Source: an uncultured Gammaproteobacteria bacterium (GTDB lineage Bacteria > Pseudomonadota > Gammaproteobacteria > Pseudomonadales > UBA5518). From it: DNA of 64,000 nucleotides. Shown here piece after piece: positions 1 to 64,000 of the stretch (the stretch's first letter is position 1; each line of letters starts with the position of its first letter). Made by a program: the position numbers and the translations under genes. Under the pieces are notes generated by a model that saw only the letters and a list, made by a program, of their open reading frames with translations, ran no database searches and had not been told where the DNA came from. The stretch lies in contig CAIYPF010000110.1 in NCBI GenBank assembly GCA_903928015.1, positions 1 to 64,000 of the forward strand, read 5' to 3'.

Positions 1-23
1 GTAGGAGCGGGCAATGCCCGCGA
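1..23 (+). repeat. REP-like palindromic repeat unit at the window edge
   Basis: A 23-base unit starting GTAGGAG with the palindromic core GCGGGCAATGCCCGC. The same unit recurs at 34278 and, inverted or with variants, between 37917 and 38189. It lies just downstream of the ybjQ stop codon. It may continue outside the window. Confidence 0.7.
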
Positions 24-35
24 CTCATCCGGCCT

Positions 36-356
36 TTACTCGATGACGACGGCCGTTCCGCTCGCCGAAACCATCAGCATGCCGTTGCTCTGGCCGAGCA
101 CCTCATAGTCGAGATCCACGCCCACGACGGCATTCGCGCCTGCCTCGGCGGCACGCGACTCGAGCTCCTTGAGGGCGATCTCCCGCGCGCGTTGCAGCTC
201 GCGCTCGTAGCTCGCCGAGCGGCCACCCACGATGTCCCTCAGTCCTGCGAACAGGTCCTTGAAGATGTTGGCGCCCAGGATGGCCTCGCCACACACCACC
301 CCGCAGTAGCGGGTGATCCGGCGACCCTCTACCGAAGGAGTGGTGGTGATCAGCAT
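36..356 (-). CDS. ybjQ: YbjQ family (UPF0145) heavy-metal-binding-like protein
   Basis: A 106-residue protein of the YbjQ/UPF0145 family, matching the family's usual length of about 107. Seen: an N-terminal [12 protein letters not shown] strand, the [18 protein letters not shown] segment and the C-terminal [16 protein letters not shown] signature. The family forms small oligomeric beta-rich proteins of unsettled function, sometimes called heavy-metal-binding domain proteins; no function is claimed here. The start at 356 is chosen over an upstream ATG at 410 because the extra residues are low-complexity and overlap pckA, while the family begins at MLITTT. It begins 4 bases after the pckA stop on the same strand, so it is probably co-transcribed. 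Confidence 0.85.
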
Positions 357-360
357 GGCC

Positions 361-1932
<1,572 letters not shown>

Positions 1933-2054
1933 CGTGTGTCCTGTCTGGCCGAGTGAGGGATGGCCGTGCCGGAAAATATGCCGACGCGAGCCGTGGGGGG
2001 GCCGATTATGGCAAAAAGCCCTGCCGTGGTGAACGCCTTGGCCCGTGCCGTCTT

Positions 2055-2921
2055 TCAGTGCCGCGTGCTGCCAGCCCCGGGCGGCCCGAACAGGGCGTCC
2101 AGCGCGGGGCCATCGAAGCGGTATTCCTGCTGGCAGAACTCGCACTGCACCTTTATCTGGCCCTGCTCCGACAGCACGTCCCTGGACTCCGCCTCGCCTA
2201 TCGACTCCAGCGTGGCCGCGGCGCGCTCCCGCGAGCAGCGGCAGCCGAAGGCAAGCGGCACGGCAGGCTGCAGGCGCACTTCCTCCTGGTGGAAGAGCTT
2301 CCAGAGCAAATTCTCGAAATCGTCCGCGAGCAGCTCATCGGCTCTCACTGTTGCCGAGAGTTGCTGCAGGTGTTCCCAATGCGGATCGTCGGCGCGTCCG
2401 CCGGGGAGCACCTGCAGCATCAGGCCTGCGGCGCGCACGCCATCGCTCGCGAGCCGGACCAGGGTAGGCAACTGCTCGGACTGCTCGAAGTAAGCCTCTA
2501 TGCAGCCGTCCAGACCCGACTGCTCGAGCGGTACGATGCCCTGATAACGCTGCCCCTGCTCGGGCGTGATGGTGATGGCCAGGGTGCCGCCGTCGAGCAT
2601 GGCCCCGAATCCCGTGGCGTGAGCCCCATCTGCAACCCTCGCGTAGCCGCGCAGGCGCTGGTCGTGTCCGCATTCGGCGAAGAGCAACTGCACGCTGCCT
2701 TTGCTGCGGGCCTGCAGGCTGAGCGCCCCCGCGAATTTCAGCGTCGCGGCCAGCAAGGCACTCGCGGCGAGGGCCTCCCCCAGCAAGCCCGCGGCCGGGG
2801 CGGGGTAGTGGTGCTGCCCGAGCACGTCGGCCAGAGCGCTCTCGAGCCGGACGATCCCGCCACGCACGGGCACCTCGCCGAAATCGAAGCGCAGCAGGCT
2901 GTCTCCATCTCCCGAGCTCAT
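2055..2921 (-). CDS. hslO: Redox-regulated molecular chaperone Hsp33
   Basis: Cytosolic holdase that is activated by oxidation and unfolding and protects proteins during bleach or peroxide stress. It is 288 residues (E. coli 292). The C-terminal zinc switch is intact: Cys227 and Cys229 as a CxC pair and Cys260 and Cys263 as a CxxC pair, in GCRCSRER and [12 protein letters not shown]. The start codon overlaps the hslR stop as ATGA, so the two are translationally coupled. The gene order yrfG-hslR-hslO is the classic gammaproteobacterial operon. Confidence 0.97.
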
Positions 2922-3307
2922 TCTCCGGCCTCCTGTTCGAAACGGTGTATGAGTCGCCGATCGCGTTTGTCTGGTCGCGTGGCGGGCGGCTGGAACCCCG
3001 CGCGTGCCATTCGTCTTGCCGCCGACTCTGCCTCGCGCGCCGCGATGCTGGCTTCGGTTTCCCTGTAAAGGAGGGCTGCTTCGGCGGCGCCGCGCCGCTC
3101 GCCCGAGAGGCCGGTGACGATAACGGTTTTCTCGTCGAAGCCCTGCCGCACCCGGACCTCGGCGCCGATATCGACGTCCTTCGAAACCTTGGGTCGCGCG
3201 CCCTCGTACCAGACCTTGCCGCCTTCTATGGCCTCCCGCGCGAGGCCGCGTGTGCGGAAGAAGCGCGCCGCCCAGAGCCATTTGTCCATGCGTACGCGCT
3301 CAGGCAT
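2918..3307 (-). CDS. hslR: Ribosome-associated heat-shock protein Hsp15 (S4 domain)
   Basis: 129 residues with an N-terminal S4 RNA-binding domain (RMDKWLWAARFFRTRGLA, then GGKVWYEG...KVSKDVDIG), the hallmark of Hsp15. The family binds stalled 50S subunits carrying nascent peptidyl-tRNA after heat stress. The C-terminal third is basic and alpha-helical, as in E. coli HslR (133 residues). It overlaps the yrfG stop by 8 bases and shares ATGA with hslO downstream, giving a tight three-gene operon. Confidence 0.95.
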   Translation of the reverse strand: MPERVRMDKWLWAARFFRTRGLAREAIEGGKVWYEGARPKVSKDVDIGAEVRVRQGFDEKTVIVTGLSGERRGAAEAALLYRETEASIAAREAESAARRMARAGFQPPATRPDKRDRRLIHRFEQEAGE

Positions 3308-3971
3308 CGATGCGCTCCAGCCCGGGCATGATTTCGTCGAAGTGGAGTATGGCGGGGAAGCCCTCCACGGTGCGTGGCTCGCGCGCGCTGTCGGGCTGCA
3401 GCAGGCAGAGGAGCCAGCGGATCCCGTAGCGGCGCGCGGATTCCAGCACGGCGATGCTGTCGTCGATGAACAGCGTGCGCGACGGGTCGAAAGGCTCTAC
3501 TGCGCGCAGCGCATCCCAGAACCCGGAGTGTTCCTTCGCCATGCCGAAGTCGTGCGAAGAGACGATGGCGTCGAACCAGCGCTCGAGCCCTGTGTGCTTC
3601 ATCTTGAGATCGAGGCTCTTGCGATGCGCATTGGTCACCAGCAGCACACGCCGGGGACCGGCGTGCAGGCGGGCAAGGAAGTCCTCGACGTGCGGGCGGA
3701 TGCGGATCAGGTGCTGGAGCTCGTCTTTCAACGCGGCCACATCGAGGCGCAACTCGCGGGACCAGTAATCGACGCAGTACCAGTTGAGCGTGCCCTGCTC
3801 CTGCCGGAATCGCTCGATCATGCGGTGTCTCGCCTCGGCGTGGTCCTCGCCGTGGATCTCGGCATAGCGGCGCGGCAGGTGCTCCAGCCAGAAGTGGTTG
3901 TCGAAGTGCAGGTCGAGCAGCGTGCCGTCCATGTCGAGGAGCACGGTGTCGATGTCGTTCCAGTTCACCAT
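3300..3971 (-). CDS. yrfG: GMP/IMP nucleotidase, HAD superfamily (YrfG)
   Basis: A 223-residue HAD-family phosphatase (E. coli YrfG is 222). Motif I is LLDMDGTLLDLHFDN near the N-terminus; motif II is the VTNAH segment and motif IV is TLFIDDS. Known family members dephosphorylate purine 5'-nucleotides, mainly GMP and IMP. The start at 3971 (MVNWNDID) puts the strand leading to motif I at the normal place; a longer reading from 4034 adds unlikely arginine-rich residues. First gene of the hslR-hslO operon, with which it overlaps. Confidence 0.9.
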   Translation of the reverse strand: MVNWNDIDTVLLDMDGTLLDLHFDNHFWLEHLPRRYAEIHGEDHAEARHRMIERFRQEQGTLNWYCVDYWSRELRLDVAALKDELQHLIRIRPHVEDFLARLHAGPRRVLLVTNAHRKSLDLKMKHTGLERWFDAIVSSHDFGMAKEHSGFWDALRAVEPFDPSRTLFIDDSIAVLESARRYGIRWLLCLLQPDSAREPRTVEGFPAILHFDEIMPGLERIDA

Positions 3972-4094
3972 GAAGTGGCGGGTCTCCCTGCGGCCCTGCC
4001 GGCGAGCGCCGAAGGCCGGCCAGTCTACGGGCATTCGTCTGGCGCGTCAGGCGCGGCCCGGCGCGTATAGTCTGCCTTTTACGCGGAGCTACCC

Positions 4095-4655
4095 ATGAGC
4101 GATCAGCGCAAGCCCGAGGTTCTTTCGTCGCGCTGGGTCGCGCACTCGCGGCTCTTCCATGTAGAGGAGCAGAGTCTCCGCTTTTCCAATGGTGTGGAGC
4201 GCACCTACGAGCGTCTGAACCCCGGCCATCACGGCGCGGTGATGGTGGTGGCAGTGGATAGCGGTGGCCGCATGGCGCTGGTGCGCGAGTACGGCGCGGG
4301 CATCGGTGACTACTACCTGTCGTTCCCCAAGGGCGCGCTGCAGCCCGAGGAGAGCGTGCTCGATGCCGGCAACCGGGAACTGATGGAAGAGGCGGGTGTC
4401 GGCGCGCACCGGCTGGAGGTGCTTGCGGAGCTCGCGCTCTCGCCGTCCTACATGGGCAATCGCATGACGCTGGTGCTGGCGCAGGAGCTTTTCGAGAAGA
4501 CTCTACCCGGGGACGAGCCCGAACCCCTGATTGTTTCCTGGCATGCGTTCGAGGAGTTGCTCGAACTGCAGGCTGCGGGCCGGCTGCCCGAGGGCTACGC
4601 GGTGGCGGCGATGTTCCTGGCGCGTGAACGTCTGTCGGGAGCGCGGGCACCGTGA
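4095..4655 (+). CDS. nudE: ADP compounds hydrolase, Nudix family (NudE)
   Basis: 186-residue Nudix hydrolase. The Nudix box fits GX5EX7REUXEEXGU exactly, from GALQPEES through RELMEEAGV. NudE hydrolyses ADP-ribose, Ap3A and NADH-type dinucleotides in the cytosol. It is divergent from yrfG, the usual arrangement in gammaproteobacteria, and its stop overlaps the GTG start of cysQ by 4 bases, so the pair is an operon. Both products act on adenosine phosphate by-products. Confidence 0.94.
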   Translation: MSDQRKPEVLSSRWVAHSRLFHVEEQSLRFSNGVERTYERLNPGHHGAVMVVAVDSGGRMALVREYGAGIGDYYLSFPKGALQPEESVLDAGNRELMEEAGVGAHRLEVLAELALSPSYMGNRMTLVLAQELFEKTLPGDEPEPLIVSWHAFEELLELQAAGRLPEGYAVAAMFLARERLSGARAP

Positions 4656-5461
4656 GGGGCGGCTTTCCTGCGTACTGGCCCGCTGCTGTACGCGAGGCCT
4701 GCGCAGAGGCCGGCCGCGCGATCCTCGCCGTGCGCTCTGACGCGGTGGGTGCTGGCGTGGAGCGCAAGGCCGATGGCAGCCCCGTGAGCCGTGCTGATCG
4801 CGCGGCGTCCGACATTCTCCGCGACCGCCTTTGCGCGCTGTCCCCGTCGCTGCCCGTTGTCTGCGAGGAAGGCTCGCACGACCCGGGCCTTTCCGCGCGA
4901 TTCTGGGTAGTGGACCCCCTGGACGGCACGCGGGAGTTCGTGCGCGGCAGCGATGTCTTCACCGTCAACGTGGCGCTGGTGGACGAGGGCAGGCCCGTTT
5001 TCGGCGCGATCCACCTGCCGGTGAGCGGGCAGTGCTGGTGGGGCGGCGTGGGCCTGGGCGCCTGGCGTGACGAGGAGCCCATCCACGGCGCGCGGCGCAC
5101 CGACGAGCTGCCACGCATCATCTCGAGCCCTGCCGAGCGGGCAGCGAATGCCCGGGGTTTTCTGGCGCTGCTCCTGCGGCACTTTCCCGATGCCGAGCTC
5201 TCGCAGTTGCCCGGCGCGCTCAAGTTCTGCCGAGTTGCCGAGGGCCTTGCCGATGCGTATCCGCGTGTCACGCCGAGCGCCGCCTGGGATATCGCCGCGG
5301 GGCATGCCTTGGTGGAGGCCGCGGGCGGTACGGTGCTTGGAGAGGATGGCCGGGATCTCCGCTACCGGATGGCGCCCGGCTGGCCGGTGCCGGGCTTTCT
5401 GGCCGTCGGGGATGCGGGAGCGCAGTGGTTGGGGGAAGTGGTCTCGCGGGCTTCCCGTTAG
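4652..5461 (+). CDS. cysQ: 3'(2'),5'-bisphosphate nucleotidase
   Basis: 269-residue member of the lithium-sensitive FIG/IMPase phosphatase family. It removes the 3'-phosphate from PAP and PAPS, recycling the by-product of sulfate assimilation. Metal-site residues are visible: the EE pair near residues 72-73, DPLDGTRE at about 88-95, and the C-terminal WDIAAGHALVEAAGG. Translation starts at GTG 4652, overlapping the nudE stop (GTGA). Pairing with nudE is conserved in gammaproteobacteria. Confidence 0.93.
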   Translation: MRGGFPAYWPAAVREACAEAGRAILAVRSDAVGAGVERKADGSPVSRADRAASDILRDRLCALSPSLPVVCEEGSHDPGLSARFWVVDPLDGTREFVRGSDVFTVNVALVDEGRPVFGAIHLPVSGQCWWGGVGLGAWRDEEPIHGARRTDELPRIISSPAERAANARGFLALLLRHFPDAELSQLPGALKFCRVAEGLADAYPRVTPSAAWDIAAGHALVEAAGGTVLGEDGRDLRYRMAPGWPVPGFLAVGDAGAQWLGEVVSRASR

Positions 5462-5509
5462 CGCGCATCGTATTAAGATCGCCTCGATCCCATACCAATA
5501 AGGAGCGGA

Positions 5510-5941
5510 ATGCGAATGGACCGACTGAGCTTGCCGATGGACCTTCTGGGGCGTGTCCTGCTCGGACTCTACTTCCTGGTGCCCGGAGTCATGAAAATAA
5601 CGGGCTTTTCCGGCATGCAGGCCTACATGGCCCAGCATGGTGTGCCGCTGGTGACGCCGCTCCTGCTGCTGACCATCGTGCTGCAGGTCGGTGGCGGGCT
5701 GGCGCTCATTGCTGGCTGGCAGACCAGACTTGCGGCCTTCCTGCTCGCCGGTCTGGTGCTGCTGATCTGCGTCTTCATGCACGACTTCTGGAACCAGTAC
5801 GAGGGCGGCAGTCAGGCGCATGAGCTGCAGAACTTCATCAAGAACCTCGGCATCTTCGCCGGCTTGCTGATTCTTGCGGCGCGTGGCGCCCCGCGCGCAT
5901 CGGTCGATGCCCGCCGCAGCCCACCCTGCGCCCCCTCATGA
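5510..5941 (+). CDS. DoxX family inner-membrane protein
   Basis: 143 residues with four predicted membrane helices, including the GRVLLGLYFLVPGVMKI start and the HDFWN motif after helix three, both typical of the DoxX family. A clear ribosome-binding site AAGGAG lies about 6 bases before the ATG. Family members are small integral membrane proteins with varied or unknown roles (thiosulfate or sulfide-related quinone reductases, oxidative-stress complexes); no specific substrate can be inferred here. Confidence 0.85.
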   Translation: MRMDRLSLPMDLLGRVLLGLYFLVPGVMKITGFSGMQAYMAQHGVPLVTPLLLLTIVLQVGGGLALIAGWQTRLAAFLLAGLVLLICVFMHDFWNQYEGGSQAHELQNFIKNLGIFAGLLILAARGAPRASVDARRSPPCAPS

Positions 5942-6041
5942 CAGGAGAGTCAACCGAAGGCACTGACTGTTGCGGTGGATTCGGGCGCGGAGGGGCCCTA
6001 TCCTTCGCCGGATCCGAAACCACTTCTTACGGAAGAACACC

Positions 6042-6284
6042 ATGAAATCATCCATCAAGGCCGCCGCGATTCTGCTGGCACTCGGCTCGGCGTCCGTGAT
6101 CGCCGCAGACGCAGCCGAAATCGAGAGCCGCTTCAAGGCGGCCGACAAGGACGGCGACGGCAAACTCACGCTCGAGGAAGCCAAGGCCGGCATGCCGCGC
6201 GTAGCGCGCGGCTTCGACAAGATCGATACCGACAAGAAAGGCTACATCACCCTCGACGAGATCAAGGCCAAGGCGCCGCGCTGA
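6042..6284 (+). CDS. Exported EF-hand calcium-binding protein, 80 residues
   Basis: Small protein with a signal peptide (MKSSIKAAAILLALGSASVIAADA) followed by two EF-hand loops. The first, DKDGDGKLTLEE, is a canonical 12-residue calcium loop; the second, DTDKKGYITLDE, is also well formed. The start at 6042 is chosen because it gives the signal peptide directly. Likely a periplasmic calcium-binding protein; its partner is unknown. Confidence 0.85.
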   Translation: MKSSIKAAAILLALGSASVIAADAAEIESRFKAADKDGDGKLTLEEAKAGMPRVARGFDKIDTDKKGYITLDEIKAKAPR

Positions 6285-6302
6285 GCAGCGAAGCCCCATC
6301 GA

Positions 6303-6318
6303 CCCGCCGTCTGGCGGG
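6303..6318 (+). terminator. Possible stem-loop after the EF-hand gene
   Basis: Perfect 6-bp GC stem CCCGCC/GGCGGG with a GTCT loop, 18 bases after the EF-hand stop. There is no T-run after it, so it may only be a transcript end-stabilising hairpin. Confidence 0.35.
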
Positions 6319-6424
6319 CCTATGCGGCTCTTGCCGCGCTCGCCTGCACCTGGCGGCGTTTGGCTCGCCGCCCCTCGCGCGGTGACAATCGCGCCTGTAA
6401 TTCGCGTGAACAGGTGAACTCAGG

Positions 6425-6859
6425 ATGCTCGACTTCATTCCGGACTCGCAGCGCTTGTCCGAAATCTTCTCCAACGCCATCGCCCCCACGTTTTTCCTCG
6501 GTGCGGTTGCTGCGTTCGTATCGCTGATGGACCTGCGGTTCGTGAACGTGATGGAGCGCGTTCGCGTCCTGAACGCGATTACCGAGGAAGACCACACAAG
6601 ATCCCATCTCAAGGCCGACCTCGGGCGCTTGAGGCAACGCGCAGGATTGCTGAGCAGCGGCATCCTCGCAGCGCTGCGCGGTGGCATTTGCGCCACCCTT
6701 CTTCTTGCCCTGATGTTTGCGTCCGGGTTCCTGGGAATACGGCATGTCTTCGGCGCGGGGTTGCTGTTCGTTGTCGCAACGGCATTTCTGGGCTATGCGT
6801 TGGTTCGATTCGCTCAGGAAGCCCAAATCAGCCTGAACGAGCATGACGAGTACCTTTGA
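6425..6859 (+). CDS. DUF2721 family membrane protein
   Basis: 144 residues matching the DUF2721 layout: a first helix (NAIAPTFFLGAVAAFVSLM), a cytoplasmic segment with an RVRVLN motif typical of the family, then two closely spaced hydrophobic helices (GGICATLLLALMFASGF and FGAGLLFVVATAFLG) and a short charged tail. The function of the family is not known. Confidence 0.8.
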   Translation: MLDFIPDSQRLSEIFSNAIAPTFFLGAVAAFVSLMDLRFVNVMERVRVLNAITEEDHTRSHLKADLGRLRQRAGLLSSGILAALRGGICATLLLALMFASGFLGIRHVFGAGLLFVVATAFLGYALVRFAQEAQISLNEHDEYL

Positions 6860-6931
6860 GCAGTCTCTGATTCTTTAACCCTGCGCGGTAGCCCGGCGTC
6901 TTGGGTCCGGGTTTTGCGCGGAGCCAAGCAC

Positions 6932-7645
6932 ATGATTGATTTCAGCGGCAGGACGGCGGTGGTGAGTGGCGCTAGCGGCATGGCTCGCTCGACATCCTCG
7001 TGAACAACGTGGGCGATTTCCTCGGCGTGATGAACGGTTTCGAGGACGGCACCGAGGCCGAGTGGGACGCGCTCTACGCCGTGAACCTCCGTCATGTCTT
7101 CCTTGCCACGCGCGCTGCGTTGCCGCTGCTGGGCACGGGCCGCCGGGCGGCAGCATCATCAACGTGTCCACGATCGAGGCCTTCCGCGGCATCCCGATGT
7201 GCCCCGAGGGAATCCGCGTTAACGCGATCGCGCCTGAAACCACCGAGACCGAGCAAACGACACCGCCGGCGGTCTTCACCTGCGCCCGCGCGACCTCGCG
7301 CGCTTCGCGCTCCTGTACCTGCGGGGCGGGGAGTGGAACGGGCGGCAAGTCATACCCGCGCAGTGGGTGGCGCGCTCGCTCGAGGCGCACGTGCCCGATA
7401 CCTCGCCCGCCGATCCCGCGGACAGCACGGGCTACGGCTACCAGTGGTGGATCTTCGGGCACGGTGGCGCCGGCAAGCCGCGGATGGTGGGTACCTGGGG
7501 CTGGGGCGGGCAATTCGCCTTGCTGGTGCCGGACCTGGACCTGATCGCCGTGTTCACCGGCTGGAATACCTACGACGATCAGCACGACATCGATGTGGTG
7601 CGCGCCTTTTACCAGCGCGTCGTGCTGCCGGCGGCCCGGACGTGA
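6932..7645 (+). pseudogene. Chimeric pseudogene: decayed SDR copy fused to a serine-hydrolase C-terminus
   Basis: The first part (6932 to about 7254) is a near-identical but degraded copy of the SDR gene at 10957-11796. It keeps the start MIDFSGRTAVVSG, then loses about 194 bases (equivalent of 10998-11191), loses one C near 7142 (frameshift), and loses about 65 bases near 7204 between two CCCG-type microrepeats. At about 7254 homology to the SDR ends and a different frame opens, encoding NDTAGGLHLRPRDLARF then GYGYQWW and TWGWGGQF. That is the C-terminal part (about 130 residues) of a class C beta-lactamase-like serine hydrolase; its N-terminal catalytic SxxK half is absent. The stop is 6 bases before the next gene. 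Confidence 0.85.
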
Positions 7646-7651
7646 GGTGAT

Positions 7652-8557
7652 ATGCCCCATCCGCTGCGCCTGCTCGCCGACCACGCTACCGCACGTATCC
7701 GTGCGTGGGTGCTCGGTGTGTTCCCTCGCGGGCGAAGCGGCATCGATTACGACGCGCCTGCGGGCGATCCGGGGCTCTTCGGCCCCGGGAGCGTTACGTG
7801 GCGCATCCATGCGGATTTCCCCGGGATGCTCGCAGGCGGGCTGTGCGCGCTCATGCTGCAGACGCTGCACCCGCGCGCACTCGCCGGTGTCTGGGATCAC
7901 TCGAATTTCCGCGAGGATCTGATGGGGCGGCTGCGGCGCACCACGGATTTCGTGGCCGGCACCACCTACGCGCCCCTCGCCGAGGCCGAGCGGCTGATCG
8001 CGCGCGTGCGGGGGATCCATGCGAAGGTGGCTGGCGCCACGGCCGATGGCGTTCCCTATCGCGCCGACGAACCGGATCTGCTCACCTGGGTGCACGTCAC
8101 CGAGAGCTACGCCTTCCTGCAGGGTTACCGCCGCTATTGCCGCGAGGTGCCCGCATCGGTAGCGGACACCTACTTCGACGAAGTCGCACGTGTGGCGCTC
8201 GCGCTCGGTGCGCGGGACGTACCGCGGAGCGAACGAGCGGTGCGGACCTACTTCGCGGCCCAGCGACCGCAGCTCCGCTACGACGCACGTTCCCGCGAGG
8301 TGCTCGACGTGCTGGCGCACATGCGGCTCCCCGTGCCCATGGCGGGGCTTTCGCGGGATGTCTTTCTGGGTGCAGGCGCTGCCCTGCTGCCGGACTGGGC
8401 GGCCACGATGCTCCGGCGTACCTCGGCGCAGTCGCTCCATGCGCAGGTCTCGGCCCGCGCGCTGGCAGCGATCGCGCCGCTGTTCCGCGCGGCATTGACC
8501 GATGGCATCGCAGGGCGTGCGCGTGCGCGGGTCTCGCGGCCGCACGCGCGGCCATGA
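7652..8557 (+). CDS. MpaB-like oxygenase (DUF2236 family)
   Basis: 301 residues of the DUF2236/oxygenase MpaB family (related to latex-clearing protein Lcp). Seen: the HPRALAGVWDHSNFREDL block followed by RLRRTTDFVAGTTY, the heme-region RVRGIHAKVAGAT, and VHVTESYAFLQGYRRY. Family members are typically heme-containing oxygenases or of unknown substrate. It directly follows the pseudogene and precedes a secreted DUF3604 gene on the same strand. The C-terminal tail (RARARVSRPHARP) is arginine-rich and poorly conserved-looking. Confidence 0.82.
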   Translation: MPHPLRLLADHATARIRAWVLGVFPRGRSGIDYDAPAGDPGLFGPGSVTWRIHADFPGMLAGGLCALMLQTLHPRALAGVWDHSNFREDLMGRLRRTTDFVAGTTYAPLAEAERLIARVRGIHAKVAGATADGVPYRADEPDLLTWVHVTESYAFLQGYRRYCREVPASVADTYFDEVARVALALGARDVPRSERAVRTYFAAQRPQLRYDARSREVLDVLAHMRLPVPMAGLSRDVFLGAGAALLPDWAATMLRRTSAQSLHAQVSARALAAIAPLFRAALTDGIAGRARARVSRPHARP

Positions 8558-8633
8558 GCAGTTGCCACCGATCGCTCGTTCACGGGGCGCTCTGGCATCA
8601 TGCCGGCTCGGCCTGCACCACGAGCGCCCTGAC

Positions 8634-10409
8634 ATGAACGTGCCACGCTTTTTGTCGCTTTTGCTCGTGATTTCCCTGATTCAGGCGGTTCCCCGAGCGA
8701 TCGCAGCGCCTTCGCCCGGCGGTGCGGGGCAGCGGGCAAACCCCGAAGACACCCGCGCCTTTTTCGGTGAACTCCACCTCCACACCTCTTACTCCTTCGA
8801 TGCCTTCGGCTTCAGCCCCTCGCGCATCGACCCGGACGCCGCCTACCGTTTCGCGCGCGGCGAGACGGTGAATTACCTCGGCAAGCCCGCGCAGCGCCAT
8901 GCGCCGCTCGACTTCATGGCCGTGACGGACCACGCGGAATACATGGGTTTCCTGAATGCCACGGAAGAGCCCGGCAGCACGCTCGCGCAGTCGGCCTTCG
9001 GGCGCGAGTATCTGGAGCTCAAGAAAACGCTGCCGCCGGGCGCACTCACACGGCAGGTGCTGAAGAAACTCGCCGAACCCGCACGCATGAAAGAGTTGGG
9101 CGCCGACACCGCGATGATTGCCGCCTGGCAGAAAACCATCGATGCCGCGAACGCCAACTACCGGCCCGGTGAGTTCACGACCTTCATCGGCTACGAGTGG
9201 ACCTCCCACCCGGACGATCGCTACAACCTGCACCGCAACGTGATATTCCGCGGCAACACCGCACCGAGGCCCTTCAGCGCCGCGGATTCCCGGCGCCCCG
9301 AGGATCTCTGGCGCTACCTGGACGACGCACGTGCGCACGGTCATGAAGTGCTCGCCATCCCGCACAACGCGAACGCGAGCGAAGGGCACATGTTCGACTG
9401 GAACGATTCCGACGGCCGCCCCATCGATGCCGACTACGCGGCGCGTCGCGCGCGGAACGAACCCCTCGTCGAGATCTATCAGGCCAAGGGCGCCTCGGAG
9501 ACGCATCCGCTTCTCTCGCCGAATGACGAGTTCGCCGATTTCGAGGTCATGGATCGCCTCGTGCCGCGGCTCGACCTGCCCGGAAAGCCGCCGGGCAGCT
9601 ACGCGCGCGAGGCGCTCGGCCGCGGACTCCTGATCGAGCGGCGCACGGGCAAGAACCCCTTCCGTTTCGGCTTTGTCGCGGCAACGGACTTCCACAACGG
9701 CCTCACGACCTCCGCGGAAAACGCCTTCGTGCTGGCGGACGGCTTCGATCCGCGCACGGGCGGGCCTGACCGGGCCACCGCCGCGCGGTATCTGGCGGAA
9801 CCGAGCCCCGCCATGCCCGACCCGAAGATCATGGGCTCGGGCGGCCTCACCGGTGTGTGGGCTACCGAGAACACGCGTGAGGCGCTCTTCGATGCCATGC
9901 AGCGCAGCGAGACTTTCGGTACCTCCGGCACGCGGATCCGCCTGCGGCTGTTTGCCGGGTGGCATTACCCTGCCGATATGCTCGAGGCGCGGGACTGGCC
10001 GGCCCGCGCCTATGCCGGGGGCGTCCCGATGGGCTCTGATCTGCCGCCCGCCCCGGCGTCGGCGGCGCCCGTGTTCATTGTGTGGGCGAGCAAGGCGCCG
10101 GACGGCGCTCCGCTCGAGCACGCGCAGATCATCAAGGTCTGGCTGGACGGCGACACCGCGCGTGAACAGGTCTTCGAGGTACCGCTGCCGCAACCCCGCA
10201 ACGGGGTGAGCGAAATCACCGCGCGCTGGCAGGATCCGGCCTTCGACGCCAGACAGGCTGCGGTCTACTACCTGCGCGTGATCGAAGTGGAGACGCCACG
10301 CTGGACCACGCTGCTCGCCGATCGATTCGGTCTGGAACGTCCGAAGGGCAGCGCGGCGATGCTCCGCGAGCGCGCGTGGTCTTCGCCCATCTGGTACCGG
10401 GCCCCGTGA
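8634..10409 (+). CDS. Secreted DUF3604 protein
   Basis: 591 residues with a signal peptide (MNVPRFLSLLLVISLIQAV...AIAA) and a DUF3604 domain over the rest. Metal-ligand-like motifs resemble the PHP phosphoesterase fold: GELHLHTSYSFDAF at about residues 45-58, TDHAEYMGF, IPHNANASEGHMFDW, and ATDFHNGL. The C-terminal RAWSSPIWYRAP is the family's usual end and is matched by RAWSSPIFL in the second DUF3604 protein at 24397. Predicted periplasmic or secreted metal-dependent hydrolase; the substrate is unknown. The start at 8634 gives the signal peptide; longer upstream readings do not. Confidence 0.85.
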   Translation: MNVPRFLSLLLVISLIQAVPRAIAAPSPGGAGQRANPEDTRAFFGELHLHTSYSFDAFGFSPSRIDPDAAYRFARGETVNYLGKPAQRHAPLDFMAVTDHAEYMGFLNATEEPGSTLAQSAFGREYLELKKTLPPGALTRQVLKKLAEPARMKELGADTAMIAAWQKTIDAANANYRPGEFTTFIGYEWTSHPDDRYNLHRNVIFRGNTAPRPFSAADSRRPEDLWRYLDDARAHGHEVLAIPHNANASEGHMFDWNDSDGRPIDADYAARRARNEPLVEIYQAKGASETHPLLSPNDEFADFEVMDRLVPRLDLPGKPPGSYAREALGRGLLIERRTGKNPFRFGFVAATDFHNGLTTSAENAFVLADGFDPRTGGPDRATAARYLAEPSPAMPDPKIMGSGGLTGVWATENTREALFDAMQRSETFGTSGTRIRLRLFAGWHYPADMLEARDWPARAYAGGVPMGSDLPPAPASAAPVFIVWASKAPDGAPLEHAQIIKVWLDGDTAREQVFEVPLPQPRNGVSEITARWQDPAFDARQAAVYYLRVIEVETPRWTTLLADRFGLERPKGSAAMLRERAWSSPIWYRAP

Positions 10410-10480
10410 CACGACCGGAGGATTGAGGCGATGGTTGCGGATACCTGCGGGCAATCGTCGGCGCTCTCGCGTGCGATTCC

Positions 10481-10921
10481 ATGAGTTCCCCCGATTCGCG
10501 GCGGACATTCCTGAGACATGCGGCGCTGCTCGGTGTGGGAGCCTCTGCGGTGCCGGCTCTGGCCGCGGTCGGTGCGGGTGTTGCGGTTGCAGTCCGCCTG
10601 GACGAAGTAAATTTCGATCGTACGGCGCTGGAAGACATTCTCGCGGGTTGTGCGGAGTTTGCATCCAGCGGCTATCGCGTCCGCTTCAAAAACGAGAACA
10701 TCGTCGCGTGGAAAGACGGGGTGGTGAGCGTGTTGCCGCCGGACCTCATCTCCGTGGTGGATTCGCGTACGGCCATGGCCATCTCCAACCCGGAGTTCGA
10801 GCCGGGCCGGGCGGTGACGGTGCTGGGCTTTCCCGCGCCTGCTATCTGGCGTACACCGGCGGGCTTGCGCGTGTTCGGGCCCGCGCACTTCGGGTTGGAT
10901 GAGGCTTACCGGCCTCTTTGA
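10481..10921 (+). CDS. Tat-leader protein with a DUF917-like C-terminal domain
   Basis: 146 residues. The N-terminus (SRRTFLRHAALLGVGASA) has a twin-arginine-type leader. From about residue 63 the sequence resembles the C-terminal domain of DUF917 / S-methyl thiohydantoin desulfurase-like proteins (YRVRFKNENIVAWKDG, LPPDLISVVDS, VTVLGFPAPAIWRT, GPAHFGLDEAYRPL). Normal DUF917 proteins are about 360 residues, so the N-terminal domain is missing. Either a truncated relic joined to an export signal or a small stand-alone exported domain. The family match is from pattern memory, so moderate confidence. It lies 35 bases before the SDR gene. Confidence 0.55.
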   Translation: MSSPDSRRTFLRHAALLGVGASAVPALAAVGAGVAVAVRLDEVNFDRTALEDILAGCAEFASSGYRVRFKNENIVAWKDGVVSVLPPDLISVVDSRTAMAISNPEFEPGRAVTVLGFPAPAIWRTPAGLRVFGPAHFGLDEAYRPL

Positions 10922-10956
10922 CTTCCACATCAGCACACAGGCGAGGAGCAGGGCAG

Positions 10957-11796
10957 ATGATCGACTTCAGCGGCAGGACGGCAGTGGTGAGCGGCGCGGG
11001 CGCCGGTATAGGGCGTGCGATCGCCGAGGCCTACGCGCGCCTCGGCGCAGAGGTGACCGGCATCGAGATCGACGCTGCGCGAGCGGCCGCCACGGGCGAG
11101 GCGATGCAGGCGGCCGGGTTGCCGGTGCGCATGGTGGTGGGCGATGTGCGTGATGCGGCCTCGGTGGCCGATGTTTTTGCGGGTGTGGCCGAGCGGCATG
11201 GTTCGCTCGACATCCTCGTGAACAACGTGGGCGATTTCCTCGGCGTGATGAACGGTTTCGAGGAGGGCACCGAGGCCGAGTGGGACGCGCTCTACGCCGT
11301 GAACCTCCGACACGTCTTCCTTGCCACGCGCGCTGCGTTGCCGCTGCTGCGCATGGGCCGCCCGGGCGGCAGCATCATCAACGTCTCCACCATCGAGGCC
11401 TTCCGCGGCATCCCGATGTGCCCGGTGTATTCGGCCTTCAAGGCAGGCGTCACCGGCTTCACCAAGAGCCTTGCGGTGCAGCTCGCACCCGAGGGAATCC
11501 GTGTTAACGCGATCGCGCCTGAAACCACCGAGACCGAGCAGGTGAAACCTGCCGCCTACATCCGCCCCGAGCACCAGGCGCACACGCCACGCTGGATTCC
11601 GCTCGGACGCTTCGGCACGCCTGAGGACATGGCCGGTTGCGCGGTGTTCCTGGCGAGCGAGCTCTCCGCGTGGGTGACGGGCACGACGATCCACGCGGAC
11701 GGCGGCGCCCTGGCGGCGGGTGGTTTCTATCGCACGCCCTCAGGGCGCTGGACCAATGTGCCGGTGGTCACGGGGGATGGGTTCGGATTTGGTTGA
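10957..11796 (+). CDS. Short-chain dehydrogenase/reductase (classical SDR)
   Basis: 279 residues, NAD(P)-dependent oxidoreductase. Cofactor motif SGAGAGIGR at residues 12-20, the NNVG motif (in place of NNAG) near 89-92, catalytic Ser144 with Tyr158 and Lys162 (YSAFK), and the usual EGIRVNAIAPETTETE segment followed by GRFGTPEDMA. Aspartate/glutamate at the end of beta-2 (GIEIDA) suggests a preference for NAD(H). A GAGGAG ribosome-binding site precedes the ATG. Substrate unknown. A decayed copy lies at 6932-7254. Confidence 0.93.
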   Translation: MIDFSGRTAVVSGAGAGIGRAIAEAYARLGAEVTGIEIDAARAAATGEAMQAAGLPVRMVVGDVRDAASVADVFAGVAERHGSLDILVNNVGDFLGVMNGFEEGTEAEWDALYAVNLRHVFLATRAALPLLRMGRPGGSIINVSTIEAFRGIPMCPVYSAFKAGVTGFTKSLAVQLAPEGIRVNAIAPETTETEQVKPAAYIRPEHQAHTPRWIPLGRFGTPEDMAGCAVFLASELSAWVTGTTIHADGGALAAGGFYRTPSGRWTNVPVVTGDGFGFG

Positions 11797-11824
11797 GGCG
11801 GAACCGGGTTGACTCAGCCTCGAT

Positions 11825-11848
11825 ATGTAGATACGTTTGTGTCTACAT
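11825..11848 (+). promoter_or_regulatory. Inverted repeat upstream of mazE (candidate autoregulatory operator)
   Basis: Arms ATGTAGATAC and GTGTCTACAT around a GTTT spacer, one mismatch in ten base pairs, ending 16 bases before the mazE ATG. MazE-type antitoxins bind palindromes in their own promoters, so this is a likely binding site (inference). Confidence 0.5.
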
Positions 11849-11864
11849 TTCGGGGGTGCCTTCC

Positions 11865-12125
11865 ATGACCGCAGCCATCGTCCGCCGTTGGGGCAACAGC
11901 CTCGCACTGCGTATTCCGCGCGACATCGCCGCCGCCCTCGGGATCGATGAGTCCACTGAGGTCCAATTGGATGTGAAGGACGGCAGGCTTGTTGTCGTGC
12001 CCACGCGGACACCCGAGTATTCGCTGGAAGACATGCTCAGCAAGTGCAAACCGTCCCACTTCAGGCAGAGCGCTGAAGAGACGCAATGGCTCACGGAAGG
12101 GCCAGTTGGCAAGGAGGCCTTGTGA
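11865..12125 (+). CDS. mazE: MazE-type antitoxin (AbrB/SpoVT fold)
   Basis: 86 residues. The N-terminal half is a swapped-hairpin DNA-binding domain (VRRWGNSLALRIPRD, LGIDESTEVQLDV), as in MazE and other AbrB-fold antitoxins; the C-terminal half (EYSLEDMLSKCKPSHFR) is the toxin-binding tail. The stop codon overlaps the GTG start of mazF. A palindrome directly upstream probably serves autorepression. Confidence 0.92.
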   Translation: MTAAIVRRWGNSLALRIPRDIAAALGIDESTEVQLDVKDGRLVVVPTRTPEYSLEDMLSKCKPSHFRQSAEETQWLTEGPVGKEAL

Positions 12126-12439
12126 AGAGAGGAGATATCGTTTTGGTGGATTTCGATCCCACCTTGGGGCACGAGCAGGCCGGCGCGCGCCCGGCTCTGG
12201 TCCTGTCTCCCGAGGCGTTCAATCGCATGACAGGCTTGGCGATGGTTGTGCCGGTCACCCGTCGTGTGAGGAACTTCCCGTTCGAGGTTTCCTTGTCCGG
12301 AACCCGCACAGTCGGTGTGGCGCTGTGCCACCAGTCACGCACGATCGATACGCGTGCGCGCCGCTGCAAAGTCGTTGAACAGGCCCCGGAAAGTGTGGTG
12401 TCAGAAGCGGTGGCAAAGGTGCGGGCGATTCTTGCGTGA
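12122..12439 (+). CDS. mazF: MazF-type mRNA interferase toxin
   Basis: 105 residues of the MazF/PemK family: KRGDIVLVDFDPTLGHEQAGARP at the N-terminus (family signature with the conserved P-T-x-G-x-E-Q and R-P), PVTRRVRNFPFEV, and a C-terminal helix. MazF toxins cleave mRNA at short motifs and halt growth when the antitoxin is lost. The start is GTG at 12122, overlapping the mazE TGA by 4 bases (GTGA), so translation is coupled. An in-frame upstream ATG at 12086 would lie inside mazE and is unlikely. Confidence 0.92.
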   Translation: MKRGDIVLVDFDPTLGHEQAGARPALVLSPEAFNRMTGLAMVVPVTRRVRNFPFEVSLSGTRTVGVALCHQSRTIDTRARRCKVVEQAPESVVSEAVAKVRAILA

Positions 12440-12485
12440 GCCCCGTATTTGAAACCCCTGGAGGGATGCGAGCGGCTTTACGGCC

Positions 12486-12728
12486 TCACGCCACCTGACG
12501 GGGGCTGATGCCCGGCGGATCGGTGCGGCGGAGGTAGTACTCGGTGGGGTGGACCCGGCCGCGCTCGTCGATGGCGGCGGCATGGACGATGCCGAGGATG
12601 TCGCCTTCTTCGTCGGAGATCACGGTCTCGAAGCCTTTGCGCCGGATGTCTGCGCTGGGGCAGCGGTTGATGCGGCGCTTGAACTCGCGGTAGTCGACCT
12701 TGACGAAGAAGCTCTCGAGGTTTTTCAT
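12486..12728 (-). CDS. Small unknown protein under a LexA box
   Basis: 80 residues, start at 12728 (MKNLESFFVKVDYREFKRRI); an in-frame ATG at 12746 overlaps the LexA box and would be too close to the promoter. I do not recognise the family. It is charged, soluble and has no membrane segment or cysteine pair; the middle (GFETVISDEEGDILGIVHAAAID) reads like a small beta-sheet domain. Its promoter contains an almost perfect LexA-binding site, so it is probably induced by DNA damage. It is convergent with mazF and lies about 650 bases from recC. Confidence 0.65.
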   Translation of the reverse strand: MKNLESFFVKVDYREFKRRINRCPSADIRRKGFETVISDEEGDILGIVHAAAIDERGRVHPTEYYLRRTDPPGISPRQVA

Positions 12729-12744
12729 GGCTGGGATTCCATAC

Positions 12745-12766
12745 ATACTGTGTTTGCGTACAGTAT
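12745..12766 (-). promoter_or_regulatory. LexA (SOS) box
   Basis: Perfect palindromic arms ATACTGT and ACAGTAT separated by eight bases, matching the gammaproteobacterial LexA consensus CTGT-N8-ACAG including the flanking TA. It ends 17 bases upstream of the small gene's ATG and overlaps the -10 element, the normal position for repression. Confidence 0.8.
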
Positions 12767-12789
12767 AGGCCAGATGTTTTGCCCTGCAA
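12762..12789 (-). promoter_or_regulatory. Sigma-70-type promoter overlapping the LexA box
   Basis: On the minus strand, TTGCAG (12789-12784) and TATACT (12767-12762) are separated by 16 bases. The -10 hexamer shares bases with the LexA half-site. Confidence 0.6.
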
Positions 12790-12891
12790 GTCAACGCGAG
12801 ACTATCCCGCAATCGCCCCTCTTGTCACCACATATGGTGGATCAAAAGCCTTACACCTACGAAATATTGTGCCCGCCATCCGCCCGAGGCC

Positions 12892-13242
12892 TCACCACCC
12901 CAGCTTCGTGCGGAACAGGAAAAAGACCGCTCCCAGCAGGCAGAGCCCCGCCCAGAGGTAATCGAGAGTGAGTTTCTCGCGCAGGTAGTACACCGAGAAG
13001 GGTACGAACACGAGCAGCGTGATCACCTCCTGCAGGATCTTCAATTGGCCCACGTTCATCACCGTGTGCCCGATGCGGTTTGCGGGTACTTGCAGCAGGT
13101 ATTCGAAGAGCGCGATCCCCCAACTCGCCAGCGCGGCGATGATCCACGGCTTGTCGGCGAGGTTGCGCAGGTGCGCGTACCACGCGAAGGTCATGAATAC
13201 ATTGCTCGCGCAGAGCAGCGCGATGGTGCTGAGGTAGATCAT
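12892..13242 (-). CDS. DUF486 / DMT-like small membrane protein
   Basis: 116 residues with four hydrophobic helices, the typical length and layout of DUF486, a single-domain relative of the drug/metabolite transporter superfamily. Seen: SNVFMTFAWYAHLRN, WGIALFEYLLQVPANRIGH, QLKILQEVITLLVFVPFS and YLWAGLCLLGAVFFLF. The start at 13242 (MIYLSTIALL) begins right at the first helix. Function unknown; members probably work as oligomers. Confidence 0.9.
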   Translation of the reverse strand: MIYLSTIALLCASNVFMTFAWYAHLRNLADKPWIIAALASWGIALFEYLLQVPANRIGHTVMNVGQLKILQEVITLLVFVPFSVYYLREKLTLDYLWAGLCLLGAVFFLFRTKLGW

Positions 13243-13381
13243 CGGTGAGTGCTCGCGCAGTGCCAGCGCCCGAGCATAGCGGCGGCGTGCGCAGGCCGCA
13301 TCGACGGCCTTCCGCTGCGGGGTGGCGCTGCGCGACAATGCGCGCCCACCCGGGCTTCGCAGGACGCGTTCGCGGTTTCAG

Positions 13382-16300
13382 ATGCTCACATTCCACCACG
13401 GCAACGACCTCGAAGTGCTGCGCAGACTCGCCGCGCAGCGGCTCGCGCAATCTCCCCCGCCGCCGCTCGAGCCCGAGCACGTGGTGGTGCCCAACGCGGG
13501 CATGGCCAAGTGGTTCAGACGGGGCGTGCTGGAACATCAGGGCATCGCCGCGGACCTCAGCTGCGACAGCCCCGTGCAGTTCCTGCGACGCATCGCGGGT
13601 ATCGTGCTCGGGTTCCCCGCTCCTTCCGAAGACCCCTGGTCGAGAGATCTCCTCACGGTGCGCCTGATGGGTCTGATCCCCGGCCTCCTCGGGCGCCCTG
13701 ATTTCGCTCCGCTCGCGACCTACCTCGCCGACACCCGCGATCCACGCCGCTTGCTCGGCCTCTCGCAGCAGATCGCTGCGCTCTTCGATGCGTACCTCGT
13801 CTGGCGTGACGACTGGATCCGCGACTGGGAGGCAGGCAAGCCCGGTGATGGCAGCCCCGCGCGCGAGCATCCCTGGCAGCCGGTGCTCTGGTGCGCGCTG
13901 AGCTCCGCCGTCACGACGGCACATCCGGGTGCCCTGCACCCCGCTGCGATGATCGCGCTGCTCTGCGAGCGCCTGAAACACGCTGAGCCACCCTCTGGTT
14001 TGCCATCACGCGTCACGGGCTTCGGTTTCGGTGCCGTTGCGCCTTCGATACTCCACGGATTTCGCGCGCTCGGCGCCCATGCGGATGTACAGGTCTTCCA
14101 GTTCAATCCCTGTCCCGAGTATTGGGCAGATCTTCAGAGCGAAGCCAAGCTCGCCCGCCAGCGTGTCCTGGACCCCCAGCGGGCCCTGTACGCCGAGACG
14201 GGCAACCCGTTGCTCGCCTCTTGGGGCCAGCAGGGCGCAGCCCAGCTGATGGAACAGTTGAAGCACGACGACAACCTCGAATTCCACCTCGGTGAGCAGC
14301 GCCCGGGCACGCTTCTGGGGCGGATACAGGAAGACATCCTCCACCTGCGGGAGCCCGCCGACAGCGGCCCCCTGCAGCCCGACGGCAGCATTGTCTTTGC
14401 CGAGACCCACAGCCGCCTGCGCGAGGTCGAGGCGCTGCACGATGCGCTGCTCGACATGATCGAGCGCTTCGACCCCCTTTCCCCGCGTGACATCGTGGTG
14501 ATGGCCCCTGACATCGCGGCCTACGCGCCACACATCGAGGCCGTTTTCGGCGAGCTGTCGGGCGATCGGCGCTTCATTCCCTACGCCATCTCGGATCGCG
14601 CGAGCCTTGCCGAGGAGGCGCTGCCCCGGAGCTTCCTGCATCTCTTCGCGTTGCCCGACAGCCGCTTTACCGCCTCCGAGGTGCTGGGGCTGCTCGCGGT
14701 GCCCGCGGTGGGCGAACGTGCCGGCTTCACGGCCGCCGACATGGAAACCCTGCATGCGCTGGTGGCGTGCAGTGGCATCCGTCTGGGCTACGACGATGCG
14801 GGTGCAGCCGGGGATGCGCCCGCGCTCGCGCGCAACACCTGGCGCTTCGGGCTCGAGCGGTTGCTGCTTGGCGTTGCGATGGACGAGGGCGCACTTTTCG
14901 CGGGGGTCGCGCCCGTCGGCGTGGGCGGTGCCTCGGAGGCCGAGCTGGTCGGCAAACTCGGTGTCTTCGTCGACCGGTTGGCTGGGCTCGCCACGGAGAT
15001 CGATGCTCCGCGTACGCCCGCGGGCTGGCGCGAGATGGTTCACCGCATTTTCGCGGACTTCGTCGCGGACGGACGCCCCCATGCAGCCGCGCGCGCCGAG
15101 ACGCACGCAGAAGTCAACGCCGCCATCGATGTGCTGGATGCGGCGGGTTGCACGGCGGAGCTCGCGCGGGAGGTCGTGCAGGACCTGATCGAAACCCGCC
15201 TCTCGGCGGCCGAGAACAACCACGCGTTTCTGCGGGCGGGCGTGAGCTTCTGCCAGCTGACGCCACTGCGCACCATCCCTTTCCGTGTGGTGTGCCTGCT
15301 CGGCATGAATGCCGAGGCGTTTCCGCGCAATCGCGAGCGCCCGGCCTTCGACCTGATGGGCGTGATGCCACGGCGGGGCGATCCCTCGCGCCGCGACGAT
15401 GACCGCTTCGTTTTCCTGGAATCGCTGATAGCGGCGCGTGACTGCCTCTACATCAGCCGCGTCGCCGCCGACGAACGCAGCGACGCGCCCCGGGAGCCCG
15501 CGGTGCCGGTGAGTGAGTTGCGCGAGTACATCGAGCGCCTGCACGGCAAGGAGGCCGCTGCCGCGCTCACGCTGAAGCACGCGCTGAAACCCTTCGCCCC
15601 GTCCTACTTCGACGGCAGCTGCGAGCGCTACAGTTTCCGCGGCGAGTGGTGCCCGGCGGCGCGCGCCATCGGCTCTGCGCCCGTGGGCTTCTGTCCGCAA
15701 CCCCTGCAACCCCAACCCGCTGACGAGCCGGTGATCCGACCGGACGCCCTTGCACGCTTCTTCACGCGTCCTTGCGAGAGCTTTTTCAACGAGCGGCTCG
15801 GCGTGCGATTTCCCGAAGCCGGTGAGACGCTCGAGGACGTCGAGCCGATGGCGCTCGACGAACTCTCGAAATGGAAAGTGCGCAGCACACTCCTCGCCGC
15901 CTCGTCCTCGCAAACCGGGAGCGAAGCCGCAGAGCGCGTCCTTGCCGCGGGCGTACTGCCGCAAGGCGCGTCCGGCCGGTGCATGGTGGCTGTCCTGCTT
16001 GCCGAGATCGAACCTCTGAGGGAGGCGATCTCCCGCTGGGAGCTGTCCCGCACGGAGCGCATCGTCATCGACCTCGGCATTGCCCGCATCGAGGGCGATA
16101 TCGCGGGCTTGCGTGGCGGGGCGCTCAAGGAACACACCTTGTCCAGCGAACCCCACGGCCGCGCCCTTGCGGGGTTCTGGCTGCGTCATCTGATGGTCTG
16201 CGCCGCCGGGTTGGTCGACGAGCCGAGCGAACAGCTGAGTCGCGACGGAGGCTGCACGCTGCGTGTGCTTCCGGCCGCTGACGCAATCGAATGCCTGCGC

Positions 16301-16582
16301 GATCTGGTCGAGGTGTATTTCTCGGGTCTGCGTGAGCCGCTGCCCCTGTTTCCGAAAGCCGCCTGGAAATGGGTCAGTGGCAAGGATCAGGCAAAGGCGC
16401 GAATCGAGGCGCGCAAAGTATTCCTGCGACGCTACGACGGCGCGCCGGGCGAAGGCGATGACGCCTACGTGAGCCGCGTATTCCCCGATGTGGATGAGGC
16501 GCTCGGCCAGCGCTTCGAGGCGCTGGCGGAGCGCGTCTTCCGGCCGCTGCGCGATGCAGCCACAGCGGAAGACACCATATGA
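13382..16582 (+). CDS. recC: Exodeoxyribonuclease V subunit gamma (RecC)
   Basis: 1066 residues (E. coli 1122). RecC is the Chi-recognising scaffold of the RecBCD helicase-nuclease, which processes double-strand breaks for RecA loading. Seen: the N-terminal MLTFHHGNDLEVLRRLAA with VVVPNAGMAKW, the central DIVVMAPDIAAYAPHIEAVF, and LTPLRTIPFRVVCLLGMN, all family hallmarks. The start at 13382 matches the family start. Its stop overlaps the recB start (ATGA). It is divergent from the DUF486 gene. Confidence 0.96.
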   Translation: MLTFHHGNDLEVLRRLAAQRLAQSPPPPLEPEHVVVPNAGMAKWFRRGVLEHQGIAADLSCDSPVQFLRRIAGIVLGFPAPSEDPWSRDLLTVRLMGLIPGLLGRPDFAPLATYLADTRDPRRLLGLSQQIAALFDAYLVWRDDWIRDWEAGKPGDGSPAREHPWQPVLWCALSSAVTTAHPGALHPAAMIALLCERLKHAEPPSGLPSRVTGFGFGAVAPSILHGFRALGAHADVQVFQFNPCPEYWADLQSEAKLARQRVLDPQRALYAETGNPLLASWGQQGAAQLMEQLKHDDNLEFHLGEQRPGTLLGRIQEDILHLREPADSGPLQPDGSIVFAETHSRLREVEALHDALLDMIERFDPLSPRDIVVMAPDIAAYAPHIEAVFGELSGDRRFIPYAISDRASLAEEALPRSFLHLFALPDSRFTASEVLGLLAVPAVGERAGFTAADMETLHALVACSGIRLGYDDAGAAGDAPALARNTWRFGLERLLLGVAMDEGALFAGVAPVGVGGASEAELVGKLGVFVDRLAGLATEIDAPRTPAGWREMVHRIFADFVADGRPHAAARAETHAEVNAAIDVLDAAGCTAELAREVVQDLIETRLSAAENNHAFLRAGVSFCQLTPLRTIPFRVVCLLGMNAEAFPRNRERPAFDLMGVMPRRGDPSRRDDDRFVFLESLIAARDCLYISRVAADERSDAPREPAVPVSELREYIERLHGKEAAAALTLKHALKPFAPSYFDGSCERYSFRGEWCPAARAIGSAPVGFCPQPLQPQPADEPVIRPDALARFFTRPCESFFNERLGVRFPEAGETLEDVEPMALDELSKWKVRSTLLAASSSQTGSEAAERVLAAGVLPQGASGRCMVAVLLAEIEPLREAISRWELSRTERIVIDLGIARIEGDIAGLRGGALKEHTLSSEPHGRALAGFWLRHLMVCAAGLVDEPSEQLSRDGGCTLRVLPAADAIECLRDLVEVYFSGLREPLPLFPKAAWKWVSGKDQAKARIEARKVFLRRYDGAPGEGDDAYVSRVFPDVDEALGQRFEALAERVFRPLRDAATAEDTI

Positions 16583-19500
16583 GCGCCCCCGTCGTCCCCT
16601 TCGACGCTGCATGCCAGCCACTCACGGGCCGCTGCCTGATCGAGGCAAGTGCCGGCACGGGCAAGACCTACGCCATCACCAGCCTCGTCCTGCGTCTGCT
16701 GCTCGGCCACGACGGCAGCACCACGGGTGTGAATGCGCTGCTGATAGAGCAGATCCTCATCGTTACCTTCACGCGTGCTGCGACCGAGGAACTGCGCGGC
16801 CGGATCCGCGAGCGCCTGCAGAAGGCGCGTGAGGCCTTCGCCGCTGATGCCTCGCCGTCCGACGATCCGCTGATCGCCACGCTGCTCACGCACAGCGCGG
16901 ATCTCGCGAAGGACCGCGATCGCCTTGCGCTCGCTGCCATGAGCCTCGATCTCGCGAGCATCTTTACCATTCACGCCTTTGCCGGGCGGATGCTCAAGCG
17001 CAACGCATTCGAGAGCGGCGTTTCCTTCGCGGTGGGAGAGGGCGAGGACGATGCCGGCGTCGTGAGCGAGGTCGTCTTCGATCTCTGGCGGGAGCGTGTC
17101 TATCCGCTTCCCGATGCGATCGCGTCGCTGATCCTCGACACGTGGGACTCCCCCGTCGAGTTCCTCCAGGAGGTACGCAGACTGCTTCTGCGCAAGGGTC
17201 TGGTGTGGCGCGGCGTACCCGCGCAGGACTGGCAGGGTTTGCTCGCCGACATCGCCGGCGCCGAGGCGGCGCTGCTCGCGGCGGCGCGGGTTCCTGCGGC
17301 CGTGGAGGCGTGCAAGGCTGTGCTACCGCGGCTCAAGAAGTCACCCAGGAGTGCGATCGAGTCGTTTCTGGACGCGTCTTCGCGCGGTGTGCTGGTGCTG
17401 GAGGATCTTCACGCGCTGGATCAGGATGCTCTGGATCTGGGCCAGGATACGCGGAAGGCGAAAGACCGGTTCCCGGCCGTGCCATTGCTGATGCAGGCCG
17501 CCGCGCTCGGTGCGCTGGCTGCAGAACTGCCCAGGCGTTTTTTCTTCGATGCGGTGTCGGAGGTCTCGACACGGCTCGCCGAGCGCAAGGCACGCACGGC
17601 AGAACTCGGGTTCGACGATCTGCTGAGCCTGCTCGCGGATGGCCTCGCCGCACCCCACACCGGTGATCGCCTTGCGACGCTGATCCTCCAGCAGTACCCG
17701 GCCGCACTCGTCGACGAGTGCCAAGACACCGACCCGCTGCAGTGGACGATCTTCGACCGCCTCTACCGCAACGCCGGCGCGCTGTTCCTGGTGGGTGATC
17801 CCAAGCAGGCGATTTATTCCTTCCGTGGTGCGGACGTCTACGCCTATCTGAAAGCCCGCAGCGCGGCCACGCAGCTCTGCAGCCTCGGCGTGAGCTGGCG
17901 CAGCACCCACGCGCTCGTTGCAGCACTGAACAGCCTCTTCTCCTTGCGCAGCGATGGTGAGGTCTTCCGGGCTGCGGGTCTTGGCTACGGGCAGATCACC
18001 GCATCGGGCAGCGCGGACAAGAAGCCGCTGCTGCACGGCAGGGATCCCGTGAAACCCTTGCAGATCATCGGATCCGTCGATGGCACCGGGTCGAGCAAGG
18101 AGGGCTATATCGAGCGCCTCACGCCTGCGGTGGCAGACCACATCGCCGGCATGCTGGCCGAGGCTGCTGCGGGGCGGCTCACCGTGGGTGACGAAGCCCT
18201 CGCACCCGGTGACATCGCCATCCTCGTGCGCACCTGGGGCGATGCCGTACCGCTGGCACGGGCCCTGGTGCGGCGCGGTGTGCCTGTGGTCTCACGGGCG
18301 CGTGACAGCGTTTACAAAAGCCCCGTCGCCGGCAGCGTCGTGGCACTGCTGCGCGCCGTGCTGGAGCCCCGGTCCGACACGGCCATGCGCGCGGCGCTCG
18401 CCTGCCTCCTTGCCGGCCGTCATGCGATCGAACTCGAGGCCGTGTTCTCGAGCGAGGCCGAGATGCTCGCCTGGCAGGAGACCTTCAGGGACTGTCGTGA
18501 GCGCCTGCGCGAGCGAGGCGTGCAGCCGATGTTCCGCCACCTCTTCCGTACGCTCGACGTGCCGACGCGTGCGCTCGGGATGCCAGATGGCGAGCGTCTG
18601 CTCACCGATGCCCTGCATCTGGTCGAACTCCTTGCCGTCGAGCGCGCCACCCTGGACAGCGACGAAGCCCTGCTCGCCCGCTTCGCGGCATGCCTCGCCA
18701 ACTCCGACGGCGACCGGGAGGAACAGCAGCTCAGGCTTGAAAGTGACGCGAAACGCGTGCGCATCATGACCATCCACGGGAGCAAGGGCCTCGAGTTCCC
18801 GGTTGTGGTACTGCCTTTTGCCGTGCATCGAAGGACCGAGAAAACACCCCTTTTCCACGACACGCAAACGTGGCAGCCGGTGTATGACCTCTCCGAGGAT
18901 TCCGCCTCACGCACCTTGGCCGATCAGGAGCGACTCTCGGAAGATCTGCGGCTGCTCTACGTTGCGCTCACGCGCGCGAAGTACAGCTGCGTCATTGGCG
19001 TGAGTGATGTCACGGACCACAAAAAGAGCATTCTCGAGCAGACCGCGCTCGGTTGGCTGCTCGGTGCCGAGGCCGTGTCGCCCGCAGATGCGCTGCAGCG
19101 CCTTCTCACCGTTCCCGGTGCACAGTTGATCGGCGTGCCGCCGGCGGCCACTGTCCCGGCTCCTCCCGCGCTGGTGAAACGCCTCGATGCGCGCGAGATC
19201 AGGAAGGAGCCCGACAGGCGCTGGCGCAGCACCAGCTACTCGGCGCTCGCCTCCCACAAGACGGAACCAGACCGCGCCGAGCAGGTCTTCCGCCAGCCGG
19301 AGATCCCGGCCCGTGAACAACAGCGCGACGCCGATTCAGACCGCACGCCCTTCGGTTTTCCGCGCGGGCCCGAATACGGTGACATGCTCCACAAGGTGCT
19401 CGAGAAAGCCGATCTCGCGCAGCCTGCCGCGGCTGCCACCAACGTCGCGCTGATCGATGCGGCGCTCCTTCGCATGGGCATGGCCCCGGATTGGCACCCG

Positions 19501-20073
19501 GTCATCGCACAGATGCTCGACGAACTGCGCAACTGCCCGCTCGATGGCAAGGCCTTGCGGCTCTGCGACATCCCGCGCAACCAGCGCCTCACCGAGATGC
19601 GCTTCGAGTTGCCCGTCGACCACCTGGACGCGCCGACGGTGAACGCGATGATGCGCACGCACGACGAGGTCTCCGCGCAGGCCGGTGATCTCGGATTCAA
19701 GCCCGTACACGGCATGCTCGCGGGCTCCATCGATCTCGTGTTTTGTCATGAGGGCCGTTACTTCGTGGCGGACTACAAGTCCAACCATCTCGGCGTCACG
19801 CTCGCGGATTACGGCACGCTGCAGCAGAAAAAAGTGATCGCAGAGCACCGCTACGACCTTCAGTACACGCTCTACACCGTGGCGCTGGTGCGCTATCTGC
19901 GCGCGCGGCTGGGGGCGGCATTCGATTACGACACGCATGTGGGCGGCGTGTACTACCTGTTCCTGCGTGGCATCCGCGCCAGCGACGCGGACGTGCAGGG
20001 CGTGTTTTTCACGCGGCCCGCGAAAGTGCTGATCGACGGACTCGATGCGATGCTCGGCAGGGGTGCGCCATGA
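16579..20073 (+). CDS. recB: Exodeoxyribonuclease V subunit beta (RecB)
   Basis: 1164 residues (E. coli 1180). Superfamily 1A 3'-5' helicase with a C-terminal nuclease domain. Walker A is ASAGTGKT near residues 24-31; DECQDTDPLQW is the Walker B region; MTIHGSKGLEFPVVV is motif V and LLYVALTRAKY motif VI. The nuclease residues are present: His938 (DMLHKVLE), Asp1052 (GSIDLVF), Asp1065 and Lys1067 (ADYKSN); the last three sit at a constant offset of 15 from E. coli D1067, D1080 and K1082. Overlaps recC and recD by 4 bases each. Confidence 0.97.
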   Translation: MSAPVVPFDAACQPLTGRCLIEASAGTGKTYAITSLVLRLLLGHDGSTTGVNALLIEQILIVTFTRAATEELRGRIRERLQKAREAFAADASPSDDPLIATLLTHSADLAKDRDRLALAAMSLDLASIFTIHAFAGRMLKRNAFESGVSFAVGEGEDDAGVVSEVVFDLWRERVYPLPDAIASLILDTWDSPVEFLQEVRRLLLRKGLVWRGVPAQDWQGLLADIAGAEAALLAAARVPAAVEACKAVLPRLKKSPRSAIESFLDASSRGVLVLEDLHALDQDALDLGQDTRKAKDRFPAVPLLMQAAALGALAAELPRRFFFDAVSEVSTRLAERKARTAELGFDDLLSLLADGLAAPHTGDRLATLILQQYPAALVDECQDTDPLQWTIFDRLYRNAGALFLVGDPKQAIYSFRGADVYAYLKARSAATQLCSLGVSWRSTHALVAALNSLFSLRSDGEVFRAAGLGYGQITASGSADKKPLLHGRDPVKPLQIIGSVDGTGSSKEGYIERLTPAVADHIAGMLAEAAAGRLTVGDEALAPGDIAILVRTWGDAVPLARALVRRGVPVVSRARDSVYKSPVAGSVVALLRAVLEPRSDTAMRAALACLLAGRHAIELEAVFSSEAEMLAWQETFRDCRERLRERGVQPMFRHLFRTLDVPTRALGMPDGERLLTDALHLVELLAVERATLDSDEALLARFAACLANSDGDREEQQLRLESDAKRVRIMTIHGSKGLEFPVVVLPFAVHRRTEKTPLFHDTQTWQPVYDLSEDSASRTLADQERLSEDLRLLYVALTRAKYSCVIGVSDVTDHKKSILEQTALGWLLGAEAVSPADALQRLLTVPGAQLIGVPPAATVPAPPALVKRLDAREIRKEPDRRWRSTSYSALASHKTEPDRAEQVFRQPEIPAREQQRDADSDRTPFGFPRGPEYGDMLHKVLEKADLAQPAAAATNVALIDAALLRMGMAPDWHPVIAQMLDELRNCPLDGKALRLCDIPRNQRLTEMRFELPVDHLDAPTVNAMMRTHDEVSAQAGDLGFKPVHGMLAGSIDLVFCHEGRYFVADYKSNHLGVTLADYGTLQQKKVIAEHRYDLQYTLYTVALVRYLRARLGAAFDYDTHVGGVYYLFLRGIRASDADVQGVFFTRPAKVLIDGLDAMLGRGAP

Positions 20074-21845
20074 GCACGCAGCGTCCGCACAGCTCCGATA
20101 CGAGCGCGGCGCTCGCGCAACAGATGTCCGCGAGCCTTGCGAGCCGGGCCCTCACCGCGGAGGGGCGCGAGGCGGTGGCGGCTGCTACGTACGCTGTCGT
20201 GCAGGCTTTTCTTGCCGGCGACACCTGCATCGAACTTGATGGTCACCGCGCGTCGCTGTTGCCGGGGCTCGCATGCGAACCCGCGCTTTGCGCCGCCCCT
20301 GGCAGCGGATCACCCACGCCGTTGGTGCTGGACGGCCGCCGGCTGTACCTCGCGCGGCTCTGGCAAAAGGAAGTGGGGCTCGCCACGCGGCTGCGCGCGC
20401 TTGCTGCGGAACACTGTGCCCCGTATCCGGGCATGACCGCGGCGCTGCATACGCTTTTCGATGCGCAGGCCATCGATCAGCGCCGCGCCTGTGCCATGGC
20501 GCTCACGCGGCGGCTCGGCATCGTCACGGGCGGGCCCGGCACCGGCAAGACGACCACGGTCGCCAAGCTGCTGGTGTTGCTGATCGGCGATGCGCTCGCG
20601 CGCAAGGAGAAGCCGGTGATCGCGCTCACCGCGCCCACCGGCAAGGCTGCGGCGCGCGTGGCCGAAGCGCTCCTCACCGCGCGCGACAAGATGCTCCTTG
20701 GCGGCCAGGCTCGACGCGAGGTGCTTGAGTTGCTGCCCAAGAAAGCCAGCACCCTGCACCGCCTGCTCGGTTCCCGGCCCGATGGCAGTTTCCGTCACGG
20801 CCCCGGTAATCCGCTCGCGGCGCATGTGGTGGTGGTCGACGATTGCTCGATGGTGGATCTGCGGCTTTTCGACGCGCTGCTGCAGGCGCTGCGCCCCGAT
20901 GCGCATCTGCTGCTGCTCGGTGACAGCAACCAGCTCGATGCCGTCGAGGCGGGTAACGTCTTCGGTACGCTGTGCGAGGGCGCGGGCAGCGTCACGCCGG
21001 CGCGCGCCGCGGAACTCACGGCGCTCGACATCGCGCCGCAGGGCATCGCACAGGATGCGAGTGCCGTGAACGATGCCACCGCTGTGCTGCAACACAGTTA
21101 CCGCTTCGACAAGCTGGGCGCCATCGGCAGGCTGGCTGCGGCCGTGCTGGCGAGGCACGCCACAGACGCTGAGGCTGCGTTGTCGTCCGACGCCGATGGG
21201 CGCATCACGCGCATCTCCTACGACCCGCAGAAAGCGCTGCCGGTGGATGCGCTCGCTCAGGGTTTCGTGCCCTTGCTCGAGGCCCTGCGTGTGGGCGCCA
21301 CCGACGCGGATCTGCTGAAGATGCTCGACGACTACCGCGTGCTCACGCCGCTGCGCGACGGAGTGCATGGCATCGAGGGCCTCAACCGCGCGATCGAGCA
21401 GTTGCTGGTGGCGGCCGGGCACATGACGCCCGCTCGCGGCGGAACCGGTATCGGCCGGCCCGTGCTGGTGACGCGCAACGATCATGCGTTACAGGTCTTC
21501 AACGGCGATCTCGGGCTGGTGGTTTCAGGGCCGGATGGCGCCGAGCAGGTTCTTTTCCGCGGGCCGGATGGTCAGCCGCGACGCATCGCGCCCGGGCGAC
21601 TGCCGGCATTCGAGCGCGCCTTCGCCATGACCATCCACAAAAGCCAGGGTTCGGAATCCACGCGCGTGGCGATCGTGCTGCCGCCCGCAGGCGAGCGCGA
21701 ATTCGGCAGCCGCGAGATGCTCTACACCGCCATCACACGCGCGAAGGAAAGTCTCCTGCTGCTCATGCCGGAGGGGCCGCTGGAGGAGCGGTGGCTGCGG
21801 GCGTCGGAGCGGAAATCGGGGTTGGTGGGGCGGTTGCACGGTTGA
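20070..21845 (+). CDS. recD: Exodeoxyribonuclease V subunit alpha (RecD)
   Basis: 591 residues (E. coli 608). Superfamily 1B 5'-3' helicase, the fast motor of RecBCD. Walker A GGPGTGKT at residues 154-161, the Walker B-like VVVDDCSMVDL (DD in place of DE), motif III LLLLGDSNQLDAVEAGNVFG, and the C-terminal FAMTIHKSQGSE with YTAITRAKESLLL. Last gene of recC-recB-recD. Confidence 0.96.
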   Translation: MSTQRPHSSDTSAALAQQMSASLASRALTAEGREAVAAATYAVVQAFLAGDTCIELDGHRASLLPGLACEPALCAAPGSGSPTPLVLDGRRLYLARLWQKEVGLATRLRALAAEHCAPYPGMTAALHTLFDAQAIDQRRACAMALTRRLGIVTGGPGTGKTTTVAKLLVLLIGDALARKEKPVIALTAPTGKAAARVAEALLTARDKMLLGGQARREVLELLPKKASTLHRLLGSRPDGSFRHGPGNPLAAHVVVVDDCSMVDLRLFDALLQALRPDAHLLLLGDSNQLDAVEAGNVFGTLCEGAGSVTPARAAELTALDIAPQGIAQDASAVNDATAVLQHSYRFDKLGAIGRLAAAVLARHATDAEAALSSDADGRITRISYDPQKALPVDALAQGFVPLLEALRVGATDADLLKMLDDYRVLTPLRDGVHGIEGLNRAIEQLLVAAGHMTPARGGTGIGRPVLVTRNDHALQVFNGDLGLVVSGPDGAEQVLFRGPDGQPRRIAPGRLPAFERAFAMTIHKSQGSESTRVAIVLPPAGEREFGSREMLYTAITRAKESLLLLMPEGPLEERWLRASERKSGLVGRLHG

Positions 21846-21904
21846 CCGCACCACCCCTCAGACCGGCAAGCGGGTATCGCTAGTGGAGGCCGATCATCCC
21901 TCAA

Positions 21905-21922
21905 CCGCCGCCGGTGCGGCGG
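21905..21922. terminator. GC-rich hairpin between convergent recD and sulP
   Basis: Perfect 7-bp stem CCGCCGC/GCGGCGG with a CGGT loop, in the 119-base gap between the two convergent genes. No T-run on either side, so a bidirectional terminator is only a candidate. Confidence 0.4.
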
Positions 21923-21964
21923 ATTCGGGATTCACGTCGGCGCGAAACAGGAAGCCCTCGGTGC

Positions 21965-23656
21965 TTAAACCGTAACTCCCCGCGCGACCCCCACCGCCGC
22001 ATCTATGTCCCCCGCAAACGCCAACACGCCGTCCGCCTCGCGTACGGCCGTCCGCTCCAGCTTCCGCAGGATGCGGGGACTGAGCCCGCTCACGATCAGG
22101 AAAATCCCGCGCTCCTGCAGGTCCTCGACGATCGACTCCAACGCCACGATCGCGGTCATGTCCATCATCGTCACGTCACTGAGGTCGAGGATCACCACCC
22201 GTATCTCGCCGCGCAGCCGCGCCAGCCCAGCGAGTGCTTTTTGCGCCACGCCGAAAAACAGCGGCCCGTTCACGTCGTAAATCACCACCCCCGGTGGTAG
22301 CGAGGCTGCATGTTCGTGAGCATGGCTCTCGATCAGCCGTGAGCCGGTGAGCTCGATGGTGCGACGGATGAACACCAGCGCGGCCAGTGTCATGCCCACC
22401 GCAACGGCCACTTCCATGTTCACCAGTACCGTGAGCGTGAAGCAGCAGAGCAGCGTGGCGCAGTCGCCGCGCGGCGCGATGCGCAGGATGCGCCGGAAGT
22501 GATGCACCTCGCTCATGTTCCATGCGACCACGAACAGCAGCGCCGCCATCGAGGCCATCGGTATCCGCGCCAGCAGCGGTGCCAGCGCCACCAGTGCCAC
22601 CAGCAGGAACACCCCGTGCACCACCGCAGACACGGGTGAACGCGCACCGGCCCGCACATTGGCCGCGGTGCGCGCCAGAGCGGCGGTTGCCGGAATGCCG
22701 CCCAGGAACGGCACCACCACGTTGCCGATACCCTGTCCGATGAGTTCGTCGTTCGGGTCGTGCCGGGTCCCGGTCATGCCGTCAGCGACTGTTGCGCAGA
22801 GCAGCGACTCCAGTGCACCCAGCATCGCGATGGCGAGCGCAGGCGGCAGCAGCGATTTGAGGAGAGGAACGGAAATTCCGATCGGGTTGCCGTTTGCGTC
22901 CGGCAATTGCCAGGGCCAGACCCAGTGCGGTGGCAGCGGGGGCACGCCGTTGCCCGCGATACCGCCGATCTCGTAATGGAAGCGCGTGCCGATGGTGGCC
23001 ACGGAAAACGCGGGATCCAGCCGCTCCAGCACCAGCGCGGCCAGCACGCCGACGGCAAGGCCCACCAGATGGCTGGGGATGGGGCTGCGGCGCTTCTGCC
23101 ACAGCAGCACTGCGGCCAGAGTGAGGCCGCCGATCAGCATCTCGGTGGGCCGCGCATCATGCAGCGAGCCCGCCAGCGCGACGATGTAATCGACGAAGTC
23201 CGGACCGCCCGGGTGCAGTTCAAGTCCCAGCAGGTCGCGCAGTTGCAGCGCGCCGATGACGGCACCTATGCCGCTGGTGAAGCCGACCGTGACGGGGTAG
23301 GGCACCACCGCTATCAGGCTTCCCAGGCGCAAGACCCCCATGACGATGAGGATGCCCCCCGACAGCATGCCGGCGAGCAGCAGGCCGCCCAGACCGTACT
23401 GGGCTGTTATCGGGAGCAGGATCACCACGAAGGCTGCGGTTGGCCCCGAGATGTTGAAGCGCGAGCCGCCGCACAGTGCGATCAGGATGCCGCCGACGAT
23501 GGCCGTGTAGAGGCCGTGCTGCGGCGGCACGCCGGCAGCGATCGCCAGAGCCATGGACAGGGGCAGCGCGATCACGCCGACGGTGAGGCCTGCGAGCGCA
23601 TCGGCGAGCAGTCTGTGTTGCGGGTCGGCGAGGCCTTGGCGCAAGGCGAGGAACAC
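21965..23656 (-). CDS. SulP family anion transporter with STAS domain
   Basis: About 563 residues from a GTG start at 23656. Inner-membrane SulP (SLC26-like) transporter of the DauA type. The N-terminal ADALAGLTVGVIALPLSMAL and the FNISGPTAAFVVIL segments are family signatures, followed by about 10-12 membrane helices; residues roughly 440-560 form a cytoplasmic STAS domain (VVIYDVNGPLFFGVAQKAL, VVILDLSDVTMMDMTA). Substrates of the family are sulfate, bicarbonate or dicarboxylates; which applies here cannot be told. An ATG at 23752 is also open but adds a non-protein-like segment, so the start is uncertain. Confidence 0.88.
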   Translation of the reverse strand: MFLALRQGLADPQHRLLADALAGLTVGVIALPLSMALAIAAGVPPQHGLYTAIVGGILIALCGGSRFNISGPTAAFVVILLPITAQYGLGGLLLAGMLSGGILIVMGVLRLGSLIAVVPYPVTVGFTSGIGAVIGALQLRDLLGLELHPGGPDFVDYIVALAGSLHDARPTEMLIGGLTLAAVLLWQKRRSPIPSHLVGLAVGVLAALVLERLDPAFSVATIGTRFHYEIGGIAGNGVPPLPPHWVWPWQLPDANGNPIGISVPLLKSLLPPALAIAMLGALESLLCATVADGMTGTRHDPNDELIGQGIGNVVVPFLGGIPATAALARTAANVRAGARSPVSAVVHGVFLLVALVALAPLLARIPMASMAALLFVVAWNMSEVHHFRRILRIAPRGDCATLLCCFTLTVLVNMEVAVAVGMTLAALVFIRRTIELTGSRLIESHAHEHAASLPPGVVIYDVNGPLFFGVAQKALAGLARLRGEIRVVILDLSDVTMMDMTAIVALESIVEDLQERGIFLIVSGLSPRILRKLERTAVREADGVLAFAGDIDAAVGVARGVTV

Positions 23657-23885
23657 GGTGATGCTCCGCGACGCGTGGCAAGAGGAGCGTGCAGTCTGGA
23701 CCAGGCGGGAGCCTCGGCGCATTGATCCCGGACAGGGTTGGTGCCGCTGCACATTGCCTGTCGCGGCGCACGCTCTGCGGGTGGCTTTCCTCTATGCCCC
23801 ATACCCCCCGCCACACCCCTATAATCGCCCCGGTCGCGCCCGCATCCGGTCGCGCCCCGTTGCCCCGCCCTCGAGGAACCCCCGC

Positions 23886-24305
23886 ATGAGCGCCCTGCCC
23901 AAGCACGCCTCCCTGGTGCAGTTGCGCCGCCTGCTGCGCAAGCTCGATCGCGCCCACACCTCCGACGAGAGCAACTGCCCCGCCTGCCGGCTGCAGCGGC
24001 TGGCGCTGCAACTGAACGAGGAAGTCGAGGGCGAGGTGCAGCAACTGTCCGTGCCGGGCCTCGGGCCGGGCAGCGCGAGCGTGGCGATGGCGATCGAATC
24101 CGTGCTTACGGTGATGTACGCGCTCGACGTGCGTGGTGCCGAGGAGCAGGGGCGCGTCACGCAGGCGCTTCTCGACTACATCGGTGACGTCGTGCTCGAC
24201 CAGCTCGCCCACGACGAGGCCAACGCCGCAGGCCAGGTGCAGGACGACAGCGAGACACCCGATACGCCCCCGCCTCCGCCCCGTCGCAGCGGCTCCTTGC
24301 ACTGA
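23886..24305 (+). CDS. Hypothetical 139-residue protein with a CPAC motif
   Basis: No family recognised. The protein starts with a helical stretch (LVQLRRLLRKLDRAH), has one CxxC pair (Cys31, Cys34), a central helix-rich part and a proline-rich, low-complexity tail (DTPPPPPRRSG). The start at 23886 is the first ATG with protein-like composition. It is divergent from sulP; a TATAAT hexamer lies at 23820-23825 with no good -35. The next gene follows after 91 bases. Confidence 0.6.
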   Translation: MSALPKHASLVQLRRLLRKLDRAHTSDESNCPACRLQRLALQLNEEVEGEVQQLSVPGLGPGSASVAMAIESVLTVMYALDVRGAEEQGRVTQALLDYIGDVVLDQLAHDEANAAGQVQDDSETPDTPPPPPRRSGSLH

Positions 24306-24396
24306 CGCCTCGGCAGCATCCCCGGGCAGGCCGCTTCCACGGCCCCTGCCCTTCACATAGAGTCAGCCACGACTGACCTGACGACGGAGTCCCGCC

Positions 24397-26679
24397 ATGA
24401 TCAAGCGCACCATCGCCGCACTGCTGCTGGCCGTCATTGGCGGGGTGCTTGTCCTCTATGGCGGAGCGCAAGGTTGGCTGGGGCGCTCGCACGTTGCGGG
24501 CGATGTGACCCCGAAGCTGCGTGAAGCCGCCTTCAATGCGCAGGAGAAGGCCAGCACCGCCGCGGCGGCGCCCGCCGGCGAGTCACCCGAGCGGCAGATC
24601 CTGTTCGGTGATCTCCACGTCCACACGATCTTCTCCACCGACGCCAACCTGATGAGCCTGCCAATGATGCAGGGCGACGGCCCGCATCCGCCGGCCGATG
24701 CCTGCGATTTCGCCCGCTTCTGCTCGCGACTCGATTTCTTCTCGCTGAACGACCACGCCGAGGCGCTCACCCCCGCTCGCTGGAAGTCCACCCGGGATTC
24801 GGTGCGTCAGTGCAACGCGCTCACCGACCCGCAAAATCCGGACATGGTGGCCTTCCTCGGCTACGAGTGGACGCAGATGTCGCAGATCGAGGCGGCCAAG
24901 CACTACGGCCACAAGAACGTGGTCTTCCGCGACACCGACGAGGCGAACGTTCCTCCACGCCCCATTGCCGCACGCAACCCGGGCGTGAGCCTGAGCGCCT
25001 TCATCCCGCCGCTTGATCAGCGCATGGGACTGCCGCTGCTCGATCCCGCCCACGCTCGCTCCTACTTCGACTTCAACCGTTTCGGGCTCGAGACCATCGA
25101 CGTCACCGAGTGCCCCGAAGGCGTGAACACCAAGGACTTGCCCGCCGACTGCCGCGAGACCGCCGCCACGCCTGCCGAACTCTTCCGCAAACTCGATGAG
25201 TCCGGCCTCGAGAGCATCGTGATTCCCCACGGCAACACCTGGGGTTTGTACACGGCCATGACCTCCACCTGGGACAAGCAGCTCGCAGGCCCCATGCAGG
25301 ACCCGAAGCGCCAGTTCCTGGTCGAGGTCTACTCCGGGCACGGTAACTCCGAGGAGTACCGGAGCTTCAGCCCGGCCATCAAGGACGAAAACGGCGCTTT
25401 GCGTTGCCCCGCGCCCACGCCGGACTACCTGCCCGTGTGCTGGCGCGCAGGGGAGTTGGTACGCGAACGCTGCCTCGCCTCGGGCAATGCCGCGGACGAA
25501 TGTGATAGCCGCGCCGCCGACGCCCGCCAGCGTGCGGTCGATGCAGGCACGGGCGCCGAATTGGGCGTGGTAGCCAAGGCCGATGCCACGGACTGGCTGG
25601 ACGCGGGCTTTTGCCGCGATTGCTTCCTGCCCGCTTACAACTACCGTCCCGGCGGATCCACGCAGTACGCGCTTGCGATCGGCAACTTCGACCAGCCCGG
25701 CCCGCCGCGGCGTTTCCGTTTCGGACTCCTGGGCTCCAGCGATGTGCACTCGGCGCGCCCGGGCACGGGCTACAAGGAGTTCGCCCGCATTCCCATGACC
25801 GAGGCGCGCGGCTCCCGCAACGAGCACACCAGCGAAGCGCTGCGCGACTACGACGGCCCGGCGCTCGATCGCGCACGCACGCCGCCCGAGATGCAGCACG
25901 ACATGCGTGCCCTGCTGTTCCAGGCGATGGAGCGGCAGTCGAGCTTCTGGCTTACGGGCGGTCTGGTTGCGGTGCACTCCGATTCCCGCCGCCGCGAGGA
26001 CATCTGGGCCGGATTGAAGCGCAAGGAGGTCTACGGCACCAGCGGTCCGCGGATGCTCCTGTGGTTCGACCTGCTGGACGACGCGGGCACCAAGCGTGCG
26101 GCGCCCATGGGCAGCGAACTGCAACTCGCGCACAACCCGCGCTTCCGTGTGCGTGCGGCAGGCTCCTTCGAACAGAAGCCGGGTTGCCCGAAAGATTCCA
26201 TCGACGCGCTGGGCGAGGAACGCCTTGCCAATCTCTGCCTTGGCGAGTGCTATTTCCCGGGCGACAAGCGCCGCCAGATCTCGCGCGTCGAGGTGGTACG
26301 CATACGCCCGCAGCAGAGCCCCGGCGAGCCCGTGAAAAGCCTCATCGAAGACCCGTGGCGTGTCTTTGCGTGCAACCCGGCAGCCGACGGCCAGTGCACG
26401 GTGGAGTTCGAGGACGAGCAGTTCGTTTCCTCGGGTCGCGAGACGCTGTATTACGTACGTGCCATCGAGGAGCCCTCGCTCGCGGTGAACGCGGATCCCT
26501 TGCGCTGCGAGAAAGACGCCAATGGCGTCTGTGTGAAGGTCAATCCCTGCCTCGGGGACTACCGCACGCCGAAGTCCGATGACTGTCTTGCTCCCACCGA
26601 AGAGCGAGCCTGGTCTTCACCGATCTTCCTCGACCAGCAGGCAGCCTTTTTTCAGCCGTTCACCGAACGGATGATGTAG
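24397..26679 (+). CDS. Membrane-anchored or exported DUF3604 protein, long form
   Basis: 760 residues. One N-terminal hydrophobic segment (TIAALLLAVIGGVLVLYGG), either signal anchor or signal peptide, then DUF3604. Metal-ligand-like motifs: GDLHVHTIFSTDAN at about residues 71-84, LNDHAEAL, VIPHGNTWG and GSSDVHSARPG. Many cysteines in the second half (ECYFPGDK, CVKVNPCLGDY) suggest disulfides and periplasmic location. It ends in RAWSSPIFLDQQ, like the shorter paralogue at 8634. Substrate unknown. The last 28 bases overlap the convergent NYN gene. Confidence 0.83.
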   Translation: MIKRTIAALLLAVIGGVLVLYGGAQGWLGRSHVAGDVTPKLREAAFNAQEKASTAAAAPAGESPERQILFGDLHVHTIFSTDANLMSLPMMQGDGPHPPADACDFARFCSRLDFFSLNDHAEALTPARWKSTRDSVRQCNALTDPQNPDMVAFLGYEWTQMSQIEAAKHYGHKNVVFRDTDEANVPPRPIAARNPGVSLSAFIPPLDQRMGLPLLDPAHARSYFDFNRFGLETIDVTECPEGVNTKDLPADCRETAATPAELFRKLDESGLESIVIPHGNTWGLYTAMTSTWDKQLAGPMQDPKRQFLVEVYSGHGNSEEYRSFSPAIKDENGALRCPAPTPDYLPVCWRAGELVRERCLASGNAADECDSRAADARQRAVDAGTGAELGVVAKADATDWLDAGFCRDCFLPAYNYRPGGSTQYALAIGNFDQPGPPRRFRFGLLGSSDVHSARPGTGYKEFARIPMTEARGSRNEHTSEALRDYDGPALDRARTPPEMQHDMRALLFQAMERQSSFWLTGGLVAVHSDSRRREDIWAGLKRKEVYGTSGPRMLLWFDLLDDAGTKRAAPMGSELQLAHNPRFRVRAAGSFEQKPGCPKDSIDALGEERLANLCLGECYFPGDKRRQISRVEVVRIRPQQSPGEPVKSLIEDPWRVFACNPAADGQCTVEFEDEQFVSSGRETLYYVRAIEEPSLAVNADPLRCEKDANGVCVKVNPCLGDYRTPKSDDCLAPTEERAWSSPIFLDQQAAFFQPFTERMM

Positions 26680-27644
26680 CTCCCTGATTTCTCGTCGTGC
26701 TCCAGTTCCAGCAGTTGCCGTGACTGCAGCTCCTCCAGCATCGCCGCAAAACTGCGGAAGCCGTGGTAGCGCTCGTTGAAGCCGGGTTTGATGCGCTTCA
26801 GCGTCTGCTTGACCATCGAGGCCCAGACCTTGTCTTCCTGACCGCGCTCGCCGAAGAGGTTCTCGACCATGGCCATCACCGTGTCGAGCCCCTCCTGACG
26901 GCGCTCGTCCTCGGCCGGGGACTCGTTGCGTCCTGCTGCTGCCGACGGGGCCACCTCGGTTTGCACCACTGCTTCGGGCTGCATTGCTGCGGCTGGCCCG
27001 GCCATCGCCTGCGCGGAACTTCCCGGGCTGCGGCGCCGCGAACGGCCGCGCTTTGCGGGAGCCGCCGGCTCTTCCTTCGCGGCGGGCGCGGGTTTTTCCT
27101 CGGTAGCGGGCTTTTCTGCAGCTGCTTTCTCCGGGCGGCGTCGGGCGCGGCTCGGCTTGGCCTCGGGTTCGCGTACCAGGTCGTCGTAGAAGATGAACTC
27201 GTCGCAGCCCGAGACCAGCAGGTCAGAGGTCGAGTTCTTCACGCCGACCCCGATCACGGTCTTGTTGTTCTCGCGCAGCTTGCTCACCAGGGGCGAGAAA
27301 TCCGAGTCGCCGCTGATCACCACGAAGACGTCGACGTGCGACTTGGTGTAACAGAGGTCCAGCGCGTCCACGACCAGGCGTATGTCCGCGGAATTCTTGC
27401 CGCTCAAGCGTACGTGGGGGATCTCGATCATCTCGAAGGAGGCTTCATGCATGCCGCGCTTGAAGTCCTTGAAGCGCTCCCAGTCGCAATAGGCCTTCTT
27501 CACCACGATGTTGCCCTTGAGCAGCAGTCGCTCCAGCACCTTGCGGATGTCGAAGGCGGCATAGCGCGCGTCGCGCACGCCGAGGGCGACGTTCTCGAAG
27601 TCGCAGAAGAGCGCCATGTTGCGCGTGCTGGTCTTGTCGTTCAT
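26652..27644 (-). CDS. NYN (PIN-like) RNase-type protein with C-terminal LOTUS/OST-HTH domain
   Basis: 330 residues. Residues about 8-158 form a NYN domain of the LabA/PIN-like fold with its acidic residues intact: Asp15 (FCDFENVA), Asp87 (SADIRLVVDAL) and Asp113/Asp115 (SGDSDFSPL). NYN domains are predicted metal-dependent RNases. A charged Ala/Pro/Lys-rich linker (about 160-250) follows, then residues about 255-330 resemble a LOTUS/OST-HTH RNA-binding domain (VKQTLKRIKPGFNERYHGFRSF). The start at 27644 is 40 bases after the stop of the MscS-like gene, so the two are probably co-transcribed. Confidence 0.85.
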   Translation of the reverse strand: MNDKTSTRNMALFCDFENVALGVRDARYAAFDIRKVLERLLLKGNIVVKKAYCDWERFKDFKRGMHEASFEMIEIPHVRLSGKNSADIRLVVDALDLCYTKSHVDVFVVISGDSDFSPLVSKLRENNKTVIGVGVKNSTSDLLVSGCDEFIFYDDLVREPEAKPSRARRRPEKAAAEKPATEEKPAPAAKEEPAAPAKRGRSRRRSPGSSAQAMAGPAAAMQPEAVVQTEVAPSAAAGRNESPAEDERRQEGLDTVMAMVENLFGERGQEDKVWASMVKQTLKRIKPGFNERYHGFRSFAAMLEELQSRQLLELEHDEKSGSYIIRSVNG

Positions 27645-27684
27645 GGGGGATTCCTGGAATGCCGGAAAACGCTCCGGCTTGCGC

Positions 27685-29187
27685 TCAGCCGAGCCCGAAG
27701 AAGCTGCGGATACGGGCGAGGAAATCGAGGTGGTTGCCCTGCGGCGTGGAGGTGACGACCGCGTCGCGGCGCAGGGCGTCGAGTTCGGCGGCACGTGCCG
27801 CGAGCACGCGCGACAGCTCCTGCGCGATGTCCGGGCGGGCCTGGATCACGCCCTGGAATCCGGCCTTGTCGAGTCGGTAGCACTCGAGGTCGGTGACGGC
27901 GCAGACGGTGGCCGAGCGCGGCTCTCCGGTCAGCATGCCGCGCTCGCCGAAGATGTCTCCCGCGCCCATCATCGCCACGCGGGTGCGATGCCCGTTCAGT
28001 TCGTCGACGATCTCGGCTTCGCCATCTATCACCAGGTAGAGCCAGTGCGCCACCGCGCCCTTGCGCGTGACCACATCGCCGGCAAGGAAGGGCGCATGCA
28101 CCAGGTGCCCCGAGACGATCTGCTTTTCCTCGTCCGAGAGGGTGGCGAACAGCGGCACCCGCGACAGTGCCCGCAGGCGGCGTGCCTGCTCGTCGCTTGC
28201 GACCGATTCGCGCAGGGCTGCGTCCTCGGACAGCAGGATGCGCTCCTCGCGGCGTGTGGCGCTGCGGATGCCGGCACGCTCCAGCGCGGCGAGCGCGTGC
28301 GCGCGTACCCGGGAGTCGGTGGGGTCGTCCTCGCGCGCGTCGCAGAGCCAGTAGCGCAAGGCGTAGCGTCCGTGGCCCTCGGTCACGTCCATCAGCACGG
28401 CGCTCGGCTCGGGGTCGCGTGCCACCAGCGGTATCTCGGCATCCATCACCGCATGCTTGAGCACCTCGCAGACGCGGGTCGGCGGGGCTTCTGCCTCGAT
28501 GGCGAACCAGACCCAGCGCCGCCAGCGCAGTTCGGTATCGTTGCGCGAGCCGATCACCATGAAGCGGTTTTTCATCAGCAGGCTGTTCGGGACGTAGACC
28601 GTCTCCCGGTTGCGCGTCTCGATGGCCGTGAACCGCCAGCGGACATCGCTCACGCGGCCGCGCACGCCGTCGATGTCGACCCAGTCGCCCACGCGCATCG
28701 AGCCGTCCAGTTGCAGCACGATGCCGCCGAGGATGTTGCCCAGCGTGTCCTGCATGGCGAAGGCCACCACACCGGTGATCACCGCTGATGTCGTGACGAG
28801 GCTCGCCAGGTTGACCCCCGCCAGACTGAGCCACACCAGGCCCCAGAAGACCATCACGCCCGCGCCACAGAGGTCCTCGACGATGCGGACCACACGCACG
28901 CCGACGGCTGGCAGCAGCAGGTGGAACAGCACGAGCATGCCGAGACGGAACATCGCCACCCCGGCGATCAGGGTGGCGCCGTGGTGCGCGATGTTTGCAA
29001 CCCGGGGTGAGGCGGCCAGGCTGCCTGCAACGAGCTCGATGCCGTGCGCCAGAACGCAGGCTGACAGCAGTACCACCACGTGCCCGATCGCGCGGCGCAG
29101 CTCGGGCCGCAGCGCGCGCAGCAAAGCGGCCAGCATCAGGCCGATGCCGATGCAGAGCAGAAGTTCGGTGCGCAGACCCACGCTCAT
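27685..29187 (-). CDS. MscS-like mechanosensitive channel with C-terminal cyclic-nucleotide-binding domain
   Basis: 500 residues. Residues 1-130 hold four hydrophobic helices; the pore helix and beta domain of the MscS family follow (TTSAVITGVVAFAMQDTLGN, then GDWVDIDGVRGRVSDVRW and ETVYVPNSLLMKN). Residues about 340-460 are a cNMP-binding domain with the phosphate-binding cassette FGERGMLTGEPRSATV. This is the architecture of bacterial cyclic-nucleotide-gated (bCNG) channels, which often respond weakly to tension. Predicted inner-membrane channel gated or tuned by cAMP or cGMP. First gene of an operon with the NYN protein. Confidence 0.9.
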   Translation of the reverse strand: MSVGLRTELLLCIGIGLMLAALLRALRPELRRAIGHVVVLLSACVLAHGIELVAGSLAASPRVANIAHHGATLIAGVAMFRLGMLVLFHLLLPAVGVRVVRIVEDLCGAGVMVFWGLVWLSLAGVNLASLVTTSAVITGVVAFAMQDTLGNILGGIVLQLDGSMRVGDWVDIDGVRGRVSDVRWRFTAIETRNRETVYVPNSLLMKNRFMVIGSRNDTELRWRRWVWFAIEAEAPPTRVCEVLKHAVMDAEIPLVARDPEPSAVLMDVTEGHGRYALRYWLCDAREDDPTDSRVRAHALAALERAGIRSATRREERILLSEDAALRESVASDEQARRLRALSRVPLFATLSDEEKQIVSGHLVHAPFLAGDVVTRKGAVAHWLYLVIDGEAEIVDELNGHRTRVAMMGAGDIFGERGMLTGEPRSATVCAVTDLECYRLDKAGFQGVIQARPDIAQELSRVLAARAAELDALRRDAVVTSTPQGNHLDFLARIRSFFGLG

Positions 29188-29278
29188 CGTTCGATCCCTC
29201 CGGCGCCAGCGGGCGCCCCTCTGTCACCATAACGCAAAGGCCCGAGGAGCCGGAACCTCGCGCAGCTGCGGTGGCTCG

Positions 29279-29301
29279 TCGCGGGCATGGCCCGCTGCTG
29301 T
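29279..29301 (-). repeat. Degenerate REP-like unit
   Basis: Palindromic core GCGGGCATGGCCCGC in the same inverted orientation as the 37-38 kb array, but with GCTGCTGT instead of GCTCCTGC at the flank. Lies between divergent genes. Confidence 0.5.
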
Positions 29302-29346
29302 GCCCTTGGGGTATGTTCCCCGCATCCGGAATCGGGAACACAGGCC

Positions 29347-30621
29347 ATGCACCGCCACACCGCATCGATCAGCCTCGCTACCCTCTGTCTCTGGGCAGGA
29401 TTCTGCCGGGCGGATCTCAGCCCCACCGAGGCCACCATCGCCGCTGCAGCGCAGAAACGCGCGCCAGCGGCCGAGGCACTGCTCGAGCGCGCCGTGAACA
29501 TCCAGAGCCCGACCGAGAACGTTGCCGGGGTGCGCGCCGTGGGTGATCTCTTCGCTGCCGAACTCGCCCGCCTCGGCATGCAGACGCGCTGGATCGACAT
29601 GCCCGCAGGCATGCACCGCGCCGGCCATCTGGTGGCCACCACCAATGGCAGCAAGGGCAAGCGCGTACTCATGCTCGGGCATATGGATACCGTGCTGTCG
29701 GGCGAGCCCTTCCGGCGCGAAGGCAACATCGCTCACGGCACGGGATCGGACGACATGAAGGGTGGCATCGTCGTGATGCTGCTCGCGCTGCAGGCCATGG
29801 CCGATGCAGGCGTGCTGGCCGATTCCCGCGTGACGGTGATGCTCACGGGCGACGAGGAAGACGTCGGCGTGCCGCTCGAAACAAGCCGCGGACCCATGCT
29901 CGAGCTCGCGAGGAACAGCGATGTGCTGCTCGGTTTCGAGGCCGCCTACGAAGGCACTGCCACCATCGGCCGTCGCGGTGCGGGCTCCTGGACGCTGCAG
30001 ACGACGGGCGAGACCGGCCACTCCAGCCAGATCTTCGGCACTGTCATGGGTGACGGCGCCATCTACGAGGCCGCCCGCATCCTCGAGGCCTTCCGCAAGG
30101 AACTTGGCACCGAGCGCTACCTGACCATCAATCCCAGCGTGATCGTGGGCGGCACCACGGCGAACATGAACGACATCGCCGGCAGCGCTGCAGGCAAGAC
30201 CAACGTGATCGCTCCTGCCGCCATCGTGCGCGGAGACATCCGCTTCATCAGCATCGAGCAGGAGCGCAGCGCCCGCGAGCGCATGCAGGCCATCGTCGCG
30301 CGCCACGCGCCACGCACGGGCGCCACGCTGGTCTTCCACGAGAGTTACCCGGCCATGACGCCCACGCCCGGCAACGAAGCGCTGCTCGCGCAACTCGACG
30401 CCGCCAGTCGCGACCTCGGCCAGGGGCCGGTCGAGGCGCTGGATCCGGGCAAGCGCGGCGCCGGCGACATCGGCTTCGTGTCTCATCTGGCACCGGGGCT
30501 CGACGGACTGGGCAGCGCCGGCGGGAAGAACGCGCACGCGCCCGGCGAGTACACGGATATCGCGAGCCTGCTGCCCATGGCGAGGCGCACGGCCATCCTG
30601 CTCCATCGCCTGGGCCGCTGA
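29347..30621 (+). CDS. Exported M20 family metallopeptidase (glutamate carboxypeptidase-like)
   Basis: 424 residues with a signal peptide (MHRHTASISLATLCLWAGF). Zinc ligands of the M20 family are visible: His112 with Asp114 (LGHMDTVLSG), the second aspartate in GSDDMKGG (135-140), and the catalytic/ligand glutamates in TGDEEDVG. The C-terminal histidine motif is KNAHAPGEY. Similar to carboxypeptidase G2 (folate or glutamate release) and other exported aminoacyl hydrolases. The start at 29347 exposes the signal peptide. Confidence 0.9.
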   Translation: MHRHTASISLATLCLWAGFCRADLSPTEATIAAAAQKRAPAAEALLERAVNIQSPTENVAGVRAVGDLFAAELARLGMQTRWIDMPAGMHRAGHLVATTNGSKGKRVLMLGHMDTVLSGEPFRREGNIAHGTGSDDMKGGIVVMLLALQAMADAGVLADSRVTVMLTGDEEDVGVPLETSRGPMLELARNSDVLLGFEAAYEGTATIGRRGAGSWTLQTTGETGHSSQIFGTVMGDGAIYEAARILEAFRKELGTERYLTINPSVIVGGTTANMNDIAGSAAGKTNVIAPAAIVRGDIRFISIEQERSARERMQAIVARHAPRTGATLVFHESYPAMTPTPGNEALLAQLDAASRDLGQGPVEALDPGKRGAGDIGFVSHLAPGLDGLGSAGGKNAHAPGEYTDIASLLPMARRTAILLHRLGR

Positions 30622-30631
30622 GATCCCACCC

Positions 30632-31015
30632 ATGTCCGCACCCTCCGCAGACACCCGCCGCGGCACCTTCAAAGAGCGGTTGGTCGGCTTTTGCCTGACC
30701 ACGATTTTCCTGCTGCCGCTGGCGCTTCTCGGTCTCGTGGTGCTGGCCTGGGTGCTGTTTTTCGGCAGCACCTCGCGCGGGCGCCACGGCGTGCGCGCGC
30801 TGGATCATTTCGTTAACGCGGCGATTTTCGACGGTCTGGCCTGGGAGTCGATCTCATCGCACGCCTGGCGCGAGCGGCAACGTCCGTGGGCGCGCGTGAT
30901 CATCTGGTTCACCAACCGCCTGCAGCAGGACCACTGCCGCCGCGCCAACAAGCGCGAGCAGCACGTCGTGGACCTGGTGCTCCAGAAGGGGCTGGAAAAG
31001 CAGACGATATTCTGA
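30632..31015 (+). CDS. Small one-helix membrane protein of unknown function
   Basis: 127 residues. One strong membrane segment (LTTIFLLPLALLGLVVLAWVLFF) with a positively charged soluble tail. The tail contains DHFVNAAIFDGLAWESISSH and a WFTNRLQQDHC motif, similar to small conserved proteins of unknown role in proteobacteria. Begins 10 bases after the peptidase stop, so probably co-transcribed. Confidence 0.7.
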   Translation: MSAPSADTRRGTFKERLVGFCLTTIFLLPLALLGLVVLAWVLFFGSTSRGRHGVRALDHFVNAAIFDGLAWESISSHAWRERQRPWARVIIWFTNRLQQDHCRRANKREQHVVDLVLQKGLEKQTIF

Positions 31016-31024
31016 GCCGGGCCC

Positions 31025-32533
31025 TCAGGGCGTGGCGGGCAGGGGTTTCAGCAGAACGATGCGGTCGGCGTTCTCGCCAGTGAACTGCGTGATCGGTGCG
31101 AGGCGATCGGCATAGCTGCCGAGCGCCGAGGCGAGGGTGCCCTGTCCCTCGCGGAGCCGGATCGCCCATACCGTGTCCGGTCCTAGCGGCGGGCGGCCTT
31201 CCGCGAAGAGCTGCGCTGCGTCCCGCAACTCGTCCCAGTCCCAGCGCAGGCCGCTCACGGCCGCGATCTGCTTGTCGTTGGTGAACAGGTGGGTTTCCGG
31301 CGAGAGGTTGGCGTGCATCCATTCCACGCAGGCGAGCATATGCGGCTTGCTGCGGTCGAGCCCAAGCGAGAAATCCAGCAGCAGCACCAGCGGAATCGCG
31401 ACCAGCGCCGCACCCTGTGCGATCCCCGCACCGGCGAGCAGCCGCGTCACCAGCAGTTGCAGCGCCCGCGCCGCCAGTGCCAGCAGCAGGAAGGCGGGCA
31501 CCATCAGGTAGCGCGTGTCGAGGAACTGCCTGTACGCAAGGAAGAGCCCTGCCATCACCGTACTGCAGCCCAACGCCAGGAAGAACGCAGGCCGCAGCGG
31601 CTCGCGCGGCAGAACAGCGCCGATGCGCCCGCCCAGGCCAAGCAACGCCACCTGCGCCGGCCCCAGCGTGTTCAGCAACTTGACCACCAGCAAGGTGAAA
31701 AGCCCTCCCGCGAGCGACCAGGCGGCGACATCACTGGAGTAGGGGTCCAGCACTGAAGTGGCATAGCGCTCGGTTGCTGCGGCGAAGGCGCGAGGTATGG
31801 CTGCGAGCAGTTCAGCGGGCAATTCCGGAAGCTCGCGTGCGGGAGGGGCGAGGGCGCCGGCGCGGGTGCCGAGCAGCAGCGCCGCTGCCGAGAGCGGCAG
31901 CAGTATCAGAGACCATGCGAACAGCGCATCACGCAGTGCGCGCCAGCGTCCGCGCCACAGCAACGCGAGCGGCAGCACCAGCCCGAAGGCCAACGCCTCG
32001 GGTTTGAACGTGGCGGCCAGCAGCACACAGGCCGCCCATCCCGCGAGTCGATGGCGTCCGCCACACGAGACATGCCGCATGAACAGGACGAAGGAGCCGA
32101 GCAGCAGGGCCCAGTAGCCCAGGTCCCGGATCACGAAGGCGAAGTAGTTGTTCAGCTTGGGGTGCGCGAGCAGCAGCGCCGCTGCCCACGGGATCACCGA
32201 GTCCTCGTGATGGAGTTCGCGGCACAGCTCCAGGAAGGCCACCACCAGTCCCAGCACGCAGGCGGCGTTCAGTATCTCTGCGGAACTGACAAAGGACAGC
32301 CCCGTGAGAGCGTGTATGCCGGCGATCATTGCGGAGTAGAGCGGGCGATCGAAGAGATCGAAGCCCGCGGCAAAACCGCCCTCGCTGATGCGCTCTGCCA
32401 GCATCAGGTACAGGACGCCGTCCTCGTTGGGCAGGGGGCTGCGCAGGTTCGCGAAGAGGAACAGGACCAGACTTGCCGCGGCAAGCAGCAGGACGTCACG
32501 GTGACGCCGCAGCGCAGCGCGAAGGGTGTTCAT
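31025..32533 (-). CDS. GT-C fold membrane glycosyltransferase-like protein
   Basis: 502 residues, about 10-12 membrane helices, and a periplasmic C-terminal tail. The first periplasmic loop contains the acidic NEDGVLYLMLAER motif typical of GT-C enzymes (PMT/ArnT-like), which transfer sugars from lipid-phosphate carriers. Its start overlaps the stop of the upstream gene as ATGA. A paralogue with the same layout lies directly upstream (32530-34026). Acceptor and donor unknown; neighbours suggest envelope glycan work. Confidence 0.75.
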   Translation of the reverse strand: MNTLRAALRRHRDVLLLAAASLVLFLFANLRSPLPNEDGVLYLMLAERISEGGFAAGFDLFDRPLYSAMIAGIHALTGLSFVSSAEILNAACVLGLVVAFLELCRELHHEDSVIPWAAALLLAHPKLNNYFAFVIRDLGYWALLLGSFVLFMRHVSCGGRHRLAGWAACVLLAATFKPEALAFGLVLPLALLWRGRWRALRDALFAWSLILLPLSAAALLLGTRAGALAPPARELPELPAELLAAIPRAFAAATERYATSVLDPYSSDVAAWSLAGGLFTLLVVKLLNTLGPAQVALLGLGGRIGAVLPREPLRPAFFLALGCSTVMAGLFLAYRQFLDTRYLMVPAFLLLALAARALQLLVTRLLAGAGIAQGAALVAIPLVLLLDFSLGLDRSKPHMLACVEWMHANLSPETHLFTNDKQIAAVSGLRWDWDELRDAAQLFAEGRPPLGPDTVWAIRLREGQGTLASALGSYADRLAPITQFTGENADRIVLLKPLPATP

Positions 32534-34026
32534 TGCCGCGTGCGCAGCACCAGCACGCCGGGGCTTCCCGGCTCACCGAAGCGCGCTACCTGCTCCAGAG
32601 CGGTGCCATAGCGGCGGAGCGCCGGTTCGAGCGCCTTTTCGTCGGGGCCGAGATGGATCAGCCAGTAGTCGGCGCCTTGGACGGGCGCTGTGCCGCTCGC
32701 GATGCGTTTGCCGGCGGAGGGGATGCTGCTCCAGTCGACGCGGCCACCGCTGTAGTACGCGAGGCGGCGGTCGTTGCTGAACACGCTGCTGCCGGGCGGC
32801 ACGGATTTCTGGATCCAGGCGATGCTCTCGGGGAGGTAGCTGCGGCGACTTCCCACGCTGACGAAGCCGTCGGCGAGCAGGGCGATCACCAGTACCGCGA
32901 GCCCGATCCTGGCCGCTGTGGGGCGGTGACTCTGGAGTGCTGCGAGAAGGAGTTCGCGCGCGGCGAAGGCGCATGGCACGACCAGCGCGAGGCAGAGCGG
33001 CATCAGCTGGCGCCCGCCCACGAACTGTTGCGCGGCCACGAAGGCGCCCGCCACCGCGACTCCGGCCAATGCGAGCGAGCGCTGCAGCCCCTCTCCGCTT
33101 TCGGGCAGGAGTGAGCGTCGGGTGACAGCGGCCCAGCCGAGCAGCAGCGCATAGGCAAGCCCCAGAGAGCGCAGCAGTTCGAGCAGCAGCACCGCCGTGA
33201 GTGCCGCGCCTAGCGAGATGCCAGCCATCCCCGAGGCGCGCTCGTCGAGTACCAGCGTGCCGAGATGCCCTGCGGCCTCCGCGAAACCGTTGCCCACGCC
33301 CTGCAGCGTGCGCTGCAGCCCGTCGAAGACGGCATCGGCCAGCGGCGGCATGAAACCGAAGCGCGCGGCTGCCACCAGCGGCAGCACCGCCAGCCCCAGC
33401 AGCGCGGCGTGGAGCCGGATCATCGCTTGCAACCGCGGCGGATCTGCCGCGGGGGCGAGGCAGGCGAGCGGCAGCAGCGCGCCGAAGACCAGGGCCTCGT
33501 GCCGGAATGCCGCGGCGACCGCGGTGAGCAGCGCCCAGGCGAGCGCCTGCTCCCAGAGCTGCGTCGTGAGGTAGCGAGCCAGCGGCACCAGGGAGGCAAC
33601 GAGGAAGGCCCAGAAGCCGAGGTCGGCGGCGATGTGGCCCCGGTACTCGTTCAGGCGCGGGAAGAGCAGCAGCGCGAGTGCGCCCCAGAAATAGAAGCGC
33701 CGCTCGGCGCCGATCAGCTCGAGCAGCGAGGCGAAGCTCACGGTGAGGAGCGCGAGCAGGCCTGCGTCCAGTGACTGGGCGCTGGCGATGCTGCCGAGGC
33801 CCGTCAGCGCCTGTATCGATGCGATCAGCAGCGTGTAAAGGGACCAGCCCGTTGGACCCTCGCCCGAGGCAAAGCCCTCGAGGATTCCCTCTGCCTGCAG
33901 CAGGAAGGGGATGCCGTCGTCGTTCACCAGCGGATCACGCAGGATCGCGAGCCCCGACAACGCGAGGCTCGCGGCGGCGAGCAGGAGGTGGGCCGGCAGG
34001 CGGCTCCCGGCGCGTGCAACCGGCAT
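32530..34026 (-). CDS. GT-C fold membrane glycosyltransferase-like protein, paralogue
   Basis: 498 residues and many membrane helices. The acidic motif after helix one is VNDDGIPFLLQAEGIL, parallel to NEDGVLYLML in the next gene, and both end in a soluble tail with INP-type residues near RRLAYYSGGRVDW, matched by NDKQIAAVSGLRWDW downstream. The two are therefore a tandem pair of diverged paralogues. The start at 34026 (MPVARAGSRLPAHLL) begins at the first helix; longer readings are not protein-like. Confidence 0.74.
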   Translation of the reverse strand: MPVARAGSRLPAHLLLAAASLALSGLAILRDPLVNDDGIPFLLQAEGILEGFASGEGPTGWSLYTLLIASIQALTGLGSIASAQSLDAGLLALLTVSFASLLELIGAERRFYFWGALALLLFPRLNEYRGHIAADLGFWAFLVASLVPLARYLTTQLWEQALAWALLTAVAAAFRHEALVFGALLPLACLAPAADPPRLQAMIRLHAALLGLAVLPLVAAARFGFMPPLADAVFDGLQRTLQGVGNGFAEAAGHLGTLVLDERASGMAGISLGAALTAVLLLELLRSLGLAYALLLGWAAVTRRSLLPESGEGLQRSLALAGVAVAGAFVAAQQFVGGRQLMPLCLALVVPCAFAARELLLAALQSHRPTAARIGLAVLVIALLADGFVSVGSRRSYLPESIAWIQKSVPPGSSVFSNDRRLAYYSGGRVDWSSIPSAGKRIASGTAPVQGADYWLIHLGPDEKALEPALRRYGTALEQVARFGEPGSPGVLVLRTRQ

Positions 34027-34132
34027 GCTGTTCAGGGGAAGGTGCTCATCGGGCCTGACAGGGCGAGTATGCCGGATGCCTCCGTCCAAGTCAGCGCCTC
34101 TGCCGCCGGCAGCGTCGCTGCGCCGCTGCCTG

Positions 34133-34155
34133 TCGCGCGCATGGCGCGCTCCTAC
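34133..34155 (-). repeat. Variant REP-like unit, inverted
   Basis: Core GCGCGCATGGCGCGC followed by TCCTAC, the reverse orientation of the unit at 34278. The stretch 34027-34233 holds no gene that I can support. Confidence 0.55.
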
Positions 34156-34233
34156 CAACACGGGAGCGCCCCCGGTAGCGCCCCATACCCGCGCCCTCCC
34201 CGTGTGTCCGGCCTACGCCTGTGTATCTCCGCC

Positions 34234-34300
34234 GCAGGAGCGTGCCATGCCTCCCGCAGGAGCACGCCATGCCTCCTGTAGGAGCGGGCCATGCCCGCGA
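34234..34300 (+). repeat. Three tandem 22-base REP-like units upstream of rfbD
   Basis: Units begin at 34234, 34256 and 34278, an exact 22-base period. Each starts G(C/T)AGGAGC and contains GCCATGCC; only the third has the full GCGGGCCATGCCCGC palindrome of the dispersed family. It lies 49 bases before the rfbD start. Confidence 0.75.
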
Positions 34301-34348
34301 CAGGTGCCGTGCTACCATCGCCCGCACTCCTCGGGCGGGCAAAAAGCA

Positions 34349-35215
34349 ATGCAGGTACTGGTGACAGGCGCCAACGGGCAGCTCGGCCACGAGCTTGCCC
34401 GCACCGTGCCGCCGGGTGTGGACGCGCGCTTCCTCGACCGCGCCGCGCTGGATCTTTCCGCTGCCGATGTCGAAGAGCGCGTCATCGCTCTCGCCCCGCG
34501 CATCATCCTGAACGCCGCCGCCTACACGGCCGTAGACCGCGCCGAAACCGAGACCGAGCTCGCCTTCCGCGTGAATGGTGCGGGCACCGGTGCCCTTGCC
34601 CGTGCCGCGGCGCGCCTCGGTGCCCGGCTGGTGCACGTTTCCACGGATTTCATCTTCGACGGCGCTGCATCCAGCCCCTACTTGCCCGGTCATGCGCCTG
34701 CACCGGTGGGCGCCTATGGCGCGAGCAAGCTCGAGGGCGAGCGCCAACTGCGCGCCGCGCTGCCCGAGGCGATCATCCTGCGTACGGCCTGGGTGTATTC
34801 CGCGCACGGCGCCAATTTCGTGAAGACGATGCTGCGCCTGATGGGCAGCCGTGACCGTCTCGGCGTGGTGGCGGACCAGGTGGGCACGCCGACCTGGGCC
34901 AAGGGCCTGGCTGCTGCGGTGTGGGAGCTCGGGCTCGGATCGCACGCGGGGCTCACGCTGCACTGGACGGATCTCGGCGTTGCCAGCTGGTACGACTTCG
35001 CCGTGGCCATCCAGGAAGAAGCACTGCAGCGCGGCCTTCTGTCGCGCGCGGTGCCCATCGATCCGATCCGCACCGAGGACTACCCCACGCCGGCGCGCCG
35101 CCCCGCCTGGAGCGTCCTCGACAAGACCGACACCCTTGCGCTGCTCGCTGCGCCACGCCAGCACTGGCGGGCTGCACTGCGACAGATGCTGGACGAACTG
35201 AAGGAGCAGTCCTGA
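34349..35215 (+). CDS. rfbD: dTDP-4-dehydrorhamnose reductase
   Basis: 288 residues. Last enzyme of dTDP-L-rhamnose synthesis, reducing dTDP-4-dehydro-L-rhamnose with NADPH/NADH. Rossmann motif TGANGQLGHELAR at the N-terminus, NAAAYTAVDRAE, the STDFIFDG motif, and the catalytic YGASKLEGE (YxxxK). Translation begins at 34349; rfbB starts just after its stop, so the two are co-transcribed. Confidence 0.96.
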   Translation: MQVLVTGANGQLGHELARTVPPGVDARFLDRAALDLSAADVEERVIALAPRIILNAAAYTAVDRAETETELAFRVNGAGTGALARAAARLGARLVHVSTDFIFDGAASSPYLPGHAPAPVGAYGASKLEGERQLRAALPEAIILRTAWVYSAHGANFVKTMLRLMGSRDRLGVVADQVGTPTWAKGLAAAVWELGLGSHAGLTLHWTDLGVASWYDFAVAIQEEALQRGLLSRAVPIDPIRTEDYPTPARRPAWSVLDKTDTLALLAAPRQHWRAALRQMLDELKEQS

Positions 35216-35216
35216 G

Positions 35217-36314
35217 ATGACACGCACGCTGCTGGTGACCGGCGCCGCCGGTTTCATCGGATCGAACTTCTGCCACGACTGGCTCGACCGCCATCCCGCT
35301 GACCGGCTGATCGGCTATGACGCGCTCACCTACGCCGGCAACCGGGCCAATCTGGCCGCTCTTGCGGCGCATCCGGGTTTCCGGTTCGTGCATGCCGACA
35401 TCCGCGACACGGCCTGCGTCTCTTCCCTGCTGCGCGAGGAAGGCGTCGACACGCTCGTGCACTTCGCTGCCGAGAGCCATGTCGACCGCTCCATCACCGG
35501 TCCGGATGCGTTCATCGAAACCAATGTGGTGGGTACGCACAGCCTGCTGAAAGCGGCGCGCGAGGTGTGGCTCGCGGGGTCGGGGCGTCCGCACCGCTTC
35601 CATCACGTCTCGACCGACGAGGTCTACGGATCGCTCGAGCCCGACGCGCCGGCCTTCACCGAAACCCTCGCCTATGCGCCGAACTCGCCCTACTCCGCGA
35701 GCAAGGCCGGATCCGACTATCTGGTGCGTGCCTACCACCACACCTATGGGCTAGAGGTGAGCACCAGCAACTGCTCGAACAACTACGGGCCCTTTCACTT
35801 CCCCGAAAAACTGATCCCGCTCTGCATAACGCGCCTGCTCGCGGGCGAGCCGCTGCCCATCTACGGCGACGGCCTCAACATCCGCGACTGGCTCTACGTG
35901 ACCGATCACTGCCGCGGCATCGAACTGGTGATCGAAGGCGGGCGCCCGGGCGAGAGCTACAACATCGGCGGCAACAACGAGTGGGCGAACATCGACATCG
36001 TGAACCTGCTCTGCGACCTGGCAGACGAGGCCTTTGCCGCTGACGCCACGCTCGCCGCGCGATTCCCCGCCGCTCCACCCGCGTGTGGGCGCTCCTCGCG
36101 CTCGCTGATCAGCTTCGTCAAGGATCGCGCTGGCCACGATCGCCGCTACGCCATAGACGCGCGCAAGATCATGAGCGAGTTGGGCTACCTGCCTGCCGAG
36201 AGCTTCGAGACCGGCATCCGCAAGACGCTCGCCTGGTACCTGGCCAATGAAGCCTGGTGGCGCGCGATCCAGGACGGCAGCTATCTGCAGGCAATCGGTA
36301 CAGACCATGACTGA
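35217..36314 (+). CDS. rfbB: dTDP-glucose 4,6-dehydratase
   Basis: 365 residues, usual family length. Converts dTDP-glucose to dTDP-4-keto-6-deoxyglucose with bound NAD. Seen: GAAGFIGSNFCHDWL (cofactor), AAESHVDRSI, the catalytic STDEVYGSL, YSASKAGSDYLVRAYHHTYG (YxxxK), and NIGGNNEWANI near the C-terminus. Starts 1 base after the rfbD stop; its end overlaps the monooxygenase start by 8 bases. Confidence 0.97.
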   Translation: MTRTLLVTGAAGFIGSNFCHDWLDRHPADRLIGYDALTYAGNRANLAALAAHPGFRFVHADIRDTACVSSLLREEGVDTLVHFAAESHVDRSITGPDAFIETNVVGTHSLLKAAREVWLAGSGRPHRFHHVSTDEVYGSLEPDAPAFTETLAYAPNSPYSASKAGSDYLVRAYHHTYGLEVSTSNCSNNYGPFHFPEKLIPLCITRLLAGEPLPIYGDGLNIRDWLYVTDHCRGIELVIEGGRPGESYNIGGNNEWANIDIVNLLCDLADEAFAADATLAARFPAAPPACGRSSRSLISFVKDRAGHDRRYAIDARKIMSELGYLPAESFETGIRKTLAWYLANEAWWRAIQDGSYLQAIGTDHD

Positions 36315-37911
36315 AGCATCCCCCGAACGCGTTGACGTCGTGGTGATAGGCGCCGGTTTCTCCGGCATGTACGCGCTCCATCGGCTGCGGCGCGACTACG
36401 AGGTGGTGTGCCTCGAGGCGGGCGATGGCGTGGGCGGCACCTGGTACTGGAACCGCTACCCGGGCGCCCGCGTCGACATCGAGAGCGCCGAGTATTCCTA
36501 CGGTTTCGACAACGATCTGCAGCAGGAGTGGCGCTGGCCCGAGCTCTTCGCCGCGCAGCCCGATCTCGAGCGCTACGCCAACCACGTGGCAGACCGCTTC
36601 GCACTGCGCGATCGCATCCGGCTCTCGACGCGCGTCACGCGGATGCGCTTCGACGAGAGCGCCAATCTCTGGCACGTGTGGACGGATCGCGGGGGCCATC
36701 TGGTCTGCCGCTACGTCATCGCGGCAACCGGCAGCCTCACGGCCTCGAACACGCCGGCGTGGCCCGGCCGCGAGAGTTTCCGCGGACAGGTGCTGCACAC
36801 CACCGAGTGGCCGCGCGAGGGCGTGGATTTCCGCGGCAAGCGCGTGGGTCTGGTGGGCACGGGTTCCTCCGGCGTGCAGGCCGCGCCGATCATCGCGGAG
36901 CAGGCGGAGCATCTGTACGTGTTCCAGCGCACGCCGGCGTTCAGCATGCCTTCTGGCAACCGGCCGGTGGATCCCGACTACGAGCGCGACTGGAAGGCGC
37001 ATTACCCCGAGCGCCGCAAGCAGATGCTGCAGACCTACGGTGCCTCGCTGGTGAAGTACCCCACGGTCTCCGCGCTGGAATGCAGCAAGGAAGAGCAGGA
37101 GCGCATCCTCGAGCAAGCCTGGAACTCGCGCAGTGCGTTCCAGTTGCTGGTCTGCTTCACGGATGTGCTGACCGATATGGCCGCGAACGAGGTGGTCTGC
37201 GATTTCGTGCGTCGCAAGATCCGTCAGATCGTGAAGGACCCGCACACGGCCGAACTGCTGTGCCCCACCACCTACCCGATAGGCGGCAAGCGCTTGTGCA
37301 TCGACAACGGTTACTACCCGATGTTCAACCGCGACAACGTGACGCTGGTCGACACACGGGCAGCCCCGATCACGTCTTTCTGCGAGGAAGGCCTGCAGAC
37401 CACCGAGCGCAGCTGGCCGCTCGATGTCATCGTGCTCGCCACCGGCTTCGATGCGCTCACGGGCGCCATGACGTGCATCTACATCGAGGGCGAGGGCGGG
37501 ATTCGACTGCGCGACAAATGGCAGGACGGCCCCACCAGCTACTTCGGCTCCATGGTCGCGGGCTTCCCCAACCTGTTCATGATCCACGGCCCCATGACGC
37601 CCTCCGCGCAGGCGCAGATGATCACCACCGGCGAGTGGCAGGTCGACTGGACGGCACGGATCATCGACGACATGCGGCGCGACGGGCTCACCCGCATCCA
37701 GACCGACGAGACGGCCGAGCACTGGTGGCAGGACGAGCTCTCGCAGGTGGCCAATGCCACGGTGCACCGCCACGCCGATTCCTGGTACCGCGGCACCAAC
37801 ATCGCCGGCAAGGCGGATGTGTTCATGATTTATGTGGGCGGCTTCCAGCGCTTCGCGGAGCTCTGCGATGCAGCGGTGGAGGAGGGCTATCGGGGCTTCC
37901 GGCGCAGCTGA
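36307..37911 (+). CDS. Baeyer-Villiger-type flavin monooxygenase
   Basis: 534 residues, class B flavoprotein monooxygenase. FAD site VIGAGFSGMYALHRL (residues 13-27), GGTWYWNRYPGARVD, the Baeyer-Villiger fingerprint FxGxxxHxxxW as FRGQVLHTTEW at residues 158-168, and the NADPH site LVGTGSSGVQAAP at 182-194. This resembles cyclohexanone and 4-hydroxyacetophenone monooxygenases, converting ketones to esters or lactones with O2 and NADPH. It overlaps rfbB by 8 bases, so it is translated with the rhamnose genes. Ends 305 bases before rfbC; that gap is filled by repeats. Confidence 0.93.
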   Translation: MTEASPERVDVVVIGAGFSGMYALHRLRRDYEVVCLEAGDGVGGTWYWNRYPGARVDIESAEYSYGFDNDLQQEWRWPELFAAQPDLERYANHVADRFALRDRIRLSTRVTRMRFDESANLWHVWTDRGGHLVCRYVIAATGSLTASNTPAWPGRESFRGQVLHTTEWPREGVDFRGKRVGLVGTGSSGVQAAPIIAEQAEHLYVFQRTPAFSMPSGNRPVDPDYERDWKAHYPERRKQMLQTYGASLVKYPTVSALECSKEEQERILEQAWNSRSAFQLLVCFTDVLTDMAANEVVCDFVRRKIRQIVKDPHTAELLCPTTYPIGGKRLCIDNGYYPMFNRDNVTLVDTRAAPITSFCEEGLQTTERSWPLDVIVLATGFDALTGAMTCIYIEGEGGIRLRDKWQDGPTSYFGSMVAGFPNLFMIHGPMTPSAQAQMITTGEWQVDWTARIIDDMRRDGLTRIQTDETAEHWWQDELSQVANATVHRHADSWYRGTNIAGKADVFMIYVGGFQRFAELCDAAVEEGYRGFRRS

Positions 37912-37916
37912 GCCCC

Positions 37917-38189
37917 GCAGGAGGGGGCCACGCCCCCGACACAGCCTGACCAAATGGCTTCAATCGCGGGCATGGCCCGCTCCTGCGGGGTGAGGTGTCG
38001 CGGGCATGGCCCGCTCCTACGCAAGATGAAGCCCGACCTCACATCCTGTCGGAGGGGGCCATGCCCCCGACACATGCGGATCCCGTAGGAGGGGGCCACG
38101 CCCCCGACAACAGCCTGACCAAATGGCTTCAATCGCGGGCATGGCCCGCTCCCACGGGGTGAGGTGTCGCGGGCATGGCCCGCTCCTGC
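37917..38189. repeat. Seven-copy REP array between convergent genes, with an internal 104-base duplication
   Basis: Seven palindromic units at 37917-37939, 37964-37986, 37998-38020, 38048-38070, 38085-38107, 38133-38155 and 38167-38189. Units one, four and five read GGAGGGGGCCA(C/T)GCCCCC on the plus strand; the others are inverted GCGGGCATGGCCCGC. The block 37917-38020 is repeated nearly exactly at 38085-38189. It fills the 305-base gap between the convergent monooxygenase and rfbC, where it may stop or stabilise transcripts. No gene is seen in it. Confidence 0.9.
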
Positions 38190-38216
38190 GGGAGGGCGCT
38201 GTCGAGGGTGTCTGCC

Positions 38217-38765
38217 TCAGAACGCCGGCGCCGCCTCGAACGCCAGCCCCGCTGCATCCTTTGCCGAGAGCGCGGGCGCGCGCCCATCCACCAGCGGCCA
38301 CCCGATGCCGATCGTCGGGTCGTCCCAGCGCACCGAGACCTCGTGCGACGGGTCGTAGTAGTCCGTGCACTTGTAGAGGAATTCCGCCCCCTCGGCGCTG
38401 GTCACGTAGAAGCCGTGCGCGAAACCGGGCGGCACCCAGAGCATGCGGCGGTTGGCGGCCGAGAGCGTGTAGCCCACCCAGCGCCCGAAGGTGGGCGAGG
38501 CGCGTCGCATGTCGACCGCCACATCGAAGACCTCGCCCGCGACGACGCGCACGAGTTTTCCCTGCGTGTGTTCGGTCTGGTAGTGCAGCCCGCGGAGGAT
38601 CCCCTGTGCCGAGCGGCTGTGGTTGTCCTGCACGAAGTCGTGATCGATGCCGAGTTGCGCGAAGCCACGGCGGTTCCAGGATTCGAGGAAAAAGCCCCGC
38701 TCGTCGCCGAAGACCTTCGGCTCGAGCAGGATGACCTCGGGGATGGCGCTGGGCGTGGCCTGCAT
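38217..38765 (-). CDS. rfbC: dTDP-4-dehydrorhamnose 3,5-epimerase
   Basis: 182 residues, cupin-fold RmlC, epimerising carbons 3 and 5 of dTDP-4-keto-6-deoxyglucose. Seen: EPKVFGDERGFFLESWNRRGF, the GILRGLHYQ catalytic-histidine motif, VFDVAVDMRRASPTFG, WVPPGFAHGFYV, and Tyr in YKCTDYYDP. Its start shares one base with the rfbA stop (TGATG), so it is translated with rfbA. Convergent to the rfbB-monooxygenase run. Confidence 0.96.
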   Translation of the reverse strand: MQATPSAIPEVILLEPKVFGDERGFFLESWNRRGFAQLGIDHDFVQDNHSRSAQGILRGLHYQTEHTQGKLVRVVAGEVFDVAVDMRRASPTFGRWVGYTLSAANRRMLWVPPGFAHGFYVTSAEGAEFLYKCTDYYDPSHEVSVRWDDPTIGIGWPLVDGRAPALSAKDAAGLAFEAAPAF

Positions 38766-39658
38766 CAGACCGGGCTCCCTTCGTTGGCGATGCGCTCCAG
38801 ATACTGTCCGTAGCCGCTCTTGCGCAGTGGCTTGGCCAGCGCAAGCAGCTGCGCCTTGTCTATGAAGCCCATGCGGAAGGCGATCTCCTCCGGGCAGGAG
38901 ATCTTGAGACCCTGCCGCTCTTCGACCACGCGGATGAAGTTCGAGGCATCGAGCAGCGAGTTGTGTGTGCCGGTGTCGAGCCACGCCGCGCCCCGCGTGA
39001 GCACCTCCACCCGGAGGCTGCCACGTCGCAGGTACTCGCTGTTCACGTCGGTGATCTCGAGCTCGCCGCGTGCCGAGGGCTTGATGCCTCGGGCGATCTC
39101 CACCACCTCGTTGTCGTAGAAGTAGAGCCCGGTGACGGCGAAATTCGACTTGGGCTGCTTGGGTTTTTCCTGGATGTCCTGCGCGCGTCCTTCGGCATCG
39201 AAGCTCACCACGCCGTAGCGTTCCGGGTCCTGGACGTAGTAGGCAAACACCGTGGCGCCCGCACGTTTGGAGGCGGCCGAGGCGAGCTTTTTGGTCAGGC
39301 CGCCGCCGTAGAAGATGTTGTCGCCCAGCACCAGGCAGGCCGGGCGCTTGCCGATGAACTCCTCGCCGATGATGAACGCCTGCGCGAGGCCATCCGGCTT
39401 CGGCTGCACGGCGTACTGGAGACTGATGCCCCACTGCGAACCGTCGCCCAGCAGGTTGCGGAAGGCCTGCTGGTCGTGAGGGGTGGTGATCAACAGGATT
39501 TCGCGGATGCCGGCCAGCATCAGAGTGGCGAGGGGGTAGTAGATCATCGGTTTGTCGTAGACCGGCATCAGCTGCTTGCTCACCGAGCTGGTGAGGGGGT
39601 GCAGACGGGTGCCGGATCCGCCGGCCAGCACGATTCCCCGGTAGCGACTCTGTTGCAT
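38765..39658 (-). CDS. rfbA: Glucose-1-phosphate thymidylyltransferase
   Basis: 297 residues. Makes dTDP-glucose from glucose-1-phosphate and dTTP, first step of the rhamnose pathway. N-terminal [16 protein letters not shown] nucleotide-binding signature, [25 protein letters not shown], and the [17 protein letters not shown] catalytic region. First gene of the rfbA-rfbC pair. A 133-base gap with no gene separates it from the divergent glycosyltransferase. Confidence 0.97.
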
Positions 39659-39791
39659 TTACGCGTTCTCCTTGGCGTTGACGGGCGAGTATAGGCGAGC
39701 GTGCTGGCGGGCGATCCGGGTCCGGCGTGGCATGCCGCTGGCGCGGTGGCTAGAATCGCGGGCTTCGCGCCGCTCCCTCTCGCAGTAAAGG

Positions 39792-41111
39792 ATGTTCATG
39801 GATGCCCTGATGCCGGCGCAACTGCCCGCAGACCGTATTGCCGACGCGCTCCCGCTCGCCGATCTCGAGCCCGTGCGGCCGCTGCGCGTGTGCCTGCTGG
39901 GTTACCGAAGCCATCCCTTCGCGGGGGGGCAGGGCGTGTACCTGCGCTACCTGAGCAAGGCCCTGGTCGAGCTGGGCCACAGTGTTGACGTCATCTCCGG
40001 TCAGCCCTATCCCCAGCTCGACCCGCGCGTGCGCCTCATTCCGATGCCCGGGCTGAACCTTTACGAGACGGGCTTGGGCTCGCTGCGCCCCAGGCATTTG
40101 CTTTCCCGCGCCAACGTTTACGAGTGGCTCTCCAAGTTGACGGGTGGATTCGGCGAGCCGCAGGCCTTCGGCATGCGTGTGCTCGAGTACCTGCGCGTGC
40201 ACCGCGCCGACTACGACATCGTCCATGACAACCAGAGCCTGAGCTACGCGATGCTGCGCCTGCAGGAGCGTGGCATGCCGCTGGTGAGCACCATCCATCA
40301 CCCCATCACCTCGGACCTGCGACTGGTGCTGGCCGCCGAGCGGGCGTGGTGGCGGCGCCTGCTGGTGCGTCGCTGGTACGCCTTCCTGGGCATGCAGCAG
40401 CGCGTGGCCCGCGGTCTGCGTCATGTGGTGACGGTGTCCGAGTGCTCGCGACAGGACGTGGCGAGGGATTTCGGCCTGGCCGCCGAGCGGCTCGAACTCG
40501 TCTACAACGGCATCGACACCGAGGTCTTCTCGCCCCTGTCCGGCGCCGTTCGCAAACCTCTTCAGATCATGGCCACGGCCTCTGCAGACCAGCCGCTGAA
40601 GGGCCTGGCCGTGCTGCTGAGGGCCTTTGCGGCACTGCTGCCGCGCCATCCGGGCCTGCGCTTGCTCGTGATCGGCCGCCCGCGCGAAGGCGGGGATACC
40701 GCTCGCCTCCTGGAGACGCTGGAGCTTGGCGCACACGTTGATTTCCTGACCGGCATTCCCACGGCCGAGCTGGTTCGGCATTACTCGGAGTCCACGCTGG
40801 TTGTCGTGCCCTCGCTCTACGAAGGCTTCGGCCTGCCGGCCGGCGAGGCCATGGCCTGTGCCGCGGCGGTGGTTTCCTCCGACGGCGGCGCCCTGCCCGA
40901 GGTGGTGGGCGATGCCGGCGTGATGGTTCCCGCCGGTGACGCGGTGGCGATGGAGCGCGCGATCGAATCCCTGCTCGCAGACCCGGCCCGACGCGAAGCC
41001 CTTGGCAGAGCGGCCCGCGCGCGCATCCTCGAGTCTTTCTGCTGGCGGCGTGCCGCACGCAGCATCACGGCGCTCTACGAGCGGGTACTGGCGGCCGATG
41101 GAAACCATTGA
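39792..41111 (+). CDS. Glycosyltransferase family 4 protein
   Basis: 439 residues of the GT-B fold. N-terminal domain with GGQGVYLRYLSKAL; C-terminal donor-binding domain with VSECSRQDVARDFGL, NGIDTEVF, and the EX7E motif in YEGFGLPAGEAMAC followed by SSDGGALPEV. Predicted cytosolic or membrane-associated transferase of a nucleotide sugar, possibly rhamnose given the neighbours (inference). ATGs at 39792 and 39798 are both possible. Overlaps the next gene by 14 bases. Confidence 0.9.
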   Translation: MFMDALMPAQLPADRIADALPLADLEPVRPLRVCLLGYRSHPFAGGQGVYLRYLSKALVELGHSVDVISGQPYPQLDPRVRLIPMPGLNLYETGLGSLRPRHLLSRANVYEWLSKLTGGFGEPQAFGMRVLEYLRVHRADYDIVHDNQSLSYAMLRLQERGMPLVSTIHHPITSDLRLVLAAERAWWRRLLVRRWYAFLGMQQRVARGLRHVVTVSECSRQDVARDFGLAAERLELVYNGIDTEVFSPLSGAVRKPLQIMATASADQPLKGLAVLLRAFAALLPRHPGLRLLVIGRPREGGDTARLLETLELGAHVDFLTGIPTAELVRHYSESTLVVVPSLYEGFGLPAGEAMACAAAVVSSDGGALPEVVGDAGVMVPAGDAVAMERAIESLLADPARREALGRAARARILESFCWRRAARSITALYERVLAADGNH

Positions 41112-41820
41112 CCTGCGCCATCTGCCCCTGCGCCCCGGTGACCGGGTGCTCGATCTCGGCTGTGGCGAGGGCCGCCACACCATCGCCGCCTGGCTGCAGC
41201 GCGAGGCGCATTGCGTGGGCGTGGATCTCAGCGCGGGCGATGTGTTGCGGGCGCGGGACAAGTCGCTGCCCTTCCTGCCGGAGTTTCCGGCCACCGCCAC
41301 GCGGAGCATCGGCTTCGGCGTGGCAAACGGGCTTCGACTGCCCTTTGCCGATCACAGCTTCGACGTGGTGATCTGCTCCGAGGTGCTGGAGCACATCGGC
41401 CCCTACCGCGCGGTGCTGGACGAGATCCGAAGGGTGTTGAAGCCGGGCGGCGCGCTCGCGGCGAGCGTGCCCCGCTACTGGCCCGAGCGCATCTGCTGGT
41501 GGCTCTCGGACGCCTACCACGCCAATGAAGGCGGCCATATCCGCATCTTCCGCAGCGCCGAACTCGAGCGCGATATCGAGCAGATCGGCTTCAGCCGTTA
41601 CCACCGGCACGGCGCCCACGCCCTGCACGCGCCGTTCTGGTGGCTCAAATGCCTGTTGTGGGAGAGCCAGGATCGCTCGCGACTGGTGGCGGCCTATCAT
41701 CGCTTGCTGGTGTGGGACCTGATGCAACGCCCGTGGATCACCCGCTCGCTAGAGCGGCTGCTGAACCCGGTGCTCGGCAAGAGTGTGGTGATGTACTTCC
41801 GCAAGGCGCCTGCCTCATGA
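41098..41820 (+). CDS. SAM-dependent methyltransferase (class I)
   Basis: 240 residues with the class I motif VLDLGCGEGRHTIA (residues 18-31), GVDLSAGDVLRA as motif II, SFDVVICSEVLEHI as motif post-II, and VLKPGGALAASVPRYWPE as motif III. Small methyltransferase 11-type domain followed by a helical tail with several tryptophans. Overlaps the glycosyltransferase and the next gene, forming a tight GT4-methyltransferase-barrel operon. Substrate unknown; a lipid- or glycan-linked product is likely. Confidence 0.9.
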   Translation: METIDLRHLPLRPGDRVLDLGCGEGRHTIAAWLQREAHCVGVDLSAGDVLRARDKSLPFLPEFPATATRSIGFGVANGLRLPFADHSFDVVICSEVLEHIGPYRAVLDEIRRVLKPGGALAASVPRYWPERICWWLSDAYHANEGGHIRIFRSAELERDIEQIGFSRYHRHGAHALHAPFWWLKCLLWESQDRSRLVAAYHRLLVWDLMQRPWITRSLERLLNPVLGKSVVMYFRKAPAS

Positions 41821-42905
41821 GCGAGCTTTATCTGAGCAAGGGGCTGTTCCCCACCGAGTTCCTGCGCCCCAGCGTTGAGTTCATCCTCTCCGCCCAGCAG
41901 GCCGACGGCTGCATCCCGTGGTTCCCGGGCGGACATGCCGATCCCTGGGACCACATCGAAGCCGCCATGGGTCTGGTCGTGGCAGGCGAGATCGACGCCG
42001 CCCGTCGGGCCTACCGCTGGTTGCAGTCCACGCAGCTTCCCGATGGCAGCTGGTGGGCGGCCTACAAGGATGGCGCGATCCACGATCAGGACCGGCGCGA
42101 GACCAACTTCGTGGCCTACGTGGCCACCGGTGTATGGCATTTCCACCTCGTGACCGGTGACCGCGATTTCCTGCAGGAAATGTGGCCCACGGTGGAGCGT
42201 GCGATCGGATGGGTGCTCTCGCACCAGGGCCCGCACGGCGAAATCCACTGGGCCGTGGATCCCGACGGCAGCCCGCGGGAGGACGCGCTCGTGACGGGCT
42301 GCAGTTCCATCCACAAGAGCCTCGAATGCGCGGTGAATATCGGCCATACGCTCGCGCTGGATGCGCGGCACTGGGTCGATGCGCGCTGGCAACTCGGCGA
42401 GGCGCTGCGCCACCGGCCCGAGCGCTTCGACCGCAGCTGGGAGAGCAAAGCGCGCTTCTCCATGGACTGGTTCTACCCCGTGCTCGGAGGAGTGCTGACG
42501 CGGGCTCAGGCGAAGGCCCGTCTGCAGGAGCGCTGGTCGGTCTTCGTCCAGGACGGCCTCGGCTGTCGCTGTGTCTCCGACGAGCCCTGGGTAACGGTGG
42601 CGGAATCCTGCGAACTCACCATGGCACTGCTGGCTGCGGGAGATCATCCGCGGGCCGCGAAGCTTTTCAGCTGGTTGCACCAGTGGCGTGACAGCGACGG
42701 CGCCTACTGGACGGGGTATCAGTGGGTCGAAGATGTGCTGTGGCCGCTGGAGAAACCCACCTGGACGGCGGGTGCGGTGTTGCTTGCAGCCGATGCCCTC
42801 ACCGGGCACACAGCCGCCAGCCGGATATTCACCGAGGTCGGGTTGCTAGAGTCGCCGCAGCAGGCCGAGCGTGCGCACGCGCGGCAGTTCCTCGTACAGC
42901 CCTGA
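41817..42905 (+). CDS. Alpha/alpha-barrel protein (prenyltransferase/terpene-cyclase-like repeats)
   Basis: 362 residues without membrane segments. Repeating helical-pair motifs ending in QxDG(x)W-like turns: QQADGCIPWFPGG, LPDGSWWAAYKDG, QGPHGEIHWAVDPDG, RDSDGAYWTGYQW. This is the pattern of (alpha/alpha) barrels of the squalene cyclase/prenyltransferase or GH-like class; no DxDD or QW-type catalytic set is complete, so the reaction is unclear. It follows the methyltransferase with a 4-base overlap (ATGA), and its last 60 bases overlap the opposing gene. Confidence 0.7.
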   Translation: MSELYLSKGLFPTEFLRPSVEFILSAQQADGCIPWFPGGHADPWDHIEAAMGLVVAGEIDAARRAYRWLQSTQLPDGSWWAAYKDGAIHDQDRRETNFVAYVATGVWHFHLVTGDRDFLQEMWPTVERAIGWVLSHQGPHGEIHWAVDPDGSPREDALVTGCSSIHKSLECAVNIGHTLALDARHWVDARWQLGEALRHRPERFDRSWESKARFSMDWFYPVLGGVLTRAQAKARLQERWSVFVQDGLGCRCVSDEPWVTVAESCELTMALLAAGDHPRAAKLFSWLHQWRDSDGAYWTGYQWVEDVLWPLEKPTWTAGAVLLAADALTGHTAASRIFTEVGLLESPQQAERAHARQFLVQP

Positions 42906-43469
42906 GGCCACCGCCAGCTGGTAGATCTCCCACGGGGCCTGGCCGCCTTCGGCCGGGTCCGGAAAGAGGTCATGGATGGCGAGCAGGCCGCCCTTCACGA
43001 GCAGCGGGCTCCAGCATCGGTAGTCGGCGAGAGCCGCCTCGCGGCTGTGGCCGCCGTCGATGAACACCATCGCGAGCGGCGTACGCCAGGCCCTCGAGGC
43101 GAGTCCGGTGGAGGCGACCACAGGAACCACAGTGTCTTCCAGCCCGGCCCGCGAGAGCGTGCGGCGGAATTCGCGGAAGCTGTCCATGCGGCCAGCGCCG
43201 GCATCGAAGAGGGCCGGGTCGTGGTATTCCTCGCCGGGCTGGTGCTCCTCCGAGCCCCGGTGGTGATCCACGGCGAAGAGCACAGCGCCGGCCGCACGGC
43301 AGGCTGTACCCAGGTACACGGTGGATTTTCCGCAGTAACTACCGACCTCGAGGCAAGGCCCGAGCGCTGAGGCGTGCAGCGCTGAGGCGTGCAGCGCCGC
43401 GCCTTCCTCCGGGTGCAGGAATCCCTTTACCGAGTCGATGTCGATCGGCAGTTCAAGGACGTCAGTCAT
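42846..43469 (-). CDS. SAM-dependent methyltransferase, class I (Methyltransf_24 type)
   Basis: 207 residues. GPCLEVGSYCGKSTVYLG is the SAM-binding motif I (residues 37-54), VLFAVDHHRG is motif II, MVFIDGGHSREAALADY the following acidic strand, and GGLLAIHDLFPDP the last sheet. Contains an exact tandem repeat of the five residues HASAL (15 bases, 43364-43393). Overlaps 60 bases with the convergent barrel gene and lies 48 bases downstream of tolC with a hairpin in between. Confidence 0.85.
   Translation of the reverse strand: MTDVLELPIDIDSVKGFLHPEEGAALHASALHASALGPCLEVGSYCGKSTVYLGTACRAAGAVLFAVDHHRGSEEHQPGEEYHDPALFDAGAGRMDSFREFRRTLSRAGLEDTVVPVVASTGLASRAWRTPLAMVFIDGGHSREAALADYRCWSPLLVKGGLLAIHDLFPDPAEGGQAPWEIYQLAVASGLYEELPRVRTLGLLRRL
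43364..43393. repeat. Perfect 15-base tandem repeat inside the methyltransferase gene
   Basis: GCGCTGAGGCGTGCA occurs twice without a break, adding one extra HASAL pentapeptide near the N-terminus of the protein. In-frame, so it keeps the reading frame. Confidence 0.9.
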
Positions 43470-43487
43470 GTGCGGATGTCCGGATCG

Positions 43488-43513
43488 CCGCGGGCGCCGT
43501 AACGGGCCCGCGG
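43488..43513 (-). terminator. Hairpin between tolC and the methyltransferase gene
   Basis: Perfect 8-bp stem CCGCGGGC/GCCCGCGG with a 10-base loop, directly after the tolC stop. No T-run, so it may lower but not fully stop read-through. Confidence 0.4.
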
Positions 43514-43517
43514 TGGT

Positions 43518-44945
43518 TCAGGGAGTGCCGGTCTCGGGGGCTGCAGTGGCGGTTGCCGCAGGCGGCGCTACGAGCCACTTGCTGAAGTTTGCAACGTCCT
43601 GCGGGCTCAGGCTCCCGGCCATCTGGCGCAGCCTGAGCGTGCGCAGCAGGTAGTCGTAGCGGCTGTTGGCGTAGTCGCGGATCGCGCTGTAGAGAATGCG
43701 CTGGGCGTTCAGTACATCGACCACGTTGCGGGTGCCCACCTCGTAGCCGGCCTGGGTGGCGTCGAGCGCGCTCTGCGCCGAGACAATCGCTTGCTGGCGC
43801 GCCTTCACACGCTGGACGTCGGTCATGACGGCGAGGTGCAACGAGCGCGTGGTCTGGATGGCATCGCGCATGGCGCTGGTGTGGATTTCGCTGGCCGCGA
43901 TCGAGCGCTCGGCGGATTCGCGCCGCTGCGAGCTGACCGAGCCACCCTCGTAGAGGGGCATGCTCATCGTGATGGTGAACTGGTTGCCGTCCCGGTAGGA
44001 GTAGCTCTTGAAGTTGCGGGCGCTGGGGACCAGTGCGTTGTTGTCGGTCACGTCCTGGTTGGACTCGGTGTCCAGCGAGGTGAAGCTGCCGGTTACCGTG
44101 GGCAGGTGCCGCGACTTGGCCGACTGCGAGGCCTGGCGCGCGGCCTCGGCGGCGTACTCGGTTGCCTTCAGCCGGAAGTTGCCGGCCAACGCCATGTCGA
44201 CCCACTGGTCGCGGCTCGCGGGGACGGGATCCACCACCGGGAACTTGTCGCTCAGCAGCCAGAGGTTGGAGTGCTCCTGCCCGGTCAGCACCGAGAGGGC
44301 CTCGTAGGAGATGCCGAGGTTGCCTTCGTCGGTCAGGCGGTTGACCACCGAGAGATCGTAGGCGGCGCGTGCCTCGTGCACGTCTGTGATCGCAATCAGG
44401 CCTACCTCGAAGCGCTGCTGCGTCTGTTCGAGCTGGCGCTGGAAAGCGGCTTCCTCGGCGCGGCTGGACTTCAGGTTGTCCATCGCCCGCAGCACGTTCA
44501 CGTAGGCCTCGGTGGTGCGGACGATCAGGTCTTCCTGGTCGGCGGCGAAACGGGCCGCGGCTTCACGCGTCAGCTCTTTGCCCTGCTTGAAGGTGAACCA
44601 GGCGGAGAGATCGAAGATCTTCTGGTCGACGTTCAGGTAGTAGTTCTTGTCCTCGCCGTCGATGTCCTGATCGAAGGGATTGCTGAAGAAGTTGTACTTG
44701 CTCTGCGTGGAGAGGTCGGACTCGCCGTAGGTTGCCTGGGCGCCCACGTGCGGCAGCAGCGCGGAGCGGCCCTGGATCTCGGCCTCCTGACCGGCGCGGA
44801 AGTTCGCCTCTGCGGCCTTGAGGACGGGGTCGCTTTTCAGCGCCAGTTCGTAGATCTCGAGGAGCGTGTCAGCGTGCGCGGCGTTGCCCCATGCGAAGGC
44901 GGCAGCGAACAGCAAGGAACTGAGGGAGCGTGAGAAGTGCGCCAT
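43518..44945 (-). CDS. tolC: TolC family outer-membrane efflux/secretion channel
   Basis: 475 residues with a signal peptide (MAHFSRSLSSLLFAAAFAWGNAAHA). Repeated coiled-coil helices and beta segments of the TolC family: DTLLEIYELALKSDPVLKAAEANFRAG opens the mature part, and a similar AxGNFRLKATEYAAEAAR segment opens the second repeat. Exports drugs and proteins through inner-membrane partners. In Pseudomonas the same chromosomal spot holds opmH/tolC near cpdA, supporting orthology. The start at 44945 exposes the signal peptide. Confidence 0.93.
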   Translation of the reverse strand: MAHFSRSLSSLLFAAAFAWGNAAHADTLLEIYELALKSDPVLKAAEANFRAGQEAEIQGRSALLPHVGAQATYGESDLSTQSKYNFFSNPFDQDIDGEDKNYYLNVDQKIFDLSAWFTFKQGKELTREAAARFAADQEDLIVRTTEAYVNVLRAMDNLKSSRAEEAAFQRQLEQTQQRFEVGLIAITDVHEARAAYDLSVVNRLTDEGNLGISYEALSVLTGQEHSNLWLLSDKFPVVDPVPASRDQWVDMALAGNFRLKATEYAAEAARQASQSAKSRHLPTVTGSFTSLDTESNQDVTDNNALVPSARNFKSYSYRDGNQFTITMSMPLYEGGSVSSQRRESAERSIAASEIHTSAMRDAIQTTRSLHLAVMTDVQRVKARQQAIVSAQSALDATQAGYEVGTRNVVDVLNAQRILYSAIRDYANSRYDYLLRTLRLRQMAGSLSPQDVANFSKWLVAPPAATATAAPETGTP

Positions 44946-45121
44946 CGTCGGCCTCGTCGGGGATATCTGCCCGGAAACGGGAGCCGGCGCAGTGTAGCAG
45001 AGGCCACGGCCCCGCATCACCGCGTGGCCACGGGCAAAATCCCCGTGCCTCGCGCGTGCCCCCGGGCACGACCTAATATACTTTCGCCGCTTCATTCACC
45101 CCTCCGGCGGATGCGTTCACG

Positions 45122-45589
45122 TTGGATGCCTGTCTTTTCCAGACGCGCGGTTATCCGCTGCAGATTCACCACGCCGAGTGCGAGGTGAACTTCCTGCGCC
45201 TTTCGCGCTTGCTGCCCGGTTTCGATGCGGGGCAGTCGCGGCGTATCGGCATCCGCTTCGCCTCGGGGCACGAGGACGCGCTCGATCTCCGGGTTACGGA
45301 ACGCTCACGTTACACGGCCGTCATCGAGCTGCGGCAGGCCCGCCCGGTGTGGGGCGACGCAGCTCTCGAGATCAGCGTGCGCGCCTACCTCGACGCGCGC
45401 ATGGCCGAGGTCACCGGCTGCCGGCAGTCACGGCGCCTGTTGCCGCGCTATCCGTATCCGAACAGCCGTGGCTTCGCCCGTGACGAAAAGTGGCAGCAGG
45501 ACGCCCTTCTCGGCGAGTGGCTATCGCGCTGCCTCGCCGACGGCCGCGCGCTGGCGCCCGATCTCGCCGCAGGTGGTGCAGCCGCATGA
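45122..45589 (+). CDS. yqiB: DUF1249 family protein (YqiB)
   Basis: 155 residues, E. coli YqiB-like. Seen: AECEVNFLRLSRLLP, VTERSRYTAVIELRQ, YLDARMAEVTGC, and RYPYPNSRGFARDEKWQQDALLGEWLSRCL, which match the family from end to end. No ATG is available in frame upstream of the conserved part; TTG at 45122 is the most likely start. Function unknown. The gene sits between tolC and cpdA as in E. coli, and its stop overlaps the cpdA start (ATGA). A TATACT hexamer lies at 45077. Confidence 0.88.
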   Translation: MDACLFQTRGYPLQIHHAECEVNFLRLSRLLPGFDAGQSRRIGIRFASGHEDALDLRVTERSRYTAVIELRQARPVWGDAALEISVRAYLDARMAEVTGCRQSRRLLPRYPYPNSRGFARDEKWQQDALLGEWLSRCLADGRALAPDLAAGGAAA

Positions 45590-46410
45590 CCACGGCGGTC
45601 CTTCATCTGGATCCTGAGGGCGGTGTGCTGCGCATCGTGCAGGTTACGGACACGCACCTCGAGCAGCAGCGGGGCGGCACCCTGCTCGGCATGGACACGG
45701 ACGAAAGCCTCGCCCACGTGCTGTCACTGGCGCGCGCTGGCGCAGAGCCGCCCGATCTGCTGCTCGCCACGGGGGACATCGCCAACCACGCCTGCGCCGA
45801 GGCCTATGCCCGGGCCCGTGAAGCCTTCGAAGCCCTGGGCGTACCCTGGGCCTGGCTTCCCGGCAATCACGACGAATTCGGCCCCATGCAGCGAGTGCTG
45901 GGGCGAGGTGAGCCAATGGTGCGCGCTGTGCGCACGCCGCATTGGCAGGTTCTGCTGCTCGATTCCAGCGTGCCCGGCGAGGTCGGCGGCCGGCTGGGGC
46001 CCGACGAACTCGCCCTGCTTGAGCGGCTGCTCCTCGAGGAGCCCGCGCTGCACGCGCTGGTGTGCCTGCACCACCAGCCTGTGCCGGTGGGCTGCGCCTG
46101 GCTCGACGAGCAGATGGTGGCCGACGCGGAGGCATTCTTCGCCGTACTGCGCCGCCATCCGCAGGTGCGCATGGTCCTGTGGGGCCATGTCCACCAGGAG
46201 TTCGCGGGGGAACGCGACGGCATTGCCCTCCGCGCCACGCCTTCGAGCTGCATACAGTTCGCGCCCGCGAGTGCGGGCTTCCGTGTCGATGAGCAATCGC
46301 CCGGCCTGCGCTGGCTGGAGCTCTCGCCCGATGGCAGCATTGCCACGCAGGTCTCGCGCGTGCAGGGCGTGGCTTTCAGCTTCGACCGGGACTCTGCCGG
46401 TTACCTCTGA
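45586..46410 (+). CDS. cpdA: 3',5'-cyclic-AMP phosphodiesterase (CpdA/Icc)
   Basis: 274 residues of the calcineurin-like metallophosphoesterase family. All metal-binding motifs are present: VTDTHL, LLATGDIAN, LPGNHDE, CLHHQPV and WGHVHQEF. Hydrolyses cAMP to AMP and lowers cAMP-CRP signalling. The start at 45586 (MTTAVLHLDPEG) overlaps the yqiB stop; longer readings are arginine-rich and unlikely. Confidence 0.95.
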   Translation: MTTAVLHLDPEGGVLRIVQVTDTHLEQQRGGTLLGMDTDESLAHVLSLARAGAEPPDLLLATGDIANHACAEAYARAREAFEALGVPWAWLPGNHDEFGPMQRVLGRGEPMVRAVRTPHWQVLLLDSSVPGEVGGRLGPDELALLERLLLEEPALHALVCLHHQPVPVGCAWLDEQMVADAEAFFAVLRRHPQVRMVLWGHVHQEFAGERDGIALRATPSSCIQFAPASAGFRVDEQSPGLRWLELSPDGSIATQVSRVQGVAFSFDRDSAGYL

Positions 46411-46482
46411 TCGGCGCCATGGGCCTCGCGCTCCGATAGACTGTCCCCCTTCACGCATCACCGAGACCTTCCCGGAATCTCC

Positions 46483-48378
46483 ATGGCACTGAACTCCGAA
46501 TACAACGCCGAGGCCATCGAAGTCCTCACCGGCCTCGATCCGGTGCGCAAGCGCCCCGGCATGTACACCGATACCTCCCGCCCCAACCACCTCGCGCAGG
46601 AAGTCATCGACAACAGCGTCGACGAGGCGCTCGCGGGTTTCGCGCGGAACGTCGATGTGGTGCTCTTCGCCGACGGCTCCCTGTCGGTCACCGACGACGG
46701 CCGCGGCATGCCTGTCGACATCCACCCCGAGCAGGGCAAGCCCGGCATCGAGGTGATCCTGTGCACGCTGCACGCGGGCGGCAAATTCTCCGACCGCAAT
46801 TACCAGTTCTCGGGCGGCTTGCACGGTGTCGGCGTCTCGGTGGTGAACGCGCTGTCGCTGGAGCTCGAGGTGCGCGTACGCCGCGACGGCAACGTCTACC
46901 GCATGGGCTTCAGGAACGGCGACAAGGCATCGGACCTCGAGGTGGTCGACGTCGTCGGCAAGCGCAACACCGGCACCTCGGTGCGGTTCCGCCCGGACCC
47001 GCGCTATTTCGACACCATCAAATTCTCCGTGTCGCGGCTCACACACCTGCTGCGTGCCAAAGCCGTGCTCTGCCCGGGGCTGCGCATCTCCTTTGCCGAC
47101 GAAGCGGCAGGCACGCGCGAGGAATGGCACTACGAGAACGGCCTTCCGGATTATCTCCGCGGGGCAACCTCGGGATTCACGACCCTGCCGGCAGAACCCT
47201 TTGTCGGCAGTTTCAGCGGCAGCACCGAGGCCGTCGACTGGGCGGTGCAGTGGCTGCCGGAGGGAGGCGAGCTCATCACCGAGAGCTACGTGAACCTGAT
47301 CCCCACGCCGCAGGGCGGCACCCACGTGAACGGGCTGCGCTCGGGTCTTCTCGAGGCGCTGCGCGAGTACTGCGAGTTCCGCAACCTGCTGCCGCGCGGC
47401 ATCAAGCTCGCTCCCGAGGATCTCTGGGATCGCTGCGCCTACGTGCTCTCGGCCAAGCTCCGCGAACCGCAGTTCAGCGGCCAGACAAAGGAGCGGCTCT
47501 CCTCGCGTGAGGCAGCCGCGTTCATCTCCGGCGTGGCGCGGGATGCCTTCGGCTTGTGGCTCGGACAGCACACGGAGGAGGGCGATCGCCTTGCTGAGAT
47601 GGCCGTGGCCGCAGCCGGAAGCAGGCTGCGCAAGAGCCGTCAGGTGGAGCGCAAGAAGGTCACGACCGGTCCCGCGCTTCCCGGCAAGCTCGCCGACAGC
47701 ACAGCGCAGGACCTCGACCGCACCGAGCTTTTCCTCGTCGAGGGCGACTCCGCGGGCGGCTCGGCAAAACAGGCCCGTGACCGCGTCTTCCAGGCGATCA
47801 TGCCGCTGAAGGGCAAGATCCTGAATTCATGGGAACTCGACAGCGGCGAGATCCTCGCCTCCGAGGAAATCCACAACATCGCCGTTGCGCTCGGCGTGGA
47901 TCCCGGCTCCGAGGACCTCGAGGGCCTGCGCTACGGCAAGGTCTGCATCCTTGCCGATGCCGACAGCGACGGCCTGCACATCGCCACGCTGCTCTGTGCG
48001 CTCTTCGTGCGGCACTTCCGCCCGTTGGTGAACGCCGGGCGCGTCTTTGTCGCCATGCCGCCTCTCTACCGCATCGATGTGGGCAATGACGTCTACTACG
48101 CGCTGGACGAAGCGGAAAAGCAGGGCGTTCTCTCGATGATCGAGGCCGAGAAAAAGCGCGGCAAGGTGAACGTGCAGCGCTTCAAGGGTCTCGGCGAAAT
48201 GAACCCGCTGCAGCTGCGCGAGACCGTGATGTCCCCCGATACCCGCCGACTGGTCGAGCTCACCATCAGCGTCGAGGACCGCGCCGAGGAAGTGCTCGAC
48301 ATGCTCCTCGCCAAGAAGCGCTCCACCGACCGCCGCGACTGGCTCGAGCGCAGCGGGAATCTCGCGGAGATCGTCTGA
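46483..48378 (+). CDS. parE: DNA topoisomerase IV subunit B
   Basis: 631 residues (E. coli 630). ATPase subunit of topoisomerase IV, which decatenates replicated chromosomes. GHKL motifs: EVIDNSVDEAL (Glu40, Asn44, Asp47) and DDGRGMP at residues 71-77; SGGLHGVGVSVVNALS is the ATP lid. Toprim domain: LVEGDSAGGSAKQARDR and LADADSDGLHIATLL. C-terminal GLGEMNPLQLRETVM and KKRSTDRRDWLE match ParE rather than GyrB (no insertion). Followed by the lipid-transport operon after only 2 bases. Confidence 0.97.
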   Translation: MALNSEYNAEAIEVLTGLDPVRKRPGMYTDTSRPNHLAQEVIDNSVDEALAGFARNVDVVLFADGSLSVTDDGRGMPVDIHPEQGKPGIEVILCTLHAGGKFSDRNYQFSGGLHGVGVSVVNALSLELEVRVRRDGNVYRMGFRNGDKASDLEVVDVVGKRNTGTSVRFRPDPRYFDTIKFSVSRLTHLLRAKAVLCPGLRISFADEAAGTREEWHYENGLPDYLRGATSGFTTLPAEPFVGSFSGSTEAVDWAVQWLPEGGELITESYVNLIPTPQGGTHVNGLRSGLLEALREYCEFRNLLPRGIKLAPEDLWDRCAYVLSAKLREPQFSGQTKERLSSREAAAFISGVARDAFGLWLGQHTEEGDRLAEMAVAAAGSRLRKSRQVERKKVTTGPALPGKLADSTAQDLDRTELFLVEGDSAGGSAKQARDRVFQAIMPLKGKILNSWELDSGEILASEEIHNIAVALGVDPGSEDLEGLRYGKVCILADADSDGLHIATLLCALFVRHFRPLVNAGRVFVAMPPLYRIDVGNDVYYALDEAEKQGVLSMIEAEKKRGKVNVQRFKGLGEMNPLQLRETVMSPDTRRLVELTISVEDRAEEVLDMLLAKKRSTDRRDWLERSGNLAEIV

Positions 48379-48380
48379 AC

Positions 48381-49508
48381 GTGACTCCTGCCGCGCCCGG
48401 CTTCGAACTCGTACAGCGCGAGTCCGGTGCCGTGCTGGTGCTGCGCGGAGACTGGGTCGTGGCTGCGCCGCCGCCCTCGCTGGAAGAGGTGTTGCTCGCG
48501 CTGCGTGATGCTGCACCCGTGCATCTCGCGCTCGACTGCGCGGCGCTCGGGCAGTGGGATTCCGTACTGCTCGCCACGCTGCGCGGCTGCCGTGCCTGGT
48601 GCGGGGAAGCCGGTGCCGCCTTCGACCCGGGCAACACGCCCGCCCCCGCGCTTCGACTGCTCGCCCTTTCCGATGCCGTAGTGCCTCACCGCCGGGCGGC
48701 CGAGCCGCGGGCGGCGGCTTTGCGGCGCCTGCTCGCCGGAGAGCCACTGCGCGCCGCGTTCGCAGGATTCCTCTCGGCCTGCGCATTCGTCGGTGAGCTG
48801 CTGATTGCGCTGTCGCGCCTGCTCACGGGTCGCGCCCGGATGCGCATGGTGGATCTGCTGTGGTTCGTGCAGCAGGCAGGGCCGCGTGCGCTCGGCATCG
48901 TTACCCTGATCAGTGTCCTGGTGGGAATGATCCTCGCGTACCTGGGCTCGGTGCAGCTGCAGCAGCTCGGTGCGCAGGTCTATGTCGCGGACCTTGTCGC
49001 CCTCGGCATGGTGCGCGAGATGGCACCGCTCATGACGGCCGTGATCATGGCCGGCCGCACCGGCGCCGCATACGCCGCGCAGCTCGGCACCATGCAGACG
49101 CGCGAGGAGATCGATGCCATCGAGACGCTCGGCATCTCGCCGATGGAATTCCTCGTGCTGCCGCGGATGCTGGCGCTGGTGCTGGTGATGCCCATGCTCT
49201 GCGTCTACAGCGACGTGCTCGGCATGCTGGGCGGCGCACCCGTTGCGATGGCGATGGACGTGACCTGGGGTCAGTACCTCGCCGGCGCGCAGGAAGCCGT
49301 CACCCTCACCCATATCGCCACCGGCGTGGCAAAGAGCATCGCCTTCGGCGTGCTGATCGGCGCAGCCGGCTGCCGGGCGGGCTTGCTCTGCGGGCGCAGT
49401 TCCGAGGCGGTGGGTCAGGCCACCACCACCGCGGTGGTGCGCGCCATCGTCTGGCTGGTGGTCGCCGACGCGGCGTTCAACATCGTGTACCAGCGGTTGG
49501 GGATCTGA
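48381..49508 (+). CDS. mlaE: MlaE-type ABC permease with N-terminal STAS-like domain
   Basis: 375 residues from a GTG start. The first about 110 residues form a STAS-like domain (VVAAPPPSLEEVLLALRD, LALDCAALGQWDSVLLATLRG), as in proteins that fuse MlaB to MlaE. The rest is the MlaE/YrbE permease: about five helices, GPRALGIVTLISVLVGMILAY, GAQVYVADLVALGMVREMAPL, GRTGAAYAAQLGTMQTREEIDA, and the C-terminal QATTTAVVRAIVWLVVADA. Inner-membrane subunit of an Mce-type phospholipid transporter. Starts 2 bases after parE. Confidence 0.92.
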   Translation: MTPAAPGFELVQRESGAVLVLRGDWVVAAPPPSLEEVLLALRDAAPVHLALDCAALGQWDSVLLATLRGCRAWCGEAGAAFDPGNTPAPALRLLALSDAVVPHRRAAEPRAAALRRLLAGEPLRAAFAGFLSACAFVGELLIALSRLLTGRARMRMVDLLWFVQQAGPRALGIVTLISVLVGMILAYLGSVQLQQLGAQVYVADLVALGMVREMAPLMTAVIMAGRTGAAYAAQLGTMQTREEIDAIETLGISPMEFLVLPRMLALVLVMPMLCVYSDVLGMLGGAPVAMAMDVTWGQYLAGAQEAVTLTHIATGVAKSIAFGVLIGAAGCRAGLLCGRSSEAVGQATTTAVVRAIVWLVVADAAFNIVYQRLGI

Positions 49509-49511
49509 TCC

Positions 49512-50282
49512 GTGGATGCGCCCCGGGAACACATCCGCGTAAGCGGCCTCGAGATGCGCTATGGCTCGCGCGTGATCCAGAGCGGGCTCGACTTCGCTGT
49601 CATGCGTGGCGATATCTTCGTGATCATGGGCGGCAGCGGTTGCGGCAAATCGACGCTGCTGAAGCACATGATCGGTCTCTACGAGCCGGCCTCGGGGGAA
49701 GTGCTCTACAACGGCACCAGCTACCAGCGCTGCGACGGCGAAGCGCGCGCGGCCATGCGGCAGCGTTGGGGCATCACTTACCAGTCGGGCGGGCTCTTCA
49801 GCGCGATGACGCTTGCCGAGAACGTGGCATTGCCGCTCACCCAGTACACCTCGCTCGATCCCCGGAGCGTGCGCGAACTCGTGGCCTACAAGCTCGCGCT
49901 GGTGGGGCTCGCCGGCTTCGAGGAGTACTATCCCTCCGAGATCAGCGGCGGCATGCAGAAGCGCGCAGGTCTCGCACGGGCGATCGCGCTTGACCCGGAG
50001 ATCCTCTTCTTCGACGAGCCCTCGGCCGGACTCGACCCCGTGAGTTCACGGCTGCTCGACGAGCTGATCCTGCAGATGCGCGAGGCGCTTGGCGTGACGG
50101 TGGTGATCGTCACGCACGAGCTGGCCAGCATTTTCGCCATCGCCAGCAATTCTGTTTATCTCGACGCGGAGACCCGCACCATGCTCGACACCGGTGATCC
50201 CCGCGAACTGCTGCTCTCCAGCCCGCATGCGGCGGTGCGCCGTTTCCTTGGCCGCGGTGCCGCGCCCGGAGTGAGCTCATGA
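49512..50282 (+). CDS. mlaF: MlaF-type ABC transporter ATPase
   Basis: 256 residues from a GTG start. Walker A GGSGCGKST, signature ISGGMQKRAGLARAIA, Walker B EILFFDEPSAGLDP, and the switch VTHE. Energises the MlaE permease. The stop overlaps the mce gene start (ATGA). Confidence 0.94.
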   Translation: MDAPREHIRVSGLEMRYGSRVIQSGLDFAVMRGDIFVIMGGSGCGKSTLLKHMIGLYEPASGEVLYNGTSYQRCDGEARAAMRQRWGITYQSGGLFSAMTLAENVALPLTQYTSLDPRSVRELVAYKLALVGLAGFEEYYPSEISGGMQKRAGLARAIALDPEILFFDEPSAGLDPVSSRLLDELILQMREALGVTVVIVTHELASIFAIASNSVYLDAETRTMLDTGDPRELLLSSPHAAVRRFLGRGAAPGVSS

Positions 50283-51265
50283 GCCTGCGTCCCAGCGCGA
50301 CCTCGATAGGTGCCTTCGTGATCGGTGCGGTGGTGCTGGTCACCGGTTCGCTCGCCTTCTTCGGTGGCGGTTTCTTCGGCAGTGGCAAGGACCTGCGCAG
50401 CGCGGTCGTGATCTTCACCGGATCGGTGAAAGGCCTGAACGTGGGCGCGCCCGTCACGCTGCGGGGGGTGAAGATCGGTGACGTGCGCGAGATCGCGCTG
50501 CGCTACGACGAGGGCCATCAGGAGTTCGTCACGCCGGTGTTCATCACCGTGAACATCGCCGATCTCGGCGTGAAGCGCGAATTCGCGCGTACGGCGGCGC
50601 TCGAGCCCCTGGTGGAGCGCGGTTTGCGCGCGCAGCTGCGCATGCAGAGTGTGCTCACGGGCCTCCTCTACATCGACCTCGATTTCCTTCCCGAATCCCC
50701 CGCCCGATACGTCGACTACGATGCCGGCGCCGAGCAGATTCCCACCGCACCCACCGAGATCGAGGCCATCCTCGAGCGGGTGAGCGAGATCGACATCCAG
50801 TCCTTCGTGCAGCGAGCCGACAACACCGTGCGCGCCATCGAAGCCCTGGTTACCGACCCCGAAGTGAAGCGCCTGCCCGCGAACCTGAATGCCACGCTGG
50901 CAGATGTGCGCAAGCTCGCGGTCGATACCGACAGGGAAGTGGTGGCGCTCGGCGCTCGCGTGGGCGGCCTTGCCGACACTGCGTCCGGCCAGATCGTCAG
51001 CACCGGCGACGAACTGAAACGCATCGGCGGTCGACTCGACAGCAGCCTCGCGCAACTCGATGCCACGCTCGCCAGCCTGCAGCGCAGCTCCGATGAACTC
51101 GGCTACGCCGCCTCCGACCGTTCGCCCGCGCTCCACGAGCTCGGCGAAGCTGCCGCCGAGATCGGACGTGCCGCGCGCGCGATGCAGGCGCTGGCCGACA
51201 CGCTGGCTCGGGAGCCTGAATCCATCATCCGTGGCCGCAGCGCCAGCAAGGAAGATACGCCATGA
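50279..51265 (+). CDS. mlaD: MCE (MlaD-type) substrate-binding protein
   Basis: 328 residues with one N-terminal membrane anchor (SIGAFVIGAVVLVTGSLAFFGG) and an MCE domain (AVVIFTGSVKGLNVGAPVTLRGVKIG), then a long helical tail. Periplasmic hexameric lipid-binding subunit. The extended C-terminus is longer than in classical MlaD (about 183 residues in E. coli) and recalls PqiB/YebT or other MCE families. Confidence 0.9.
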   Translation: MSLRPSATSIGAFVIGAVVLVTGSLAFFGGGFFGSGKDLRSAVVIFTGSVKGLNVGAPVTLRGVKIGDVREIALRYDEGHQEFVTPVFITVNIADLGVKREFARTAALEPLVERGLRAQLRMQSVLTGLLYIDLDFLPESPARYVDYDAGAEQIPTAPTEIEAILERVSEIDIQSFVQRADNTVRAIEALVTDPEVKRLPANLNATLADVRKLAVDTDREVVALGARVGGLADTASGQIVSTGDELKRIGGRLDSSLAQLDATLASLQRSSDELGYAASDRSPALHELGEAAAEIGRAARAMQALADTLAREPESIIRGRSASKEDTP

Positions 51266-51870
51266 CGCGCCGCGCGCCCGCTCTTCTGCTCCTGATGCTC
51301 GCCGCCCTGGCGGGCTGCGGCACCACGCCGCGCACCACCTGGTACCTGCTCGAGGCGACCGGCGCTCCGGGTGCCGCCGCAGACGGCCCCCGTATCGGCA
51401 TCGCGCGGCTCGAGGTGGCCGAGTACCTGCTCTCTCCGCAGATCCAGACGCGCGATGGCCCGAACACCGTGCAGCGCGCGGGTTTTGCGCAGTGGGCAGA
51501 GCCGATCGACAAGGGCGTGGCCCGGGTGCTGTTGCTCGATCTGGCGGCCGCCGCCGGCACCGAGCGCGTGCGGCTCGCGCCATGGCCTCGTGACTGGGTG
51601 CCGGAGCGCGAAGTCATGGTGCGCATAGAGCGTCTCGATGCCAGTGCGACTGTGGCTGAACTGGTGGCGACGTGGTCGGTGCAGGACGGCGCCCGCAAGA
51701 GGCCCGCGCGTGACCGGCTCGCGCGCATCTCCATGCCACGCTCCGGCAACGACGGCAGCGCGGTCGCAGCAGACCTGAGTGCGCTGCTGAACGAGCTTGC
51801 GCTGCGCATTTCCACCGACATCGCCGCCGATGCCGCTCACGCGGGTGACGCCGCGGGTGCGTCCGACTAG
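51262..51870 (+). CDS. ABC-type transport auxiliary lipoprotein (PqiC-like)
   Basis: 202 residues with a lipoprotein signal peptide and lipobox LAGC (Cys19). [12 protein letters not shown] and [35 protein letters not shown] match the ABC-transport auxiliary family that includes PqiC. Probably outer-membrane-anchored partner of the MCE protein. Overlaps the MCE gene by 4 bases; ends 29 bases before parC. Confidence 0.87.
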
Positions 51871-51899
51871 CATACGCGCCGCCCTCCACGGAGCATTTC

Positions 51900-54158
51900 A
51901 TGGCCCAGGATCTTTTCGCCGGCAGCCCGGAGAACGAGCGCGTGAAATTGCGCGACTACACCGAGCGCGCCTATCTCAATTATTCGATGTACGTGATCCT
52001 CGATCGCGCGCTGCCGCACGTTGGCGACGGCCTGAAACCGGTGCAGCGCCGCATCATCTACGCGATGCACGAACTGGGGCTCCGCGCGAGCGCCAAGTAC
52101 AAGAAGTCCGCGCGCACCGTGGGCGATGTCATCGGCAAGTTCCACCCGCACGGCGACAGCGCTGCCTACGAGGCCATGGTGCTGATGGCGCAGGCCTTCT
52201 CGTACCGGTATCCGCTGATCGACGGCCAGGGCAACTGGGGCTCGCCCGACGATCCGAAGTCCTTTGCCGCGATGCGTTACACCGAGTCGAGGCTGGCAGC
52301 CTTCGCTGATCTGCTGCTCTCCGAGATCGGCCAGGGCACGGTCTCGTGGTTGCCGAATTTCGACGGCACCATGTCGGAGCCCGAAATCCTCCCTGCGCGC
52401 GTGCCGCACGTGCTGCTGAACGGCACCACCGGCATCGCCGTGGGCATGGCCACCGACATCCCGCCGCACAACCTGCGCGAGCTGGTCGCCGCCTGCCTGC
52501 ACCTGCTGGAAAACCCTGACGCGAGCGCCCTCGAGCTCGCCGCCTTCGTGCGTGGCCCGGACTTCCCCACGGAGGCCGAGATCATCACGCCCGAGAAGGA
52601 CATCCGTGACATGTACGCCACCGGTCGCGGGAGCCTCCGCGCCCGTGCCGTATGGCAGAGGGAGCAGAACGACACACTGGTGGTCACGGCGCTGCCCTTC
52701 CAGGTCTCGGGTGCCCGCGTGCTCGAGCAGATCGCGCAGCAGATGCAGGCGAAGAAACTGCCGATGGTCGCCGACCTGCGTGACGAATCCGACCACGAGA
52801 ACCCGACCCGCCTCGTGATCGAAATGCGCTCGAACCGCGTGGATGCCGAGGGGCTGATGTCGCACCTCTTCGCCAGCACCGATCTCGAGCGCACCTACCG
52901 CGTCAACATGAACGTGATCGGCATGGACGGGCGCCCCGGTGTGCGCAGCCTGCCGCGGATGCTGGGCGAGTGGCTGCAGTTCCGCCGCGAGACCGTGCGC
53001 CGCCGCCTGCAACACCGGCTCGAGCAGGTGCAGCGCCGCCTCCACATCCTCGATGGTCTGCTGGTCGCCTTCCTGAACATCGACGAGGTGATCGCGATCA
53101 TCCGCTACGAGGACAAGCCCAAGGCCGCGCTGATCGCGCGCTTCGGCCTCTCGGACGATCAGGCCGAAGCGATCCTCGAACTGAAGTTGCGCCACCTCGC
53201 CCGACTCGAGGAAATGAAAATCCGCGGCGAGCAGGAAGAGCTCGCGAAGGAGCGCGACACGCTGGAACTCACGCTGGGTTCCGATGCCCGCATGAAGACA
53301 CTGCTGCGCAAGGAACTGCTGGCTGCTGCCGAGGAATTCGGCGACGACCGTCGCTCCCCGCTGGTGAGCCGCACGGAGGCCCGCGCCTACAGCGAGAGCG
53401 AACTCGTGAGCGCGGAGCCCGTCACCGTGGTGCTGTCTGGCAAGGGCTGGATCCGCGCGGCCAAGGGCCTCGACATCGATGGGGAAAAACTGTCCTACAA
53501 GGCGGGCGATGCCTTCCTCTGCGCGGTGCAGGGCCGTTCGAACCAGTCGGTGATCCTGCTCGACTCCACCGGGCGCACCTACTCGCTGCCCGCCCACGGA
53601 TTGCCGTCGGCCCGCGGCCAGGGCGAGCCGCTCACCGGACGGATCAACCCGCCCTCGGGCGCCACCTTCGTGGGCGCGCTGATGGGCGAGGACAGCGCCT
53701 GCTGTCTGCTTTCCACGGACGCGGGCTACGGCTTCGTCACGAAGCTCGAGGACCTGCAGGCCAAGAACCGCGCGGGCAAGGTGGTGCTTTCGGTGCCCGA
53801 GGGCGCGCAGGTCCTGGCGCCGGTGCGCATCGCCGATCCGGCGGCCGACTGGCTGGTGGCGGTGAGCAACGAGGGACGCATGCTCGTCTTCCCGGTCGCG
53901 GAGCTGCCGCAGCTCGCGCGCGGCAAGGGCAACCGGATTCTCGGCATCCCGCCCGCGCAGCTCAAAACCCGCGAGGAATTCATGCTCGGTGCTGCGGTGC
54001 TCGGCACGAAGGACGAACTCCTGATCCACAGCGGCAAGCGATTCCTGCGTCTGAAGCGCGGCGATCTCGAGAACTATCTCGGTGAGCGCGGACGTCGTGG
54101 CAACAAGCTCCCGCGCGGTTTCCAGAAGGTCGACCGTCTCGAGACAGTGCAGGCCTGA
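51900..54158 (+). CDS. parC: DNA topoisomerase IV subunit A
   Basis: 752 residues (E. coli 752). DNA-cleaving subunit of topoisomerase IV. Catalytic Tyr127 in [10 protein letters not shown]. The quinolone-resistance region [12 protein letters not shown] keeps the drug-sensitive residues, Ser87 (E. coli Ser80) and Glu91 (Glu84). The C-terminal beta-pinwheel shows [10 protein letters not shown] and [12 protein letters not shown]-type blades. It follows the lipid-transport operon instead of parE directly. Confidence 0.97.
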
Positions 54159-54165
54159 GCCGGGC

Positions 54166-55383
54166 ATGAGCGCCATCACGCTTGTCACCATCAGCGGCCA
54201 GGACCGTCCGGGCATAACAGCCATGGTCACGGGCGTTCTGGCTGCCCACGGCAGCAACGTGCTCGACATCGGCCAGGCCGTGATCCACGAGCAGCTCACG
54301 CTGGGCCTGCTGGTGGAGCTTCCCGACGACCACGAGAACTCGCTTGCCCTTGCCGAGATCCGCGAGCGTGCCGCTGCCATGGGGCTTGCCGTGCGCCTCG
54401 CCCCGGTGGGCGCCGAGAGCTACCGCGAGTGGGCGGCGGGGCAGGGCAGCACGCGCCACATCGTCACGCTGCTCTCGAGGCGCATCCGCGGCGAGGAGAT
54501 TGCGCGCCTGAGCGAGGTGGTGGCGCGGCACGGGCTCTCCATCGACAAGATCACGCGCCTTTCGGGCCGCGTCTCGCTGGATGCGGAAAACACGGCCGAC
54601 AAGGCCTGCGTGGAGTTCTCGGTGCGCGGCGACTTCCCGGACCCCGAGGCCGCGCGCCGCGAGTTCCTCGCGCTGGCGCAGTCGCTCGGCGTCGACATTG
54701 CCTGCCAGCAGGACAGCATGTTCCGCCGCAACCGCAGGCTCGTGGCCTTCGACATGGACTCCACCCTTATCGAGGCCGAGGTCATCGACGAGCTTGCCCG
54801 CCATGCTGGGGTGGGGCCCGAAGTCGCTGCCATAACCGAGAGCGCGATGCGTGGCGAGCTCGATTTCGCGCAGAGCTTCAGGCGCCGCGTCGCCTTGCTC
54901 GAGGGTCTCGACGAGGCCGTGCTGGAGGAAGTGGCCGCCAGCCTCAGGCTTACCGAGGGCGCCGAGAAACTCCTCTCGGTGCTGCGCCGTCTCGGGCTGC
55001 GCACCGCGATCATCTCCGGCGGCTTCGGCTATTTCGCGCGGAAGGTGCAGCAGCGGCTCGGCATCGACGTGGTCTTTGCCAACGAACTCGACATAGAGGA
55101 CGGCAAGGTGACGGGCCGCGTGCGCGAGCCCATTGTTGATGGCGCACGAAAGGCGCTGCTGCTGCGGGAGATCGCCGCGCGCGAAGGCATCGCCCTCGAG
55201 CAGGTGATCGCGGTGGGCGATGGCGCCAACGACCTTCCGATGCTCTCGATCGCCGGGCTGGGAATCGCGTTTCGCGCCAAGCCGGTGGTCAAGGCCTCGG
55301 CGAAGCACGCGATCAGCACACTCGGTCTGGACGGGATCCTGTACCTGCTCGGGATCAGCGATCGCGAGCTTGCCGCTGGCTAG
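54166..55383 (+). CDS. serB: Phosphoserine phosphatase
   Basis: 405 residues. Last step of serine synthesis. Two N-terminal ACT-like domains (residues 1-180; LVTISGQDRPGITAMVTGV) precede the HAD phosphatase domain with DMDSTLIEAEVIDELA (Asp196, Asp198), the IISGGFGYFA lysine/serine region, and VGDGANDLPMLSIAGLG. The ACT domains are as in Pseudomonas SerB. Starts 7 bases after parC and is convergent with fimX. Confidence 0.96.
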   Translation: MSAITLVTISGQDRPGITAMVTGVLAAHGSNVLDIGQAVIHEQLTLGLLVELPDDHENSLALAEIRERAAAMGLAVRLAPVGAESYREWAAGQGSTRHIVTLLSRRIRGEEIARLSEVVARHGLSIDKITRLSGRVSLDAENTADKACVEFSVRGDFPDPEAARREFLALAQSLGVDIACQQDSMFRRNRRLVAFDMDSTLIEAEVIDELARHAGVGPEVAAITESAMRGELDFAQSFRRRVALLEGLDEAVLEEVAASLRLTEGAEKLLSVLRRLGLRTAIISGGFGYFARKVQQRLGIDVVFANELDIEDGKVTGRVREPIVDGARKALLLREIAAREGIALEQVIAVGDGANDLPMLSIAGLGIAFRAKPVVKASAKHAISTLGLDGILYLLGISDRELAAG

Positions 55384-55416
55384 GGCCCCGACGGCCCCTG
55401 GCATTCCGCGTGCGAT

Positions 55417-57435
55417 TCAGGCGAGGTCGGTGAAGTCGTAGCGCATCTCTGGCTGCGGCGCCTGCAGGTAATTGCCCTGAATGTAATTGATGCCGAGCTG
55501 CCAGAGCACGGCAAGCGTTCCTGCGCCTTCCACCTCGGGCATGATCGAGGCGATCTGCTCCTGGTGCATCGATTCGATCAGGGGCTTGAGCATCGTGTTG
55601 GTGCTCTCGGCGTCCTTCAGTGCAGGCCCGAGGGAGGCATCGAGACGTGCGAGCTGGGGTTTGAGGTGGACGAGATCCGCCACCGGGTTGTTGGCGATGT
55701 GCACATCGCTCACACACAGTCTGGAGCCAAGCGAGCGCAGCCGCTCCGCGAGATGCCGTGCCTCGCCCAGGTTGGCGCTCACATCGGCGTGCGAGACCTG
55801 CACCACCAGTGTCTCGGCCGACAAACCCGCCGCCCGCAATGCGAGCCCGATCCAGGCCACGAAGTCCTGGTCCCGCAGCGACTGCACCCCGATCGGCAGC
55901 AGCAGCCGCGTGTAGGGGTGGGTCTTGAGGTGTATGGCGAGTTTCTTGAAAGACTCTATGAAGACCCAGCGGTCTAGCTCCTGCGAGCTCTCGGCACAGC
56001 CGTTGGCGGCTAGCCAACTGTTCGCGGTTTCGCCCTCGGCGAGGTGGCGCACCTGTACTTCGTAGTGCTCGGTGCTGTCGCCGCGCAAGCTGACCACCGG
56101 CTGGAACAGGACGCGGAAGCCGCCGTCGCGGATCTCGACGTCGAGGGACGAGGCGCCACCGCCGGATTTTGCCGTCGGCGCCGCGATGATCTTCACCCGC
56201 TCCGGATCGCCGCCGCGAAGCGTGGCGCTGCGCTCCATCACGCCGAGCAGTGCAGTCCAGCAGCGATCCAGCGCGGCATCCACGCCTTCCAGCGCGACCA
56301 GCTCCATTGGCATGGCCACCGCCGTGGCGGTGCAACTCACGCTCTGGTTGCCAACGGCATGCACGCGATCCGAAACCTGCAAACAAAGATCGCTCGCGAC
56401 GTCCAGCGCCTGCGAGCGGTCGAGCGAGGGGCCCGTGACCGCCAGCACGGCATCTGCCACGCGCAGAAGCGGGCCAGGCAGCGCAAGGGCCTGTTGGAGC
56501 GTGGCGGGCATGGCGTCCAGAAGGCGGTTGGCCCCGCTCACGCCAAGCAGCCGGCAATGCTGCGCGTAGCCGTCGATGCCGAGAACGATCAGGAATCCGC
56601 CGGTCTGGCCGGCCACTGCGTCCTGCAGGGAGCGCAGTCCCGAGGGCGACTCGCTGCCCCCGGCTGCCGGCGTGCTTGTCCGCACCATCACCTGCATGCA
56701 GGGTTCGCCCTCGAAGCTGGCCGTCGACAGCACCAGTTGACCGGCGAACTCCTTGCCGTCGGCGCGCAGGCCGGTGAACTCGAGCGAGGTCTGTTCCTCC
56801 GGATGCTTGCCGTAGCGCTTGAGTGCTGCCTTGAAGTCTTTCTGACGCGAGGCAGCGATCAGATCGACCAGCGGTATCGAGCCGAGTTCGTCTGCCGAAG
56901 TGAAGCCGAACAGCGTCGCGTAGAGTTCGTTCGCCTGAACGTGCATGCCGTCGACGACGTAGGCGATGGCGTCCTGGGAGGCGGCGAGCAGCAGCTCGGC
57001 CCGGCGGGCGGTCTCGGCGTACTGGATGCGCAGCGCGGCGAGCTCACGGTGCTCGCGCAGGGCGAGTGCCTCGCGGGCTGCTGCACGCAGCAGCCTCTCG
57101 GGCTGGTTCTGGCCGAGGACGTCCCTCGCTCCGGCGTGCAGGCAGGCTGTGGCGGTCTCGCCCTCGGGGTCTGCCGCGCAGACGATGCAGGGCAGATCGC
57201 TAGCGCGCGAGCCGAGCAGGGCAAGCGCCTCGGCGGGGCTGAGTTCCGGGTGCCGGTCGTCTGCGATCAGCAGGTCCCACTGCGGGTCGCGCAGCAGGTC
57301 TCCCAGGTCGCGCAGCGAACTCACGCGATGGGCCCGGGTCGCATGACCCGCATCGCGGAAGAGCGCCAGCAGGGCTTCGAGCCCGGCCTGCGACTCGCAA
57401 CTCACCAGCAGGTTCAGGTTTTCGGGTTGCCGCAT
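55417..57435 (-). CDS. fimX: FimX-like protein: receiver, PAS, degenerate GGDEF and EAL domains
   Basis: 672 residues. Order: receiver-like domain (1-130; LLIADDRHPELS), PAS (about 150-260; LLLAASQDAIAYVVDGMHVQANELYATLFGF region), degenerate GGDEF (about 285-425; VADAV instead of GGDEF), and degenerate EAL (about 440-665; EVQ at 459-461 instead of EAL). This is the FimX architecture: c-di-GMP receptor that controls type IV pilus assembly and twitching. In Pseudomonas, fimX (PA4959) also lies beside serB (PA4960), as here. Cytoplasmic; catalytic activity is not expected. Confidence 0.88.
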   Translation of the reverse strand: MRQPENLNLLVSCESQAGLEALLALFRDAGHATRAHRVSSLRDLGDLLRDPQWDLLIADDRHPELSPAEALALLGSRASDLPCIVCAADPEGETATACLHAGARDVLGQNQPERLLRAAAREALALREHRELAALRIQYAETARRAELLLAASQDAIAYVVDGMHVQANELYATLFGFTSADELGSIPLVDLIAASRQKDFKAALKRYGKHPEEQTSLEFTGLRADGKEFAGQLVLSTASFEGEPCMQVMVRTSTPAAGGSESPSGLRSLQDAVAGQTGGFLIVLGIDGYAQHCRLLGVSGANRLLDAMPATLQQALALPGPLLRVADAVLAVTGPSLDRSQALDVASDLCLQVSDRVHAVGNQSVSCTATAVAMPMELVALEGVDAALDRCWTALLGVMERSATLRGGDPERVKIIAAPTAKSGGGASSLDVEIRDGGFRVLFQPVVSLRGDSTEHYEVQVRHLAEGETANSWLAANGCAESSQELDRWVFIESFKKLAIHLKTHPYTRLLLPIGVQSLRDQDFVAWIGLALRAAGLSAETLVVQVSHADVSANLGEARHLAERLRSLGSRLCVSDVHIANNPVADLVHLKPQLARLDASLGPALKDAESTNTMLKPLIESMHQEQIASIMPEVEGAGTLAVLWQLGINYIQGNYLQAPQPEMRYDFTDLA

Positions 57436-57588
57436 CCGTGTAAAGCCTTCCGGTGACCCTGACCAGGGTCACGTGGGTGTCATCGCATTGTAGGAAGCCC
57501 CGGGCCCATTGACCACCCGCGAGGCTGCCAAGCACGGAGGCATCGGTTATGATCCGAGCCCCTTATACGGTCCACGCAGCGTACAACG

Positions 57589-58158
57589 ATGGCTACCTAC
57601 TCCTCCAACGAATGGAAACCCGGTCTCAAGGTCATTCTCGAAGGTGACCCCTGCTCCATCCTCGAGAACGAGTACGTGAAACCCGGCAAGGGTCAGGCCT
57701 TCAACCGCGTGAAACTGCGCAACCTCAAGACCGGTCGCGTGTGGGATCGCACCTTCAAGTCCGGCGATTCCCTCGAGGGCGCCGACGCCGTCGACAAGGA
57801 ATTGCAGTACCTCTACAACGACGGCGAGTTCTGGCACTTCATGGACCCGGAGTCCTTCGAGCAGTACCAGACCGGCAACGACGTGGTCGGCGACGCCGGC
57901 CAGTGGCTGAAGGAGCAGGACAGCTGCACCATCACCCTCTGGAACGACGCCCCCATCACCGTCACCCCGCCCAACTTCGTCGAGATCCCGATAGCCGAGA
58001 CCGACCCCGGCCTGCGCGGCGACACCGCTACCGGCGGCACCAAGCCCGCCAAGCTCACCACCGGGGCAATGGTGCGCGTGCCGCTCTTCCTCGACGTGGG
58101 CGATGTGGTCCGTGTCGACACCCGTACCGGCGATTACATGAACCGCGTGCGCAACTGA
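57589..58158 (+). CDS. efp: Elongation factor P
   Basis: 189 residues, usual length. Relieves ribosome stalling at polyproline. Lys34 is present in the [13 protein letters not shown] loop, the residue that is beta-lysylated by EpmA; the gene for that enzyme follows 18 bases after the stop. Three beta-barrel domains are recognisable; ends in GDYMNRVRN. Confidence 0.97.
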
Positions 58159-58176
58159 GCGCACGTCTGCGCGTCC

Positions 58177-59142
58177 GTGCAGCGTCCGTCGGAGCTCTGG
58201 GGCCCCTCGTCCTCCCTCGACACGCTGCGCGCCCGCGCCGCGGCACTTGCCCGTATCCGGGCCTTCTTTGCCTCTCGTGGCATTCTTGAAGTCGACACCC
58301 CCCAGCTCTGTCCCGTCAGCGCCACCGACCCGTTGCTCGACAGCGTGCCGGCACAGCCGTTCCGGGACGGTCGCACCTGGTATCTGCAGACCAGCCCCGA
58401 ATTCCCGCTGAAGCGCCTGCTGGCGGCAGGCTCCGGCCCCATCTACCAGTTGGGCAAATGCTTCCGTCGCGGCGAGGCAGGCCCGCGGCACAATCCTGAG
58501 TTCACGATGCTCGAGTGGTACCGGCCGGGCCTGGACCTGGGCGCGCTGATCGCCGAAGTGGCTGCGTTGGCCGGCGAACTCGTTCCCGGCCTGCCCCTGC
58601 GGAGCGCCAGCTACCGCACCCTTTTCCTGCTGCACGCGGGCATCGACCCCTTTGCAGTGGGCGATCCGCAGTTGCGCGAGCGCGCCGTTGCGTTCGCGCC
58701 GGATGCGGACAGCTGGGACAGGGATGCGATTCTCGATCTGCTGTTTTCCACGCTGGTGGAGCCGCGTCTCGGTGATGGCTGTCTCGAGGTGGTCACGGAT
58801 TTTCCCGCGAGCCAGGCCGCACTTGCCCGAACGCGTAGTGACGAGCACGGCAACCGCGTCGCCGCACGGTTCGAGCTGTTCATGCGCGGGCTCGAAATTG
58901 CCAACGGCTACGACGAGCTCTGCGACCCGTCCGAGCTGCGACGACGCTTCGAGGCCGACAACGCCGAGCGCCTGCGGCGTGGCCTCGATCCTGTGCCGGT
59001 GGATGAGCGACTGCTCGCGGCCATGTCACACGGACTGCCCGAGTGCTCCGGCGTGGCGCTGGGTGTGGATCGACTGCTGATGGTGGCGCTGGGCAAGCAG
59101 CGCATCGACGAAGTGATCGCCTTCGGCGCGGACCGCGCCTGA
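58177..59142 (+). CDS. epmA: EF-P beta-lysine ligase (EpmA/GenX/PoxA)
   Basis: 321 residues from a GTG start. A lysyl-tRNA-synthetase-like class II catalytic core without the anticodon-binding domain: motif 2 GKCFRRGEAGPRHNPEFTMLEWY and motif 3 GVALGVDRLLMVALG. Ligates beta-lysine to Lys34 of EF-P. epmB (aminomutase) is not in the window. Located directly after efp. Confidence 0.94.
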   Translation: MQRPSELWGPSSSLDTLRARAAALARIRAFFASRGILEVDTPQLCPVSATDPLLDSVPAQPFRDGRTWYLQTSPEFPLKRLLAAGSGPIYQLGKCFRRGEAGPRHNPEFTMLEWYRPGLDLGALIAEVAALAGELVPGLPLRSASYRTLFLLHAGIDPFAVGDPQLRERAVAFAPDADSWDRDAILDLLFSTLVEPRLGDGCLEVVTDFPASQAALARTRSDEHGNRVAARFELFMRGLEIANGYDELCDPSELRRRFEADNAERLRRGLDPVPVDERLLAAMSHGLPECSGVALGVDRLLMVALGKQRIDEVIAFGADRA

Positions 59143-59145
59143 GAC

Positions 59146-60021
59146 TCAGTCGCGGGCGAGCCCCGTCCATTCCCCGATACGCTGGCCCATGCGTAGCGGC
59201 GAACCGGCTGCGAAGTCGGCATTCCAGCGCGCTGCGCCTCGCGGCAGCAGAAGGATCACGGTCGATCCCAGCTGGAATCGCCCCATCTCCTCGCCCTTGC
59301 CGCGCTGACGCGCCTCCGCTGGCGACTCCAGATCCAGCGAGAGCACGGCTTTTCCGGCCGGCGCCACAGGCCCCGTCCATACCGTCTCGATGCCAGCCAC
59401 CACCATCGCTCCCACCAGCACCATCGCCATGGGGCCATGCGCGGTCTCGAAGCGGCAGACCAGGCGTTCGTTTCGGGCGAACAGCGAGGGCACGGAGGCG
59501 GCGGTGACGCCGTTTACCGAGAAGAGGTCTCCCGGCACGTAGCGAAGGCCAGTGAGGCGCGCATCGCAGGGCATGTGCACCCGGTGATAGTCGCGAGGGG
59601 ACAGATAGATGGTGGCGAAGCTCCCGCCCTCGAAGAGCGCCGCATCCTGCGCGTCGGCGAGCAGTTCTGCTGCGGTGTAGGAGCGGCCTTTCGCCTGCAG
59701 GATGCGACCGCCGCTGATCTCGCCGGCCTGGCTCACGGCGCCGTCGGCCGGCGAAACGATGGATCCCGTCGTGGTGTCGACAGGGCGGGCGCCCTCGCGC
59801 AGGGCTCGCGTGAAGAAGGCATTGAAATGCGGATACGCGAGCGGGTCCGGCTCTGCCGCCTCTCGCATGTCCACGCCGAAGGCGGTGATGAAGCGCCCGA
59901 TCAGCCAGTCCTTCAGGAAGCCAATGGTGCTCTTCGCCAGCGCTCCGGTGAGGCGTGAAAGCGCGTGCTGCGGAAGCAGGTACTGCAGCAGCACGAAAGC
60001 GGTATCGCGGGCGCGGCTCAT
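59146..60021 (-). CDS. psd: Phosphatidylserine decarboxylase
   Basis: 291 residues. Converts phosphatidylserine to phosphatidylethanolamine at the inner membrane. The self-cleavage motif LGST is present with cleavage expected between Gly252 and Ser253, where serine becomes the pyruvoyl group. YLSPRDYHRVHMP is another family hallmark. The start at 60021 overlaps the rsgA stop (ATGA). Convergent with epmA, 3 bases apart. Confidence 0.96.
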   Translation of the reverse strand: MSRARDTAFVLLQYLLPQHALSRLTGALAKSTIGFLKDWLIGRFITAFGVDMREAAEPDPLAYPHFNAFFTRALREGARPVDTTTGSIVSPADGAVSQAGEISGGRILQAKGRSYTAAELLADAQDAALFEGGSFATIYLSPRDYHRVHMPCDARLTGLRYVPGDLFSVNGVTAASVPSLFARNERLVCRFETAHGPMAMVLVGAMVVAGIETVWTGPVAPAGKAVLSLDLESPAEARQRGKGEEMGRFQLGSTVILLLPRGAARWNADFAAGSPLRMGQRIGEWTGLARD

Positions 60022-60998
60022 GCGTCGTCTCCGAGGATTTGCAGGTAACTGCGGTAGCGCGGCTCGCTCACCGCACCGCTCGCAACGGCGGCGCGCAGCT
60101 CGCAGCCGGGTTCCTCGCCGTGGCGGCAATCCCTGAAGCGGCAGCGGCCGAGAAAGGGACGGAACTCCCTGAAGGCCGCGGCGAGGCGCACGGGCTCGAG
60201 AAAAGCCAGGCTGAATTCGCGGATGCCGGGCGAGTCGATCAGCTCGCCGCCCTGGGTCAGGTGATAGAGGCGGGCCGCCGTGGTGGTGTGCCTGCCCTTG
60301 GATTCGGCCTCCGAGAGCGCGCCGATGCGCAGTTCCTCGTGTGGCAGCAGCGCGGCGATGATCGAGGACTTCCCCACGCCGGATTGCCCCACGAATGCGG
60401 TGGTGTGATCCGCGAGCGCCTCACGCAGCGCTTCGAGCCCGCCTGCTTCCCGCGCCGAGGCGAAGAGCACGTGGTAGCCGATCTCCTGATAACCCGACAG
60501 CAGCTCCCGTATGCCCGTACCGCTGCCGGGCAGGTCCGTCTTGTTCAGCAGCACCAAGGCTTCGATGCCCGCGTCTTCAGCGGCCGCGAGGTAGCGGTCC
60601 AGCAGGTTCGCGTGGGGCGGTGGCTCGGTAGCGAGCACCACCACCAGGCGATCGAGGTTGGCGGCCACGGCGCGCATCCGGCCGAGCGCATCGGGGCGGT
60701 GCAGCGCGGAGATGCGATCCTGGCGCGCCAGCACCACGCCGCCATCTGCCTCGGCGCGCCAGACGACGCGGTCGCCGGCCACCAGAGAGTCGATATTGGC
60801 GCGGATATGACAGCGCGTGATGTTCCCCGGGTCTGCCGGGTCTTCGATATCGGCCTGCTTGCCGAAGCGCGATATCACCAGCCCGGGGCGCGAGTCGCCG
60901 GCGTCGAGCCCGCCGCTGTCCAGGGCACGGCTTACCTTCTGCTGTTGCAACCTGTTGACCCGCCGGGCCTGGTTCTGGCTCAGCTTGCGGCCGGACAT
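60018..60998 (-). CDS. rsgA: Small ribosomal subunit biogenesis GTPase RsgA
   Basis: 326 residues. Circularly permuted GTPase: the G4 motif LLNKTDLP comes before G1 FVGQSGVGKSSI, followed by the DSPGIREF G3-type motif. Zinc-binding C-terminus with CRFRDCRHGEEPGC. N-terminal OB-fold domain follows a basic RKLSQNQARRVNRLQ segment. Matures the 30S subunit. Start at 60998, divergent from orn by 103 bases. Confidence 0.96.
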   Translation of the reverse strand: MSGRKLSQNQARRVNRLQQQKVSRALDSGGLDAGDSRPGLVISRFGKQADIEDPADPGNITRCHIRANIDSLVAGDRVVWRAEADGGVVLARQDRISALHRPDALGRMRAVAANLDRLVVVLATEPPPHANLLDRYLAAAEDAGIEALVLLNKTDLPGSGTGIRELLSGYQEIGYHVLFASAREAGGLEALREALADHTTAFVGQSGVGKSSIIAALLPHEELRIGALSEAESKGRHTTTAARLYHLTQGGELIDSPGIREFSLAFLEPVRLAAAFREFRPFLGRCRFRDCRHGEEPGCELRAAVASGAVSEPRYRSYLQILGDDA

Positions 60999-61101
60999 GC
61001 GCGGCGCGGAATCGGGTGGTTGGCGGTTCTGATCGGCACTTGGGTGGGGCTTTGCTAGACTGCGTGCGGAGCGCAATGCCCCGTTGCGCGAGGAGTCTAG
61101 C

Positions 61102-61650
61102 ATGGCCTTGCGCGATACCCTGATCTGGATCGATCTCGAGATGACGGGTCTGGATCCCGATCGCGACCGCATCATCGAAATCGCCACCATCGTCACCGAC
61201 AGCAGCCTGCACGTGCTGGCCGAAGGGCCGGTTTTCGCCATCCACCAGCACGAGGACGTGCTGGGTGCGATGGACGACTGGAACCGCTCGCATCATGGCG
61301 CATCGGGGCTGATCGAGCGCGTGCGCGCCAGCGCGACTGACGAGGCGAGCGCCCAACGCCTCACCATCGACTTCCTCTCGCAGTGGTCCGAGCCGGGCTC
61401 ATCGCCCATGTGCGGGAACAGCATCGGTCAGGACCGCCGCTTCCTCGCGCGGTACATGCGCGGGCTCGAGACCTTCTTCCACTACCGCAATATCGATGTC
61501 AGCACCGTGAAAGAGCTCGCCCGGCGCTGGCGTCCCGATGTGCTTGCGGGGGTGCGCAAGCAGGGCACCCACCAGGCACTGGATGACATCCGCGAGTCCA
61601 TTGCCGAATTGCAGCACTACCGTGAGGCGTTCTTCCGCCTCGATTCCTGA
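61102..61650 (+). CDS. orn: Oligoribonuclease
   Basis: 182 residues, DEDDh exonuclease that degrades two- to five-base RNAs, including pGpG from c-di-GMP turnover. DEDD residues: Asp and Glu in [10 protein letters not shown], Asp in [11 protein letters not shown], and the final His-Asp in HQALDDI. AGGAG lies 8 bases before the ATG. Overlaps the end of the convergent queG by 34 bases. Confidence 0.96.
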
Positions 61651-62726
61651 AGTCGCTCCCACGCCCAGAGGGTGTGCTCGCGAACCAGTTCTTCCGGATG
61701 GTCCAGCCGTGCCGCAAGCGCTGCCAGCGCCGCCTCGGTGGCCGGGCCGTTGCCGAGTGCGACGGCGATGTTCCGCAGCCAGCGCGAGTGCCCCAGCCGG
61801 TGGAGTGGTGAACCCGCGGCGCGCGTTGCGAAGTCTTCTTCGCTCCAGCTGAAAAGATCCACCAGCGCCGAATCGTCCAGGCCATGTCGCGGCACGAAAT
61901 CCTGCTCGCGGCTCGGTTGCGCGAAGCGGTTCCAGGGGCAGGCCAGCTGGCAGTCGTCGCAGCCGAACACACGGTTGCCGATGCCGGGGCGCATCTCCTC
62001 CGGGATGCTGCCCTGCAGCTCGATGGTGAGATAGGCGATGCAGCGACGCGCGTCCAGCTGCCAGGGGCCCGTGAAGGCCTTTGTGGGGCAGATGTCCAGG
62101 CAGGCGCTGCAGCTGCCGCAGTGCGTGGACTCGAAGGGAGCGTCTGCCGGCAGCGGCAGGTCGGTGTAGATCTCGCCGAGGAAAAACCAGGACCCGGCCT
62201 TGGGGTGGATCAGCAGCGTGTTCTTGCCGATCCATCCGAGGCCGGCTTTCTGCGACAGCCCGCGCTCCAGCACCGGTGCGCTGTCGACGAAGGGGCGCAG
62301 CGCGGCATCCGGGCGCACCGCGCGTATCCGGGTGGCGAGTTCTGCCAGACGGTTGCGGAATACCTTGTGATAGTCGCGTCCCAGCGCGTAGCGGGCCACG
62401 TAGCCGCGCTCGCCATCTGCCAGCACCGTGTTCGCATCGGCGGCATCCGCAGGCCAGTAGTCCATGCGTGCGGTGATCACGCGCACCGTGCCCGGCAACA
62501 ACACATCGGGGCGCCATCGAGCCTCGCCGTGGCGGGCCATGTAATCCATCTCGCCATGATTGCCGGCCGCGAGCCACTCGCGGAATCGCGTGTCGTGCGG
62601 GGCGAGTTCGATGCTGGCGATGCCGAGCGCCTGCAGGCCGAGTTCCGCGGCCCAGCGGCGGATGTCCGCGGCCAGTGCGGCGATGTCTTCCGGCGGCTGC
62701 TCCGCTGTGCTCGCGCCATCGATCAT
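61617..62726 (-). CDS. queG: Epoxyqueuosine reductase
   Basis: 369 residues. Cobalamin- and iron-sulfur-dependent last step of queuosine synthesis in tRNA. Two 4Fe-4S cluster motifs: [15 protein letters not shown] and [11 protein letters not shown]; also the [17 protein letters not shown] region. C-terminal HEAT-like helices follow. The start at 62726 is chosen as the first ATG before protein-like sequence; an in-frame ATG 36 bases upstream is possible. Divergent from nnr. Confidence 0.94.
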
Positions 62727-62816
62727 CGGATTCGCCGGTCTTTGCCTTGCAAGGGGCCGAAGCATAACGAAGCGCTCGGATACAATGAAAACCGGAGTCA
62801 CCCCGGGGAGCAGCAC

Positions 62817-64000
62817 ATGCACGTAGCCGCGCAGGCAGGCGAGCCTCTCTACACGGCCGCCGAGGTGCGCGCGCTCGACGGCATCGCCATCGGGACGGGC
62901 GGCATTCCGGGCACGGTGCTGATGGCTCGGGCGGGCCGCGCGGCCTTCAGGCTCCTGCAGCAAATGTGGCCCTCGGCGCGGTCCCTCGACGTGGTCTGCG
63001 GCACGGGCAACAACGGCGGAGACGGCTTTGTGCTCGCGCAACTCGCGCGCGAGCGCGGCCTGCAGGTGCGGGTATTGCTTTGCGGTGATGCCGCGCGGAT
63101 CACGGGCGAGGCGCGCGCGGCACTCGATGCGGCGCTGTCCGCGGGCGTGGTGCCCGAGCCTTTCGATGAGGACCTGCCCGTCGAGGGCGAGGTGATTGTC
63201 GACGCCCTGCTCGGTACCGGGCTCAGTGGCAGCGCGCGCCCCGTGCAGGCGCAGGTCATCCGCTGGATCAACGCGAGTGCTCTGCCCGTGCTGTCGCTGG
63301 ATGTGCCCTCGGGGCTGTGCAGCGACAGCGGCGTCCCGCAAGGCCTTGCCGTGCGGGCCAGTCACACGATTTCCTTCATTGGCCGCAAGCGCGGACTCCA
63401 CACCGGAGTTGCTGCCGAGTATTGCGGTGAACGCCATTTCGATGATCTGTCCGTCCCCGCCCATTTGCTGGATAGCCCGCCAGCAGCCGCCCGGTTGCTC
63501 CGCTGCACGGATCTGTTGCCGGTCTTGCCCCCGCGTGAGCGCGCGGCACACAAGGGGCGCTTCGGCCACGTGCTTGTGATCGGGGGCAACACGGGTATGG
63601 CCGGTGCCGCGGCACTGGCAGGCATGGCGGCTGCGCGGGCGGGCGCGGGTCTGGTCTCGGTTGCCTTGCGACCCGGAAACGAGGCGGGCGTCGTGGCCGC
63701 CTGCCCCGAGTTGATGGTGCGCGGAGTGGCCTTCACTGCTGACCTCGCGCCATTGATCGAACGGGCCAGCGTGCTGGTGGTGGGGCCCGGTCTGGGTCTT
63801 GATGCCTGGTCCCGGCAAGTGCTCACTGCGGCTCTGGCCGCTGGTTTGCCAACCGTAATAGATGCCGATGCCCTGAATGCTCTGGCCGCTGGCGGCATTG
63901 ATATCCGCGGCGCCCGGCCAGATCGCTGGGTGCTGACACCGCATCCCGGCGAGGCCGCGCGGCTGCTGGGCAGGGATACCGCGCACGTGGGCGCAGACCG
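62817..64000 (+). CDS. nnr: Bifunctional NAD(P)H-hydrate epimerase/dehydratase, truncated by the window edge
   Basis: 394 residues are visible and the frame stays open to the right edge. N-terminal NnrE epimerase (GTGNNGGDGFVLAQL, VDALLGTGLSG, DVPSGLCSD) and C-terminal NnrD ADP/ATP-dependent dehydratase (HKGRFGHVLVIGGNTGMAGAA region, VVGPGLGLD, TPHPGEAARLLG). Repairs hydrated NAD(P)H. The order queG, nnr (and tsaE next, outside) is the usual one. Start at ATG 62817 with GGGGAG upstream. Confidence 0.94.
   Translation, partial: MHVAAQAGEPLYTAAEVRALDGIAIGTGGIPGTVLMARAGRAAFRLLQQMWPSARSLDVVCGTGNNGGDGFVLAQLARERGLQVRVLLCGDAARITGEARAALDAALSAGVVPEPFDEDLPVEGEVIVDALLGTGLSGSARPVQAQVIRWINASALPVLSLDVPSGLCSDSGVPQGLAVRASHTISFIGRKRGLHTGVAAEYCGERHFDDLSVPAHLLDSPPAAARLLRCTDLLPVLPPRERAAHKGRFGHVLVIGGNTGMAGAAALAGMAAARAGAGLVSVALRPGNEAGVVAACPELMVRGVAFTADLAPLIERASVLVVGPGLGLDAWSRQVLTAALAAGLPTVIDADALNALAAGGIDIRGARPDRWVLTPHPGEAARLLGRDTAHVGAD

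Follow-up and report, generated by a model that had tools for sequence, protein, structure and literature searches.

A small gene beside recC in an uncultured member of the Pseudomonadales belongs, judging from its sequence and those of its homologues, to a genuine gene family that has no name, is restricted to the order, and very probably takes its place in the SOS response among the LexA-controlled small effectors. The gene has a LexA box that overlaps its promoter, its genome encodes a LexA whose own gene carries the same type of box, both the box and the protein tail are conserved among homologues, and SulA is absent from the genomes that carry the family. We put the probability that this is a LexA-regulated SOS gene at roughly 93%. 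The LexA regulon outside enterobacteria still contains unnamed genes, and this family has a regulatory signature as strong as textbook ones, kept in seven taxonomic families despite changing neighbors. It also raises a testable question: how gammaproteobacteria without SulA halt division while their DNA is broken.

The gene, its promoter, and the LexA of its genome

The window is the whole stretch of DNA analyzed, the first 64,000 nucleotides of contig CAIYPF010000110.1. Codon changes between its 80-codon open reading frame and those of two congeners are mainly synonymous (13 synonymous to 3 nonsynonymous, and 22 to 12, mostly at third positions), which indicates a real gene, as does the presence of homologues in seven families. 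Coordinates of the gene and the features around it are collected in Table 1.

Table 1. Features of the window around the 80-codon gene
Feature	Coordinates	Strand	Basis or remark
80-codon gene of the unnamed SOS-associated family (MKNLESFF...PRQVA)	12486..12728	-	ATG at 12728, stop ends at 12486; homologues, purifying selection
C-terminal tail ...RQVA with the stop codon; similar to an ssrA-type/ClpX C-terminal degron	12486..12500	-	-AA/-VA/-TA/-AV ends family-wide
LexA operator TACTGTACGCAAACACAGTA	12746..12765	-	same sequence in G141 and G008; homologues have equivalent boxes
-10 hexamer TATACT, overlapping the LexA operator	12762..12767	-	conserved block among congeners
-35 hexamer TTGCAG (weak), 16-nt spacer to the -10	12784..12789	-	CTTGCAG conserved among congeners
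MazE/PemK-type (MazE/MazF) toxin-antitoxin pair	11865..12439	+	adjoins the 80-codon gene
recC-like gene, divergent neighbor	13322..16582	+	name from sequence and context; kept within the genus only; context, not part of the unit
recB	16579..20073		after recC; name from sequence and context
Second CTGT-N8-ACAG site	21082..21097		within the presumed recD coding sequence

The first-pass annotation of this DNA had described a near-perfect LexA box overlapping a TTGCAG-N16-TATACT promoter in front of the gene, and box, overlap, and gene are all as it described them. CTGT(N8)ACAG is the gammaproteobacterial SOS box (PMC11332147). Here it is the core of a 22-mer, ATACTGT-N8-ACAGTAT, that spans positions 12745 to 12766, and the operator overlaps the promoter (12746-12765 over 12762-12767), so that a repressor bound to the palindrome would cover the -10 hexamer and the expected transcription start. 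The 12-base form TACTGT-N8-ACAGTA has exactly one exact occurrence in the 4.27-Mb genome, which is the box of this gene. The -35 hexamer matches the sigma-70 consensus at three of six positions, and an automatic consensus promoter scan does not call the promoter. Alignment with two congeners (G141 and G008) preserves CTTGCAG and the entire block CTATACTGTACGCAAACACAGTATGTATGGAA; between the window genome and G008, both stand as unbroken conserved blocks in DNA that has otherwise diverged between and upstream of them.

The genome encodes a normal LexA, and an operator of the same type, TGCTGTATATAATCACAGCA, lies 22 nt upstream of the lexA ATG (lexA at G000:C41). Similar LexA-type boxes precede imuA, dnaE2, a gene for a DnaQ/GIY-YIG cho-like nuclease, and a radical-SAM gene. 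Because these genes and lexA share such boxes, the LexA of this genome very probably reads the motif in front of the window gene. The likely SOS regulon of the genome was read from matches to the box pattern, with sites at G000:C43:79709 (dnaE2), C44:13047 (imuA), C6:34003 (cho-like), and C30:152141 (radical-SAM); imuA was named from its sequence and its likeness to the ImuA frames of G008 and G032, as Pfam gave no match.

Genomic context, which the first-pass annotation had used as an argument (a toxin-antitoxin pair on one side and recCBD on the other), proved weaker than the box. The corresponding locus of G141 and of G008 has no MazE/MazF pair, so the pair is not an ancestral part of it, and recC is the divergent neighbor in all three congeners and in no other family, where unrelated genes adjoin. 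Context therefore adds little, and the boxes of orthologues carry the case. In G008, the family gene lies between recC and a photolyase/cryptochrome-like gene at +1 (locus L089; named from sequence only).

Homologues across the order and their upstream regions

With the single sequence as query, the family was found in 22 of the 294 genomes of the order; a profile search gave 33 firm carriers in 10 genera and seven families, a count that excludes weak matches in G015, G017, G093, and G137. Nothing firm was found outside the order among 369 genomes of the class and 299 of the phylum, and the matches obtained there were rejected as weak. Ten of the 11 genomes of one family (f30) carry the gene, the exception being 64% complete. 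The home genus is patchy, with the gene in three of six genomes, and the three congeners without it are also without SulA. Longer versions occur in another family (f12), in open frames of about 160 to 200 amino acids that keep the core and have the conserved ending -RLTA. Searches of IMG/VR, by single sequence or by profile, returned no homologues, and tblastn with several members against phages and plasmids gave no match. A gene 85% identical to that of the window lies on a public contig titled as a "Klebsiella pneumoniae" MAG (CAMAXE010000031.1, L038); this seems to be the G008 assembly, from a member of the genus of the window genome, and the title of the record looks wrong.

A scan of the regions upstream of homologues had been set beforehand as the test that could refute SOS membership. 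At 24 of 26 homologue loci, a perfect CTGT-N8-ACAG lies no more than 450 nt upstream (0.11 loci expected from shuffles), and the other 380,202 nt of these 26 loci hold five such sites in total. The two exceptions, in G143 and G175, have one-mismatch boxes, so that all 26 loci have a box with at most one core mismatch. LexA boxes also stand upstream of the f32 homologues, and several lineages have two tandem boxes, 15 to 18 nt apart. All 28 carriers tested have a LexA above the curated cutoff. The neighbors of the family gene vary between families, the neighborhood is not conserved outside the genus, and the box is kept regardless, which argues that it is conserved independently of context. Together with the LexA of the tested carriers, these boxes make SOS regulon membership very likely, and the earlier suggestion of an SOS gene is thus upheld across seven families.

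An operon partner was sought, and none is common across families; f12 and f13 do have a DUF6316 gene downstream. In these two families, the next recognizable same-strand gene often encodes a DUF6316 protein (PF19837; one match firm, one below the cutoff), as seen at L094, L096, L097, L107, L108, and L113; a literature search on DUF6316 found nothing.

The protein and its C-terminal tail

The first-pass annotation could not place the window protein in a family, and for it and 18 relatives (19 members) searches of Pfam, NCBIfam, PHROGs, PADLOC, and PDB sequences indeed gave no match beyond weak ones in the last three (E values of about 0.02 to 1), which were judged to be chance. The Pfam and NCBIfam models gave no match to DinI, RecX, YebG, or another named small SOS protein, none of the 19 members matches SulA (PF03846), and a literature search on the family found nothing. 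The core follows the pattern F-x-x-V-[DN]-Y-x-x-F-R, a K/R-G-rich turn, T-x-I-Y-D, and A-I-x-x-A-[AS]-I-D-x-x-G-R-C-x-P-x-E-Y-F-I-R. Its predicted structure, modeled from three close sequences, consists of one strand, one short helix, and then four strands (beta-alpha-beta4), with moderate confidence (pLDDT 76, pTM 0.60), and Foldseek with two models found no match below an E value of 0.07.

After the core comes a linker that varies in length and sequence, followed by a conserved end. The tail closes with [AVST][AV] in 25 of 26 homologues versus 14 of 154 background proteins (9%), and with -AA in 14 of 26 versus 4 of 154. ClpXP reads the ssrA tag and its LVA, AAV, and ASV variants, and the family has a nonpolar C terminus of this -LAA/-LVA/-AAV type. 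The homologue in G117 ends in -LND, so the tail is not universal. Two publications (PMC12462666, with its reference 25, and PMC12974527) report that the Escherichia coli SOS protein RecN is digested by ClpXP within minutes and that ClpXP trapping after DNA damage revealed extensive instability in the SOS regulon. From the ssrA-like ends and this clearance of E. coli SOS proteins, we infer, with fair reason, a short pulse of product after damage; we see about even odds that C-terminal proteolysis makes the product short-lived. Like RecN and other SOS proteins cleared by ClpXP, the window family appears to be LexA controlled, and its ending makes it a likely ClpXP substrate, whereas RecN is a large SMC-like ATPase with no homology to the window protein.

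Two of the weak matches outside the order (G347 and G580) and the weak in-order match in G017 led to a second unnamed family of about 105 amino acids (L057, L056, and L173, respectively, the last with its open reading frame at 1638-2138). It aligns with the window family in hhalign (95.9%, E value of 5e-9, 41 columns) through a common core, F-x-x-[LV]-[DN]-Y-x-Q-F-R-Q-L ... G-A-E-I-x-I-x-D-N. This second family has no meaningful Pfam match, and in G017 no perfect LexA box lies upstream of it; it is possibly a distant relative outside SOS control.

SulA and the possible role of the family

PF03846 detects SulA or ImuA in 115 of the 294 genomes of the order, and counting short open frames as SulA leaves about 60 genomes (read from the table of PF03846 matches). 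In the same search, SulA is found in none of the 33 carriers; weak matches in carriers G008 and G032 were rejected, as the open reading frames read as ImuA. Where the flanks of lexA are readable in carriers, the next gene is not sulA, which occupies the slot after lexA in Pseudomonas; in most of them a small convergent gene comes next, and topA after it. The exclusion between the family and SulA is significant by genome (Fisher p = 0.0004) and not by family (p of about 0.13 to 0.2), which makes it a lead rather than proof. It is clustered by lineage, and many genomes have neither protein.

Several other readings of the gene were weighed. The palindrome might be a chance occurrence or the site of another regulator, leaving the gene outside the SOS regulon. 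The CTGT-N8-ACAG core alone is weak evidence, since 0.54 occurrences are expected per window by chance; two are present, and the second, in the presumed recD, most likely is chance. The box of the gene, however, has the exact extended form, of the same type as that before the genome's own lexA, and boxes stand independently before homologues in seven families. The upstream test on orthologues led us to reject this reading, and we regard it as highly improbable. A damage-induced self-poison, or a domesticated mobile-element gene, like SOS-linked toxins, would fit a small and tightly repressed gene with a MazE/MazF-type pair adjoining it in this genome, but is very unlikely: the family has no phage, plasmid, or IMG/VR match and no partner gene, it is present in 10 of the 11 f30 genomes, and the MazE/MazF pair is missing at the locus in G141 and G008.

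Two further proposals, the main rivals, assign the product a role in the SOS response itself or in repair, and both seem to us unlikely. As a feedback regulator, it would bind LexA, RecA, or part of a translesion polymerase and tune the response as DdrR, DinI, and RecX do. Small size, LexA control, and the presence of imuA and dnaE2 in these genomes agree with this, and there is precedent in DdrR of Acinetobacter, a small corepressor induced by damage, which binds UmuDAb and is described as unique to that genus (PMC11332147). DdrR resembles the window family in being small, damage linked, and confined to one bacterial branch; yet its partner is UmuDAb and its genus lacks LexA, whereas the tested carriers all use LexA. 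The family, moreover, does not match DinI, RecX, or YebG, and none of the neighborhoods seen places its gene next to lexA, recA, or umuD. As a DNA- or single-strand-binding repair accessory, the product would coat or guide damaged DNA. VIA-align on the model gives weak similarity to proteins that bind DNA and to a DNA mimic (archaeal UBP, Z of 4.8, the best; Ugi, 4.1; T5 PC4-like, 3.2; Pur-alpha, 2.8), although every score is in the uninformative range of the tool. The window product is slightly basic (pI 8.9), the longer f12 version tested is strongly so (pI 10), and recC adjoins the gene within the genus, but the f30 member tested is acidic (pI 5.8), and the neighborhood is not kept outside the genus.

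We favor the reading of the gene as a LexA-regulated, damage-induced, transient small effector, which is probably correct, an assessment that leaves division as the target out of account. Combining the SulA exclusion lead with LexA control, small size, and the probable degron, the best single guess on its role is a SulA-like division checkpoint, which we offer tentatively. Doubtful is the fuller claim that an undescribed SOS checkpoint protein arose in the order and fills SulA's place in at least seven families, with LexA and ClpXP confining it to a pulse of synthesis and breakdown. The gene would form an SOS unit by itself. While a cell is undamaged, LexA bound at 12746-12765, on top of the -10, would keep it off; damage would trigger RecA-dependent self-cleavage of LexA, and the gene would be transcribed. 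The product would be small and soluble, a single domain followed by a flexible C-terminal tail; a ClpXP-type protease may read the -VA end of this tail as a degron, giving a short pulse that is cleared once the damage is mended. Its most likely target would be the division machinery, in SulA's role in lineages without SulA.

SulA of E. coli and Pseudomonas (PF03846) is likewise the product of a small LexA-repressed gene and, like the window protein, is expected to be short-lived by way of its C terminus; within the order, it occurs in relatives from which the window family is missing. The two differ in that they share no sequence similarity and that the window-family gene is not beside lexA. 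The tail of the window family ends in -VA or -AA; that of SulA ends in histidine. SosA, SidA, DidA, and YneA are damage-induced division inhibitors and membrane proteins. Unlike them, the window protein is hydrophilic (GRAVY of -0.68), which makes a soluble, FtsZ-type target more likely than a membrane target. These four small, unrelated proteins each serve their own lineage much as SulA does elsewhere, and the same pattern is what we propose for the window family.
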